Source: an uncultured Granulosicoccaceae bacterium (lineage in GTDB: Bacteria; Pseudomonadota; Gammaproteobacteria; Granulosicoccales; Granulosicoccaceae). Taken from it: a stretch of 64,000 bases of DNA. Of the stretch, positions 1 to 64,000 are shown one piece after another (position 1 is the first letter of the stretch; each line of letters opens with the position of its first letter). The DNA is taken from the NCBI GenBank assembly GCA_937951345.1, contig CALFCF010000073.1:1-64000 (forward strand), written 5' to 3'. Position numbers and translations under genes: made by a program. Below the pieces are notes generated by a model, which ran no database searches, was not told where the DNA came from, and was given only the letters and a program-made list of their open reading frames with translations.

Positions 1-374
1 CACGAAGGCGAAAACAGTGACAATGAAAACTAGGGAGCCTCTGATTTATTAAGCGAGGCAGTCAGAGCAAGGCGAAATTTGGCGAAAAAGCGCAGTGTAT
101 ATGCAAATACATGAGCATTTTGAGTCAAATTTCAACGCCGCTATGACAACGCACGTAATAAATCAGAGGTTCCCTAGGTAATTTCCAGTTAGAAAAGCAG
201 TGTTAGCGTCGCTGCGGGTATTCGCACACTGTTTTCTATTCACCCCCAGTGCCCGTCTACCGTCGCAGCTCACTCGATTGAGCTCAACCCGTAGATTTCT
301 ACGAAGTTCACTCAATCGAGCGACCTGCTTAGGTAGCCAGACTCTGGTGGCGAACCCTTCATGAATAGAGCAGG
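1..374. repeat. Copy 1 of a ~230-240 bp non-autonomous repeat element (left terminus outside the window), interrupted by a 140-bp MITE
   Basis: 1-29 and 178-374 match 5194-5421 at about 94% by hand alignment (about 11 mismatches in ~197 bp of the right part); ends ...CCTTCATGAATAGAGCAGG like copy 2. Confidence 0.85.
34..173. mobile_element. MITE (140 bp) with 18-bp terminal inverted repeats and CTAG target duplication
   Basis: GGAGCCTCTGATTTATTA (34-51) versus reverse complement of TAATAAATCAGAGGTTCC (156-173), 17/18 match; flanked by CTAG at 30-33 and 174-177; absent from the homologous copy at 5181-5423. Confidence 0.85.
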
Positions 375-643
375 CTAGGTGCCAAACGATCCAAAAATGA
401 GAAGTAACATTCAAATTTCTCCGGGTTTCACCCTAAGCCGAGCAACACCCGGAGACAGACCTAATACTAGAACGTTAACCAGGCACGGTCGGAAAGTAAT
501 CCAGCGCTCATTTTCATCGCAAAATTTTCAGCTTCAGCAGAAGATTTGAACCACTACAGAAAACCGGGGTGACAGAGCAAATCGCGATGTTTACAATGCA
601 TTCCAAATTGAAGTCCAGAACAAAAATAATAAAGGACATCGCT

Positions 644-1285
644 ATGAAAGCATCAGTTTCTCCTACAACTTCTATCACGTCAGACGACGGCATTATCGCC
701 CGACGTCGGACACTGAAAACACTGGCCGGTGGTATCGCACTTGCCGCATCAAGCACTGCCTTTGGCGCGCAAACAGTATCTTTTGATCTGACTGCACTTA
801 GATCAAAAGACAGAAAGGCTGCATCTACCAATAAGTCTCTGGCACTCTACAACACACATACAGGCCACACGCTTGATGTGGAGTTTCACCGTGATGGTGA
901 ATTTGATCAGAATGCAGTGAAACAACTGAATATCTTTCTGCGCGATCACCGCCAAAATGAAGCCATGATGATGGACCCGATGCTTTTTATGCAACTATGG
1001 GCCATACGCGAAACAATCACTCAATCAACAGCCAAAAGCCCTGCTATCCATATCATCTCTGGCTATCGCACTCCCAAAACCAATCAGATGTTGCGTGAAA
1101 AAAGCGGTGGTGTTGCAAAAAACAGTTACCACATGCTGGGGCGAGCTATCGACTTTCGCATACCTGGTGTGTCAACGCGTAGCGTACGTGACATTGCTCG
1201 TACGTTTGAAGCAGGTGGCGTTGGTTACTATGCAGGATCGGATTTCGTACATATAGATACCGGCGAAATACGCCACTGGGGTTAA
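644..1285 (+). CDS. DUF882/YcbK-like M15-family murein endopeptidase with Tat-type signal
   Basis: RRRTLKTLAGGIALAASSTAFGA leader; HIISGYRTPKTN...SYHMLGRAIDFRIPG...GGVGYYAGSDFVHIDTGEIRHW. Start at the internal ATG preceded by AAAGGA rather than 569. Confidence 0.85.
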   Translation: MKASVSPTTSITSDDGIIARRRTLKTLAGGIALAASSTAFGAQTVSFDLTALRSKDRKAASTNKSLALYNTHTGHTLDVEFHRDGEFDQNAVKQLNIFLRDHRQNEAMMMDPMLFMQLWAIRETITQSTAKSPAIHIISGYRTPKTNQMLREKSGGVAKNSYHMLGRAIDFRIPGVSTRSVRDIARTFEAGGVGYYAGSDFVHIDTGEIRHWG

Positions 1286-1394
1286 TAAATCCCTGAAAAA
1301 CATCTACCGGATTGACTGCCTGCACAACAGGACTGTTGTCGAAAGCGCTAAGCCGGTAACAAGCAGTTTCTTAACCATCCTCTCCAGGGATGCC

Positions 1395-1428
1395 AAGCCG
1401 CCTTTGGATATCAAGGCGGCTTTTTTTT
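1395..1428 (+). terminator. Rho-independent terminator
   Basis: AAGCCGCCTTtggatatcAAGGCGGCTT followed by a T-run. Confidence 0.85.
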
Positions 1429-1496
1429 GCTCTCGATTTACTGTGTTATAAAGGCATCCTCCAAACATCAACTAATGGCGACACACATAACCGGTC

Positions 1497-2549
1497 GTGA
1501 ACACTCATTGGTATAAAAGAACTGACGTCGCAGATTTTCTGAGAAAAAGCACGGGCGCTGAGCACGTTATTCCCGGAGACTCAATTCAACAACTATGGAG
1601 CGATTACGGCGAAATAAGGCGGTTTCATCTTAAATACCGCCATCAGAATACCGCCAGCTCCAGCGCAAGTGATTCAGTGATCGCCAAATGGGTAGCAGTC
1701 GCGAGCAAACCTGAGCACCCCCGCGGTTGGAACACATCCAAATCGCACCGACGGAAACTGCACTCCTATGAAGTTGAACGTGTGTGGTATGAGCGCTTTG
1801 CGACGCAGTGTGGAATCGGATGCCCTGTTGCCAGGCTTGTCGGTTCACTATCACAGGATGATGGATACCTCTTGCTGCTGTCTGACCTTGATCATCACTA
1901 CCCCGCTCGTTTTGATACCGCCTGGCCGATCTCTATCGATAAAAATTCCCATAAAGATCAACTCTCACCAATCGCAACTAGCTGCCTGCGATGGTTGGCA
2001 AATTTTCACGCATTATTCCTTGATTCGGATGGCACAGGCCTGTGGCAACAGGGAACCTACTGGTATCTGGATACACGACCGGACGAATTCGATGTAATGG
2101 CGTCTGGTCCTGTTAAAGACATCGCACACCTACTCGATCAGCACCTTAAAGACTGTCAGTATCAAACGCTGGTACATGGTGATGCGAAGATTGCCAATTT
2201 CTGTTTTACATCTGACGCAAATGACACAGCTGCGGTGGACTTTCAATATGTAGGTCGAGGTATCGGTGTCAGGGATGTGGCCTACTTCCTTGGCAGTTGT
2301 CTTGACGAGAACGAACTGCAACGAAACGACCAACGCTATCTGGACTTCTACTTCAACAAGTTGACGCTCGCGTTAGAGAGGTTCCAGCCCTCAATCGACG
2401 CCGGGGCTGTCTGTGACGCCTGGCGCGCACTTTATCCGATTGCGTGGACTGATTTTTATCGATTTTTACTCGGCTGGATGCCGGATCACCCGAAAACGCA
2501 TGGGTACACACGCCGCCTTGCAGATCAGGTACTCAGGGAACTGGATTAG
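1497..2549 (+). CDS. Phosphotransferase of the aminoglycoside phosphotransferase/choline-ecdysteroid kinase-like superfamily
   Basis: Motif LVHGDAKIANFCF...AAVDFQYVGRGIGVRDVAYFLGSCL. Confidence 0.75.
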   Translation: MNTHWYKRTDVADFLRKSTGAEHVIPGDSIQQLWSDYGEIRRFHLKYRHQNTASSSASDSVIAKWVAVASKPEHPRGWNTSKSHRRKLHSYEVERVWYERFATQCGIGCPVARLVGSLSQDDGYLLLLSDLDHHYPARFDTAWPISIDKNSHKDQLSPIATSCLRWLANFHALFLDSDGTGLWQQGTYWYLDTRPDEFDVMASGPVKDIAHLLDQHLKDCQYQTLVHGDAKIANFCFTSDANDTAAVDFQYVGRGIGVRDVAYFLGSCLDENELQRNDQRYLDFYFNKLTLALERFQPSIDAGAVCDAWRALYPIAWTDFYRFLLGWMPDHPKTHGYTRRLADQVLRELD

Positions 2550-2631
2550 CCGTTTGCTGTAATAGCAAATGCAGAAGCGGCAACCAACGAGCGGCTGTTA
2601 CAAGCAAAACAACTCAACCAAAATATTTTGC

Positions 2632-3792
2632 CTAGAAGGAACGCGGCATCCCGAGAATATGCTCTGCCACATAGGACAGAATTAAATTAGTTGATATAGG
2701 TGCAACCTGATACAAGCGGGTTTCTCTGAATTTTCGTTCGACATCGTATTCAGTTGCAAACCCGAATCCGCCATGAAACTGCAAACAGGCATTGGCTGCC
2801 TCCCACGAAGCTTTGGCCGCCAGGTATTTCGCCATATTAGCTTCCGCCCCGCATGGCTTGCCTTCGTCATACAGTTCACACGCCTGATAGCGCATCAGAC
2901 TCGCCGCTTCAACTTCTATAAAGGCTTCGGCTATTGGAAACTGAACCCCTTGATTCTGCCCGATAGGCCGATCGAACACAGTACGTTCACTAACATAGGC
3001 AGTCACTTTGTCAGTAAACCAGTAACCATCACCAATACACTCGGCAGCGATCAGTACCCTTTCCGCGTTCAGGCCAGTCATAATGTATTTGAATCCCTTA
3101 CCCTCGTCTCCGATCAGACTATCTACAGGAATTTCCAAATTATCGAAAAAAAGTTCATTGGTTTCATGATTGACCATGTTTCTGATCGGGCGAACCGTTA
3201 GCCCCGATTTCAATGCTTGATGTATATCAACAAGAAATATCGATAAACCGTCCGACTTTTTTTTCACTTCTGTAAGAGGAGTGGTTCGGGCTAACAGGAT
3301 CATGTAGTCGGAGTGCTGAACGCGACTGATCCAGACTTTCTGACCGTTAATAACATATTTATCGCCACTTTTGACCGCGGTGGTTTTCAGCTTTGTCGTG
3401 TCAGTGCCGGTGGTAGGTTCGGTCACACCCATTGACTGAATGCGCAATTCACCGCGCGCAATCTGAGGTAAAAACTCTTCTTTCTGCTCTTTAGAACCAT
3501 GACGCAACAACGTCGTCATGTTGTACATCTGCCCGTGACAAGCACCGGAGTTGCCACCGTTTCGATTAATCTCTTCCATAATGACACTAGCCTCGGTCAG
3601 TCCCAATCCGGAACCTCCGTAAGCCTGTGGAATCAACGCAGCCATCCACCCATCGCGAGTTAATGCCTCAACAAACTCCTCGGGGTAAGCCCGCTGCTCA
3701 TCTTTATCACGGTGATATTCCGGTGGAAACCCGGCGCAAAGCGCACGTATCCCGTCCCGTATATCTGTGTAACTATCGTTGTAATCTGGCAT
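2632..3792 (-). CDS. Acyl-CoA dehydrogenase family protein
   Basis: MGVTEPTTGTDTTKLKTTA...GQKVWISRVQHSDYMILLART...NACLQFHGGFGFATEYDVERKFRETRLYQVAPISTNLI. Confidence 0.93.
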   Translation of the reverse strand: MPDYNDSYTDIRDGIRALCAGFPPEYHRDKDEQRAYPEEFVEALTRDGWMAALIPQAYGGSGLGLTEASVIMEEINRNGGNSGACHGQMYNMTTLLRHGSKEQKEEFLPQIARGELRIQSMGVTEPTTGTDTTKLKTTAVKSGDKYVINGQKVWISRVQHSDYMILLARTTPLTEVKKKSDGLSIFLVDIHQALKSGLTVRPIRNMVNHETNELFFDNLEIPVDSLIGDEGKGFKYIMTGLNAERVLIAAECIGDGYWFTDKVTAYVSERTVFDRPIGQNQGVQFPIAEAFIEVEAASLMRYQACELYDEGKPCGAEANMAKYLAAKASWEAANACLQFHGGFGFATEYDVERKFRETRLYQVAPISTNLILSYVAEHILGMPRSF

Positions 3793-3838
3793 AGTAAACT
3801 GATTGTGATGATCGAGTTTTCAAAGAGCGCCTCTGACC

Positions 3839-4372
3839 ATGGCTAACGCTGAACACAATAACTCAGGACAACCCTGGCAACAGGCATTATATAAAATCCT
3901 GCGTGACGCAGGGGTGGATCATGCCTGCTATGTTCCCGATGCCGGCCATTCAGAACTGATAAACCTCTACGAAAATGACAGCACAACTACCGCTAATGTG
4001 CTGACAACCGAGGAAGAAGGCATCGCCATCGCGACTGGTGCATGGCTCGGCGGCAGACGCAGCGTGCTGTTAATGCAATCGTCAGGCGTAGGTAACTGTA
4101 TCAATATGTTGTCGCTACCAGTGCTATCACAAACACCCCTTCTAATGCTGGTGACTATGCGCGGCGAGTGGGGTGAGTTTAATCCATGGCAAGTACCCAT
4201 GGGTAAAGCGACACAACCGGCCCTTGAAGCGATTGGATTAACCGTCCTGCGCGCTGACGACACGGATAGTCTGCTCGCAACAGTATCGCAAGCTACCCTG
4301 ATGACCTACTCCGCAAATCAACAAATTGCCGTATTGATGGGGCAACGATTGCTTGGTGAGAAAAAATGGTAA
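3839..4372 (+). CDS. TPP-dependent decarboxylase alpha (PYR-domain) subunit, sulfopyruvate/phosphonopyruvate decarboxylase-like (ComD-like)
   Basis: TPP-enzyme N-terminal domain only (VLTTEEEGIAIATGAWLGGRRSVLLMQSSGVGNCINML); followed by a PP-domain subunit. Confidence 0.78.
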   Translation: MANAEHNNSGQPWQQALYKILRDAGVDHACYVPDAGHSELINLYENDSTTTANVLTTEEEGIAIATGAWLGGRRSVLLMQSSGVGNCINMLSLPVLSQTPLLMLVTMRGEWGEFNPWQVPMGKATQPALEAIGLTVLRADDTDSLLATVSQATLMTYSANQQIAVLMGQRLLGEKKW

Positions 4373-4409
4373 AACACCACCACCGTGATTACCCGCAACA
4401 GGGATCAGT

Positions 4410-4997
4410 ATGACTAGCTATACCCTCGACAGACGCGAAACAATCAACACTTTGTTGGCAGAACGTAAAGACACACTGGTGGTCACCGGTCTCGGATCAC
4501 CAACCTACGATGTTCACGCCGCAGGCGACCGGGACGATAATTATTATCTTTGGGGTGCAATGGGCGGTGCCGCGCTTACAGGCCTCGGGCTTGCGCAAGC
4601 TCAACCGGATAAGCATGTACTTGTCATAACCGGCGATGGTGAAATGCTGATGGCCTATGGTGCTATGGCTACCATTGCAGTTGCCGCACCATCAAATCTC
4701 GATATCGTTGTTCTGGACAATCAACACTACGGGGAGACCGGCATGCAGCCGAGCCACACCGGACAGGGCATCGATTTCGCCAAGGTCGCCGCTGCAAGCG
4801 GTTTCAGTGAAACAGCTACAGTCTCCTCCAATGACGATCTTCAGGTACTGAATAAAAATATTTATCAGAAAGCATCCGGTCCGCGGCTATTTGTGATTAA
4901 AGTGAAAGCGGAGAACCTACCGCGATCATTGCCTCCTCGCGACGCGACATTTATTAAAAACAGATTTCGTAGACACCTCGGACTGGAGGTCTGTTAG
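4410..4997 (+). CDS. TPP-dependent decarboxylase beta (PP-domain) subunit, sulfopyruvate/phosphonopyruvate decarboxylase-like (ComE-like)
   Basis: TPP-binding motif GDGEMLMAYGAMATIAVAAPSNLDIVVLDNQHYGETGMQPSHT. Confidence 0.78.
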   Translation: MTSYTLDRRETINTLLAERKDTLVVTGLGSPTYDVHAAGDRDDNYYLWGAMGGAALTGLGLAQAQPDKHVLVITGDGEMLMAYGAMATIAVAAPSNLDIVVLDNQHYGETGMQPSHTGQGIDFAKVAAASGFSETATVSSNDDLQVLNKNIYQKASGPRLFVIKVKAENLPRSLPPRDATFIKNRFRRHLGLEVC

Positions 4998-5180
4998 AAC
5001 AAAACTACGATATCGCCGTCAAGGCACGACGGCTTACACACGATGACATTGCCTGTTACTCATTAAAAATTGCTAAAATAGACGCAATATTTATTTAAAA
5101 AATCATCCTCTCCAGAACAGCCTTCAGTGATAGGCCTATCACATCGCCCGGCTTTATCGTCCGGAAATCAAAAAAGACTT

Positions 5181-5423
5181 AACCTGCTCTATTCACGAAG
5201 GCGAAAACAGTGACAATGAACACAGCAATTTCCAGTTAGAAAAGCAGTTTTAGCGTCGCTGCGGGTATTCGCACACTGTTTACTGTTCACCACCAGTGCC
5301 CGTCTGCCGTCGCAGCTCACTCGGTTGAGCTCAACCCGTAGATTTCTACGAATTTCGCTGAATCGAGCGACCTGCTTAGGTAGCCATACTCTGGTGGCGA
5401 ACCCTTCATGAATAGAGCAGGTT
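5181..5423. mobile_element. Copy 2 (intact) of the non-autonomous repeat element
   Basis: AACCTGCTCTATTCACGAAGG (left) and CCTTCATGAATAGAGCAGGTT (right) are inverted repeats with one mismatch; TTAA at 5179-5182 and 5422-5425; no transposase ORF inside. Confidence 0.8.
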
Positions 5424-5657
5424 AAAAACGAGCTGTAAAATAATCAACTGATAGCGGTATAAAGCCCTTGGCAAACAAAGGACTTTTAACCTCCAGTTTG
5501 TGTGGTTATTTACCCCTTCTAATGGTGGGTGAAATTGTGCGCTTGCTTTTGGCTTGCTAACATCAACTTGCGTCAGACATTATCCGAAAAAGCTACGCTT
5601 ATAACGTGATGTAGTTGACATATATCAGATAGCTACACAACAGAAGGATCAACAGAA

Positions 5658-6680
5658 GTGAAGGTTTTCGCAGCTCTCAAAATCACCGCATTATCCAGTT
5701 TTTTAACAGTAGCACCCATCACTGAAGCATTCGCTGCAGAAGTCAATGTTTACTCCTACCGCCAACCGTTTTTAATCAAACCCATGTTTGACGCGTTTAC
5801 GCGACAGACCGGAATAAAAGTAAATTCAGTATTCGCTAAAAAGGGGCTGGTTGAGCGTCTCAAGTCAGAGGGTAAAAATTCGCCGGCAGATATTATTTTC
5901 ACTGTAGACATCGGAAGACTCGACGCGGCGTTGCAAGCCGGCGTTACGCAGCCTGTGGAAAGTGACATATTGTCATCATCGATACCTGCTGCATTCAGAG
6001 ACCCGGATAACCACTGGTTTGGACTGACCAGTCGCGCACGAATTATCGTTACGTCCAACGAGCGCATGTCATCCGGTGACATTAAAAGTTACGAAGATCT
6101 GGCAGATCCGAAGTTTGAGGGAAAGATATGTACGCGCAGTGGCAAACACGTTTATATGGTTGCATTAATTGCGTCTGTGATCTCTCATGCAGGGGAAGCA
6201 GCCGCGAAAGAGTGGTTAACAGGGGTGAAGAACAATCTTGCAAGAAAACCACAGGGCAATGATCGCGCACAAGTCAAAGCAATCAATTCTGGCGAATGCG
6301 ATATTGCAATAATCAATAGCTACTATATGGGGGCAATGGTGAACGATGAGGAGCAGAGCGAATGGGCGAGCTCTGTCGACATCAATTTCCCGAACCAGAA
6401 TGATCGCGGAACTCATATGAATATAAGCGGCATGTCGTTAACCAGAAACTCACCCAACAAAGACCATGCGATACAGTTGATGGAGTTCCTGGCAAGCGAC
6501 CTGGCACAGGCGATGTACTCTGAGCAAAATCACGAATACCCGATAAATCCGGATGTCAGACCATCAGGGTTGTTGCAGTCATGGGGAGATTTTAAAAGCG
6601 ACACACTGCCGCTTGCTGACATTGCCAAACACCGCAGCACAGCAAGCAAGCTAGTCGACACCGTGAACTTCGACGGTTAA
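5658..6680 (+). CDS. Periplasmic iron(III) ABC transporter substrate-binding protein (FbpA/FutA-like)
   Basis: Signal peptide; AEVNVYSYRQPFLIKPMFDAFTRQTGIKVN...DVRPSGLLQSWGDFKSDTLPLADIAKHR; GTG start after AGAAGG. Confidence 0.88.
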   Translation: MKVFAALKITALSSFLTVAPITEAFAAEVNVYSYRQPFLIKPMFDAFTRQTGIKVNSVFAKKGLVERLKSEGKNSPADIIFTVDIGRLDAALQAGVTQPVESDILSSSIPAAFRDPDNHWFGLTSRARIIVTSNERMSSGDIKSYEDLADPKFEGKICTRSGKHVYMVALIASVISHAGEAAAKEWLTGVKNNLARKPQGNDRAQVKAINSGECDIAIINSYYMGAMVNDEEQSEWASSVDINFPNQNDRGTHMNISGMSLTRNSPNKDHAIQLMEFLASDLAQAMYSEQNHEYPINPDVRPSGLLQSWGDFKSDTLPLADIAKHRSTASKLVDTVNFDG

Positions 6681-6690
6681 ATAGACTGCC

Positions 6691-6753
6691 TGTCTGAGGG
6701 CACTGCATCTACTACTTTCATTTTTTATTGCAGTGATGTTTTGCCCTCAGACA
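6691..6753. terminator. Long hairpin between convergent genes (possible bidirectional terminator)
   Basis: TGTCTGAGGGCA (6691-6702) and TGCCCTCAGACA (6742-6753) are perfect 12-bp inverted repeats; inner CACTGCA/TGCAGTG can extend the stem; no classical terminal T-run. Confidence 0.45.
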
Positions 6754-6770
6754 CTCTTCACAAGGCAAAC

Positions 6771-8078
6771 TTAATCAAGCGATTCAACGCGAATTCGGGC
6801 AACCGGTGCAAGAATCGAATCCAGCTTTTCGATCTTTTCAATCGCCGTATTCATCGCTGCCTCTTTGACCTGATGCGTTAGTATAACAACCGGCACGGCG
6901 TTTTGATCATCGATAGGTTCTTTCTGCAACAGAGATTCGATGCTTATTTTTTGGTCTGCAAGTATTCGAGTGACATCAGCCATAACACCTGCTCTGTCCT
7001 CGGCCAATAATCGCAAGTAAAACGCGCATTCAAATTGGTCTGAAGTTAATACCGGTTTATCGGAAAGCAGATCCGGTTGGAAGGCCAAATGTGGCACTCT
7101 GTTTTCAGGGTCTGTTGTAAACGTACGAACAACATCAACAAGATCTGCCACTACCGAGCTGCCGGTAGGCTCGGCACCGGCACCCGGTCCATAGTAAAGC
7201 GTCGATCCAACCGCATCACTTTGTACCAGTACAGCGTTCATAACGCCGTTAACATTGGCAATCAATCGACGTTCCGGGATCAATGTGGGGTGGACACGAA
7301 TCTCAATTCCCGCTGGAGTTTCTGTTGTGACGCCCAGGTGTTTAATTCGATAGCCTAGCTCTTCCGCATAGGCGACGTCCTGGCTGGCAATGGTTGATAT
7401 ACCTTCCGTGTGTACCGCATCGAACTGCAACGGTATACCAAATGCGATCGAAGACAATATTGTGAGCTTATGCGCTGCATCAATACCTTCGACATCAAAC
7501 GTCGGATCAGCCTCGGCATAACCCAACGCCTGAGCATCAGCCAGCGCGTCTTCAAAACTTCGGCCTTTATCGCGCATCTCGGTAAGAATGAAATTACCCG
7601 TGCCATTAATGATGCCGGCAACCCTTGTTATACGATTAGCCGTTAACCCTTCACGAATTGCCTTGATAATCGGTATGCCACCAGCAACCGCCGGCTCAAA
7701 CGAAACGATAACCCCATTATCCAATGCTGCCTGAAAGATCTCATTGCCATGTATTGCGATGAGCGCTTTGTTGGCCGTTACGATGTGCTTCCCACGGCTA
7801 ATGGCTTCCAATACGCTGTCCTTGGCAAGCTCTGTCCCTCCCATAAGCTCGACCACAATATCTACATCACTATTGACGACATCACTGACGTTATCAGTTA
7901 ATGTCACCGCATTGAGTTCAACGGGACGTGACTTGCCGAGATCACGTACCGCAGCATGAGTGACCGAAATTTCCCGTCCTGCCCGCCGTGAGATCTCGTT
8001 GGCATTGCGTTGTAGAATTCCGACTACACCCTGACCTACAGTCCCCAGCCCCAGCAAGCCGACATTAACAGCGTTCAA
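6771..8078 (-). CDS. hom: Homoserine dehydrogenase
   Basis: VGLLGLGTVGQGVVGIL; GGIPIIKAIREGL...GIINGTGNFILTEM; ACT domain at C-terminus. Confidence 0.95.
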   Translation of the reverse strand: MNAVNVGLLGLGTVGQGVVGILQRNANEISRRAGREISVTHAAVRDLGKSRPVELNAVTLTDNVSDVVNSDVDIVVELMGGTELAKDSVLEAISRGKHIVTANKALIAIHGNEIFQAALDNGVIVSFEPAVAGGIPIIKAIREGLTANRITRVAGIINGTGNFILTEMRDKGRSFEDALADAQALGYAEADPTFDVEGIDAAHKLTILSSIAFGIPLQFDAVHTEGISTIASQDVAYAEELGYRIKHLGVTTETPAGIEIRVHPTLIPERRLIANVNGVMNAVLVQSDAVGSTLYYGPGAGAEPTGSSVVADLVDVVRTFTTDPENRVPHLAFQPDLLSDKPVLTSDQFECAFYLRLLAEDRAGVMADVTRILADQKISIESLLQKEPIDDQNAVPVVILTHQVKEAAMNTAIEKIEKLDSILAPVARIRVESLD

Positions 8079-8307
8079 ATTTGTATCCTCTAAGAAAAGT
8101 ACCCGGCGGGATAGACCCCACCCTCGACAAGCGTTTCATTCTAACGCGACAGGGCAGTACCGTGGGTAATCCACAGCGAATTGTAGCGTAACGCCAGTGC
8201 TTGAGCGTCAGTAGATGGGGTGGTTAGCGTTGTCAAAGGGCGTCAAATTCGCCGGGCCGGCAGATGCCATTGGTAATCCCGGCACGCAACAAGTCAGTAG
8301 CTTTTCT

Positions 8308-10659
8308 TCATTGCGACATGTTCTGGAAATGAAACCCGATGCGTACGCCATTTTGGGTGTTTTGCGCAAACGGTTGACCCCGGTGGCTCTCAGCGACCAG
8401 TCGCACTATGTATAGCCCCAGACCCAGATGAGGAGCGCTGCGGTGTTCCGGGGAATCATCTTTCCGAACATCCGAGCGATTGTCCGTATGCGTAAAACGG
8501 GGCTCGTTGCCAAGCGCGTTAGCGTCGATTACAGACAGCTTTGATTCGACGACCCGGTCATGACTTCGATCTGAGACCATTGGCTCAAATAGGGTATCCA
8601 ACAGCGAAGAATCCAGTCTGCTACCCTGATTTTCGACGCCCAGCGTGTACCCGTTACCGTCTGATCGATCAGCAAGTGACAGACGAATTTCACCCGTATG
8701 ATTGCTGAAATCGGCTGCATTCGAAATGAGTTTGTCGGTTGCCTGCTGCAACAACTCCGGTACCACCCGGGCAACTCCAACACCGTCGGCTACCCGACCG
8801 GTGACGGTAAAATTCGGATAGATCGATTGATAAGCTGCTACCAGAGACACTAGCCAGTCACGCAAATTCACCTGTGTGAACTCGGCCTTCTCGATACTTT
8901 GCTCTAATCGAGCGGCCTCACTCATTGAACGCAACAAACGACTTAACTGGGTGGATCCGGTTTGCGCCCGGGACACCAGCGTGCGATTGTTTTTGTCCAG
9001 CTCGTCCAGGTCAATATTTTCAAGCGACGTCTGTACAACACTCAGCGGTGTACGAAGCTCGTGCGACAGCCTAGACGATAAACCCTCAAGATACTGTGTA
9101 TATCCTCTTGAACGCTCCACCAATGTCGCAAAGTCTCGCGATAGTTCACCTATTTCATCGCGACTCCGGGAGCTCTTCACATCCGACACAAATCGTCCGT
9201 CGGTACTGACTGCTTCCCGGGCTTGACTGGATAAGCGCCGAATGCGTAATGACAACCAACTGGCAAACAGCAGCAGAGACACTGCAACCAGGATACTGAA
9301 TAAAGTCACCATACTGAAAACACGTACCAGTGCACTGCTGGTAAACGCATTGCTGCGATCTTCATTTGTCTCAAACAGTAAAAATGCTCGGTGATTTTGA
9401 GCAGCCGGTACGGCTTTCAACAGACCGGTGACGTGATCGTCAGCGTAAGTTCTGTAAGTCAGCGTTTCTTTACCTGTATCGCTTGCAGAATCTACCAGTG
9501 CATACGGCACGTCAGGCGTGAAAGGGTCATTTGTATCGGGTTGCCTGCTACGGATGATCCACTCGAAAAAACGATACAACACCGCATTAAACAGTGACGA
9601 TCGGCGCGGGTCGATCAGCCCGCTCGTCTGATTGTATTCATACAGCCGGTTAACATCCGTGCGAAGCCAACCGTCTTGATCAAATACGCGTAGCCTCGAT
9701 CCGGCCGGCACCACATCAGCGAGCAGACGCTGCAGTGTGTCGCTTGGATAGACAACAAAATTTGCACGCTTGCGGCGATTTACCGGATTCAGCATTCCTG
9801 CCCAGCGATAGTCAGACGAAAATTGCCCGAACTCCCCACCCGGGCTTACATTCGCATCCGGGTGATCGCGATCAATAACCGTAATTGCGAAAGCTCCGTT
9901 TTCGGCCAACCGCGGGATTTGTATTTCCACCTGATAACCGTTGCTGACCGTTGCCAGTGCTGCCCTTACCGACGTGTCAGACAATACGGGCTGTAAGCCT
10001 TCAAACCGCTCACCATAATACCGGGCTGTCATAGCTCCGGTAGCAACCGGACTGAAGTGTCGGAGCTTTACCTCACCGGCATCAGTATTCAGTGGTTGCC
10101 ACTGCACATCAATCTGATCACCCGTTCCGACCAGGCCTTTCGACGGATCATGAAAAATAAGCCTGTCATCAGGCACGCGGACAAACAAATAGAGATGTGA
10201 AGCACTGACTGCGACCTGCAGCTCGATTACATCGTCAGGATAGCCAATTATCCCGCTAGCGGAATCGGATGTTGCAAGTGCTTTTACAGCATCGTTTTCA
10301 TCAGATAGTTGCCGAACACGATCACCGTCTTTGAACGCAAACTGTCGAGGGGGTTGTTTCAAACCAACCCAGTCATCGTCGTATCCATCCAGGAAAATCC
10401 GATGACCTATGCGTTCGGCATAAAGAGCATCAGACGATATGTTTGCATCTGTTATACCGGAGCTGGCAGGTGTTTTGTTCAACTGGTCAAGCTCACCTGA
10501 AGCTTCAAGCAACGCTTTGCCCGCCAGTACACGCTCCAATTGACCATTAGTGCGTTCCTGCCTTAAAGCCGCATCCAATTGATGAATGGCTCTGAATGCA
10601 AACACTGGCAACGCGAGCGTCAGCGTACTGGCCACCAGTAATTGCATTCCTAGTTTCAC
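8308..10659 (-). CDS. Sensor histidine kinase of the proteobacterial dedicated sortase system
   Basis: CBM9-like extracytoplasmic region (RIFLDGYDDDWVGL...VIELQVAVSASHLYLFVRVPDD), HAMP, HisKA (SSRLSHELRTPLSVVQTSLENI), HATPase (GLGLYIVRLVAESHRG); next to RR, sortase and sortase target. Confidence 0.88.
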   Translation of the reverse strand: MKLGMQLLVASTLTLALPVFAFRAIHQLDAALRQERTNGQLERVLAGKALLEASGELDQLNKTPASSGITDANISSDALYAERIGHRIFLDGYDDDWVGLKQPPRQFAFKDGDRVRQLSDENDAVKALATSDSASGIIGYPDDVIELQVAVSASHLYLFVRVPDDRLIFHDPSKGLVGTGDQIDVQWQPLNTDAGEVKLRHFSPVATGAMTARYYGERFEGLQPVLSDTSVRAALATVSNGYQVEIQIPRLAENGAFAITVIDRDHPDANVSPGGEFGQFSSDYRWAGMLNPVNRRKRANFVVYPSDTLQRLLADVVPAGSRLRVFDQDGWLRTDVNRLYEYNQTSGLIDPRRSSLFNAVLYRFFEWIIRSRQPDTNDPFTPDVPYALVDSASDTGKETLTYRTYADDHVTGLLKAVPAAQNHRAFLLFETNEDRSNAFTSSALVRVFSMVTLFSILVAVSLLLFASWLSLRIRRLSSQAREAVSTDGRFVSDVKSSRSRDEIGELSRDFATLVERSRGYTQYLEGLSSRLSHELRTPLSVVQTSLENIDLDELDKNNRTLVSRAQTGSTQLSRLLRSMSEAARLEQSIEKAEFTQVNLRDWLVSLVAAYQSIYPNFTVTGRVADGVGVARVVPELLQQATDKLISNAADFSNHTGEIRLSLADRSDGNGYTLGVENQGSRLDSSLLDTLFEPMVSDRSHDRVVESKLSVIDANALGNEPRFTHTDNRSDVRKDDSPEHRSAPHLGLGLYIVRLVAESHRGQPFAQNTQNGVRIGFHFQNMSQ

Positions 10660-10665
10660 TGCAGG

Positions 10666-11376
10666 CTACGCATCCACCAGCCAGCGATATCCCATACCGT
10701 AGACAGTTTCAATGCGCGAAAAACTACTGTCTACCTGATGAAACTTACGCCGAATACGCTTGATGTGAGCAGTGATAGTCTGATCATCAAGTACCACCTG
10801 TGCGGCATCCATTAATTGCTGGCGTGTCTTTACATGTCCCGGGTAACGTGCAAGTGCATGAACCAGCCAGAATTCCGTAACCGTCAGCGCGACTGTTGTC
10901 GATTTCCAGCTGGCGTGTAAGGAGTCAACATCCAGTCGTAAATGTCCGATCTCTGTAAAGACAGCTGCGTCAGCAGGTGCCAGCCGGGCAGCTGTGCGTT
11001 TCAGCAACGCAGTTACGCGCGCGCACAAATGCGCCAGGGAAATATCTTTAGTCAGATAGTCGTCTGCGCCCAGTCGTAGACCCGAAATAGCATCAAGCTC
11101 ACTGTCACGAGCGGTTAGAAACAGAATTGGCAACACGGCGGAACGGGCACGCAATTGCTGGCACAACGAAAACCCCGCCTCCGGGTCTGCACCCAGACCG
11201 ACATCGATCACGATGAGGTCAGGCAGGCTTTGCTCAAAGCGCGCAAGAACACTTTCAGGGTTGGAAAACGCTTCGACTCGATAGCCTGCCTTGCTCAGTG
11301 CGATCTCGTAATTCGCCCTTAGATCGGGGTCGTCCTCTACGATTGCAACCAGCTGCTTGCTGTCATGCTCTGTCAT
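10666..11376 (-). CDS. OmpR-family response regulator of the dedicated sortase system
   Basis: Receiver domain (VAIVEDDPDLRANY...DLIVIDVGLG...PILFLTARDS) plus winged helix (VLDDQTITAHIKRIRRKF...RIETVYGMGYRW). Confidence 0.92.
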   Translation of the reverse strand: MTEHDSKQLVAIVEDDPDLRANYEIALSKAGYRVEAFSNPESVLARFEQSLPDLIVIDVGLGADPEAGFSLCQQLRARSAVLPILFLTARDSELDAISGLRLGADDYLTKDISLAHLCARVTALLKRTAARLAPADAAVFTEIGHLRLDVDSLHASWKSTTVALTVTEFWLVHALARYPGHVKTRQQLMDAAQVVLDDQTITAHIKRIRRKFHQVDSSFSRIETVYGMGYRWLVDA

Positions 11377-11492
11377 TCACGTGTCCAACGGAACAAGCCG
11401 GAGCTGTGTGTACAAATTGGTAAAAATCACGGTCAGATCTCAAATTTGCACCGTCTGCGCCTGGTAATCGACTGCCACTGAAACAGGCTTGT

Positions 11493-11509
11493 CATAATTC
11501 ATCATAATT
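11493..11509. promoter_or_regulatory. Candidate response-regulator binding site (tandem CATAATT repeats)
   Basis: CATAATTcatCATAATT, 7-bp direct repeats with 10-bp spacing, in the divergent region about 90 bp upstream of the sortase target start. Confidence 0.3.
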
Positions 11510-11595
11510 GCTCAGAGGATAGTCTCATTCGATCCACTGTATTGGCCAAATAAATTGCTTTCATTGCAGTGTGGCGAACAACGAATGAGAGATCA

Positions 11596-13905
11596 ATGAC
11601 AATACAGGCACCTGGCAACGCACGCAAACTGGACACATCGATTAGCGACGCGGCAAACAGTAAAATCATTACCGGTTATCAGCTCACGCGAGCTGACAGC
11701 AGCCAACTCATAGCACGCAGTCTGGGTTTGCTTATTCTACAGATAATTCTGGCTGTTGCGTTCATGCAGAACGCCGACGCAAACACCGTCGAACTACACG
11801 ATAATTTAAATTCATACGCTAGCTCCGAGGTGGACGATCGGGTTGAAACCGGTACTTTATGGCTTCGCCATTCGGATGGCGCGGTTCAAGCACCACTGCT
11901 TAACAGCAAGGTAGATGCGGTAGTCAGTGGGATCCTTGCAAAGGTCACCTTGTTCCAGGAATTTCAGAATCTATCCAGTCATCTCATCGATGGGCGTTAC
12001 GTTTTTCCATTGCCGGGGTCAGCCGCAGTCAAAGCTGTCAGGATTAACATCGGAGACAGGGTGATCGAGAGCGTAATCCGGGAAAAGCAACAGGCTGAGC
12101 AAATATTCGAACAAGCAAAAGTATCAGGACATACAACCAGCCTTATAAAGCAAAAACGCGAAAATCTATTCTCGATCAATCTCGCCAACATTGAGGGTAA
12201 TGCCAAAATTCATGTAGAAGTTGATTACATAGAGACCGTGACTGTTGTGGACAATGTATATGCTCTGGTGTTACCACTGACCTTCATACCACGCTACACC
12301 AACACGTTGGTGGCGGAGTCTGACAAAAATATACTAACTCGCCCGCAACTGAAAGCAACCCGCGCAAATCAGCTGAAAACACATACTTTCGATATCAATC
12401 TGTTGCTTGTCACTGATTTACAGTTAGGTGAGCTCACAAGCCCCAGTCATGAGATCGTCTATACCCCGGTCACGGAAGGTTATCAGATCAATCTGACGCG
12501 CCAAGCGCTAATGGACAGAGATTTCGAACTACGTTGGTCGTGGCAGGTTCCGTTCAGACCAGCCAGCAGTGTCTACACAGAGACTATTGACGACACTGTT
12601 TACATGCTGGGGCTTGTGAATCCGCCATCTGAAAGAAATCCAACAACGCGTAAATCAGCAAACAATTACCTGTCGAGGGAATTAGTCATTGTTGTAGACA
12701 CGTCAGGTTCAATGGACGGTGCCCCGATACGTACTGCAAAAAATGCGCTGCAGGCAGCAATCAACGGTTTGGATGCAGGCGACTATTTTAATTTGGTCCG
12801 CTTCTCGACAGATACAGACTCTCTCTTTTCAGCTTCACAGCCTGTGACTGCAAAAAATGTCCACCAGGCACGCCGTTACATCAACTCACTGGATGCAGGC
12901 GGTGGTACAGAAATGCTGGAGGCTGTTGAGTTTGCACTGGATACAGAAAGATCTCCGCAGCACACACTAAAGCAGATCGTTTTTATTACCGATGGCGCAA
13001 TTGGTTATGAAAACCACGTCACTAACCATGTAGCAAATCATCTGGGTCGCGCCCGTTTATTTACGGTTGGCATAGGCCAGGCACCCAATCGCGATCTGAT
13101 GAAGAAGCTGGCCGTAGCTGGTAGAGGCACGCATACTTTCATTCGAGATATAAATGCTGTCGAATCACAAATGAATAGGTTGTTCCGTGGTATTGAGCGA
13201 CCTGTCATGCGCGACATAGAAATAGAGTGGCTCGGAGAACCGGCAGACATGGCACAGGAAAGTCTACGCGATTTACATGACGGAGAACCGTTGTTGTTTG
13301 CCGCTAAACTTCACCCCGGGACTCTTGGATTTATCGTAAGCGGTACACTCGCGGATCAACCGTGGCAGGAAACCGTCTATTTCCAGCAACGTTCAGGCAC
13401 AGAAATTCGCGCAAAAAATGCTGCAAACCCGGTAGAGCCGTTTGACCAGAGTGGGATCGCCACCATCTGGGCCCGCCAACGAATCAGTAATTTACTAGCC
13501 CGATACAATGCGCTGCCGTCAATACCCGCTAATCAACTCTCGCTTACTGGAATAACGCTCAGTGAACCAAAAAACACGCATTTTGCAACTCGGCAAAATA
13601 TCAAACATCGTGTTACAAAGCTCGGGATAACTCATAAGCTTTTGACACCATTTACTGCATTCGTCGCCGTTGATAACACTAAAATCAATGAGAGGAGCGC
13701 CAATACCCCTGCCACCGAAGTAGCGAATCTTGTACCTGCCGGTAACTTGCAAATCATTCCGATGCCGCAGACTGCAACGGCTATTGATTTATTCAAACTA
13801 ATTTCGTTTATTTCGTTTTTAATCGCACTGATCGCCGGATTATGTCTGTTTTATCTCGAGAAGCACAGCTTCAGTTCGGTCAGTAGCACGGAGTGTGGCG
13901 CATGA
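11596..13905 (+). CDS. Sortase target protein with VIT and von Willebrand A domains
   Basis: VIT domain (SGILAKVTLFQEFQNLSSHLIDGRYVFPLP), MIDAS motif DTSGSMDG, C-terminal MPQTAT followed by a hydrophobic helix. ORF opens at 11569; ATG 11596 follows a GAGAG-type RBS. Confidence 0.92.
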   Translation: MTIQAPGNARKLDTSISDAANSKIITGYQLTRADSSQLIARSLGLLILQIILAVAFMQNADANTVELHDNLNSYASSEVDDRVETGTLWLRHSDGAVQAPLLNSKVDAVVSGILAKVTLFQEFQNLSSHLIDGRYVFPLPGSAAVKAVRINIGDRVIESVIREKQQAEQIFEQAKVSGHTTSLIKQKRENLFSINLANIEGNAKIHVEVDYIETVTVVDNVYALVLPLTFIPRYTNTLVAESDKNILTRPQLKATRANQLKTHTFDINLLLVTDLQLGELTSPSHEIVYTPVTEGYQINLTRQALMDRDFELRWSWQVPFRPASSVYTETIDDTVYMLGLVNPPSERNPTTRKSANNYLSRELVIVVDTSGSMDGAPIRTAKNALQAAINGLDAGDYFNLVRFSTDTDSLFSASQPVTAKNVHQARRYINSLDAGGGTEMLEAVEFALDTERSPQHTLKQIVFITDGAIGYENHVTNHVANHLGRARLFTVGIGQAPNRDLMKKLAVAGRGTHTFIRDINAVESQMNRLFRGIERPVMRDIEIEWLGEPADMAQESLRDLHDGEPLLFAAKLHPGTLGFIVSGTLADQPWQETVYFQQRSGTEIRAKNAANPVEPFDQSGIATIWARQRISNLLARYNALPSIPANQLSLTGITLSEPKNTHFATRQNIKHRVTKLGITHKLLTPFTAFVAVDNTKINERSANTPATEVANLVPAGNLQIIPMPQTATAIDLFKLISFISFLIALIAGLCLFYLEKHSFSSVSSTECGA

Positions 13906-14558
13906 ATACCACTGTCGATTTGCCTAAGGTACGTTTACGACCGTCCAAGCTGTTAATTGTTTCTGTGATAGCCGTTACGGCTTCGGTAGCTGTTTTCTTC
14001 GCGTGGCAGGCAGGCCAAATTGCTGCCAAAGCGTATCTATCGCAATGGCTTTTACAGATGAACTGGCAACAACGTTTATCAACCGGACACAGCGTTAGAC
14101 CCTGGCCAGGGCTAGACAGTTATCCCGTGGCTCGGCTGTTTACCGAAGAAAACAAGCGTGGGACCGTGGTACTTGATAATCCGTCAGGACAGGCACTGGC
14201 ATTTGCGCCGACGCTGATCAGTCCGATACCAACGAATCACAAGGATTCACCCTCCGGTACGCAAGCGAGAATCACTCTCAGAGCCGAGCAAACCGTCGCT
14301 ATTGCCGGACACCGAAATACTCATCTGGCCTTTCTCGAAGGGGTCGCTATCGGAGACCGCGTGGGCCTGGAGACCAGCGACGGTACGAGGCGTCTATACC
14401 AGGTCAACGATCACTTTATTGTCGATACACGGAGCGAGGATCTGTTGATTGACACCAATTGGCAGGGGTTGTTAATGATCACCTGCTATCCTTTCGACAC
14501 TATTGATGCAAATGGCCCACTGCGCCTGGTCGTATACGCAGCTCCGGTAGCGAGGTAA
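13893..14558 (+). CDS. Class GN-type sortase
   Basis: N-terminal TM anchor; VAIAGHRNTHLAFLEG and LLMITCYPFD catalytic His/Cys motifs; overlaps the target gene end. Confidence 0.93.
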   Translation: MWRMNTTVDLPKVRLRPSKLLIVSVIAVTASVAVFFAWQAGQIAAKAYLSQWLLQMNWQQRLSTGHSVRPWPGLDSYPVARLFTEENKRGTVVLDNPSGQALAFAPTLISPIPTNHKDSPSGTQARITLRAEQTVAIAGHRNTHLAFLEGVAIGDRVGLETSDGTRRLYQVNDHFIVDTRSEDLLIDTNWQGLLMITCYPFDTIDANGPLRLVVYAAPVAR

Positions 14559-14734
14559 AAAACCAAAACGAACAAGCTGCGTAAAAGGGTAGAGACGACT
14601 GTCATTGTTTATTCAGAATAGTCTTGTCTCTCTTGATTTCGTTCGGAACTGATACTCAAACAGGCAATTGCAAGCCGACGAACATTGAGAGCGAATCCTG
14701 ACAGATGTGTTTTTCCGGAAAGTGAGGTGTCATC

Positions 14735-15307
14735 ATGCGAAAACGGATCGATAAAACTGATAAAAACTATCCTGCAAACCGTGTGCAACTCAGAATCAAA
14801 GCACTGCCCTCAACATCGCCACGTAAAGAGCAACAGTACTACGGACTCTTTTTTATAGTTTTCATATTGGCTTGCATCATCGTTTTTAGTCGTCCAACTC
14901 ACGCATCTGAGTGTGCGGTCAAGCCAACCACCGATGTTCAACCCGCTGAGGTTGTAAGAACCGTTATAGATGCACTCAGGAAAAATTCAGAGGCAGACAA
15001 AGGTATCGAACAGGTGTATTGCTTTGCTGCACCGTCAAACAAACGCATAACCGGCCCGCTAGAGCGCTTTACCAGGATGATCAAAAGTGGCTACGGTGAC
15101 ATGCTGAATCACTTCGCCAGCGAGTTTGAGCCAATCTCGATTGTTGATAGTGTCGCTCGACAGCGAGTCTGGCTCGAGACGGCCGATGGCAAGATTGTTG
15201 GCTACCTGTTTCTGCTGGGTAAACAATCCAGTGGGGAGTTCAACGATGTGTGGATGACAGAAGGCGTTTATCGCATTGATCCATCAACGCGATCTCGCAG
15301 CATTTAG
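14735..15307 (+). CDS. DUF4864 domain-containing protein
   Basis: TM segment then VVRTVIDALRKNSEADKGIEQVYCFAAPSNKRITGPLERFTRMIKSGYGDMLNH. Confidence 0.7.
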   Translation: MRKRIDKTDKNYPANRVQLRIKALPSTSPRKEQQYYGLFFIVFILACIIVFSRPTHASECAVKPTTDVQPAEVVRTVIDALRKNSEADKGIEQVYCFAAPSNKRITGPLERFTRMIKSGYGDMLNHFASEFEPISIVDSVARQRVWLETADGKIVGYLFLLGKQSSGEFNDVWMTEGVYRIDPSTRSRSI

Positions 15308-15441
15308 CGCAACAGTTATTGCCGGTATTTTCTTTTTATTGGTGTACTGTTTTCATTGGTGTAGTGACCTGCTGTACCCCGGGCTTTTTGTTTTCAAAAC
15401 CTTTGTCTCCGGCCCGGGTAACCTTCAAGTTTCCCGACCGC

Positions 15442-16338
15442 TCAGGCTTGAGGAATTTCCAGCCCGTTCAATCGACAGCACTGCTGCATTGTATTGTGCA
15501 ACAGACACGCGATTGTCATGGGCCCTACTCCACCGGGAACCGGCGTGATTGCACCAGCTACGCTACTGGCTCCTGCATAGTCAACATCACCAACCAGTCG
15601 GGTCTTACCGTCTCCACTATCGAGACGATTGATGCCGACATCTATAACAGTCGCACCCGGTTTGATCCAATCGCCCTTAACCATTTCGGGCCGACCGACC
15701 GCTGCAATTACAATATCAGCAGCCTTACAGACCTCCGGCAGATCTTTAGTGCGAGAATGGGCTATGGTTACCGTGCAATTCTCCTGCAGCAGCAACGCAG
15801 CCATGGGTTTACCCACTATATTTGAACGACCCACGACCACTGCGTTTAATCCGGAAAGGTCACCCAGATGATCTTTCAACATCATGATAGAACCAAGTGG
15901 TGTACATGGCACGATACCCTCCGCACCAATAGATAAACGGCCGACATTTGTCAGGTGAAAACCATCCACATCTTTGTCAAAGTTGATCGAGTTAAGCACA
16001 ACTTCCTCGTCAATATGATCGGGTAACGGTAGCTGGACGAGAATACCGTGCACCGAATCATCGTTATTCAACTGATCAACCAGCGCCATCAAGTCAGCCT
16101 GCGACGTACTTGCATCGAGCTTGTGCTCAAACGATTGCATCCCGGCCTCAATCGTTTGTTTACCCTTGTTGCGGACATACACCTGACTCGCCGGATCTTC
16201 ACCGACCAACACAACCGCGAGCCCGGGAGTCACACCCTGCTTTTTAATTTCTGCTACCTGAGCGGCAATTCGGGAGCGAACCTTGGCTGCAAACGCTTTA
16301 CCGTCTATAACTGTGGACATAACATTCTCTGTGGTCAT
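15442..16338 (-). CDS. folD: Bifunctional methylenetetrahydrofolate dehydrogenase/methenyltetrahydrofolate cyclohydrolase
   Basis: [57 protein letters not shown]. An alternative start lies at 16320. Confidence 0.96.
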
Positions 16339-16673
16339 TGATCGCGCCCGGCTCCCGAGAAGAAAATTTCACATGGAACCCGGCAACTAGCGGGAAAAGT
16401 CTATCGCATGGTAATGTGTGCGGAAGCACGTTGCATCAACAAAAACAACCTGCAATTGCCATTAGCCGCCACTTGTAACAAAGAAGAATCCCCGGAAATG
16501 CCACGATTGAGCCACTGGTTCATGTTCGGACTAACAACAGAGTATCCGGATGGTTCGATACACTGAAGGCAACGTCGGGATTCCAAATAATTGACACATT
16601 ACAAGTTACGCAAATACATGGAAATCAGCACATTAGAGTCGTAACGTGCACTCACTAGTCACGGGAGAGCGCG

Positions 16674-17753
16674 ATGCCTAACGTAGATCGTCATTTGTCC
16701 AGCTACAAGCGAGTAATCTTTACCCGGCAGCGTCATAAGGGAGTTGGCGACCTGCCTGACAAACTGTCGAATCTTCTGAAACTGTTGATTGCAGCAAACC
16801 TGCTGCTGCTGGTTGCCTGCGGCTCGGGAGGATCAGGCCCAACCGGGACTGCAGCAGATGACGTTAACAATCCGGTATCGGACGAGTCTAGCGCACCCAA
16901 TGACCCAGCCGTTGTTGTCACCGGTAACAACACATCCGATCCGATAACACAAACACCCGCAGAGTCAGACGCAGGGACCGATACGGATACCCCTCAGCCA
17001 CCTACCGACCCGATAGTGATAGACGAACCCGGTAGCGATAACCCGTCTGAACCAACCGAACCGGCCGAGGAAAACGCAGCTGACGGTGGCAACGACTCAA
17101 CTACATCTGAACCGGTCACGGCAAATAACGGAAATACAGTCGATCAACCTGCAGATGTAGCTAACGATCTGGCCGAAAGCTCACCCATTGAGCTGTTTCT
17201 TGAAGAGATTCGTCTTGCGGCAGGCGACAGGGTGATCGCGATCAATCAACGATTTGCCGGCGGTGAAGATATACCCGCTGAAGAGAATGCCTGTCTAGGT
17301 TCATTCGAACCGGGACTCGGCATGCAAGTTACTCAACTGGATTGTACTGAAGCGGACAGCGGTTTGTTGATCTACGGTTCAGACCTGATTTTGCAACAGG
17401 TGGAATTGTCTGATACCGATAGCTGTCAGCTCAGTCTGTCTAACAGTGTGCTGGACAATTGCCTGGTACAACAGGCATCAGTGATACTACCGGTCATATG
17501 GATACCTGTTGAGAATCCTGCACTCTCTCAGATTGCTACTATCAGGCCGTTACCGGACGCTGATATCCAATTCAATAGCAACAACGATGGCATCCTGACT
17601 ATCACCAATCGCTCCAATCTTTTTCCTGCATTGTTTTGCGAAGTAAATATCGCAAGCGGTGTGTTACTGACGACGGACAGAACACGCGGCAACTGCCGCT
17701 CACAAATAAACGATCTAACCACACGACTGTTCGAGTTCCGTCAAGGCGTGTAG
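16674..17753 (+). CDS. Hypothetical lipoprotein with acidic/proline-rich low-complexity linker
   Basis: Lipobox LLLVACGSGG; D/P/T/E/N-rich segment; Cys-containing C-terminal domain. Confidence 0.65.
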   Translation: MPNVDRHLSSYKRVIFTRQRHKGVGDLPDKLSNLLKLLIAANLLLLVACGSGGSGPTGTAADDVNNPVSDESSAPNDPAVVVTGNNTSDPITQTPAESDAGTDTDTPQPPTDPIVIDEPGSDNPSEPTEPAEENAADGGNDSTTSEPVTANNGNTVDQPADVANDLAESSPIELFLEEIRLAAGDRVIAINQRFAGGEDIPAEENACLGSFEPGLGMQVTQLDCTEADSGLLIYGSDLILQQVELSDTDSCQLSLSNSVLDNCLVQQASVILPVIWIPVENPALSQIATIRPLPDADIQFNSNNDGILTITNRSNLFPALFCEVNIASGVLLTTDRTRGNCRSQINDLTTRLFEFRQGV

Positions 17754-17844
17754 TCGCCGAGGCATGAAAGAAGCCGTTGCCACCCGCGACGATTCGGCTG
17801 GCTGCACCGTTGCTGTGTAGCAACCTGTCCTGGAAACAGGTACA

Positions 17845-19503
17845 TTGTCAGCTATGCAGGAACCGTCAACTCACAAGCCGGCTCTATGGCTCGTAAAACG
17901 AGATTTCCGGCTTGCTGACAATGCTGCATTGATTGATGCCGCCCAGCATGAATCTTTGTTGGTTGTGCTGATCCTCGAGCCATCGGTGCTCAGCGCTAAC
18001 GACGCCTCAGTATTTCATTTATCTGCGCAACTCAAAGCGGCCAGCGCATTGAAAACCGATCTGCGCAGTCGTGGTTCTGATCTTTTCTTTGCGATATCCG
18101 AGGCACCATCACTGTGTAATCACTTATTCGCAGAAATCGGTTTCAGTGCAATATACAGTCACCAGGAAACCGGCAATGCGCTCTCCTATGATCGTGATAA
18201 GTCATTAGCCCGATGGTGTATGGACAATGATGTTCTCTGGATTGAAAAAACACAGAATGGTGTCGTGCGCGGTCCACACAAACGAATGGACCGTGCAAAA
18301 ATTCTGGCAGAACGACTGTTACAAAGCCCGCCACTAGCGGCTCCAGCAAAGCTACCTCCCTGCCCGCCAACCGCCAGACTGGAAGCCAACGGAACACTGC
18401 TTTCATCGTGCTTGAACATCAACTCGTTACCTCCGGTTCTACACAACATTTCGCGACCGGAGCGCTTCGATGAAGACTCACTTCAAGCGCTTGGTGAGCA
18501 GGCTGCACAGTTAGATCTACATCAGTTCCTGAACGACAGGGGTTTGCACTACACAAGTGGAATCTCGTCACCTAACCGCGCCTTTACCCAAGGCTCCAGA
18601 CTTTCCGCCCACCTGGCCTGGGGTACCTTAACGCTGCGTCAGATTTTTCATGCCAGAGCCGCGCGCATTCATGAACTTGGCAACGCACGCGACCACACCA
18701 GTGCACAGTGGCGAAAAAGTCTGAACGCATTCCAGTCCAGACTTTATTGGCACGATCATTTTGTACAACGATTTGAAAGCGCCAGTTTCATGGAATTCGA
18801 TGCGTTAAATCCGGCCTATCGACATTTGAAGTACCCTGATGACGGCGAGGCGCGACAACGCTGGCTGGATGCCGCAACTGGTATCCCGTTGGTTGACGCG
18901 TGTCTGCGCTGCGTGCAAACGTGCGGATTTTTAAATTTTCGGATGCGCGCGATGCTTGTGAGCGTTGCGTGCTATGGCCTCGGTATACACTGGCGCGATA
19001 TTCAGTACCCGTTGGCACGGTGGTTTTACGACTATGAGCCGGGTATACACTTTTCACAGGTTCAAATGCAGGCGGGTGTTATCGGCATAAACACTATTCG
19101 CGTCTATAACCCGCATAAACAGTTACTTGAGCAAGACGGCGACTGCCACTTCGTCAAACAGTGGATTCCTGAACTCAGAGATTTTACGGCTGAAGAAATC
19201 TGCGCCTACCAGACACGACCGCTGGGCCGCTATCCCGCGCCACCAGCTGGTTTCGAAACCACTGCCCGCATGATGAAAGATCAGATCTTTGCAGTTAGAA
19301 AAAGCGATATTGGTAAAAAAGCATCTGCTGAAATTCTCGAAAAATATGGATCGCGCAGAACCCCACAACGACAACGGTTACGAAGCGACTATCGACGTGC
19401 AACCGGTCGGCGAAATCAATCTGCCGCTACCGCCAGATCTGAAAACAGCAACGAAGCAGATTTCGAAGACAATGCTTCACAACAGCTAAAACTGGATCTC
19501 TAA
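17845..19503 (+). CDS. Cryptochrome/photolyase family protein
   Basis: LWLVKRDFRLADNAAL N-terminus; FAD-binding C-terminal region (FNFRMRAMLVSVACYGLGIHWRDIQYPLARWFYDYEPGIHFSQVQMQAGVIGINTIRVYNP). Confidence 0.9.
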   Translation: MSAMQEPSTHKPALWLVKRDFRLADNAALIDAAQHESLLVVLILEPSVLSANDASVFHLSAQLKAASALKTDLRSRGSDLFFAISEAPSLCNHLFAEIGFSAIYSHQETGNALSYDRDKSLARWCMDNDVLWIEKTQNGVVRGPHKRMDRAKILAERLLQSPPLAAPAKLPPCPPTARLEANGTLLSSCLNINSLPPVLHNISRPERFDEDSLQALGEQAAQLDLHQFLNDRGLHYTSGISSPNRAFTQGSRLSAHLAWGTLTLRQIFHARAARIHELGNARDHTSAQWRKSLNAFQSRLYWHDHFVQRFESASFMEFDALNPAYRHLKYPDDGEARQRWLDAATGIPLVDACLRCVQTCGFLNFRMRAMLVSVACYGLGIHWRDIQYPLARWFYDYEPGIHFSQVQMQAGVIGINTIRVYNPHKQLLEQDGDCHFVKQWIPELRDFTAEEICAYQTRPLGRYPAPPAGFETTARMMKDQIFAVRKSDIGKKASAEILEKYGSRRTPQRQRLRSDYRRATGRRNQSAATARSENSNEADFEDNASQQLKLDL

Positions 19504-19508
19504 AGCGT

Positions 19509-20309
19509 CTAGCTGGCTGAATTTAATTTTATCTTTCTGGATGTTTCAACAGACTTCTTGCGAATAGCGATGACCAGCATTCCATTCTTGCAATCTGCTT
19601 CAATTGATGTGCAGTCCGCATCCACAGGAATAGTGACAGTACGCTTGAACGACTGCTGTTTGCTAAGTTTGCTGAAACCTTGTTTTCCGTCCCCTTTGGT
19701 AAAGGTTTCATTGTTGTTCTCATGACTCCTGGTCGATTGCGTTTTAGAGTCTGAAAAAATGGGCTGTGAACCTGAAAGCGTCAGTGAATCATGACTGAGT
19801 TGCAAATCAATTGTGTCAGGATCCACACCCACAAGCGCAAAGATCAACCAATAAAATTCGTGGTTCTCGGTGCGATGCAACGCTGGCTCAAACGCAAAAG
19901 CTGCAGCATTGCCACTGTGTCTGGCGGTATTCGGCATATCGCCGGTATTATCGTTACCGAAATTCTTCGCACGATAGGCATGCTGAGTGTCTTTTGGCGA
20001 AACATTCTGGTTGGCAGGCTGTGCATGCAAGGGTTGCTCAGTCTCTGCATCCCGTGAAGGCTGTGATTGCGTTTCAAACACATCTGCGAGCGATTCAAAA
20101 AGTCCACCCAACGCGTCCAACGATTTTGTAACTTCTTTGCCCAGAACATCACCTGCAAACGACCCGGCTTCAGCTGAGCGATCTTTAAAATCAATATCGC
20201 GCATGCGCGCTGCCGCCTGATTAAATCCGCGGCTCATTTCTTCCTGCAAATTATCCCTGATGCGATGAAAAGCAGAGAAATCCGCTGTTGAATCGTACCT
20301 TTGCGCCAT
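19509..20309 (-). CDS. Hsp20/alpha-crystallin-like C-terminal domain protein
   Basis: FYWLIFALVGVDPDTIDLQLSHDSLTLSGSQ...FKRTVTIPVDADCTSIEADCKNGMLVIAIRKK. Confidence 0.65.
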   Translation of the reverse strand: MAQRYDSTADFSAFHRIRDNLQEEMSRGFNQAAARMRDIDFKDRSAEAGSFAGDVLGKEVTKSLDALGGLFESLADVFETQSQPSRDAETEQPLHAQPANQNVSPKDTQHAYRAKNFGNDNTGDMPNTARHSGNAAAFAFEPALHRTENHEFYWLIFALVGVDPDTIDLQLSHDSLTLSGSQPIFSDSKTQSTRSHENNNETFTKGDGKQGFSKLSKQQSFKRTVTIPVDADCTSIEADCKNGMLVIAIRKKSVETSRKIKLNSAS

Positions 20310-20506
20310 AGTGGTTCTCCGGACTAACGTTCACGCCGCTAATTCCTTCGCTGTATTGTGTATGCAACTAATATTGGGTTGAACACAGAGAAAATCAAGC
20401 TGCAGAGTGCTTTAGAACCCACGATGTCCACCTATGGACGCAGTTTGCACCCGGACTGTGAACTGAGCCAGCTTCAGATTGATCCGAGTTACAGCAGAGC
20501 ATCCTT

Positions 20507-21580
20507 TCACCACTGCAGTATATTCGCTGCACCTGAGAGTGCCGCATAGGGGTTTGTGATCAGTTGTATCGGAATAGCTTGCAGGTAGTCTGTCATTTCC
20601 GCACGAGCATCAAACGCATCACGGAACCCTGAAGCGAGAAAAAACTCCGCCATTCTGGGTACGATACCGCCACCAATAAACACACCCTGCCTAGCACCAA
20701 ACGTTAACGCAACATCACCCGCACAGTATCCCAACTGCCGGCAGAACAGATTCATTGTTTCAACTGCAACTGTATCAGAGCCGTTTAGCGCACTGCCGAG
20801 TATATCTGCATCGCGTAAATCCTCTGCTCGTGTTCCGTCAAGCTTGTGTAACAGTTGGTAGGTGACTTCAATACCTTTACCCGACAGCATGTGCTCAGCG
20901 GACACATACCCGGTGTTTTTCGACGATGTTTGCTGGGAGAGTAAACGCAGAAGTTGATACTCGCGCTCTGTCGTAACCCTGAGTATCGAGTGCCCCCCTT
21001 CCCCTTGGATCACTAATGCTTGCCCATTCAATGACGCCGGGAACCACGCAGACACACCAAGACCCGTACCCGGACCAATAACAGCGATTGGCGTTTGACG
21101 AATAACGTCATAGTCATTGGAAGTGCTTGTGTGCTGAGCAACAGGACCGACCTGTGTGCAGTCCGAATCAGCCAACGTAGGTAACGCGTGGGCAAGCGCC
21201 GCAAAATCGTTTGTCACAATCAGAGAACCTAGACCACAGGTTGCTTTCAATCCGGATTGGGTAAAACGCCAACCACTGACACTGTTGGTGATGACCACTT
21301 CATCTGATAGCACTGGTGCTGCAACAGCAATAACGGCGGCAGAAACTGGCACCGCTACATCGTCAAGATAAATCCGAATCGCCTGCTCAAGCGTTGATGT
21401 TGACGCAACCGGGTACTCACGCACCGAAGCCTGCAGTAATTCCCGGTCCGAGTATGTGCCAGCGACAGTGTCAGACAGGGCGTTACCGGAAGTTGCTGAT
21501 TTTGAAGAGTCTGGAGCGCTGGCGGCAACAAGCGCGAATCGGGCATTGGTTCCACCTATATCAGCGACTAGACCGTGCAT
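20507..21580 (-). CDS. glk: Glucokinase
   Basis: MHGLVADIGGTNARFALV; PIAVIGPGTGLGVSAWFP; GEGGHSILRVTTEREYQLL; GVFIGGGIVPR. Confidence 0.9.
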   Translation of the reverse strand: MHGLVADIGGTNARFALVAASAPDSSKSATSGNALSDTVAGTYSDRELLQASVREYPVASTSTLEQAIRIYLDDVAVPVSAAVIAVAAPVLSDEVVITNSVSGWRFTQSGLKATCGLGSLIVTNDFAALAHALPTLADSDCTQVGPVAQHTSTSNDYDVIRQTPIAVIGPGTGLGVSAWFPASLNGQALVIQGEGGHSILRVTTEREYQLLRLLSQQTSSKNTGYVSAEHMLSGKGIEVTYQLLHKLDGTRAEDLRDADILGSALNGSDTVAVETMNLFCRQLGYCAGDVALTFGARQGVFIGGGIVPRMAEFFLASGFRDAFDARAEMTDYLQAIPIQLITNPYAALSGAANILQW

Positions 21581-21765
21581 GGGCTGGTATCTGACTGACT
21601 TAAGGGTCTTAAGGGTGTATGCGCTGCATCAAGCCCGGCCGAGGTAGGGTCGCTGTCGATTGACGCTGACTTGTCACGTTCACTTAAATCCCTCTGATTC
21701 AAGCTTGCTGCCTGTTTCATCGGTATGACGTAACACTTAGCGACCGGGAAAGTGCCCTGAAAAAA

Positions 21766-21842
21766 TGGCGCGCCCGGAAGGATTCGAACCTCCGACCGCC
21801 TGGTTCGTAGCCAGGTACTCTATCCAACTGAGCTACGGGCGC
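21766..21842 (-). tRNA. tRNA-Arg(ACG)
   Basis: Minus strand GCGCCCGTAGCTCAGTTGGATAGAGTACCTGGCTACGAACCAGGCGGTCGGAGGTTCGAATCCTTCCGGGCGCGCCA; anticodon ACG, CCA encoded. Confidence 0.97.
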
Positions 21843-21999
21843 GTACTTGAAGTTTACAACAATTCCGGGCGTCTACCGAATTCTTTTCGCGGCTGACTGA
21901 CTTTTGTTTCGTAAACTGGACAGCCAGTAGATAGCCAAAGCTTCAAGCGGTGGGAACAAAACTGGCTTGCAACAGAAACAGCACTTATAATCAAAGTGT

Positions 22000-22091
22000 G
22001 GAGAGGTGGCCGAGTGGCTGAAGGCGCTCCCCTGCTAAGGGAGTATACGGTTTATCCCGTATCGAGGGTTCGAATCCCTCTCTCTCCGCCA
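22000..22091 (+). tRNA. tRNA-Ser(GCU)
   Basis: GGAGAGGTGGCCGAGTGGCTGAAGGCGCTCCCCTGCTAAGGGAG...GGTTCGAATCCCTCTCTCTCCGCCA with long variable arm. Confidence 0.97.
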
Positions 22092-22125
22092 CTAACCTCA
22101 AGAAGAAGCTAAACCATATCAGAGG

Positions 22126-22175
22126 CGGTTTATCCCCCTGGGTTAACGAGGGTTCGAATCCCTCTCTCTCCGCCA
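22126..22175 (+). repeat. tRNA-Ser 3'-end remnant, copy 1
   Basis: CGGTTTATCCCCCTGGGTTAACGAGGGTTCGAATCCCTCTCTCTCCGCCA. Confidence 0.9.
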
Positions 22176-22207
22176 TAACCCCCCACGACAGTGGAAATTT
22201 GCTAAAA

Positions 22208-22257
22208 CGGTTTATCCCCCTGTGTAGCAGAGGGTTTGAATCCCTCTCTCTCCGCCA
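22208..22257 (+). repeat. tRNA-Ser 3'-end remnant, copy 2
   Basis: CGGTTTATCCCCCTGTGTAGCAGAGGGTTTGAATCCCTCTCTCTCCGCCA. Confidence 0.9.
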
Positions 22258-22293
22258 CATAACTTCCCACAATCGAAAATGACCGTGCTAAAA

Positions 22294-22334
22294 CGGTTTA
22301 TCCCCTTGGGTTATTGAGGGTTCGAGTCCCTCTG
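22294..22334 (+). repeat. tRNA-Ser 3'-end remnant, copy 3 (degraded acceptor end)
   Basis: CGGTTTATCCCCTTGGGTTATTGAGGGTTCGAGTCCCTCTG. Confidence 0.85.
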
Positions 22335-22720
22335 CACATTATTTTCCAGCAGATTCTCTGACAACGGTTGGCGATTTGACAGCTTATACGCAGCCTCCGT
22401 GAACTTAAGTAGCCGAAGCACCAGCAGGGGGCTGGGACCACAGATGATCACAGGTTAATTACCAAGATGATGACCGCAAGTCGGGATGGACACCAACATG
22501 AACGAAAGCCGGCAGAATGTCCGGGGCTTTAAAGGGGTTTCGGTGTTGAGCGGTTAGGCTGCGCGGTTAGGATGCGAATCGCAGAGATGAATCTTAAATC
22601 AACGGTTAGTTCGATGAGGTGGGGCTTGCGTGCATTTGCCTGACTTTGCATCAGGTTGCGGGCTGCAGGGCTGCGGCCTTTCAGACCGCCGCCACTTATT
22701 GCTGCGCCGTTGCGAAGAAC

Positions 22721-22927
22721 CTAGTTGCTGTTGCCGCCCGCAGCGCTGGCATTATTTTCCTGCTGTTCGCGTTTTATGCGTTCATAGATCTCTTCTCTAT
22801 GAACTGCGACTTCTTTCGGTGCATTTACACCGATCCGGACCTGGTTTCCTTTCACACCTAGAACGGTGACAGTCACCTCGTCGCCAATCATTAGAGTCTC
22901 TCCGACTCTACGCGTCAAAATAAGCAT
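22721..22927 (-). CDS. csrA: Carbon storage regulator CsrA
   Basis: [51 protein letters not shown]. Confidence 0.98.
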
Positions 22928-23602
22928 TTTTTAATTTCTCCTTACGATTACCGTGGCCTGCTCAGGGTAAGCAGCCAGATATCGAACAACACGTCTTGTC
23001 AATTGCTGACACTGACTACAAATATAGGCAATGTTGCAAAAAAAAAACCGCAGCAAGCATCCTGCAATGGACCCCTACTTCGGATATCTGTTTCGGTAAC
23101 TTGTTCCTTAAATCAAATTGGCCAGATGTTAAATTCTGTAACTGAAAATTCAACTAACCAACGCATTAGATGGCAGGTCGTTAAACCGGGTGTCTCGTAA
23201 CTACAAACCGGCTAATTAAAACAAATGGCTCTGTCTGAAGCCAATTTGCTTGACAATGCCCACATTAAAGGCGGGCTCATACTAATTGACTTATCGTCAC
23301 CATTAATCTTCAAAAGCGACATAAACTGTACTTTAGGACAGTATAGAGCGAAGCGGTTGGCTTTTACAGAAAAAACCTAAAAAAATCAATCTTCTCCAAT
23401 TTACCAATTTACATTTGTACACAATCTGCAGTTTCCAATCACACTCTTCACTATGAATTTCTACCCGGTTATACGCCGGGAAACTCAGTCACACGCCGGG
23501 AAACCCAGTTACAACTGATAACCAACAACCCAGCAAGACGCATCTGCAGAAACCGGAAAACCTGAGCTCGAATCTCCACCCGGATGCCCATAGTACCTGC
23601 CC

Positions 23603-24835
23603 TTACGCAGGGTCTGAATCAAGTTCAAACTCTTCGTGCAGTGAACGCACACCCAATTCCAGGTATTTTTCGTCAATCACCACCGAAATCTTTATTTCTG
23701 ATGTTGTGATTAGTCGAAGATTAATACCTGAATCTCCCAGCGCCTTAAACATCCTGCTGGCGATGCCGGCGTGAGAACGCATTCCGACACCGACAATGGA
23801 AAGTTTGACAATTTTGTCATCCCCGGATACTTCTCTCGCTCCCATTGTGACCTTTTGCGATTCCAGAAATTCCATGACACGAGCGAAATCCTGTCGCGGT
23901 ACGGTAAATGTGAAATCTGTCGAGCCATCTTCAGCAGCATTCTGGACAATCATGTCTACCTCGACATTCATCTCCGAAATCGGTCCAAGAATCGAATAGG
24001 CCGTGCCCGGTCTGTCGGCTATGGACGAAACCGTAACCTGCGCTTCGTCTCTACTGAAGGCTATGCCTGAAACAAGCGCCTGCTCCATAGTTGAGTCCTC
24101 ATCATCATAGGTGATCAGCGTACCGCTGCCCGGCTCAAAAGTTGATAGCACCCGGAGCGGCACGTTGTATTTTCCGGCAAATTCAACTGCCCGGATCTGT
24201 AACACTTTTGATCCGAGGCTTGCCATTTCGAGCATTTCTTCGAAGGTAATGCGTTCTAGGCGCCGAGCCCTGGGTTCAACGCGCGGATCAGTGGTGTACA
24301 CGCCATCTACATCTGTAAATATTTGACATTCATCTGCCTTTAACGCAGCTGCCAGTGCGACCGCTGAAGTATCCGAGCCGCCGCGACCCAGTGTGGTGAT
24401 ATTGCGCTCAGCATCAACTCCCTGAAACCCGGCAACAACAGCCACTGTGTTATTTTCAACATCTGCTGAAATAGCCGAGACATCTATATCCAGAATACGG
24501 GCTTTGTTGTAACTGTTATCAGTGAGAATACGAACCTGCCCACCGGTATAAGAACGCGCAGAGACGCCACGCTCGATTAAAGCCATACACAACAGGGCAA
24601 TAGTCACCTGCTCACCGGTCGATAGCAGCACATCAAGTTCACGCGGGTCTGCCCGTTTGGGCATCATCTCACCGGCCATCGACAGCAACCGATTGGTTTC
24701 ACCCGACATTGCCGATACAACAATAACCTGTTGTTCACCAGAACTATGCGCAGCGGCAAGTTTATCGGCAACGGCCTGAATACGGTCAGTCGTGCCTACC
24801 GATGTTCCACCAAACTTTTTTACTATCAGTGCCAT
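23603..24835 (-). CDS. lysC: Aspartate kinase
   Basis: MALIVKKFGGTSVGTTDRIQAVA; two ACT domains. The ORF extension to 24883 looks non-native. Confidence 0.96.
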   Translation of the reverse strand: MALIVKKFGGTSVGTTDRIQAVADKLAAAHSSGEQQVIVVSAMSGETNRLLSMAGEMMPKRADPRELDVLLSTGEQVTIALLCMALIERGVSARSYTGGQVRILTDNSYNKARILDIDVSAISADVENNTVAVVAGFQGVDAERNITTLGRGGSDTSAVALAAALKADECQIFTDVDGVYTTDPRVEPRARRLERITFEEMLEMASLGSKVLQIRAVEFAGKYNVPLRVLSTFEPGSGTLITYDDEDSTMEQALVSGIAFSRDEAQVTVSSIADRPGTAYSILGPISEMNVEVDMIVQNAAEDGSTDFTFTVPRQDFARVMEFLESQKVTMGAREVSGDDKIVKLSIVGVGMRSHAGIASRMFKALGDSGINLRLITTSEIKISVVIDEKYLELGVRSLHEEFELDSDPA

Positions 24836-25189
24836 CTTCAACCACACCCATATGCAAGTAGGAAACCGGCAACTGCAATGCAATTTTCAGTATTACGAGA
24901 GCTGCAGGACCAATCTGATTCAGTAGGCGAACCTGTCATAAAAAATACCGGGGTATAAACAGAATGATGTCAAATGCAGGAAAGAGTCTGACTGCCGGCC
25001 AAGTTCATTTTATGAGGTTGCAAAATGCAACGACCGTTTACGCACTGACGGTTTCCCATTGATAAAAAATAAAAGTAATGTCGAATTCAGAACGCCGAGG
25101 ACAGTAACTCAAACTTATAAAACACAACCGGCAAAGGCAACCTGTCGTGTGTTGAAATGTGACATGGCTTGTGATCTTCCGGCGACAAG

Positions 25190-27844
25190 CTAACCAGTTT
25201 TTGTGGTCACGTGTTCTTCCAACCAGGCAGGCAAAGAGTCAAACACTTTGTCCAAGCCGTCGAGGGACGGAGCCCCTGCCTGAGCCATATCGTCACGACC
25301 ACCACCTCGCCCACCGAGTGGTGTAACCACCTGCTTTACCAGATCACCGGCTTTGACTTTGTCAGTGACAGACTTTGACACACCGACAATGACAATCGCT
25401 TTTCCACCTGACTCGCTGGCCAGAACAACGGCCGCATCGTTCAGGGTCTGTCGCAATTGATCAATCATCCCGCGAAGCGTCTTTACGTCAGCCTGTTCAA
25501 CCTTTTGCATCACCAGTTGGATGCCCGCCACATCACGTGCGCTGGACGCCAATCCAACCCCTGCCTGACTGGAGATTTTGCTTTGTAAACGCTCAACCTG
25601 TTTGGTCAAGTCACGGTTCTGTTCAATCAGTTGGGTAACTTTATCGACGACCAACTCACGCGGAGATCGTACCAGCGTGGCGATTTCATTAAGCGTGGTC
25701 TGCTCTTGTGCAGCGAAATCGAACGCAGGACTACCGGCAAGGGCTTCTATTCGTCTGACCCCGGCAGCCACACCGGTCTCGGAGCGAATGCGGAATGAAC
25801 CTATGTCACCCGAGGCTGCCAGATGCGTCCCACCACAAAGTTCAGTGGAGTTATCACCGATACTGACAACGCGGACTACATCGCCGTATTTTTCACCGAA
25901 CAGCGCGATCGCGCCGGCATCAAGTGCCTGCTGCATTGTCATTTCGCGAATGACAGTCGTACCGTTACAACGAACCTCATCGTTAACCCAGCGCTCGATA
26001 GCCAGTAACTGCTCGTCCGTTACCGGGTCACCGTGAGAAAAATCAAAACGCAGGTGAGAATCTGTTACCAACGATCCGCGTTGCTCAACATGATGGCCCA
26101 GCACATTTCGCAAGCCACCGTGTAGCAAATGTGTTGCGCTATGGTGTGTCGTAATTTTGCTTCGTCTACCCTCATCAACCTGCGCATCAACGGAGTCACC
26201 CGTCTTGAGCGAGCCGTTCTCTACAACAATACTGTGAATAAACATCTTTCCCTGCTTGCGCGTATCGTAGACACCGGCGCGGAAACCATCCGCAACTAAA
26301 CTACCCGTATCGCCAACCTGACCACCCGATTCACCGTAAAAGGGGGTTTCCGTAAGAACCACCTGTGCTTTGTCACCGGTGTTCAGCACATCAACCGGTT
26401 GTTGATCCACATAGATTGCCTCGACCCGCGTAGATAGCGTCAAAAGGTCGTAGCCGGCAAAGCGCGTTTCACTTTCGACATCCAGCTTAAGTTCATCAGC
26501 AGCATCAAAATTGCTGGCGCTCCGTGCAGTAGCGCGTTGCTGATCCATAGCCTTATCAAAACCATCAACGTCAATACTCAGCCCACGCTCGCGGGCAATA
26601 TCACCTGTTAAATCAGTGGGAAAACCATAGGTATCATAGAGCTTAAAGACAACATCACCGCTGATCGTATTCATACCACTTTGTACAACCTTCTCGAGTT
26701 CCACTTCGAGGATTTTCATGCCTCCGGCAAGTGTTGCATTAAATCGTTCTTCTTCTTTGAGCAACTCAGACTCAATATAATCGCGCTTACTGACAAGTTC
26801 GGGATAGGCATCGCCCATCAGCTTGGCCAGAGGGCCGACCAGTTGATTAAAGAACGGTTCCTGTGCTCCAAGTTTGTGTCCATGACGTGCCGCTCGCCGA
26901 ATAATTCGGCGCAATACATATCCCCGGCCTTCATTTCCAGGCAGCACACCATCTGCAATGAGAAATGCACACGAACGAATATGGTCAGTGATAACACGTA
27001 AGGATGCGTTGGTTCGATCAGTGACCTTGAGCACACTGGCTGTTGCAGCAATCAGGTCATCGAACAAATCGATTTCATAGTTACTGTGCACATGTTGCAA
27101 CACGGCGGCGATCCGCTCGAGTCCCATTCCCGTGTCGACACAGGGTCTGGGCAACGGTGTGAGAGTACCTGAAGCATCACGATCAAACTGCATGAATACC
27201 AGGTTCCAGATTTCTATGAATCGATCACCGTCCTCCTCTGGTGATCCTGGTGGTCCACCGGCAACATCAGGACCGTGATCATAGAAGATCTCTGAGCAGG
27301 GCCCGCAGGGCCCGGTATCGCCCATAGCCCAGAAATTATCCTTTTCACCAATCCTTATCACGCGCTCCGCTGGTACACCGACTTGTTCCACCCATAGTGC
27401 ATGGGCTTCATCATCCTCTTCAAATACGGTGACCCAGAGTTTGTCTTTCGGCAGCGCCAACACACCGGTGAGAAATTCCCACGCAAAATCTATGGCTTCA
27501 GGCTTGAAATAGTCACCAAACGAGAAATTGCCAAGCATCTCGAAAAACGTATGATGCCGTGCGGTGTATCCAACATTATCGAGGTCGTTATGCTTGCCAC
27601 CGGCGCGCACACAACGCTGTGATGTTACTGCGCGGTTGTAGCTGCGCTTATCGCTGCCTGTAAATACGTCCTTGAATTGCACCATTCCGGCATTGGTAAA
27701 GAGCAATGTTTTGTCATTGCCCGGCACCAGTGGACTTGAGGCAACGATCTGATGGCCTTTTTCTTCGAAGAAATTCAGGAACTGCTGGCGGATCTCAGAC
27801 GTTGTAGGATCGCTAACCGTGGTTGATGTACTCTCCGTGCTCAT
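25190..27844 (-). CDS. alaS: Alanine--tRNA ligase
   Basis: SEIRQQFLNFFEEKGHQIVASSPLVPGNDKTLLFTNAGMVQFKDVF; THHSATHLLHGGLR; SIGDNSTELCGGTH. Confidence 0.98.
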   Translation of the reverse strand: MSTESTSTTVSDPTTSEIRQQFLNFFEEKGHQIVASSPLVPGNDKTLLFTNAGMVQFKDVFTGSDKRSYNRAVTSQRCVRAGGKHNDLDNVGYTARHHTFFEMLGNFSFGDYFKPEAIDFAWEFLTGVLALPKDKLWVTVFEEDDEAHALWVEQVGVPAERVIRIGEKDNFWAMGDTGPCGPCSEIFYDHGPDVAGGPPGSPEEDGDRFIEIWNLVFMQFDRDASGTLTPLPRPCVDTGMGLERIAAVLQHVHSNYEIDLFDDLIAATASVLKVTDRTNASLRVITDHIRSCAFLIADGVLPGNEGRGYVLRRIIRRAARHGHKLGAQEPFFNQLVGPLAKLMGDAYPELVSKRDYIESELLKEEERFNATLAGGMKILEVELEKVVQSGMNTISGDVVFKLYDTYGFPTDLTGDIARERGLSIDVDGFDKAMDQQRATARSASNFDAADELKLDVESETRFAGYDLLTLSTRVEAIYVDQQPVDVLNTGDKAQVVLTETPFYGESGGQVGDTGSLVADGFRAGVYDTRKQGKMFIHSIVVENGSLKTGDSVDAQVDEGRRSKITTHHSATHLLHGGLRNVLGHHVEQRGSLVTDSHLRFDFSHGDPVTDEQLLAIERWVNDEVRCNGTTVIREMTMQQALDAGAIALFGEKYGDVVRVVSIGDNSTELCGGTHLAASGDIGSFRIRSETGVAAGVRRIEALAGSPAFDFAAQEQTTLNEIATLVRSPRELVVDKVTQLIEQNRDLTKQVERLQSKISSQAGVGLASSARDVAGIQLVMQKVEQADVKTLRGMIDQLRQTLNDAAVVLASESGGKAIVIVGVSKSVTDKVKAGDLVKQVVTPLGGRGGGRDDMAQAGAPSLDGLDKVFDSLPAWLEEHVTTKTG

Positions 27845-28005
27845 TGAAGATGTTTGCCTGTAACTGATTTCTTTCCCGGTATTCTGACATTCAGACCGGT
27901 TTGTTCGAATTTACGCTTGATATACAATTCGCGCGAGACATAGCGCTACAGCGCAGTAACAATCACGAATTGTTCTTTTTCCGGATCGTTCGTACCGGTG
28001 AATGA

Positions 28006-28611
28006 CTAATGATCAACAGACTCATTTGCCGCATGATCAAGTGCATAGAGCACTTGATCATGTTTAAAACCTCTTTGTTGAAGAAACCTGATCAATCGAT
28101 TGCGCATCCGTTGATCCATCAAGATTGCAACGCCGGCGTCGTTGTTGTCATTATTATCAACGCCACCAGCGACGCCCTTGTGATTAAAGCGTTGTAATTT
28201 CTCAGAACGCGTGACCAGTACCTCAGCGCACTGCGCATACCAATCAACATCATTCTCGGCGACAAATTGTTTGAACACACGCCCGGCCAGCGTCTTATCA
28301 ATACCTTTCTTTTTCAAACGCGCGGCTATATCCAGTTCACCATAGCCGTTATTTATACGTTGTCTGATTAGTAACTCTGCAAATCTCTGGTCAGACTGGT
28401 AGCCTTCATCTGCAAGCTGATCCAGTACAGATTCCAGTAATTCATCAGATAGCGGTTCATCCGCAGAATGCTTACGCGAGAGCTTTTGCTTTAATTCAGC
28501 ACGGCTGTGTTCACGTCGTGCAAGCAATCGAATCGCCCGTGCTTTGAGAGCAGCGACCAGCTCCGGAACCGGCGTAGGTACATCGTCGACGTTCATACTT
28601 ATTGTCGGCAT
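28006..28611 (-). CDS. recX: Regulatory protein RecX
   Basis: ALKARAIRLLARREHSRAELKQKLSRK; QSDQRFAELLIRQRINNGYGELDIAARLKKKGI. ORF extends to 28737; the upstream part is probably not native. Confidence 0.88.
   Translation of the reverse strand: MPTISMNVDDVPTPVPELVAALKARAIRLLARREHSRAELKQKLSRKHSADEPLSDELLESVLDQLADEGYQSDQRFAELLIRQRINNGYGELDIAARLKKKGIDKTLAGRVFKQFVAENDVDWYAQCAEVLVTRSEKLQRFNHKGVAGGVDNNDNNDAGVAILMDQRMRNRLIRFLQQRGFKHDQVLYALDHAANESVDH
28032..28062. other. Perfect 13-bp inverted repeat inside the recX 3' end
   Basis: CATGATCAAGTGC-ataga-GCACTTGATCATG. Confidence 0.9.
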
Positions 28612-28770
28612 TTCCGGGCTTGATCTCAGTGGACTGACACAACCGGCCGATGCATATACAGCGCCAGGTAAAGACACAGGATGTCTAAGGTATGTTGCTG
28701 AAAATTCGTTTGCTGTAAAAAGTAGCGTAACCGCCATTCATGGATGGCGGCAACGTTTTGCAAACCAGTA

Positions 28771-29814
28771 TCAGGCTTCAGACAGTTCCTCTTCGTCAGC
28801 GGTTTCCTCGATTTGTCCATCACTGCTCGGTAGAAGCAGCTCGCGTAATGCAACGTCGAGACCTTTAGCCATATCAGGATGTTCTTTAAGATACTGACGC
28901 GCATTCTCTTTGCCTTGCCCAATACGCTCACCATTGCAGCTGTACCACGCGCCGGCTTTCTCAACCAGACCATTAGCTACGCCGAGGTCAATCAACTCAC
29001 CTTCACGCGACGTGCCTTCACCGTAAAGAATTTCAAACTCTGTCTGCCGGAACGGTGGCGCCATTTTGTTTTTAACCACCTTCACGCGGGTTTCATTACC
29101 GACCACTTCGTCACCGCGTTTGATCGAACCAATACGCCGTATATCCATGCGGACCGATGAATAAAATTTAAGCGCGTTACCACCGGTTGTAGTCTCGGGA
29201 CTACCGAACATCACACCAATTTTCATGCGAATCTGGTTGATGAAAATAACCAGCGTATTGGAGCGTTTGATATTGGCAGTTAATTTTCTTAGTGCCTGTG
29301 ACATCAGACGCGCATGAAGTCCAACATGCGAGTCGCCCATATCGCCTTCTATCTCGGCTTTCGGTGTGAGTGCCGCAACCGAATCGACAACGATAATATC
29401 CACCGCGGCCGAGCGCACCAACATGTCCGTGATTTCCAGCGCCTGGTCTCCCGTGTCCGGTTGGGATATCAGTAAATCGTCTACGTTGACACCCAGTTTG
29501 GCCGCGTAGTCCGGATCCAGTGCATGCTCGGCATCAACAAACGCCGCCGTACCGCCTTGCTTCTGGCATTCCGCGATAACCTGCAGTGTTAATGTTGTCT
29601 TACCGGATGACTCCGGTCCGTAAATTTCACAGACGCGTCCCTTGGGAAGTCCACCTATACCCAGGGCCACGTCCAGTCCAAGTGTCCCTGTTGAGATCAC
29701 ATCGATGCCCCTGCGGTCAGTCACATCACCCATCCGCATCACGGCGCCTTTGCCGAACTGCTTCTCTATTTGTCCTAACGCTGCGTTAAGCGCTTTCGTT
29801 CGCTGATCATCCAC
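28771..29814 (-). CDS. recA: Recombinase RecA
   Basis: [42 protein letters not shown]. Confidence 0.99.
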
Positions 29815-30059
29815 CCGATTGTCTCCTGTCGTTTTGGTCGGTAGTTGAGGTTGCGGGGCTGGTTAACAGCAATCAATGGCACTGCGCTGCAGAGCGTTTC
29901 GACACCCCGATGCATCACCCGGCTTTCTGAAAGCCGGTAAAACAAGCGTCGTTACAAGCGCATCTCGCAAATGCCTGTCATCAGATTGCAGTGGCACATC
30001 AACAGCGCTGCCATTCCCTGGAACACTGTTCGACAAGTGAATTATCACATACTTGGCGT

Positions 30060-30545
30060 TTATTCCCCCAACTCTTTTTCACAGTCGATCACAGCACCGG
30101 AGTTGGCAGAATTATACTTTTGGCAGAGCTCGAGTAATTTTTGAGCCTTCTCATCCTGTACTTCAGATTCCGCTGCCAGCAGCTCGCGAATTTCGTCCTG
30201 CTCGTCACGCGTCGCATCTCTTTGCGCTATTGCAGCTTCCAGTTCTTTTTTCTGTTCTTCAAGCTGCTCTTCAAGTTGTTCGATCAATGCCTGCTGATCG
30301 TCAGGAGCGTCGCCATCGCCTGACTGTGCAAACACACTACCCGGCAGAACGAGCAGCAGACCGGACAGCAGCCATGAAGCCGCCAAAACCGGGAATTGTT
30401 TTTGTTGCAACGCTCTGTGAGTACCGGAGATTGAACAACGAGCGCGAAACGTGTATCTGAAAACCAGCATATTTTTCAATAACATATCGTCGATTATGTA
30501 GTTTGTGAACAGCTGTAGTTTGAGAAAAGATTGTGGCAAACACAT
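30060..30545 (-). CDS. Hypothetical secreted coiled-coil protein
   Basis: Hydrophobic leader (LLSGLLLVLPGSVFAQ) then Glu/Gln-rich coiled coil and a C-terminal two-Cys segment. Confidence 0.55.
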   Translation of the reverse strand: MCLPQSFLKLQLFTNYIIDDMLLKNMLVFRYTFRARCSISGTHRALQQKQFPVLAASWLLSGLLLVLPGSVFAQSGDGDAPDDQQALIEQLEEQLEEQKKELEAAIAQRDATRDEQDEIRELLAAESEVQDEKAQKLLELCQKYNSANSGAVIDCEKELGE

Positions 30546-30685
30546 CGCTCAGATGTTTGAACAAACAAGCCATCATCAAACCGGTTGTTTGCAGACATCC
30601 TTGCGCGACATCAGACGCAAAACCATCAGGTGCAACCGGATCTCGCGTCGTTGTAACGTACCTGCAGCGTAACATTCAACGCTTT

Positions 30686-31177
30686 TTAGCGTTTGCTGTA
30701 AAAATCTATAGCATTAAGTATAGCTTCGTGAGCTGCCATCGCCCTGATCGCAGCGCGATCTCCGTCGAACAGGTGATGTCGACTGGCTACAGCGGTTTCC
30801 GACGCCCAACCAATCCAGACCGTACCGACGGGTTTTTCCGGACTACCCCCGCCAGGGCCCGCAATACCGCTGACGGACAGCGCCAGAGCTGCACCGGATT
30901 GCTGAAGCGCACCTCGGGCCATTGCTTCAACCACCGGCTCGCTGACAGCACCATATTGCTCCAACACCCCTGCCGGTACGCCAAGCTGCTGCGTTTTAGC
31001 CCCATTGGAGTAGGTTACCCAGCTTTGTTCAAACCACGCCGAGCAACCGTCAATGTCTGTGAATAACTTGGCTATCAATCCACCTGTGCAGGACTCGGCA
31101 ACCGTTATGGTTTCCCCGCGACCGTCGAGGAGCCGGCCCAACTGTCGCGCCAGTTCAAAAGTTGTTGTGGTACTCAT
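30686..31177 (-). CDS. pncC: Nicotinamide-nucleotide amidohydrolase, CinA C-terminal family
   Basis: [40 protein letters not shown]...[21 protein letters not shown]; start at internal ATG. Confidence 0.93.
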
Positions 31178-31364
31178 AACCCGAATTGAACCAGAAAATA
31201 AGGCCGGCTGCAGAGACAATATTTCTCAGAACTGAACCAGACGCTAGTTGTCGTAATCATTACAAGGGTGGCACTTTTTGCTGTGAGCGGACCATTCGGC
31301 TGTTCAACCGACTGAGCCCGCCACTACTTCCGCGAATTCGGAAAGCCCCGGGGAACAAACAACC

Positions 31365-32408
31365 ATGACAAACACCTGTTTGACGCGTTTACCATCAAGC
31401 CGGAGCGGAGGCACACTGTCCGGCAAGTCCGCAAATAAACAATTTCCGCTGACGGGCACAAGCATCAAAATGCGGCAACCCGTTATGCTTTGGTTTACGG
31501 TAATCCTGAGCGTTTTGTACGGCTGCTCAAACGGCAATAGTGATCCAGAAACAGAGCAACTGACGACCGTGAACACGGCCGAGGCGACAGAGCCGTTAGC
31601 GGTCACCGTGGATATCGAAAACCCGGTGGTTCTGGACCCGGGCGACATGCTCGATCGTACTCAGTTTGAACCACTCGGCGACCCTACCGAAACACCATTG
31701 GCCGAGGATCTGGGCGATTTGTTGCCAGTCGTATTCCCGACTCAAACATCAATAGATCTCGCCTACGCGCGCGCTGGTGCAGAATTGATCGCCCGTCTCA
31801 ATACGACTCTGGCGTTACCTACAAACATCGACGTCAACTTTACCGACTGTGGTAGCGCAAATGCGTTTTTTGCGCCGGCTGACGAAAACCCGGAGGCAAC
31901 CTTTATCAGCGCTGGCGGTGCTATTTTCATGTGCCACGAATTGATCGAACTGTTTGCCGGATTCTTCGGTGACGCTGATCAGACGTTTGCAGCCAGTACC
32001 TTTGTACTGATGCATGAATTAGGGCATTCACTAGTCGATCAACTGGATCTACCTGTGCTGGGGATTGAGGAATCTTATGTCGACGGAGTTGCCGCCGTGC
32101 TGCTGGGAGAATCAGGACTGGCCGAGGGACTCGTTCTGGCAGGCTGGTTTTTCGGGGCGCAATCAACCGCACCATTTTTCGACAGTCACCGCGCAGGGCC
32201 ACAACGACTAGGTGATCTCGCCTGCTGGGGTGTCGGCGCTGATCCAACGTTGTTGAACGATCCACTGATCGGCGGAATTGCCCAACAGTTATTTCAGGGG
32301 GGTCGGGATTGCGAACGCGAATACCAGCAGCAGGTGCGCGCGTTGCAATTCGTTCTGGGTCCAAATATCCGCGGTGGCCTGCAGGGTTTGCTGGCGCCTG
32401 ACGAGTAA
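31365..32408 (+). CDS. DUF4344-type putative metallopeptidase lipoprotein
   Basis: Lipobox VLYGCSNG; zinc motif [33 protein letters not shown]. The native start may be internal (31470). Confidence 0.72.
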
Positions 32409-32598
32409 AAGCATAGAAACAGGGCAGAAGGCTGAGCGCAGCAATGTTTGCTATGCGTCCGGATACCCCATCGCCTTGTACACTTTCAGTCGTCAGCAAA
32501 TCGAAATTGCCGCGCAACACATCACTGTTTCGTCGCTGACTTTAGGGTCGGACTCAACGGGACTGCACGCACGTCGAGCCATTGGTACACTTGCACCG

Positions 32599-35385
32599 AT
32601 GGCCTCCTCAACGACCCGCAATAAGCCTGCTACAGACACACCAATGATGCGCCAGTATCTGGCGATCAAAAAAGATTACCCTGACACCCTGCTGTTCTAC
32701 CGCATGGGGGATTTCTATGAACTGTTCTTCGCTGATGCAGCGCTAGCTGCGGACCTGCTCGATATCACACTGACCGCCCGGGGTAAGCAAAGCGGCAACC
32801 CCATACCCATGGCTGGCGTGCCCTACCACTCGGCTGAGTCATACATTGCGCGGCTCATCAAACAAGGCCAGTCAGTAGCGGTGTGTGAACAGACCGGTGA
32901 CGTCAATGCCAGCAAAGGGCCAGTCGAGCGCCAGGTCGTGCGCATCATCACTCCCGGTACCCTGACCGACGAATACCTGCTTGAGTCACGCGATACGGCA
33001 CTATTGGTTGCTTTGTGCTGTACCGGGCGATCATCGGGGCGCACTCGTGAGCCCGTCTTCGGGCTTGCCAATCTCGACATGTCCAGTGGTGACTTTGAGG
33101 TTCAGGAACTTTCATCAATCAGTGATGTGGTCGCCGAACTGGCAAGGCTCGGCCCGGCGGAACTGTTAATCCCTGATGATGACTCGCTCCAACGCCAGGG
33201 ACTGATACTGACGGAATACGCGACCCGCGATATTCCGGTATGGCAGTTTGCGGAACGACAGGCGCGCGAGCAGCTGCTTGAACATTTCGGCACACATGAT
33301 TTGTCAGGATTTGGCTGCGAGGAGTTGGGTGCAGGCATCGCTGCAGCAGGCGCAGCGCTGACGTATGCCAGTGCCACTCAGATGGGTAATTTGCCGCACA
33401 TTGGCTCGATTCGGCGCAAACATCCTGACAGCTACCTGCAGCTTGACAGTCATACACGTCGAAATCTCGAGATCAATACCAGCCTCACCGGAGAAGACCA
33501 GCACGGCTTGCTGGCAATCGTCGACAAGACCAAAACCAGCATGGGAAAACGATTGTTGCGTCGCTGGGTAAATCAGCCGCTGCGCCCAGGCGAGGTACTC
33601 AATGCCAGACATCATTGCGTACAGGCACTACTCGAATCAGACACCTACACCCAACTTCGTGATGTTCTAAAATCCGTTGGCGACATCGAACGAATAGTTA
33701 CGCGCATCACTCTGTTTTCAGTACACCCACCTGAACTAGTTGCGCTCAGGCATTCGCTGAGTTGTTTGCCACAATTAAAAACCTTGTGCAACGCACTGCC
33801 GTTACCCGGGGATTTACGTCAGCACCTGACACCACAACCGAACGAGCCGGTACTCGATTTGCTCGAATCAGCGATCATCGATGATCCACCGAAACTGATC
33901 CGCGATGGCGGTGTTTTAAAAGATGAGTTCGACGCTGATCTGAGAGAACTGCGGCAACTTTCCGCCAACCAGGATGACTTTCTGGAGCAGCTTGAAACGC
34001 GCGAAAGACAAAGCAGCGGCATACCAACACTGAAAGTCGGATACAACCGGGTTCATGGTTTTTATATCGAAACCAGCCGCGCACAGAGCGACAAAGTACC
34101 TGCCCGTTACATCCGCCGACAAACACTAAAATCAACGGAACGATTTATAACTGACGAGTTAAAAACGTTTGAAGACAAAGTGCTGGGTGCACGTGAAAAG
34201 GCACTTGCCCGGGAGAAATTACTCTATCAGCAACTTCTGGAAAAATTATCAGAACAGCAACTTGCGCTGCGCTCAATCGGGAATACGCTGGCGGAACTCG
34301 ATGTGTGCTGCAATTTCGCTGAGCGCGCTCATGCACTGGAATGGACAAAGCCTGAATTTTCATCTGATTCGGCGCTGGAAATTATCGCCGGGCGCCATCC
34401 TGTCATTGAACAGTTAATCGAAGAACCGTTCGTTGCGAATGATCTGGTACTGGACAACAACCGACGGTTGTTACTCGTTACCGGACCGAACATGGGCGGT
34501 AAATCAACCTATATGCGCCAGGCAGCAATAATCGTTCTGCTTGCCTGCAGTGGCAGCTACGTTCCTGCCGCTTCATGTCATATCGGACCAGTTGACCGGA
34601 TTTTTACGCGTGTAGGTGCGTCTGATGATCTTGCTGCCGGACAATCAACATTCATGGTTGAAATGACGGAAGCAGCCAACATCCTGCACAATGCAACAGA
34701 AAACAGTCTGGTGTTGATGGACGAAATCGGACGGGGAACAAGTACATTTGACGGTTTATCACTGGCCTATGCATGTGCTGAACATCTGGCCGAACGTAAC
34801 CGCTCGTTGTGCTTGTTTTCGACACATTACTTTGAATTAACGCAGCTGGCAGAACGTATTACAACCATTGAGAACATTCACCTCGACGCTGTGGAGCACG
34901 AGGGAAAGATCATCTTTATGCACAAAGCCAAATCAGGCAGTGCCAGCCAGAGTTACGGATTGCAGGTTGCTAAACTTGCCGGGCTGCCGCCGGCTGTTAT
35001 CGCCAGTGCCACTGCACGGCTACATGAGCTTGAACAACAGTCGACTAAACAAACACAACTTCACTCTGCCAGTAATACACAAGACCTCACGTCATCCACT
35101 GGCAGAACAACCGCTCCGTTAAAAGAAAATAACAGGGAAGCGTTTCCGGAAACCTGTCAACCCGAGTCCAGCGGATACAACGGTGAAAAACTCGGTACCG
35201 CCGATAATCTTGCGGCATTGGATTCTGCAAAATCCGGCACAGCTCAGCTTGAGCTTTTTCAGGATGACTACCGTGCCAGAGTACAGGAACTAAACCAGTT
35301 ACTGCATACCTGCGAGCCGGACAAAACGACACCGATCGATGCTCTGCAGCTGCTCTACACGATCAAATCTGTTTTGGACAGCTGA
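32599..35385 (+). CDS. mutS: DNA mismatch repair protein MutS
   Basis: [65 protein letters not shown]. Confidence 0.98.
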
Positions 35386-35984
35386 TTTTTAGTCCATCGC
35401 TTGTTTTTGTCAGGCAGTTAATCTCGTATTATCGTGTGCAAAGCACAGTAGCTTTCGCCCGTCAAGTAAATGCTGACTAAAGCAGTTAGCCGATGACAGT
35501 CGAGCTGCATTCTGCTAGCCTGACGGCTGCCGGGATGCGGGCTAGTTTTACCCTCACCGTTATTCAGTTACGGCAATAGATACCAGTGTTCAGTACTATG
35601 TAGGCGGTAACATGTAGGCGGTAACGCGACAATCCCGCAAAATTTCAGCAACAGATTCAGCGCTACAACTAACAATCCCGAAAGTGTTGCAGCGCAAGGT
35701 AACGCGATGTCTGGTTTATCAAACAGCATCTAAGTTGATTAACGCCGTTGATCGGGTTACTGATGAACTGGAGCTTTATTAATCCAGGCAAAAACCGGTA
35801 TTATTCGAATCAAAGTAATATTCGAATCCTGGAAATATTTAAACCTTGGTAATTTCTTAATTCTTCAGAATTTAACGCAATGAAGTTGAGCTAAACAGAC
35901 GTATCACAACGTCCAAGAATTTTTTATCTGAATGAACACAGACAATAGAACTGTCGCAGTAATACCAACGAAAACCCAGGCACA

Positions 35985-36845
35985 ATGACTGAATTTCGAA
36001 AAGCAGGCATAGTTGTAAAACTCAATGACAACAGCGTCGCAAACACGCTGCAGGAAGTCATTGAACTACTGCGTTCGATGAATATTGACGTCGTTCTGGA
36101 CGACAGCACAACCGGACTTGTTAACGCCGGAAAAACTACCAACATCAGCGAACAGCCTGACACCTGTGATGTGGTCATCGTCATCGGTGGGGACGGCACG
36201 CTGTTACACGCTGCACGCAATCTAGTGGAAACAGATCTACCGCTGGTGGGTGTTAATCGAGGTCGACTAGGATTCCTGGTGGACGTTTCACCGGGTAACG
36301 GGTACCACATGCTGCAGTCCATACTCGAAGGTGTCTATCAGGAAGAAGATCGCTTTTTGCTGAACATTCGCGTCTTACGAGATGGTGTAGCGCAATCAAC
36401 ATCATCCGCATTCAACGATGTTGTCATACGGGTAAAAGACAAGCTGCAAATAATGGATTATGACGTCATTATCGACGACCAGCTTGTCACGCATCAGCGT
36501 GCAGACGGCCTGGTCGTAGCAACGCCGTCAGGATCAACGGCGTATTCGCTCTCTAACGGCGGACCGATCGTCGGTCCAACTATAGAAGCGCTCGTATTGC
36601 AACCGATATGCCCACATACGCTAACCAGTCGCCCGCTAATGGTAGATGCAGCAAGCACTATTCGCGTTCACATCTGGGATGATGAGATCCATACAGCACA
36701 AGTCATTTGTGACGGCCAAATCTACATGGATGCCGGCCTGGGTGACATGATAGAAGTGAAAGTAAAACAGGAACGGATCAAGCTATTGCATCCGGATAAT
36801 TACGACTATCATAAAATTCTGCGTGAAAAATTAAACTGGGGCTGA
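35985..36845 (+). CDS. nadK: NAD kinase
   Basis: VIVIGGDGTLLHAARN; GVNRGRLGFLVD; TPSGSTAYSLSNGGPIVGP. Confidence 0.96.
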   Translation: MTEFRKAGIVVKLNDNSVANTLQEVIELLRSMNIDVVLDDSTTGLVNAGKTTNISEQPDTCDVVIVIGGDGTLLHAARNLVETDLPLVGVNRGRLGFLVDVSPGNGYHMLQSILEGVYQEEDRFLLNIRVLRDGVAQSTSSAFNDVVIRVKDKLQIMDYDVIIDDQLVTHQRADGLVVATPSGSTAYSLSNGGPIVGPTIEALVLQPICPHTLTSRPLMVDAASTIRVHIWDDEIHTAQVICDGQIYMDAGLGDMIEVKVKQERIKLLHPDNYDYHKILREKLNWG

Positions 36846-36862
36846 TGTCCGGGTGATTTAAC

Positions 36863-38533
36863 ATGCTGATTTCATTAAGCATTCAGAATTTCGCGATTAT
36901 CGATAGTTGCGAAATGGAATTACAGCCGGGCATGACAGCACTAACCGGTGAAACTGGTGCAGGAAAATCCATTTTACTCGATGCACTGGGACTGGTACTC
37001 GGTGATCGTGCCGATGCGACAAGTGTTAAAAGCGGCAAAAAGCGCGCTGAAATTTCTGCCGAGTTCCAACCACCTGAGAGCTCAACAGTCTGGGAGTGGC
37101 TCGAGCAGCACGAGCTGGACGACGACACCAGTTGCATACTGCGACGAGTAGTATCACGCGAAGGCAAATCGCGGGGCTACATTAACAATCGTCCCGTTTC
37201 AATACAGACGCTACGCCAGATCGGTGAAATGCTGATTGATATTCACGGCCAGCATGAACATCAATCTCTGACCCGCGCACTAACACAGCGGGAGATGCTC
37301 GACAGTACACTGAAATCGGGCACCGCTCTTGTGCAGGTAAAAACAGCCTGGGCCGAGTTGCAAAAAGCACGTAAAAGACTGGAAGACGTCACCTCGGATT
37401 CCAGACGTCACGCTGAACGAGTTGATTTATTGCGATTCCAGTTGCAGGAATTCAATGAAATGCAATTCGATAGCAACGAAACGGACTCTATAGAAGCACG
37501 CCATCATCAGATGGCTAATGCCGGCCAGCTACTGGAGATTGGCAACAGAGCATTGGAATCACTCGACGGTGATAACAGCGCCTACTCCGCCCTTACAAAA
37601 GCTGGCAGAGATCTCGAACAACTCTCAAGGCTTGATCCTGCCGGGCAAAACAATCGCGTTGAAGCTGTTAATACCGCGATCATAAACTGTAACGAAGCTG
37701 CTACCGGTTTAAGGGAATATCTAAGCGAACTTGAAGTTGATAATGATCAGCTGGAGTGGCTTGATCAGCGCCTATCAACGTTAGACCGACTGGCGCGAAA
37801 ACATCAGGTGGATATACACGAGTTACCCGGTGTGCTGTCCCGGTTACAACAGGAACTCGATGCACTGGACATGACTGATGCAGATATTGAATCTCTGCGC
37901 ACGCAGTGCACGGCCCACGAGGAAACCTACCACGCATGTTGCAATAAGCTCCATCGCCAGCGCAGCAAAGCAGCTGCTCAAATGGGTGAACGGGTCTCCG
38001 CTGCGATGGACGAATTGGGTATGACAGGAGGTAGTTTTATTTGCGACCTGCAGGCAGACCAGACCCGCGAATCGGAATACGGCTGGGATCGTGTGACTTT
38101 CAGGGTAAGTCCGAACCCGGGGCAGCCACCCGGCGACATCAGCAAAATTGCTTCCGGTGGTGAGCTATCACGCATCAGTCTTGCCGTACAATTGCTGTCA
38201 CGTTCCACCGACAGTGTGAATGCGTTTGTTTTCGATGAAGTAGACAGTGGTATCGGTGGCGGGACGGCCGAGACCGTCGGCCGGTACTTAAGAGAGCTGG
38301 CCGGACAGGCACAGGTGATCTGTGTTACCCATTTGCCGCAGGTTGCATCACAGGCACATCATCACCAGCGCGTCAGTAAAACTGTTACCGAACAGCAAAC
38401 CTTTACTGCGCTGCAAGAACTTGACGAAGAACAACGAGTCGAAGAAGTAGCCAGGATGCTCGGTGGTAAGAAAATCACCAAACGTACCCGGCAACACGCA
38501 CAGGAAATGATTGATGCTGCAGCTGACGCATGA
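36863..38533 (+). CDS. recN: DNA repair protein RecN
   Basis: MLISLSIQNFAIID; LTGETGAGKSILLDALGLVLGDRA; ASGGELSRISLAVQ; FDEVDSGIGGGTAE. Confidence 0.97.
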   Translation: MLISLSIQNFAIIDSCEMELQPGMTALTGETGAGKSILLDALGLVLGDRADATSVKSGKKRAEISAEFQPPESSTVWEWLEQHELDDDTSCILRRVVSREGKSRGYINNRPVSIQTLRQIGEMLIDIHGQHEHQSLTRALTQREMLDSTLKSGTALVQVKTAWAELQKARKRLEDVTSDSRRHAERVDLLRFQLQEFNEMQFDSNETDSIEARHHQMANAGQLLEIGNRALESLDGDNSAYSALTKAGRDLEQLSRLDPAGQNNRVEAVNTAIINCNEAATGLREYLSELEVDNDQLEWLDQRLSTLDRLARKHQVDIHELPGVLSRLQQELDALDMTDADIESLRTQCTAHEETYHACCNKLHRQRSKAAAQMGERVSAAMDELGMTGGSFICDLQADQTRESEYGWDRVTFRVSPNPGQPPGDISKIASGGELSRISLAVQLLSRSTDSVNAFVFDEVDSGIGGGTAETVGRYLRELAGQAQVICVTHLPQVASQAHHHQRVSKTVTEQQTFTALQELDEEQRVEEVARMLGGKKITKRTRQHAQEMIDAAADA

Positions 38534-38665
38534 CAGTATGTCAGCAACAGTCGCCCTGTATGTGCTACTTTCAATAAGAAGCTTTACCAGTGTATTGGTC
38601 AGAGGTGCAATCAGTAACTTCCGATCAACTTAATTCTGCTTATCCCACTTAGAAAGGGTGAATCT

Positions 38666-39172
38666 GTGAATCCGTTGCACAGAGAGTTGCATACAAGCTT
38701 GTATACAAAACCGGGATTGCTCTCCATCAAGACTGCAGCTCGTAAGAAACACCTGCGGATAATCCTGGCGGGTGCCTTCATCGCAGTAATGACAGGTTTT
38801 ATATCAGCCTGTGGTGATCCGTTGTGGCTACCAAGAGCGCACAAAATTGATGTGCAACAAGGAAACCTGGTAACCGCCGAACAGGTTGACGCGATCAAAA
38901 GCGGTATGAGCCGTGACGAGGTCGCGGGGCTACTGGGCGTGCCGATCTCAACATCTGCGTTCCACGCCAATCGATGGGATTACACTTACACGCGCACACC
39001 GGCAGGACATCGCTCAGCCGCAAAACGCTTCACCGTATTCTTTGAAGAAAATGTTGTCAGTTCCACCGAAAACAATTTCCGCAATGAGTCAGGTGAGATA
39101 TCTCAGCCCAGATACTGGTTTCTGTTACCCAAAAAAACACCGGTCTCTGAAACGGACCTGCCATCCAGCTAA
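38666..39172 (+). CDS. bamE: Outer membrane protein assembly factor BamE
   Basis: VQQGNLVTAEQVDAIKSGMSRDEVAGLLGVPIS...WDYTYTR; lipobox ISACG. Confidence 0.9.
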   Translation: MNPLHRELHTSLYTKPGLLSIKTAARKKHLRIILAGAFIAVMTGFISACGDPLWLPRAHKIDVQQGNLVTAEQVDAIKSGMSRDEVAGLLGVPISTSAFHANRWDYTYTRTPAGHRSAAKRFTVFFEENVVSSTENNFRNESGEISQPRYWFLLPKKTPVSETDLPSS

Positions 39173-39230
39173 TCGACGCAATCTGCTATTTACCACTTAC
39201 CATTCATCAATCGATAACTCTATCGACAAG

Positions 39231-39476
39231 TCAACCCTGCCTGGCGCGGCGGCGGCGAATTTCTTTCGGATCATGTAATAGCTCGCGATAGATCTCCACG
39301 CGGTCGCCGGCGGCAAGTACATGATGATCATCGACGAACTCACCAAACACACCAAGTTCGACACGGGCAAGGTCAATACCGGGAAAGTAACGCTCGATAC
39401 CACTTTGCAGAGCCGCCTCTCGTGCTGTCAAACTACCATCACTGGTCAGCTGAAGTTCAACCTGCCTGTCAGGCAT
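39231..39476 (-). CDS. rnfH: RnfH family protein
   Basis: AALQSGIERYFPGIDLARVELGVFGEFVDDHHVLAAGDRVEIYRELLHDPKEIRRRRA. Confidence 0.88.
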   Translation of the reverse strand: MPDRQVELQLTSDGSLTAREAALQSGIERYFPGIDLARVELGVFGEFVDDHHVLAAGDRVEIYRELLHDPKEIRRRRARQG

Positions 39477-39552
39477 GGCGTAAATAACACTAATAAGGAA
39501 AGTTGCGTTACTGGACACGGCCAAGCTGTTTCTGAGAAAAATCGGGCGTTTG

Positions 39553-39978
39553 CTATATCTGTTTAGCACGTGTTACGAATGCATCGAGCATGGACTCGGC
39601 TATTTTCGAAAACACCGGCTTTATAGCCAAAGCCAGCGCACCTGATGCAAATTCGAACTCCAGATCGAGTTCCACCTTACAGGCATCGTCAGAAAGTGGC
39701 AGAAAGCGCCACTCGCCAGCCAATTTCCTGAACGGGCCATCGACCAACCGTAACCTGATGGTGGATGTCGGATTCAACGTATTTTCAGTCACAAAGGTTA
39801 TTTCGCGCACTTTCGCGTCGATTGTTACACTCGCAACCTGACGTTCATCCGTGAACTCCAGCACTTTGCCTGCACTACACCAAGGCAGGAACTGTGGGTA
39901 CTCATCAACGTCAAGTACCAGCTGATATACGACTGCCGCCGGCTGCGCTACAAGGGCGCTACGTTTAATCTCTGTCAT
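39553..39978 (-). CDS. ratA: RatA family protein (START/polyketide cyclase-like)
   Basis: VYQLVLDVDEYPQFLPWCSAGKV...WRFLPLSDDACKVELDLEFEF; conserved position between smpB and rnfH. Confidence 0.92.
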   Translation of the reverse strand: MTEIKRSALVAQPAAVVYQLVLDVDEYPQFLPWCSAGKVLEFTDERQVASVTIDAKVREITFVTENTLNPTSTIRLRLVDGPFRKLAGEWRFLPLSDDACKVELDLEFEFASGALALAIKPVFSKIAESMLDAFVTRAKQI

Positions 39979-40042
39979 ACGGGAAACAACCTGGAAGCGG
40001 AAAGCCTGTTAGTTCGTGCATTGATTGCGATTATAATGAGCT

Positions 40043-40522
40043 ATGGCAAAAAAGAAGAAAGACAAGAAATCTTCTGATGCGACGATTGCGCGTAATAAGC
40101 GTGCGACGTTTAATTACAAGATCGAAGAAAAGTTCGAAGCTGGCCTTGTTCTGCAGGGATGGGAGGTTAAAAGCCTTAGAGCAGGCCGTGTCCAGCTGAG
40201 CGACGCATTTGTCCAAGTTCACAACATGGAAGCCTGGCTGCACAATTGTCACATTACTCCACTCGTGTCCGCATCGACCCACCGAACCAATGAGTCTACA
40301 CGCAAACGCAAGTTGCTCCTGCATTCCCGGGAGCTGGCAAAGCTGACCGGACTTGTTGAACGTAAAGGTTATGCACTGGTCGCAATATCTCTGTACTGGC
40401 AACGAGGTAAGGTGAAATTGCAAGTGGGTTTAGGAAAAGGAAAAAAAGAATACGACAAGCGAGCTTCAATCAAGGAACGCGACTGGCAACGTGATAAGGC
40501 ACGCAGTATCCGCATCAATTGA
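40043..40522 (+). CDS. smpB: SsrA-binding protein SmpB
   Basis: ATFNYKIEEKFEAGLVLQGWEVKSLRAGRVQLSDAFV; KKEYDKRASIKERDWQRDKAR. Confidence 0.98.
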   Translation: MAKKKKDKKSSDATIARNKRATFNYKIEEKFEAGLVLQGWEVKSLRAGRVQLSDAFVQVHNMEAWLHNCHITPLVSASTHRTNESTRKRKLLLHSRELAKLTGLVERKGYALVAISLYWQRGKVKLQVGLGKGKKEYDKRASIKERDWQRDKARSIRIN

Positions 40523-40539
40523 CGAATCAATCGACCGGA

Positions 40540-41214
40540 CTACCACGCAGTCAACCCGTGACGATCACACCAGGCTTCGTGCTGTTCCAATTCCTCAACG
40601 CTCGGTTTGATAACCGGCAGCGGCCCCACCTTGCGCGTACCACGCGTGCGATTTTCAGTCGATGGAGATTCATCATCGAACGCCATTGTTTCCTGCCCAC
40701 CGGTCATCAGTAAATACACGTCAGCCAGTATTTCAGCATCAAGGAGTGCACCGTGCAGTGTGCGGTGCGAGTTGTCCAGATCAAGACGTTGACACAGCGC
40801 ATCAAGCGAATTGCGCTTGCCGGGAAATTGCTTGCGTGCCAGGGCCAGAGAGTCACAGACTTCGCAAAAATCCGCAATTTTTCTCGACTCGCCTGCCAGA
40901 GAAAACTCGTGGTTCAGAAAACCGACATCAAACGAAGCATTGTGAATTATCAATTCGTCTGTGCCTTGCAGGTAATTGATGAATTGATCCAGAACTTCTT
41001 CAAAAACCGGTTTGTCGGCAAGAAAATCATTGGTGATGCCGTGCACATCGACCGCACCGGGATCGATTTCACGGTTGGGCTTTATATATTGATGGAAGTT
41101 GTTGCCGGTTAAGCGCCGGTCAATAAGTTCCACAGCACCCAGTTCGATAATACGGTGGCCATCGCTGACTTCGAGCCCGGTGGTTTCAGTATCAAGTACC
41201 AGATATCTGCTCAT
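40540..41214 (-). CDS. dnaQ: DNA polymerase III subunit epsilon
   Basis: RYLVLDTETTGLEVSDGHRIIELGAVELIDRRLTGNNFHQYI; HNASFDVGFLNHEF. Confidence 0.97.
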   Translation of the reverse strand: MSRYLVLDTETTGLEVSDGHRIIELGAVELIDRRLTGNNFHQYIKPNREIDPGAVDVHGITNDFLADKPVFEEVLDQFINYLQGTDELIIHNASFDVGFLNHEFSLAGESRKIADFCEVCDSLALARKQFPGKRNSLDALCQRLDLDNSHRTLHGALLDAEILADVYLLMTGGQETMAFDDESPSTENRTRGTRKVGPLPVIKPSVEELEQHEAWCDRHGLTAW

Positions 41215-41275
41215 CGATCAGCCGTTTCTTTTTTTGTGTAGCCTGAAGCTGAGCGCATGTCGGTGCCTTTTTGGC

Positions 41276-41704
41276 TCATAATTCATCGATGCCACGATTG
41301 GCGAGCTCATCAACGCGCTCGTTTTCAACGTGTCCGCTATGCCCTTTAACCCATTGCCACTCGACTTCATGCTTCGCAACAAGCTCATCGAGTTCCTGCC
41401 ACAAATCAGCGTTCTTCACTGCGCTCCTGGATGCAGTGCGCCAACCGCGTTGTTTCCAGCCCGCGAGCCACTCTGTGCAGCCTTTCATGACGTAGGTGGA
41501 GTCAGTCGTTATACGTACTTTAACCGGGCGTTTGAGCGCCTTCAACGCTTCAATCACGGCGGTTAATTCCATCCGGTTGTTAGTGGTATCCAGATGACCA
41601 CCATAGATTTCGCGAACGTTCTCTCCATAGCGTAGTACCGCTCCCCAGCCACCCGGTCCCGGGTTACCACGACAGGCGCCATCGGTAAATATTTCAGTGA
41701 TCAC
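41276..41704 (-). CDS. rnhA: Ribonuclease HI
   Basis: [55 protein letters not shown]. Confidence 0.98.
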
Positions 41705-41762
41705 GTTGCATAATCCGCGTCAAACAGGGTGTGATAAGTGTCAACTGTTGTGAAGAACCAGC

Positions 41763-42737
41763 TTACTTGTCCAGCTGCTCACCACGTCCGCGCGACTTGT
41801 GCTGCGAACGCAGCTCTATCACTTCAACGGCACGGGCACCCGTTTCTCTGACTCGCGCGAGGCTCCCGGCCTTGAGTCCGCCTCCCCTGTGTGGCAACCA
41901 TAGGCGTTTAGCAGGAATCAACGGAACCGTTTGTTTCTTTGCATGCAACAGGTAGACTGCGCCGAAAAAGCTTAGCCAACGCTGATTTTTCTCCATGACC
42001 TGCAGACGTTTCAGAATGCGCGGGCTGCGGATCGGAGGACGAAGAAAAAACGCTTGTCGGTATTCGATGCGGTAGCTCAATACGGACAGCCAATCGGTAA
42101 TTCGATTACGCGGGTAGAAACGGCCATTCCAGGGCACCTGCCGGTTCCAGCGGATCAGCCCCTTCTTGAGACCGAATAGACTCCAGGGACTGAAACCCAC
42201 AATGATGATGTGTCCGTCATTTGTCAGTATACGATCAGCTTCACGCAGGGCCTGATACGGATCTGCGCAAAATTCCAACGTGTGCGGCATGATGACCAGC
42301 TTCATGACATCGCTGGCAATGGGAAGATTCAGCACATCACCAGAGATCTGTGCGGGTGATTGAGAAAGGTCGGACGTTGCCTGCGCTGGTGCATCCTCTG
42401 GTTCGTGATCTGCAGCCGGTTCGGTCGACACAGCACTGGCTGCCATGTTTGGTGAGGCCAGTACCAGCGGGCGATGGATGCCAGCGCGTTCCAGCAGCGA
42501 TCTTTGGTTGTTGATAACTCCCAGCTGCAACCCCTGGTAACCGAAAACCGTGGGTAAAATGTGATCCAGCCTATCCATCATCTGGTCAAAGATGGACTGA
42601 CCCAGTTCAGATGAGTACCATTCCTGAAGATGTGGCTGGGACTCAACCCAATCCGGCAACGGTGTTCTGGACAGAAGACTATGTCCGCCTGCCGCTAAAA
42701 CCGGTTTTTTGGAGTTTTCGGACGATTTTTTTCGCAT
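41763..42737 (-). CDS. SAM-dependent methyltransferase (YafS-like)
   Basis: LPIASDVMKLVIMPHTLEFCADPYQALREADRILTNDGHIIIVGFSPWSLFGL; position next to rnhA-dnaQ. Confidence 0.85.
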   Translation of the reverse strand: MRKKSSENSKKPVLAAGGHSLLSRTPLPDWVESQPHLQEWYSSELGQSIFDQMMDRLDHILPTVFGYQGLQLGVINNQRSLLERAGIHRPLVLASPNMAASAVSTEPAADHEPEDAPAQATSDLSQSPAQISGDVLNLPIASDVMKLVIMPHTLEFCADPYQALREADRILTNDGHIIIVGFSPWSLFGLKKGLIRWNRQVPWNGRFYPRNRITDWLSVLSYRIEYRQAFFLRPPIRSPRILKRLQVMEKNQRWLSFFGAVYLLHAKKQTVPLIPAKRLWLPHRGGGLKAGSLARVRETGARAVEVIELRSQHKSRGRGEQLDK

Positions 42738-43073
42738 TATCGATCAATTTACCACGGCTGGCCCCAAGGGTTAAAACGCGGGGGGGGGCTACGGCATGCA
42801 AACACCAAACAAACACTCACCGCGAGCGCGCAACAACCTGCCACTACTGTCAACTGTTACGATGGCGCTTGCTAATACAAGAATAGTTCATGCAAGCTCC
42901 GACAATAAGCGTATGCACGTACTTGTGCGTGCGTCGATGATGCGCCTGTCCCTGTCCCCTTGCTGCAACCCGGTAAGGATCACTGCAAGTCGCCATCGGC
43001 TTCCACTGATCAACTTCCCGCGCAACACTTCGCCCCAAGACACTGCTAATTTACACGGGCTGTAAACGACATT

Positions 43074-44450
43074 ATGAATGCAAATGGTGTGGCAGCAGCG
43101 GTGCTCTTGTTACTAACCGCGCTGACCGGTTCTCATACAAACCTTTACGCAGCCGCCGCCTATGGCGAGCTGCCGACACTTGGCAACACCCCGCAGGTGG
43201 ATGAGCACTTGTCGATCGAAGTCAACGATAGTTTCGTTTGGGAAAACCACGCGCCACTAGTGGCAGAAGCCAGATCGACCAACTGGAACGCCTGGGAAAA
43301 AATTCAGAACGCGAACCGCATACCGGTACATCTGAATCCAGTCATTGATCATTACAAGGCCAGATATATTGACCAGCAATGGGCAATAGAGAAAATCCTG
43401 CGCCGCGCGGGACCGTTTCTGGGCTACATCGTCGAACGCCTGGAGGCACGAGGATTACCGCTTGATCTTGCGCTGCTGCCGGCCATTGAGAGTGGCTTCA
43501 GAACCGCGGTAAGCAGCGAAGATGATGCCATGGGTCTTTGGCAGATCATTCCAGTCACGGCGCGTCAGATCGGTCTGAAGAGATCCGACTGGTTTGATGG
43601 CCGTGCAGATGTACGTCGATCGACGCGGGCAGCGCTCGACTACCTGAGTTTTCTAAACGCGGAATTCGACGGCAACTGGGAACATACACTGGCGGCCTAC
43701 AACGCCGGACCTGCGCGATTGAAGGCAGCTATCAAACGTAATCGTGACGCCGGCAAGCCGACAGATTTCTGGTCACTTGTACTACCGGGAGAGACCGCAG
43801 CCTATCTGCCGAAATTCGTGGCTTTGGTCGAGCTGATCCGGCAAACCCCATCAACACCTCTGGAATTACCGGATATCCCTGCCTCACCAATATTCAGTGA
43901 ACTTAACGTCAAGCAACGGATAAGTCTGGACATAGCAGCCGAACTTGCCGGTCTTAAGGCCAGCACTCTGAAGCGCCTAAACGCCGGTCTGCTGCATTCA
44001 GTCACACCTCCCGATGGTCCGCATACACTGTTGGTACCAAAATCCGTTCTTGGAAAATTACAACGCAACATCGACGCGGCAATAGCCAACGATACGGTGT
44101 TATTCACACTACCGGTGACTCACGTTGTCAAAGCGGGTGAGACGCTGAGCGGGCTCGCGCTCAAATACGGTCTGAAACAACGGGAAATCCGTCAATGGAA
44201 CGACTTGGATGACACCAGTCTACGAATCGGCCAAAAGTTACGCCTGATGGATCGCCGACCCGCGAAAAAGACAGCGCGCAGCGATACCGGCCAGATCACC
44301 TACAAGATTAAACCCGGTGACACATTGTCCGAGATTGCTCAGCAACATGATGTTCCAGTTGATCGCATCACGCAATCCGATGGAAGAAAACCGGATCCGT
44401 CACGTTTGATACCCGGGAACAAATTGCTGATACCTGCGTTGGGTTCTTGA
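43074..44450 (+). CDS. mltD: Membrane-bound lytic murein transglycosylase D-like, two LysM domains
   Basis: SLT motif LLPAIESGFRTAVSSEDDAMGLWQIIPVTARQIGL...LAAYNAGPARLKAAI; LysM HVVKAGETLSGLA and TYKIKPGDTLSEIA. Confidence 0.93.
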   Translation: MNANGVAAAVLLLLTALTGSHTNLYAAAAYGELPTLGNTPQVDEHLSIEVNDSFVWENHAPLVAEARSTNWNAWEKIQNANRIPVHLNPVIDHYKARYIDQQWAIEKILRRAGPFLGYIVERLEARGLPLDLALLPAIESGFRTAVSSEDDAMGLWQIIPVTARQIGLKRSDWFDGRADVRRSTRAALDYLSFLNAEFDGNWEHTLAAYNAGPARLKAAIKRNRDAGKPTDFWSLVLPGETAAYLPKFVALVELIRQTPSTPLELPDIPASPIFSELNVKQRISLDIAAELAGLKASTLKRLNAGLLHSVTPPDGPHTLLVPKSVLGKLQRNIDAAIANDTVLFTLPVTHVVKAGETLSGLALKYGLKQREIRQWNDLDDTSLRIGQKLRLMDRRPAKKTARSDTGQITYKIKPGDTLSEIAQQHDVPVDRITQSDGRKPDPSRLIPGNKLLIPALGS

Positions 44451-44719
44451 CGACTGTAGCCCTGAAGAGCCTAAAAGATGTACAGAAAGCGCCCAATCGT
44501 CTGTTTTTCATACAGTTAGGAGTGACACCGGTTGACGCAAACAGCCGGAACACGAATAATTACGGAATCTTGAGGCATAGTTCTCATCAACAGTCGAAGA
44601 AGATAGCGATCCGTTGAAAACCAAACATTTTGCAGGATATGCAGCCCGTTAGTTTTCCGGCTAAGTTATCCACAACCCGCACAACGCTACAATCCAACGC
44701 AACACACCTTTCGGATGCC

Positions 44720-45664
44720 ATGACAACCATAATCGTTACGCACGAAAACAACGAGCTCGACGAGTACGACTTTGATACAGAGATGAAAACCATTACGGTT
44801 GGCAGGCGCTCGACCAATGATGTCTGTGTGGCGCATCTGTCTGTCAGTGGAAATCACTGCCGCATTCTATTAACCGATAGTGGCACGTATGTCGAAGATC
44901 TCGGCAGTACCAATGGCACGTACATTGACGGTCGACTCATCAGCAAACAACTCCTGAATGACGGCGATGATATTGTCATCGGCAAGGCACGACTGACATT
45001 CCTGCAGCCCGAGGGCACCACTAAATCTGCACCTTCGTCAAACGACAATCAAAACGCAACAAATCAAATTGTGAACGATGAACCTGTGTCAGCCACTGGC
45101 AAAGCAGCTGCGTTAGCAGGAGAAATTCCGCAGCATGCAGCAGCACAAGATTCCATAAAAAGCGAGTTTGCCGGTGACTACTACGAACCGGATGAAGCTG
45201 AAATCGCAGCCATGATCGACAGCCCGTCAGTAGTTGACGATGATGACTTCGATCCTGCTGACGCCGGCCTTGCAACGGCTGAGCAGCCTCAGCAAAAAAG
45301 GGCAGTTGCAGCCAATGCGGTGAGCGGCGGTTTGGCCGGAGGGTCTAACGCCTACGACTATGAGCTCGAAACATCAAACGAACCGCAATTGGATACCGGA
45401 GCCATTATAGAAATAAAGAACGGAGCAAAATCCGGACAGGTATTGCCGATTGACAAGCCGGTAACCACGCTGGGACGTCCAGGTATTCAGATAGCTGCAA
45501 TCATGAAAAAGCCTGAAGGTTATTTTCTGATGCACATCGAAAGCGAAGACCGCACGGACAGACCACGATTAAACGACAGTATGATTGGTGACGATCCTGT
45601 GTTGCTCTCAAGCGGCGATTCACTGAATGTAGCCGGCATAGACGTACAATTCATGTTGTCCTGA
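44720..45664 (+). CDS. FHA domain-containing protein (N-terminal FHA, C-terminal FHA-like)
   Basis: ITVGRRSTNDVCVAHLSVSGNHCRIL...VEDLGSTNGTYIDGRLI; second module TLGRPGIQIAAIMKKPEGYFLMHIE. Start at internal ATG. Confidence 0.88.
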   Translation: MTTIIVTHENNELDEYDFDTEMKTITVGRRSTNDVCVAHLSVSGNHCRILLTDSGTYVEDLGSTNGTYIDGRLISKQLLNDGDDIVIGKARLTFLQPEGTTKSAPSSNDNQNATNQIVNDEPVSATGKAAALAGEIPQHAAAQDSIKSEFAGDYYEPDEAEIAAMIDSPSVVDDDDFDPADAGLATAEQPQQKRAVAANAVSGGLAGGSNAYDYELETSNEPQLDTGAIIEIKNGAKSGQVLPIDKPVTTLGRPGIQIAAIMKKPEGYFLMHIESEDRTDRPRLNDSMIGDDPVLLSSGDSLNVAGIDVQFMLS

Positions 45665-45723
45665 TACTGACCGGTTTTATAGCAGTTACTTATCGGCAGT
45701 CATTTACCAGCGGTCGTTTATTT

Positions 45724-46632
45724 TTAACGCTCGGTATCGAACAATCCACTCGATACATAACGGTCACCTCGGTCACAGACAATTGTCACGATAGTTGCGT
45801 TTTCGAGTTCCTGTTCCAACTGTAAGGCGGCGGCCATTGCCCCGCCTGACGAGACGCCTGCAAGAATGCCTTCTGTACGCGCCATCTCTCGCGTCATCGT
45901 TTCTGCAGTCGCTGACGACACATCAATAATTCTGTCCACCCTCTCCGGCTCATAGATTTTCGGCAGGTAGGCTGGTGACCAACGCCGTATTCCTGGAATA
46001 CTGTCACCGTCTTGCGGCTGTACACCGACAATTTGTATGTCAGGATTGCACTCTTTCAGATAGCGCGATACACCCATTATGGTTCCGGTCGTTCCCATTG
46101 AACTGACGAAATGGGTGATGCGTTTATCTGTTCCGTTGTAGATTTCCGGCCCGGTCGTCGCATAGTGGGCAGCCGGGTTATCCGGGTTGGCAAACTGATC
46201 AAGAATAAAACCCTCTCCAGCACCTGCCATTGCCTGCGCAAGATCACGTGCATACTCCATCCCCTGCTCCTGAGTCACCAGAACAAGTTCCGCACCGTAA
46301 GCCTGCATCAGAGCCCGCCGCTCAGCGGTCATGTTGTCCGGCATAATGAGTCGGATTCGAATACCCATTGCAGCAGACACCATCGCAAGGGCGATACCGG
46401 TATTACCGCTGGTAGCTTCAATCAGCCGGTCGCCTGCAGCGATTTCGCCACGAGCAATCGCCCGACTGATCATGTTGTAAGCAGGTCTGTCTTTAACGGA
46501 ACCTGCCGGGTTATCACCTTCAAGTTTGGCCAGTATGGTGTTGGATGAGGTATCCGGTAAAAGGCGCTGGATCTGACACAGACGAGTTTGTCCAATCTGG
46601 GACTGTAGCGAACTGAAAATCGGTTTATTCAT
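45724..46632 (-). CDS. cysM: Cysteine synthase B
   Basis: AKLEGDNPAGSVKDRPAYNMI; EATSGNTGIALAMV; GTTGTIMGVSRYLKE. Confidence 0.94.
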   Translation of the reverse strand: MNKPIFSSLQSQIGQTRLCQIQRLLPDTSSNTILAKLEGDNPAGSVKDRPAYNMISRAIARGEIAAGDRLIEATSGNTGIALAMVSAAMGIRIRLIMPDNMTAERRALMQAYGAELVLVTQEQGMEYARDLAQAMAGAGEGFILDQFANPDNPAAHYATTGPEIYNGTDKRITHFVSSMGTTGTIMGVSRYLKECNPDIQIVGVQPQDGDSIPGIRRWSPAYLPKIYEPERVDRIIDVSSATAETMTREMARTEGILAGVSSGGAMAAALQLEQELENATIVTIVCDRGDRYVSSGLFDTER

Positions 46633-46687
46633 GATGTGTAAAGCTGAGCGACCAGATCGTTGTGTGCAGGCCCGATGCTGCTGTCTC

Positions 46688-47695
46688 TTAAAAAGAGAGC
46701 CTTTCGTCAATCAATTGGACAACAGTTTGAGCAATTTGTGCAACCGGCATTGAATACGGATCGTACACCACTAGTTCGTCCATGCTGCGCATCCAGGTTA
46801 ACTGACGCTTGGCAAGCTGACGCGTCGCGGCTTTGCCGCGATCGGCGAGTTCTTTGTCCGGCTGGTCACCACTGAGAACATCCCAAACCTGCCTGTAACC
46901 CACCGACCGCTGGCTCGGCAGATCGCGCTGAATTTCATCAAATGACGATAAGGCTTCCACCTCGCCGACCAGACCGTCGGCCAGCATCTGGTCAAATCGC
47001 TCACCGATGACGGCATGTAAGCGCGCTCGATCATCCGGAAACAGTCCGATTTTTACGATGTTGCCTTGCAACACCGGCTCTACCGGGTCACGTTGTCTAC
47101 TTGTAATCGATTCACCGGTTAGCCGATAGACTTCCAGGGCGCGCTGCAAACGCTGCGGATCATTCGGGTGAATGCGTGCTGCTGCAACCGGATCAATCCG
47201 GGCGAGCTGCTCGTGCAGCGCCCGCCAACCGAGGCGCGAAGCTTGCGCCAGGATTTCTGCCCGAACGTCGGCATCGGCCGGTGGTAACTTTGCGAGACCG
47301 TCAATCAGGGACCGGAAATACATCATGGTACCCCCGACAAGGACGGGTATTTGCTGTGCGGCTTTCGCCTCTTCGATCAGCCGTTTTGCATCAGCACAGA
47401 AATCGGCTGCGGAATAGGTTTCCCAGGGTTCGCGTATGTCTATCAGCGCGTGCGGTGTGCGCTGCAGCTCCTCGGTTGAAGGTTTGGCGGACCCGATGTC
47501 CATACGCTTGTAGATTTGTGTCGAATCAACACTGATCAACCTGCAATTCAACAACTGGTTAAGCTCGGTCGCAACAGCTGTTTTACCGCTTGCAGTTGGC
47601 CCCAGGATTAAAACTGTCGGGCAAGAGTCAGACTTGCAGCTGATCGCTTTATCCAATTCAACGCCCGCGTTTAAATCGTGCGTCCAGTTCGGCAA
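46688..47695 (-). CDS. miaA: tRNA dimethylallyltransferase
   Basis: VLILGPTASGKTAVATELNQLLNCRLISVDSTQIYKRMDIGSAKPS. Confidence 0.97.
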   Translation of the reverse strand: MPNWTHDLNAGVELDKAISCKSDSCPTVLILGPTASGKTAVATELNQLLNCRLISVDSTQIYKRMDIGSAKPSTEELQRTPHALIDIREPWETYSAADFCADAKRLIEEAKAAQQIPVLVGGTMMYFRSLIDGLAKLPPADADVRAEILAQASRLGWRALHEQLARIDPVAAARIHPNDPQRLQRALEVYRLTGESITSRQRDPVEPVLQGNIVKIGLFPDDRARLHAVIGERFDQMLADGLVGEVEALSSFDEIQRDLPSQRSVGYRQVWDVLSGDQPDKELADRGKAATRQLAKRQLTWMRSMDELVVYDPYSMPVAQIAQTVVQLIDERLSF

Positions 47696-49610
47696 GTGTC
47701 AATGAGCACCATGTCGGGCGCCCGTGATTACATTGTCCACTGTGAGGTGTGCGTTCAATGTCACGCAATAGCGCGTTCATTTCAAGCGCTGTCAATGCAC
47801 GGTTAGCGCGGACAGACCCGTGACAAGCCATCGTCGAGAGCAAATCGTTGATTTGTTGATCTATGCGTTCGGTATCACCCATATCAGCAAGATCAGACAA
47901 CACATCATTTAACAAACCAGCGACATCAGTTTTATCCAGTAACGCCGGTATAACACTGACTTCCAGCGTTACCGGCCCACGTCTGGTGACTTCAAAGCCC
48001 AGATTTGCGAACAGCTGTGCATGATTTTCAAACTGATCCGCTTCGTGCTCGGCAACCGTTACTTTCACCGGTAACAGCAACGATTGTGAAGATATAGAAC
48101 CGGCAGTATATTGGTTTTTCAGTTTTTCATAGGTAATGCGCTCGTGCGCTGCGTGAGCATCAACCAGAATCAAACCGTCACGATTCTGGGCCACAATGTA
48201 GATTCCGTGAACATGGGCCACAGCAAAACCGAGCGGATACTCCTCGCCTGTTTCAGGATCAACATCAGGGGGTATGGCAGTATCAGCCGCAGCGTTCATC
48301 GCAGGTGCTGCGAGTTGTTGCATAAGCTTCAACTCATCGCGCACCGAAAATCCCAGTGAAGCCTGTTGTCCCGCAGTGTGAATACTCGCGTACGCACCGG
48401 AGCGCTCAGACAAACCCGCTACACCACGTCGATCTGTCGAAGCACCGGACGCAGCACGCTGCAGTGTATCGAGCTCGTGAGTGTCAACCGGCACGGATTG
48501 TTCGTTACTGGCGCCGATTGCAGGGCGTAAGTCCGCCAATGCATCTGCAATAGTTTTACGCAGAAAATTATGCACCGTGCGCGATTCACGGAACCTGACC
48601 TCCTGTTTTCCAGGGTGCACATTGACATCTACAAGGTCTGGATTGATCCCCATGAACAGAACATAAGCCGGGTAACGTTGCTGGTAAACATGATCAGCAT
48701 AGGCCTGTCGAATCGCATGCGTTATCACACGATCCTTGATCGCCCGGCCGTTCAGGAAAAGGTGTTGCAGATCACCCTGGCTGCGCGTGTAAGTCGGGCG
48801 AGCGATCCAGCCACTTAGCACGAGTCCATCGATAGCTATTGCTGTCTCTATGTGCACCGCAGACTCAATAAATGCGTCACCGCAGATTTGCGCAATGCGC
48901 TGTTCCTGTTCAGCCATGTTTGCAGCAGCCGCCAACCGCCAGATCTGCCGGTTGTTATGCACCAACTCAAAGCTGCAATCAAAACGCATCAACGCCATTT
49001 TTTTAAATAGCGTATCGCAATGTTGAAACTCCGTACGTTCGGTACGCATAAATTTGCGCCGCGCCGGCACGTTATGAAAAAGATGCCGAACTTCAACGAT
49101 GGAACCATCGCGTATAGCATCCGGTATGGGTTTTACTACTGAGGCGTGTGCGGGTGTTTCAACGGTTGCGGTGCTGTCTGGTGGATCGCCGGGTGAATCG
49201 TTACCGGATAGCTCAACATCGTTGGCTTCGCGATAATTGATACGCCAGCCATGATCCTGTTCAGCGACATGTGAGCAGATACTTAATCGAGATACCGACG
49301 CAATACTCGGCAGCGCTTCACCACGAAATCCGAGGCTCGTTACCCGTTGCAAATCGTCCATTGTTGCAATCTTGCTGGTCGCATGGCGTGACAAAGCGAG
49401 TGGCAAATCCGACGCACTGATACCACGACCATTATCCGAGACGCGGATCAGCTCCAACCCACCTTTATTAAGTTCCAGTTTGATTGAAGTTGCACCGGCA
49501 TCAAGACTGTTTTCCACCAGCTCTTTAACCACTGATGACGGTCTCTCGACAACTTCACCGGCAGCGATCTGGTTAACGAGGTGGTCGGGAAGTTGTTGTA
49601 TTCGGGCCAT
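47658..49610 (-). CDS. mutL: DNA mismatch repair protein MutL
   Basis: IQQLPDHLVNQIAAGEVVERPSSVVKELVENSLDAGAT; C-terminal ACHGSVRANRALTALEMNALL. Confidence 0.98.
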   Translation of the reverse strand: MARIQQLPDHLVNQIAAGEVVERPSSVVKELVENSLDAGATSIKLELNKGGLELIRVSDNGRGISASDLPLALSRHATSKIATMDDLQRVTSLGFRGEALPSIASVSRLSICSHVAEQDHGWRINYREANDVELSGNDSPGDPPDSTATVETPAHASVVKPIPDAIRDGSIVEVRHLFHNVPARRKFMRTERTEFQHCDTLFKKMALMRFDCSFELVHNNRQIWRLAAAANMAEQEQRIAQICGDAFIESAVHIETAIAIDGLVLSGWIARPTYTRSQGDLQHLFLNGRAIKDRVITHAIRQAYADHVYQQRYPAYVLFMGINPDLVDVNVHPGKQEVRFRESRTVHNFLRKTIADALADLRPAIGASNEQSVPVDTHELDTLQRAASGASTDRRGVAGLSERSGAYASIHTAGQQASLGFSVRDELKLMQQLAAPAMNAAADTAIPPDVDPETGEEYPLGFAVAHVHGIYIVAQNRDGLILVDAHAAHERITYEKLKNQYTAGSISSQSLLLPVKVTVAEHEADQFENHAQLFANLGFEVTRRGPVTLEVSVIPALLDKTDVAGLLNDVLSDLADMGDTERIDQQINDLLSTMACHGSVRANRALTALEMNALLRDIERTPHSGQCNHGRPTWCSLTLAELDARFKRGR

Positions 49611-49713
49611 ACTCGACAGTATAAACCCGGCCAGCTGCCGACGTTAGTAAAGCTTACCGGACAACGACGGGTGCTATCAGAAGCAGGCGGGACGCCTGAG
49701 TTGCAAAACCGAT

Positions 49714-50973
49714 TCAACCCCTTGCGGCACTACTGCCAAACCACGTCCCTTCGGGGGCTCTGACCTGCAGATAGTCAAGAAGACCGGCACGTAACGCCTG
49801 TGCAAGCTGTTTCTGGAAGCGCGCGGAGTTGAGTTTTTTCTCCTCCTGCAGGTTCGATATAAAAGCAGTCTCCACCAACACAGAAGGGATATCCGGTGAA
49901 CGCAGTACAGCAAAATTTGCCTGCTCAACCTCCGGTTTATGGACTGCACCGATCCCGGACAGATTCGACAGCATGCGTGTTCCCATATCGAGGCTTGAAG
50001 CAATTGTCGAACTCTGCGACAGTTCAATCAGCGCCCGTTTCAAATCGGCAGCCATGTCTCCCATATCCACACCTTCCAGTGGATCATAACTGTTCTCTTT
50101 TTCAGCCAGATAACGTGCGGCTTCCGAGCTCGCGCCTTTCAGCGACAGTGCGTATACAGAAGATCCGCGCGCTTCGCGCCGGGGAAACGCATCCGCATGC
50201 AGCGAGACGAATACATCAGCACCCTGTGATCGGGCAATTTTTGTTCTCTCACGCAAACCCAGGTAGGTATCACTGTTACGCGTCATAACCACCCGCACCC
50301 CGCGAATCTTTGAAAGCAGACCGGCCAGCTCGAGTCCAATTTTTAGAGTTACATCTTTTTCACGCGTTTTGCGCTGCCCGATTGCACCGGGATCTTTACC
50401 CCCGTGGCCGGGGTCAATCGCAACTACAATGTCACGCAAAGGGGACGATCGCTGAGTACTCGCCTGCAAGGCGTTAGCACCCAGATCAATATGTAGTCGC
50501 ACGCCGTTATGATGGGTCAGTACGCGATAGGAAGGTTTAACCTCGGCACGCAGATCAACTACCAGCCGCAGCTTGTCAGGATGGTCACCCATCCGCACAC
50601 TGGCAACCAACCCATGCGCAAAATGCGAAGGTTTCTGACCGGAGTTGGTGACACCCGCTAAATCTATAACCAGACGCGACGGATCATCGAGCAGAAAGAG
50701 CGCGATATCGTCGGGTTTTTGACTCAGATCGACCAGCAACCGTGTAGTGTCATGTTGAGTAACACGGTAATCAAGCAGGCGCGCTCCCTGAGACGCAACT
50801 ACCGCAAAAGGCGGTAGAAGAAGTCCTGCAGATGCTCCAGTGAGCAGGCGCAACGCCTGTCGCCGATCCGATCCGCTCGAACCAACAGCACACTGCACAC
50901 GTGCGCATGGTTTTGATGATTTTTTTTTCAACTGAGCAGCCCCTGCTACCGCCACCGAGACTCGATTGACCAC
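49714..50973 (-). CDS. N-acetylmuramoyl-L-alanine amidase (AmiB/AmiC type, AMIN domain)
   Basis: VVAIDPGHGGKDPGAIGQRKTREKDVTLKIGLEL; DVFVSLHADAFPRREARGSSVYALS; twin-Arg leader DRRQALRLLTGASAGLLLPP. Confidence 0.95.
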   Translation of the reverse strand: MVNRVSVAVAGAAQLKKKSSKPCARVQCAVGSSGSDRRQALRLLTGASAGLLLPPFAVVASQGARLLDYRVTQHDTTRLLVDLSQKPDDIALFLLDDPSRLVIDLAGVTNSGQKPSHFAHGLVASVRMGDHPDKLRLVVDLRAEVKPSYRVLTHHNGVRLHIDLGANALQASTQRSSPLRDIVVAIDPGHGGKDPGAIGQRKTREKDVTLKIGLELAGLLSKIRGVRVVMTRNSDTYLGLRERTKIARSQGADVFVSLHADAFPRREARGSSVYALSLKGASSEAARYLAEKENSYDPLEGVDMGDMAADLKRALIELSQSSTIASSLDMGTRMLSNLSGIGAVHKPEVEQANFAVLRSPDIPSVLVETAFISNLQEEKKLNSARFQKQLAQALRAGLLDYLQVRAPEGTWFGSSAARG

Positions 50974-51012
50974 CCCGTTTTATAGGTGACGCGCTGCGCA
51001 GTTGCAAGGCGA

Positions 51013-51537
51013 TTACCGTGCTCCGTCAGGGGGAAATTCACCCGACACCAGCACACGTCGCCCAGTGTCGATATAGGTAATGGAAACGTGCCAGTGCGGT
51101 GGTCCAAGCAATGGCTCACCCTTCTCCGGCCACTCTATCAGTGAGACTACAGATTCGCTGGTCAATTCCCTGAAACCGATATACTCCAGCTCGTCAGGAT
51201 CAACGACGCGATATAAATCAAAGTGGCTAACAGGGCCGATAGTTGTATCGTAGGTTTCAACCAGGGTATAAGTCGGGCTTTTAACTGACGAACTCACACC
51301 TACTTGCTCCAGAAGGGCGCGTACAAAAGTGGTTTTACCGGCACCAAGCTCACCGCTCAGGTAAACCATTATCGAGTGACGAGTGGAATGACTCGTATTT
51401 GCCTGAGTCAGTGTCTGTAAGTGCGTCTGAACGTGCGATGCGAAGCCACGCGCAACGTCTGTTAGACCTGCCTCGTCAACATCCCAGGCTCCAGGAAATA
51501 TGGTGCGCGCTAATTGCGGGGTAGCCGGCCTGTCCAA
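51013..51537 (-). CDS. tsaE: tRNA (t6A37) biosynthesis ATPase TsaE
   Basis: VYLSGELGAGKTTFVRALLEQVGVSSSVKSPTYTLVETY; HFDLYRVVDPDELEYIGF. Confidence 0.96.
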   Translation of the reverse strand: MDRPATPQLARTIFPGAWDVDEAGLTDVARGFASHVQTHLQTLTQANTSHSTRHSIMVYLSGELGAGKTTFVRALLEQVGVSSSVKSPTYTLVETYDTTIGPVSHFDLYRVVDPDELEYIGFRELTSESVVSLIEWPEKGEPLLGPPHWHVSITYIDTGRRVLVSGEFPPDGAR

Positions 51538-51558
51538 CTGTTGATCCCTTAAGTAAAA

Positions 51559-52545
51559 TTATCGAACAGCAGGATGCAGCAACGACTCGAAGGTCAGGAC
51601 TACCTGATGCCGTACTTCACCGAGCAGACGCTCCAGCGGACGTTCGCGCTTCGTGAAATCAACGCTTCGGGAGACTCCGAGCACATCTCGTGCGACAGTA
51701 CGAACACTCGCCAACTCATCCACCAATCCAAGAGTGACAGCTTGCGTGCCAGACCAAAACAGACCAGAAAACAGATTTTCATCATCCGACAGCCGATCAC
51801 CCCGCCCTTGTTTGACTGCAGTAATAAATTGAGTATGGATATCATCGACAACCTGCTGAATGAATACGCGATGCTGAGGGTTCACGTCGAGAAAAGGATC
51901 CAGTATCGCTTTGTTTTCACCAGCGGTAATTGAACGGCGCTCAATACCCAACTTCTGCATTGCGTCAACCACACCGAAGCTATCCAGTCTGACACCGATC
52001 GAGCCGACTGCACTCGCCCTGTCAGCGTAAATCTTCTCGGCAGCAGCAGCGATGTAATAACCACCAGATGCACCAATATCAGTGATAACTGCATAAACCG
52101 GCGTATCAGAGTGTTCTTCCCTGATACGAATTATTTCATCAAATACCTGGCCCGCCTGCACTGGGCTGCCGCCGGGACTGTTTATTTTGAGGATGATTCC
52201 GGACGTACCCTGGTCAGCCAGTGCCGATTCAAGCGCACTTATTATATCGTTCGCGTTGGCAGGAGAACCGGAAGAAATCAAACCACTCACCTCAATCACC
52301 GCAGCATGTTTCCCACCACTTCCACCAAACTGCTTACCTATGAAAAAGCCACCCAGAAGAGGTGCCATGACGATCAGCAACAATAGCCCCAAAAAGACAA
52401 ACCGGAAAAAAATACGCCATCTTCTGGCCCTTATCGACTCGCGGAGTGCATCCCTGGCAAGGGTAGCAAGCGCGGCATGTTCCGATTCAACGTGGTGCGA
52501 ATCATCGGTTGTCGAAGCCTTGATTTTACTTGATGATCCAAACAC
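51559..52545 (-). CDS. sppA: Signal peptide peptidase SppA
   Basis: ILKINSPGGSPVQAGQVFDEI; VYAVITDIGASGGYYIAAAAEKIYADRASAVGSIGV. Confidence 0.94.
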   Translation of the reverse strand: MFGSSSKIKASTTDDSHHVESEHAALATLARDALRESIRARRWRIFFRFVFLGLLLLIVMAPLLGGFFIGKQFGGSGGKHAAVIEVSGLISSGSPANANDIISALESALADQGTSGIILKINSPGGSPVQAGQVFDEIIRIREEHSDTPVYAVITDIGASGGYYIAAAAEKIYADRASAVGSIGVRLDSFGVVDAMQKLGIERRSITAGENKAILDPFLDVNPQHRVFIQQVVDDIHTQFITAVKQGRGDRLSDDENLFSGLFWSGTQAVTLGLVDELASVRTVARDVLGVSRSVDFTKRERPLERLLGEVRHQVVLTFESLLHPAVR

Positions 52546-52648
52546 GAAATTTTCCTGTTGATGAATTAAGCGAGATGCGCGAGTCGAGTGTTCTGTAAAA
52601 CCCTATTGCGACTAAGACGCGCACTCCAGTCGAAGTTTCTGCTACCGG

Positions 52649-53575
52649 CTACCGGTTGAGGTTGCCCAAATCTTCCACCCATTGTTTATCAGGGGGTTGT
52701 ACAAAATGCTTGCCATCAGGAAGGTGCAGACTTTCAGCGTGCAAATACAGGCGCGCTAGACCCTTACGACGGAATTCTGCATTTTTGTCTCGGTTACCAT
52801 ACTTACGGTCACCGACCACAGCGTGCTGCATCTGCGCAGCATGGACACGAATCTGGTGCATCCTTCCCGTCGTGATTTCTACGTCAACTTCGGTTGCTCC
52901 GACCAAACCCTGCAGGGTAGAAAAAAAACTTTCCGCCGTTCGGCCTTCACGGTCGCTGACCACGCGCTGTTCGCCCTGCTCGCTCCTGTGTTTGGACAAA
53001 CTGAGCGTCACGCGTTCCCGATCGACTTGCCAGCGGCCGCAAATTAGCGCGCGATAATGCTTCTTCACGCCTCGCTGTCTGAACATATCCTGATAAATCC
53101 GCGTGGACTTGAGCGTCTTACCTATCAGCAGACAACCACTGGTTTCTTTATCCAGACGGTGAATCAACTCCAATCGCGGGTTATCCCTGGATTGTCTTAG
53201 TGACTCAATTACCCCGAAAGCGACATTACTGCCACGATGCACAGCGATGCCTGCCGGTTTATTCAGGACCAGCAAATCGTCATCGTCATGAACGACGGCT
53301 CCTTCTAGCCGCTGGCAGAAATCATCCGGTATCTGTTGTGTCTGCTCGGTATTGCGCAACATCGGCGGTAGCCGCAGCTCATCCATCGCGACCAAACGGT
53401 AAGTTGGCTTTATCCGCTTGCCATTGACCCTGACCTGGCCTGTTCGAATGATCCGATAAATATGCCCATGTGGAATATCGTGCAGCATTTTGCGCAGGTA
53501 GTTATCGATGCGCTGTCCGGCAGCGTCACTGTTAACGCAGACGCGGGTCACGGGTGTTCGTATTGGATCGGTCAC
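52649..53575 (-). CDS. rluC: RluA/RluC-family 23S rRNA pseudouridine synthase
   Basis: S4 domain; ELIHRLDKETSGCLLIGKT; EITTGRMHQIRVHAAQMQHAVVGDRKYG; divergent from rne. Confidence 0.93.
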   Translation of the reverse strand: MTDPIRTPVTRVCVNSDAAGQRIDNYLRKMLHDIPHGHIYRIIRTGQVRVNGKRIKPTYRLVAMDELRLPPMLRNTEQTQQIPDDFCQRLEGAVVHDDDDLLVLNKPAGIAVHRGSNVAFGVIESLRQSRDNPRLELIHRLDKETSGCLLIGKTLKSTRIYQDMFRQRGVKKHYRALICGRWQVDRERVTLSLSKHRSEQGEQRVVSDREGRTAESFFSTLQGLVGATEVDVEITTGRMHQIRVHAAQMQHAVVGDRKYGNRDKNAEFRRKGLARLYLHAESLHLPDGKHFVQPPDKQWVEDLGNLNR

Positions 53576-55712
53576 GATTAGGAACTTAACTACCGGTTAA
53601 TACGGGCGACGTTGGTTGTTGCCTGATTCAAATAAGCACAATACAAGTACCGGGCAAAAACTATTTGAAACAAACTCATATCAGGCAAGGTGAATCGAGA
53701 GAACATCATTGTCTTTTCTGTAACATTATGCTACTTTCGCGCCTGTCATGGATGAATCAGAATAAATAGCCTATATACTATATGGGTAATTGCGATATAT
53801 GCTATCCGCAGATCTGTTGCAAAGATGATGGCAAACGGTGATGTTGTAAACGACTGTGGTAAACAACTGTTGTTCACGACCATAGCCGGTGCGATAAATG
53901 CAGGTCTGACAAGTGTGTATTGACTGTCAACTAACTGACCGTCAACTACGACTGCCTATTTGGACCGTTGTTTTCTGTTGTCCTTTAAACGGTTTCAAGC
54001 AATTTTACAGTTAACAGTTATCAGTTATAAATGCGGAGTCCACAATACCGTAACTTCGGGGAGACCGGACGCGCGCATTTTTACCCACAGCAAGAACACA
54101 GTACAAGTAAAACAGTACAAATTAACCGCCTCATCCACGTTCAACGAAAAACCAGCTTTTTAAAATATTTGAAAAGCTAATCAACTGTTGGCTGAGGATT
54201 CAACAGTTGTATCCGCTTAGCAAAATGCCAAGATACATAGCAACAACCGATAGCAAAAACGCAGAATCAGGCAATTAGCGAAATAAACCGGAAACAACAC
54301 GGATAATTAAAGATTTAAGTCACAACCATTAACCGGATACGCCCCATTGGCTATCCACTTTTTTATTTAATTTTTATTGAATTATTACTAACGTCAACAA
54401 TCCGCTATTCGACACCATCTACGGCGCGACCGCAAGACTAAGAAACGGCGATTGAAGGCAAACAAATTGGAATCAAAATTTTAAAGTAAACAGAAACGAA
54501 CGACACTGACGGACTGAGAAAAACTGACAGAGGAAGCCTTAGTCAACGTACCAAACGCAGCCAATGGCGCGAAAAGTACGATAAAGTAAGGCAACGAGAG
54601 TGTAGAAACCAGCGCATAAACCAGTGCATAGCTACACAAATGCATAACTAATTTGCGCAGATCAGTGTAATGCAGATTTCTCCCGGAATGCCCCAGACCC
54701 AGTCTGGTAAAAATATCCCGAGGTAGTGAATCTGCAGCTTGATCGCTTTTAACTCTCGACTACCAGTCATACATGAACGCAATCTTGGAGTCAGACAAGT
54801 CGGACACCTTAAAAAAGAGCAGCCGCCCTGAGGCAATTTGAACCTGCTCACTAGAGGAAAGACGAAGACCAGCCGGTATTATCAGTACCCGCTGCTTTCA
54901 ACAGTAAAACGCAATAACAATGCGCGACATTGTGCAAAAACAGACAGCATTTGCACTCACCAGAAATAAGTAGAACTGGGTACAGGTGCAATGTGGTCAA
55001 ATGTAAGCGAGCAGCAGTGTATGAAACCTATTTCTGTGTTCATACAAAGTAGATACTGTCAGCTGCATTTAATAGCCATAACTAATGTCAGAATTGACGT
55101 TGATCATGGTCGAATGTCAGGGTTTGCGGAGTTTAAATACTGTTGACTGTACCGTTACGTAGCATTTAAGAAAATGCTAACGTAAGACAGACGAAGAAAA
55201 GTAAAACCCTTACCATACGGGTTGAAGTAGTCTGTAAGCACAATGTTGGTGCAGTTGGTACAAAAACGTCGATACTCAATAAGGTGAAATGCTTCAGCAT
55301 TGCAAACTGCTGCTGCGCTTACCGACTCGTCAGATATTGCCACATGACTGCTACATGACATCTGGTGTGCACTGTCCGGCAATCCAGCGTCCGTTAAATC
55401 GGCTGTGACGATTCTCAACCAACTATCGAGAGATTGGTTGACTTTGCATCGTTCACCGAGTTGGTCACATTTAACCTGATAGCAGCGTTTAAATGCAGCC
55501 AAATCAATGCAGCCAAATCGTGTTTCTGATTCACCTTAATCTTGTGGTCAAAAATTCAATCCGAATCTACGGATCTTTGATTGGTTTTCTGACACTGTAT
55601 TGAACCCTACCGGTTCGATTCCATTGAGTAGCCTTGCAATCACTGAAACCGTCTTGCGCATCACAGGCACGTACAGCAGTTGTCAGTAGCCCTGTTGCTA
55701 AGGGAATCCCCT

Positions 55713-58700
55713 ATGAAAAGAATGCTAATTAACGCGTCACATGAAGAAGAAGTACGCGTAGCTATCGTCGATGGACAGAAATTAATTGATCTGGATATCG
55801 AACACAGAAGTCACGAACAGAAAAAGTCCAATATTTACAAAGCCCGTATCACCCGGGTTGAACCCAGTCTGGAAGCAGCCTTTGTCGACTATGGCGCCGA
55901 GCGCCACGGTTTTCTGCCGTTTAAGGAAATCGCAAGGGAATACCTTTCAGACCGTGGCAAGAACGGGAACAACCGTCGGCCGAATGTGGCTGCCGGAATC
56001 AAAGAAGGTCAGGAACTGATTGTTCAGATCGAGAAAGAGGAACGTAGTAACAAAGGCGCTGCGCTAACCACTTTTATTTCATTAGCTGGAAGATTCCTCG
56101 TGTTGATGCCCAACAACCCCCGAGCTGGCGGTGTATCCAGGCGCATTGAGGGCGAGGAGCGCAACGAACTGCGCGAAGCGATGAATGAACTCAATATCCC
56201 TAAAGGCATGGGGACAATTGTACGAACAGCGGGTGTTGGCCGAAATGCAGAGGAACTCCAATGGGATCTCGACTACCAGTGCGACATCTGGCGAGCGATT
56301 TCGCAAGCGGCCGAGGAAAAAAAGGCTCCGTTTCTCATTTATCAGGAGAGCAACATTATCGTACGTGCGCTGCGCGATAACTTCCGCAGCGACGTCGGTG
56401 AAATCGTGGTCGATGAACAATCAACGCATACGCAAGCTGAAGATTTCATCAAACTGTACATGCCCAAGAATGAGCGCAAGCTTAAATTGCATACAGACGA
56501 TGTACCGTTGTTCAACCGCTACCAGATCGAATCACAAATCGAATCAGCATTTCAGCGGGAAGTCAGACTGCCATCTGGTGGTTCTCTTGTGATTGATCGC
56601 ACAGAGGCGCTGATTTCCATTGATATAAATTCTGCGCGTGCAACGAAAGGCACAGATATAGAAGAAACGGCGGCCAACACTAATCTCGAAGCTGCGGATG
56701 AAGTTGCGCGTCAATTGAGGCTTCGCGATCTAGGTGGCCTGGTAGTAATAGATTTCATCGATATGATGTCGCACAAAAACCAGCGTGCAGTCGAATCGCG
56801 TTTGCGTGATGCGTTGAAGGTTGACCGTGCTCGTGTACAGGTTGGTCGCATATCCCGTTTCGGCTTACTGGAAATGTCTCGCCAACGCTTGCGTCCTTCA
56901 CTTGGAGAGGCTGCGGAGATCGTCTGCCCGCGCTGTAGCGGAAATGGCAAGGTGCGTGGCACCGAATCAACGGCCTTATCCGTTCTACGCCTGCTCGAAG
57001 AAGAGGCAATGAAGGACAATACAGAACGTGTGGTTGCCGAAGTTCCGGTTGAGGTCGCAACCTACCTCCTTAACGAGAAGCGTTTCAACATCGGCTCCAT
57101 AGAAGAGCGTAACAACATTGATTTAGTTATTTTAGCCAATAGTGCATTCGACACACCTAACTACGAAATAGAGCGCGTCAGAAAGAACGAAACCGACCAC
57201 CAAAGCAACACGCGAAAGAGCTTTGAGATGGTCACAGTCGACGACAAGCAACAGCAATCCGTCACCGATTCCAATACCAGCACCACAGAAGAAACCGCAG
57301 CCGTAAGCCGAGTAGTCCCGGGCGCTCCTGCTCCCACCGTGGCAAGATCACCCAGTAGCGGTGATAACTCTCAGACAGAGCGTCCCGGACCCATTCGAAG
57401 CTTGATTGGCAGCTTTGGATCGATCTTCAAAGGACGTCCCGAAGACACAGCAGCGTCCACCCCGGATACCTCGGAACAGACCGGTCGCACTGGCGTCACA
57501 TCGGACGCCGGGCAAAGCAAACGTGACAGTCAGAAAAGTAGTGATTCATCTGCTCAACGTGGTAAATCTGCTGATCGCGGTGGTAGACGCGATCGCAATA
57601 ATCGCCAGGACACACGTAATGATTCCGGGCGCAGCAAAAAACACAGTGCAACTGGCGCTACTGATAATGCCGAACGAAATAAAGCCGAAAGCAATCAGGA
57701 AAGTAGTCGTCGACAGGGTGGAAGAACCCATAAGAATTCCCAGCGTAATCAAAACAGCCGTGATCAGCAATCTCCGGCGCAATCGGAAGTAGCGAACGTG
57801 TCCGACGCGCAGGACGCAACCACTGGCGACGAAACCCGGGAGTCTGATAAGCAGCAAGATAAAAATAAGCGCCGCCGTGGTCCCGGGCGCCGCCGTAATA
57901 GCGGTCGCGATAACGGACGTAACAAACAGACAACTGCCGACGCTTCGCGTAACAATGATTCTCAGACGGGGACTGCCGCTGAACGCGGATCAGACAGTAA
58001 TTCAGTCTCATCAGTTCAACCAAGCCAGCTGAAAAGTAGCGTTAAGTCACTGGCAGAGCGACAACGCGAAAAGGCGCAGCTCGAACGGCAATCGGAAACA
58101 CCGGATAAGTCTGCGCAGGAAAGTGAAGATCGCCAGTCAACCGGTAAAAACGTAAGTTCGAGCGGGCAAAAAGACAGCAAGCCTGCATCTGACAAACCGA
58201 TGCCACAGCAGACCAACTATGTCATGGGCAGTTCAGGTGATTTCGAATCAGACCTTCCTGTGTCATCTGCAAATCGCAATGATCAACAGACCAACAAAAA
58301 TAGCAGTTATGCCGAACGCTGGAGTTCTTTCTCATCTGAATCAACCGGTGACGATCGATCGCAGGAAAGCGCAAACAAAACAGAGGTTAAAACCAATGAG
58401 CGGAGCGTCGATAGCAACAGCGTAAATGATCGAAAAGAAACCACCGAGCCCCGCCAGTCGAAAGAACAGGAACAGTCGCCAGGCAGTTGGTCCAGCCCAA
58501 CCTCAGGTAATTCAACCGCCAGATCCAACCAGCGAAAATCCGGTGACGCGAGCGCTCGGCCTGAATCCGCAAAACAGCGGCCCGCACGGAAGCAGTCTCA
58601 ACCGACTGCACAAACTGACACTGGCAACAGCGGTAGCGAAGAAGTCGCAAAAGCAGCTCCTGAGGCAGCTCCACAAAACAAAGAGCCACAAAAATCACGG

Positions 58701-58799
58701 TCTGCGCAACCTTCTTCAAGTTGGGGTAGTCCGTCATCCGATGGGATAACGGCCAGCAAGTCTGCGGACAGCACAGCAACTACTGAAAATAACAGCTAA
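55713..58799 (+). CDS. rne: Ribonuclease E
   Basis: [31 protein letters not shown]1 domain; [15 protein letters not shown] Zn-link; long disordered Arg/Ser/Asn-rich C-terminal half. Confidence 0.97.
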
Positions 58800-58801
58800 G
58801 A

Positions 58802-59401
58802 ATGAGTCTGCTGGTTGATAGCCGTCATGTCCATTCACTCAAGCAAAATGTATTCGGAGTAGCGGCTTTTGTCGGGTTCATCTGGCTGATTTATATACTG
58901 GATTTGCTGATCCCTTTTCTGCCGTTTGAGCACCTGGGACTCATCCCACGTTCTCTGCGAGGAATTGACGGTATTTTCACAATGCCGTTTTTACACAAGG
59001 ATCTGGCACACCTGATCAGCAATACAGTACCACTTGCAGTTACCCTGTTGTTGCTAGCAGGTTCACGAGCCAACAGCGCGGTGATTGTCGCGTCTATTGT
59101 ATTACTTGGCGGCCTGCTACTTTGGCTACTTGGTCGTGAGGCGCGTCATATCGGCGCAAGCGGTTTAGTCTTTGGTCTGGTGGCATTTCATCTGTGTGCT
59201 GGAATTTTCGAGAAGCGTCTGGTGCCGCTCGCAATCGCATTGGTTGTCGGTATTTTTTATTCAACAACACTTATTCGTGGAGTACTACCGTTTCAAGCCG
59301 GCGTATCCTGGGACGGTCACCTGTTCGGCGCTATTGCCGGTGGTCTGGTGGCTTTCTCCACTGCGCGGGAATTGAAAATGCAAACGAGCGATCTGAACTG
59401 A
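58802..59401 (+). CDS. Rhomboid-family intramembrane serine protease
   Basis: HLISNTVPLAVTLLLLAGS; HIGASGLVFGLVAFHLCAG (Ser); SWDGHLFGAIAGGLVAF (His). Confidence 0.92.
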   Translation: MSLLVDSRHVHSLKQNVFGVAAFVGFIWLIYILDLLIPFLPFEHLGLIPRSLRGIDGIFTMPFLHKDLAHLISNTVPLAVTLLLLAGSRANSAVIVASIVLLGGLLLWLLGREARHIGASGLVFGLVAFHLCAGIFEKRLVPLAIALVVGIFYSTTLIRGVLPFQAGVSWDGHLFGAIAGGLVAFSTARELKMQTSDLN

Positions 59402-59872
59402 TACGCTAAGTCAAGACTTACGGCAGAATCAACTGCAATGACAATGAATAATGTCGTCACTACACAGTTCACACTCGAGTTCGTCGCAATAATTGAAACC
59501 GGTTATCGATACCCTAAAGGCTGCTCCACTTTTGGATGACCTACAGGGAAGCAATAGTGAACTTAAAGTGGAAATGAACTGGCTGAAACGACTCAACCGA
59601 CACAAAAATGACACCTTTGTGTGCCGTTCTCTGCCACACAGATCAATAACTGGAAGAGTGTAAAATGTAGATAATAATCCCGGTCAGAGACACGCTAAGC
59701 ACCAGATCCGGCCTGATATCGGTGAGGTGATACAAGCATAGTGGCAAGTGGCGCACACGACCCAAACAATATCCGTGAGATTAAATAAAAAAACACCGCA
59801 TTTACTGGTGATAAATCCAGAAATCCGGTAAAATTTCGCGGTTTTCAACACAAGGCATGAGAGACCCCTATA

Positions 59873-60676
59873 GTGAGTTTTTTCGGTAACTTCCTTTCAA
59901 CTCCTGTTCACTCCGCTGTAGCGGCAGGAACAGCCGGTTCCGACAGTGAGCTGGACCAACAGCTAAAAATATGGAAAGACCTGGCGATCACCAAACAGAT
60001 GATCATGAACGAAGCCGCCAGTGCGCTTCGTCTCAAAGGTGAATGGACACAGGACGAGCTCCGGGAAGCATTGGAAAGTGCCATATCCAAGTCCAATGCA
60101 GCCGATCAGGAAATTGCCCGTACGCGCAACGAGACAGAACAAACCGTTGCCGAGATGACGGACAAAGTCCGCAAAAGCGAGAGCGCTCTTGCCGATGCTC
60201 TAGCCAAAATCGAGACAGCCGAATCAGCCAAGGCATCGGCTGAACGCCAGCTAGAAAATGGCCGTAAGGACAATAGTGAGGCGTTGAAAAAAGCCAAGTC
60301 ACAGGTCGAGGAGAAGCAGCGTGAACTCAAGGCCATTAATCAATCGCTGGCTGACACGCCTGAAAATGTAGTCAAAAAACTGAAGACGCTAAAGCGCCAG
60401 AAACACGAGGAAGCCACTGCCCGAACCAAGGCTGAAGAGCAGAACAGAAAACTCAAAAAGCAGAACAAAGAGCTGGAAGAAAAATCAGAGACATTGGATA
60501 CTCTTCGCGAAGACAGCAATGCCCTGCTGGAAGCCTACCGAAATTTAAGATCATTCGCTGAAGACAACATCAAAAGCGATGATGAAAATGCCCCCGAAAT
60601 ACCCAAAACTGACCATGAACTTCTCGGCAGAATAGAAAAAGCCACCGCAGATGCGGACAGCGCCGAGAGTAGCTGA
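59873..60676 (+). CDS. Hypothetical coiled-coil protein
   Basis: Long Glu/Lys/Ala-rich heptad-like stretch; GTG start; ORF length 267 aa. Confidence 0.6.
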   Translation: MSFFGNFLSTPVHSAVAAGTAGSDSELDQQLKIWKDLAITKQMIMNEAASALRLKGEWTQDELREALESAISKSNAADQEIARTRNETEQTVAEMTDKVRKSESALADALAKIETAESAKASAERQLENGRKDNSEALKKAKSQVEEKQRELKAINQSLADTPENVVKKLKTLKRQKHEEATARTKAEEQNRKLKKQNKELEEKSETLDTLREDSNALLEAYRNLRSFAEDNIKSDDENAPEIPKTDHELLGRIEKATADADSAESS

Positions 60677-60774
60677 CGGTGATCTCGCTCGCAGCCGGTC
60701 ATGCCGCGCGTGAACGTCAGTTAGACACTTAGATAAACCAGTTAGATAGCCGGGAGGCTGTAGAATTTGAGGAA

Positions 60775-63700
60775 TCAGGCGTCGGTTCCTGTTTTACCGG
60801 GCAACTCATGCATTTCGTCTGAGGCCTGATTCTCGACTATAGCGATGTCGCGAGAAGTGAACTGATTAATAACAGCTCGCGCGTCTCCAAATCCAACCCC
60901 ATCGTTTTGGCCTCTAGATCCGGAACGGGCACCCCGTCCAACATCAGGATTTTCACCTGTTCTTCCGCCAAAACCGGACCCGAAATTATTTCCGTCAATG
61001 ATCGATGCACTCTCAAGACTAAGCAGCGATCTCAGGATTTCCTGACTGCGAGTATCACCCTGCCTCAATTTTTCCCTTATTGAGTCAGCATCTGCTGGCC
61101 TGCCGGTGTAATAGCCTTGCACCTGCGCGCACCCCTGCTCTTGAAGAACAGCCAATTCCTCTCTGGTTTCAACACCTTCAGCCAAGACGCTGATTTGCAT
61201 GCTGGCACCCAAAGACAATATAGATCTGAACAAGCGCTGTTTTCTTATATCGCTGTCGATACCTGTGACAAAGATCCGATCAATCTTGATCCTGTCAATA
61301 GGAAATGCATTCAAGTAGCTCAATGAAGCAAAACCGGTTCCGAAGTCGTCAATAGCTATAACAAACCCGTAGTCACTCAAATCATGCAAGATCTTGGAAG
61401 CAACACTGCTCGATTCGATTCCTGCGGTTTCCGTTATCTCAAGTTCAAAATTTTCAGGCTTAAGTTGACGTGACTCCAGCTCAGCTATCAGAAAACCAAT
61501 CAGTGTGACATCGCGCAATTCTGATGCAGATAAATTAACTGCAACGGAAATACTATCGTGCCCCTGCAGGGCCCAGGTCTGCAACTGATCCATCGCTTCC
61601 CGTATAGTCCATTGACTAATACTGGCTATCAAATCCAGTTGCTCAGCCAACGGTATAAATTCGGCCGCCGAAATATTACCCAGTTTTGGATGGTGCCATC
61701 GCAATAGCGCTTCCAGTCCCGTCAGTTCACCAGTCGTTGTATCGTATTTGGGTTGATAATAAAGTTTTAGTTCGTTTCGTATTGCTGCACTGTTCAAATC
61801 ATTACGCAGTGTAAGTAGTCGTTTTGACTCTCTGTCAATTTCTTCGGAATATACGACTGTCGAATTTCGTCTGCCGGTCTTTTGGGCTGCAGCACAGGCA
61901 ATTCCAGCATTCTTCAAAAGTAACGTACCATCAAGAATTTCACCATTGCTTGATGCGACTCCTATCGAAGCCTCCATTATATATTCGTATCCATCAACCG
62001 AGACAGGCTTGTTTAGCGCGTACCTGATACGTCCTACGATCACTCCGATATCCGCTTCATCTGCTATCGCAGACACTAGAATTGCGATATCAAAGTCTTC
62101 AGTGCGAAGCACCGTTGTGTTCAACCCTGATTCATTGTCCTGTTGTTCGATTTGCTCTTTATTGTATTCCAGTGTGTGGTGAGGTGATGTTTGAGAAATC
62201 AGATCGTAGTTACGAAGCGTCAGGCTTAGTATTTCAACCAGGCTTGTACCAGCTGCAACACCCGCGATAAAACCCATGCTATTGTGGATCTGCACAAGGG
62301 TGCTACTGTTGAGTATCAATAGTGCACAGAGTTCGTTCGTCTTGGCAGCACGTTGCAACGACTGTTCGATGTTGAACACAAGCACATTCCGCTGTGTCAC
62401 TTGTGCTGTAGCAGGTTCCAGTATTTTTGCACCTTTATGTCCACTGACATCAGCAGTCGCAAGGTTTTGGCGCCTGCGTTCACCATGAGTTGTATCATCT
62501 TCATCAGAATCACTATGTATCAGACTCTGCAACGGGGTGTCAGTATCCAACAACTCAATTGATGAATCCTGATTATCTGGATGATCAAAAAAGCTATCCG
62601 GAGCGATCCCGGAATCGCTTTCATTCATTACACAATTATCAGCCGAAGTGGCAACTTCTTCATCAAACGGTGAAATCTCTCCTTCTGCGTGCATGGCTAC
62701 CCGGTTACGCCCATTTTCTTTTGCAAAATATAGCGCAGCATCCGCGAGTTCCAATAAATCGCGAGGAGAATCTGCTTCACCAGGAATTCCAGCGACACCA
62801 AAACAGGCTGTGATAGAAATCTTTTCCGATATCTCATTCCCCGACGAAGTTTCGATATGAGAGCGGATACGCTCAGCCAAATTTGCACCACTCGTTAGCG
62901 ATGTATCAGGCATCAACATTGCGAACTCTTCTCCTCCAAACCTACCAACAACAAACTTGTTCTCACCAAATTCTGTCAATACATTTGCAAGGTATTGGAT
63001 AACTTCATCTCCAACTGAATGCCCATAGGTATCATTAACGGACTTAAACTTGTCAATATCTGTCATCAGGCAGATTAGCGAACTGTTCGATCTAACTGAT
63101 TCTTCAAATAGGCTATCGAATGCTTCAAAGAACGCTCGTCTGTTTAGAACATCTGTCAGTGGATCACGCGTCGCAAGTTTATAGAGTGCTTCGTTCTTAC
63201 GGGTTATCTCACCTTGTGTTTTCTCAAGCACAACCAATGTGCTTTGAAGCTCATCCCGCTGTTTTTCGACCTCAGTAATATCCGAGAGCGTTACAAGCAC
63301 TCCCCTGACTGAATCATCACCGTCGAGTATTGATGACGTATTCACACTGAATGTATAACTTTTGCTGGGTGATATCTGCAACCTTAGATTTTTCAACGTA
63401 TCTATCTCATCACCCGCAAGAACTTTCTCCCAGGGTAGATCAGATGCGGTTAAAGCCGGTTGCAGATCATCACTGTCTTCACTGGCAATCGACCAACGAA
63501 GATCACTTGCACGCGAACCAATTAACCTCGATGGTTCGATACCAATCCGATTGGCAAGCGATTCGTTTAAAAAGAGAATCAAACCGTTCTGATCCACGAT
63601 CATCAGCCCTTCTGATAACGTGTCTAATGCATTTCGAACACGGTCCGGTATCGCTTTATCAGGATCAAGTTCTTTCAAAACCCTACGCAGAAAGATTGCA

Positions 63701-64000
63701 AAACCAAGAAATCCGGCAAGCGAAAAATAAATTAGCAGCGGAAACAGGGATTTACCAAAGGAGTTGTCTACAGACTCCGTAAACACGAGACGCAGCTCCG
63801 AGCGGACTCCATCGGGGTTTCGAATATCAACGTTTACCGTGGTTTTGGAGTCCAGGCCCACGCGGTCATTGGAAGCCAACTCGTCTTGATCGCCTCCGTT
63901 GACCAACAGTTCCCCGTCTGCATTCATCAATGCAATCGATGATAGATCGTCATTACGATTCAAAAAAGCCGTGTACAGTGGCCCTAAACTATCCAGATCG
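60775..64000 (-). CDS. PAS-GGDEF-EAL cyclic-di-GMP signalling protein (N-terminus beyond window)
   Basis: PAS region; VVGRFGGEEFAMLMP; YYQPKYDTTTGELTGLEALLRWHHP and IAIDDFGTGFASLSYL. Frame stays open to the window end. Confidence 0.92.
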   Translation of the reverse strand, partial: DLDSLGPLYTAFLNRNDDLSSIALMNADGELLVNGGDQDELASNDRVGLDSKTTVNVDIRNPDGVRSELRLVFTESVDNSFGKSLFPLLIYFSLAGFLGFAIFLRRVLKELDPDKAIPDRVRNALDTLSEGLMIVDQNGLILFLNESLANRIGIEPSRLIGSRASDLRWSIASEDSDDLQPALTASDLPWEKVLAGDEIDTLKNLRLQISPSKSYTFSVNTSSILDGDDSVRGVLVTLSDITEVEKQRDELQSTLVVLEKTQGEITRKNEALYKLATRDPLTDVLNRRAFFEAFDSLFEESVRSNSSLICLMTDIDKFKSVNDTYGHSVGDEVIQYLANVLTEFGENKFVVGRFGGEEFAMLMPDTSLTSGANLAERIRSHIETSSGNEISEKISITACFGVAGIPGEADSPRDLLELADAALYFAKENGRNRVAMHAEGEISPFDEEVATSADNCVMNESDSGIAPDSFFDHPDNQDSSIELLDTDTPLQSLIHSDSDEDDTTHGERRRQNLATADVSGHKGAKILEPATAQVTQRNVLVFNIEQSLQRAAKTNELCALLILNSSTLVQIHNSMGFIAGVAAGTSLVEILSLTLRNYDLISQTSPHHTLEYNKEQIEQQDNESGLNTTVLRTEDFDIAILVSAIADEADIGVIVGRIRYALNKPVSVDGYEYIMEASIGVASSNGEILDGTLLLKNAGIACAAAQKTGRRNSTVVYSEEIDRESKRLLTLRNDLNSAAIRNELKLYYQPKYDTTTGELTGLEALLRWHHPKLGNISAAEFIPLAEQLDLIASISQWTIREAMDQLQTWALQGHDSISVAVNLSASELRDVTLIGFLIAELESRQLKPENFELEITETAGIESSSVASKILHDLSDYGFVIAIDDFGTGFASLSYLNAFPIDRIKIDRIFVTGIDSDIRKQRLFRSILSLGASMQISVLAEGVETREELAVLQEQGCAQVQGYYTGRPADADSIREKLRQGDTRSQEILRSLLSLESASIIDGNNFGSGFGGRTGENPDVGRGARSGSRGQNDGVGFGDARAVINQFTSRDIAIVENQASDEMHELPGKTGTDA

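Follow-up and report, generated by a model that had tools for sequence, protein, structure and literature searches.

The 64,000-nucleotide stretch analyzed here, referred to as the window, comes from an uncultured marine Granulosicoccaceae bacterium and carries, in a Gram-negative setting, a sortase gene next to a candidate substrate gene and a two-component system (TCS), which raises the question of which protein is anchored, to what, and under whose control. The role of class GN (Gram-negative) sortases in Gram-negative organisms was called unknown in 2023 (PMC10581121), and our literature search found no experimental study of these enzymes and none on the dedicated sortase system by name, on PdsR, or on a Granulosicoccus sortase. 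The proteobacterial dedicated sortase system (PDSS) itself is already known by bioinformatics; new here are a conserved operator, an argument from class D sortase chemistry, and a comparison with a rhombosortase route in the same genome. Read from sequence, the locus was shown to hold a sortase, a single target, a TCS, and, between them, a conserved direct-repeat box. The account that we favor, and consider probable without holding it firmly, is that of a divergent, self-contained dedicated sortase system that is controlled through this box and anchors its target likeliest to m-DAP.

In terms of gene layout, a response regulator (RR) and a histidine kinase (HK) form an operon on the minus strand, divergent from a VIT/VWA target gene that overlaps the sortase gene on the plus strand. 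The OmpR/PhoB-type, PdsR-like RR (10666 to 11376, minus strand) has its stop codon 6 nt from the start of the gene for the PdsS-like sensor HK (8308 to 10659, minus strand). The target ORF spans 11569 to 13905 and the sortase ORF 13893 to 14558, both on the plus strand; the true target start is probably the ATG at 11596, with GAGAG in front of it, and that of the sortase is probably the ATG at 13902, in which case the two genes (11596 to 13905 and 13902 to 14558) overlap as ATGA. The target consists of a long N-terminal region followed by a signal peptide, a VIT domain (11905 to 12228), a VWA domain (12679 to 13140) with a MIDAS-type DTSGSM motif, and a C-terminal sorting signal (13762 to 13866, plus strand), in which MPQTATAID is followed by a transmembrane helix and a short EKH tail, while the class GN sortase begins with an N-terminal membrane helix. 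All four genes named in the preliminary description were present as ORFs at their coordinates, the motifs quoted there (GHRNTH, TCYPF, and the target tail) were found, and Pfam backed each domain call, with HATPase/HisKA in the HK, Response_reg/Trans_reg_C in the RR, VIT (98.8) and VWA_3 (87.1) in the target, and Sortase (53.4) in the sortase. A scan for sigma-70 promoters gave no match above chance. The downstream DUF4864 gene (14735 to 15307) was considered as a further component and rejected, as it adjoins folD in a related genome (G036, locus L048), ∼7 kb from the sortase pair.

Membership in the PDSS was assessed with NCBIfam models. For all four proteins the best match is the corresponding PDSS model, and none of the four reaches the curated cutoff: the HK scored 376.2 bits against TIGR03785 (cutoff, 612.2; next family, 103), the RR 331.4 bits against TIGR03787 (cutoff, 335.7; next family, CreB at 174.5), the target 519.6 bits against TIGR03788 (cutoff, 551.65), and the sortase 140.8 bits against TIGR03784 (137.1 in the genome search; cutoff, 158.25; next family, 47.4). 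The check proposed earlier, that sortase and target should score above the cutoffs of their TIGRFAM models, therefore failed, and despite the wide margins to the next families the locus is better described as a divergent version than as a formally passing member. The sortase of a same-genus genome (G001) scored 173.8 bits, and class GN sortase matches occurred in 40 of 95 genomes of relatives, above the cutoff in 37. In the sortase tree, the window sortase lay, with an SH-aLRT of 94 (not starred), among the class GN sortases of the Granulosicoccaceae, and its end branch was long (2.2). Its His140, Cys198, and Arg211 (numbering of the 221-aa ORF) were invariant in alignments of 15 and 47 rows, and the target combines VIT, VWA, and a C-terminal LPXTG-like signal beside a sortase gene, as the family is defined. 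Judged by tree, synteny, and sorting signal, the system is a divergent Granulosicoccaceae version of the PDSS. The system type was thus named correctly in kind, given four best model matches, a layout common in other genomes, and one sortase with one tailed target; "complete" holds for the four components and does not extend to PdsO (TIGR03789), a fifth part of some systems, which is absent from this genome (best match, 84 bits; cutoff, 152.2).

To place this layout in a wider context, 85,462 species genomes were scanned, yielding at least 80 loci. The target-sortase pair was near universal among the loci listed, and the divergent RR-HK operon adjoined it in most of the gammaproteobacterial ones; Nitrospira, Alcanivorax, and some other loci lacked it. 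PdsO lay inside the cassette in some of the listed loci and adjoined the unlinked TCS in several genomes (L182 and L186 to L189). The pair also occurred in bins labeled Nitrospirota, Deltaproteobacteria/Myxococcota, and Acidobacteriota, so that the earlier assignment to marine Proteobacteria proved too narrow. Among the Nitrospira bins with class GN sortase-target pairs (L098, L117, L131, L136, L151, and L174), the five that were checked, namely all except L174, had neither a PDSS regulator anywhere in the genome nor, upstream of the target, a box. A same-genus genome (G002, 91% complete) lacked both the sortase and the PDSS RR, and the cassette may therefore be sporadic even within a genus. 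In another genome (G079, locus L051), a class GN-like sortase without an adjoining target reads LVRREG instead of GHRDTH, and this enzyme is possibly inactive. In several Granulosicoccaceae, a conserved ORF of ∼553 aa is divergent from an unlinked PDSS regulator (L178, L180, L181, and L185).

The box between the two operons, which the preliminary description did not notice, is a 22-bp direct repeat, YCAYAATTnRYCAnnATTnnYC, with a 10-bp period; it lies at 11492 to 11513 (plus strand), before the target gene, where it reads TCATAATTCATCATAATTGCTC, and it is common to RR-target intergenic regions. Across 54 loci, a 22-column matrix gave a mean of 21.5 bits, compared with 9.9 to 10.6 in dinucleotide shuffles, and 41 of the 54 loci, all of which belong to the in-sample set, equaled or exceeded the maximum of the shuffled null. 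Circularity was removed by a held-out matrix derived from 15 sites, none of which came from Granulosicoccaceae; on the window it ranked the site at 11492 first among ∼128,000 positions (25.1, with the next at 14.8), and in 15 of 16 Granulosicoccaceae loci (the exception being L053) its top match of the whole locus lay by the target promoter. Pairs of half-sites YCAnnnTT 10 bp apart numbered 18, compared with 0.05 expected, an arrangement in tandem at about one helical turn, as in operators of the OmpR family. This conserved box and its held-out support are new.

If the box belonged to the PDSS regulator, loci without a neighboring TCS should keep it only where an RR exists elsewhere in the genome. 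Such loci divided into 10 with box and RR, 1 with the box only (in a genome that is 74% complete), 3 with the RR only, and 13 with neither, where a box was counted at P < 0.01 and an RR at >300 bits; the Fisher P value of 3e-4 is optimistic because these thresholds were fixed after the scores were seen and because most of the ten loci come from one bacterial family, whose loci are not independent. Moreover, the box is also present at several of the unlinked TCS loci (L182, L183, L184, and L188). From this co-occurrence, we infer that the box is the operator of the PDSS regulator. The genome contains one exact box, and a one-mismatch search added one more (C70:2584), which is the level of a reversed-pattern control; the box probably lets the regulator control this system only, and the data suggest a PDSS regulon consisting of this one cassette. 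The box could instead be a Pho box bound by PhoB, which would make the system part of a phosphate-starvation gene set and the neighboring TCS incidental. The box resembles Pho boxes of the CTGTCATA type, and the RR is a relative of PhoB/CreB; however, Pho-box half-sites are 11 bp apart rather than the 10 bp found here, the box tracks the PDSS regulator whereas PhoB is widespread, and a Pho regulon would have many copies instead of one exact copy in the genome. We regard this explanation as very improbable. As the putative operator of the PDSS regulator, the conserved box offers a testable DNA site.

What the kinase might sense was approached by structure prediction. The periplasmic part of the HK (residues 28 to 448; AlphaFold pLDDT 79) gave a Foldseek match to the CBM9 structure 1i82 (E value, 6e-6; TM score, 0.68 by target), and among 37 homologous sensors Pfam detected CBM9_1 in 10 and dCache_1 in 7, neither of them being detected in the HK of the window. 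The sensor region thus looks like a combination of CBM9-like and Cache-like domains, and the modeled fold suggests that the signal may be sugar-like. The same HK has an insertion of ∼45 aa in the ATP lid of its HATPase domain (residues ∼708 to 752) that none of the eight aligned relatives has, not even the same-genus homologue (L049).

Concerning the anchoring chemistry, the MPQTATAID signal is predicted to be cleaved at T|A. The consensus of target tails across class GN loci is PxTAT, with PATA, PQTA, and PRTA common; the P1 residue is Gly (PQGS/PQGA) in most Granulosicoccaceae, while Thr is kept in the window and in one other genome (G007). On the tree (tails L012 to L054 and L096 to L175), P1 underwent at least 12 Thr/Gly changes; sortase residues showed strong raw associations with this switch, yet there were just 4 supported independent pairs, too few to tie any sortase residue to it. 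The target tail has a weak basic cluster, which counts against the favored account. By profile, the nearest PDB sequence to the sortase is the class D sortase of Bacillus anthracis (2ln7; E value, 7e-20), and the runners-up in NCBIfam are class D models, including the "LPxTATN-specific" SrtD, although the 47.4 bits reached fall short of the class D cutoff of 165. The AlphaFold model (pLDDT 89.5) has a sortase fold by Foldseek and an N-terminal membrane helix, and class C, E, and A structures rank alongside class D in this comparison, which does not single out class D. Gammaproteobacterial peptidoglycan contains m-DAP. Given that class D is the nearest class to the sortase by sequence, this compound would be the likeliest acceptor, by analogy with class D enzymes, and the likeness to class D thereby turns into a definite prediction. 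For instance, SrtC of B. anthracis, whose expression is governed by the TCS SctRS, cuts LPNTA at the T-A bond and has m-DAP as its acceptor (PMC3297441), while SrtD of Clostridium perfringens prefers LPQTGS (PMC4498605). Counting against such an anchor, an m-DAP-linked protein would remain periplasmic, which fits an adhesin role poorly.

Whether the sortase serves this target alone was examined in the 4.49-Mb draft genome (95.5% complete), in which two models detected a single sortase. The LPXTG model TIGR01167 missed even the true target in the genome search and was too insensitive; therefore, a custom profile of the sorting tails of 22 relatives was used, which recovered the target at an E value of 3.9e-12. 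The next-best match (E value, 0.15) spans the membrane several times and is MFS-like, and it was rejected as a second target. A single sortase and a single tailed protein genome-wide bear out the dedication proposed earlier, for which further tailed proteins elsewhere would have been the counterevidence. The same genome encodes a second VIT/VWA protein (L033; G000:C15:98432-100276) that ends in GSGNSGSGSASWLLLISGLLMLVCRRFTQALRR, read by eye as GlyGly-CTERM-like, together with a rhombosortase (152.6 bits; cutoff, 84), so that two kinds of tail occur on one protein family within a single genome. Across genomes, the VIT/VWA family is known to swap LPXTG, GlyGly-CTERM, and PEP-CTERM tails (PMC3237569, the GlyGly-CTERM paper). 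A rhomboid-family match within the window (58973 to 59353, plus strand) is probably an ordinary rhomboid, since it scored 38 bits against the rhombosortase model, whose cutoff is 84.

This paralogue, on a rhombosortase route, allows two anchoring chemistries to be compared within one genome, and it also lends weight to a different fate for the sortase target, namely transfer to the amine of phosphatidylethanolamine followed by export to the cell surface through the type II secretion system (T2SS), as for rhombosortase substrates. Consistent with this, the GlyGly-CTERM protein VesB of Vibrio cholerae is linked to a glycerophosphoethanolamine moiety before the T2SS exports it (PMC6219818), and GspD-family secretins were found in all 40 sampled sortase-positive genomes. 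Such matches were also found in 52 of 55 sortase-negative genomes, which makes T2SS co-occurrence uninformative on surface export; moreover, we know of no sortase that uses a lipid amine, and the class D relatives use m-DAP. We therefore judge the lipid route unlikely. The sortase could also act as a protease only, freeing the target from its membrane helix into the periplasm, perhaps to non-covalent OmpA-like partners such as PdsO elsewhere. PdsO, which is OmpA-like, adjoins the TCS or the target in some genomes, and no report that we found shows an attachment partner; on the other side, the absence of PdsO here and the intact His/Cys/Arg set, which is the one used by transpeptidases, leave release by proteolysis decidedly unlikely. 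We give still less credence to a broader proposal, in which class GN sortases would constitute a covalent anchoring route of diderms that carries VIT/VWA proteins to the surface by lipid-amine transfer and T2SS export, operating alongside rhombosortase within one cell and under a one-operator, one-target regulon.

Under the favored account of a box-controlled system with peptidoglycan anchoring through m-DAP, the CBM9-like and Cache-like periplasmic domains of the HK would sense a signal in the envelope, possibly a ligand resembling a sugar, and the phosphorylated RR would bind the box and activate transcription of the target-sortase pair and perhaps of its own operon as well. Sec would export the target, whose C-terminal helix would keep it in the inner membrane, whereupon the membrane-bound sortase would attack MPQT|A, forming a thioacyl intermediate on Cys198, and pass the target to an amine, likeliest that of the m-DAP side chain of lipid II or peptidoglycan, as SrtC does. 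Once anchored, the VIT/VWA protein would rely on its MIDAS for its function, which could be that of an adhesin or an envelope scaffold.

Compared with known systems, the locus is nearest to the PDSS (TIGR03784/03788/03785/03787/03789), with which it shares the gene order, the divergent TCS, the overlapping target-sortase pair, and a VIT/VWA target with a PQTA-type tail; it differs in that all four proteins score below the cutoffs, PdsO is lacking, the sortase sits on a long branch, and Thr is retained at P1 of the signal (MPQTA), a position occupied by Gly (PQG[SA]) in most of the bacterial family to which it belongs. With the class D SrtC/SrtD of B. anthracis (2ln7) and BasI/BasH, it has in common the nearest solved sequence by profile, an LPNTA-type signal, and TCS control, whereas that system is Gram-positive, sporulation-specific, and serves more than one substrate, and the window sortase stays well below the class D cutoff. 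Finally, rhombosortase/GlyGly-CTERM systems resemble it in their C-terminal motif, helix, and basic tail, which the VIT/VWA paralogue of this genome also bears, but they depend on an unrelated rhomboid protease, recognize another motif, usually have many targets, and confer a modification reported to be of lipid type in V. cholerae.
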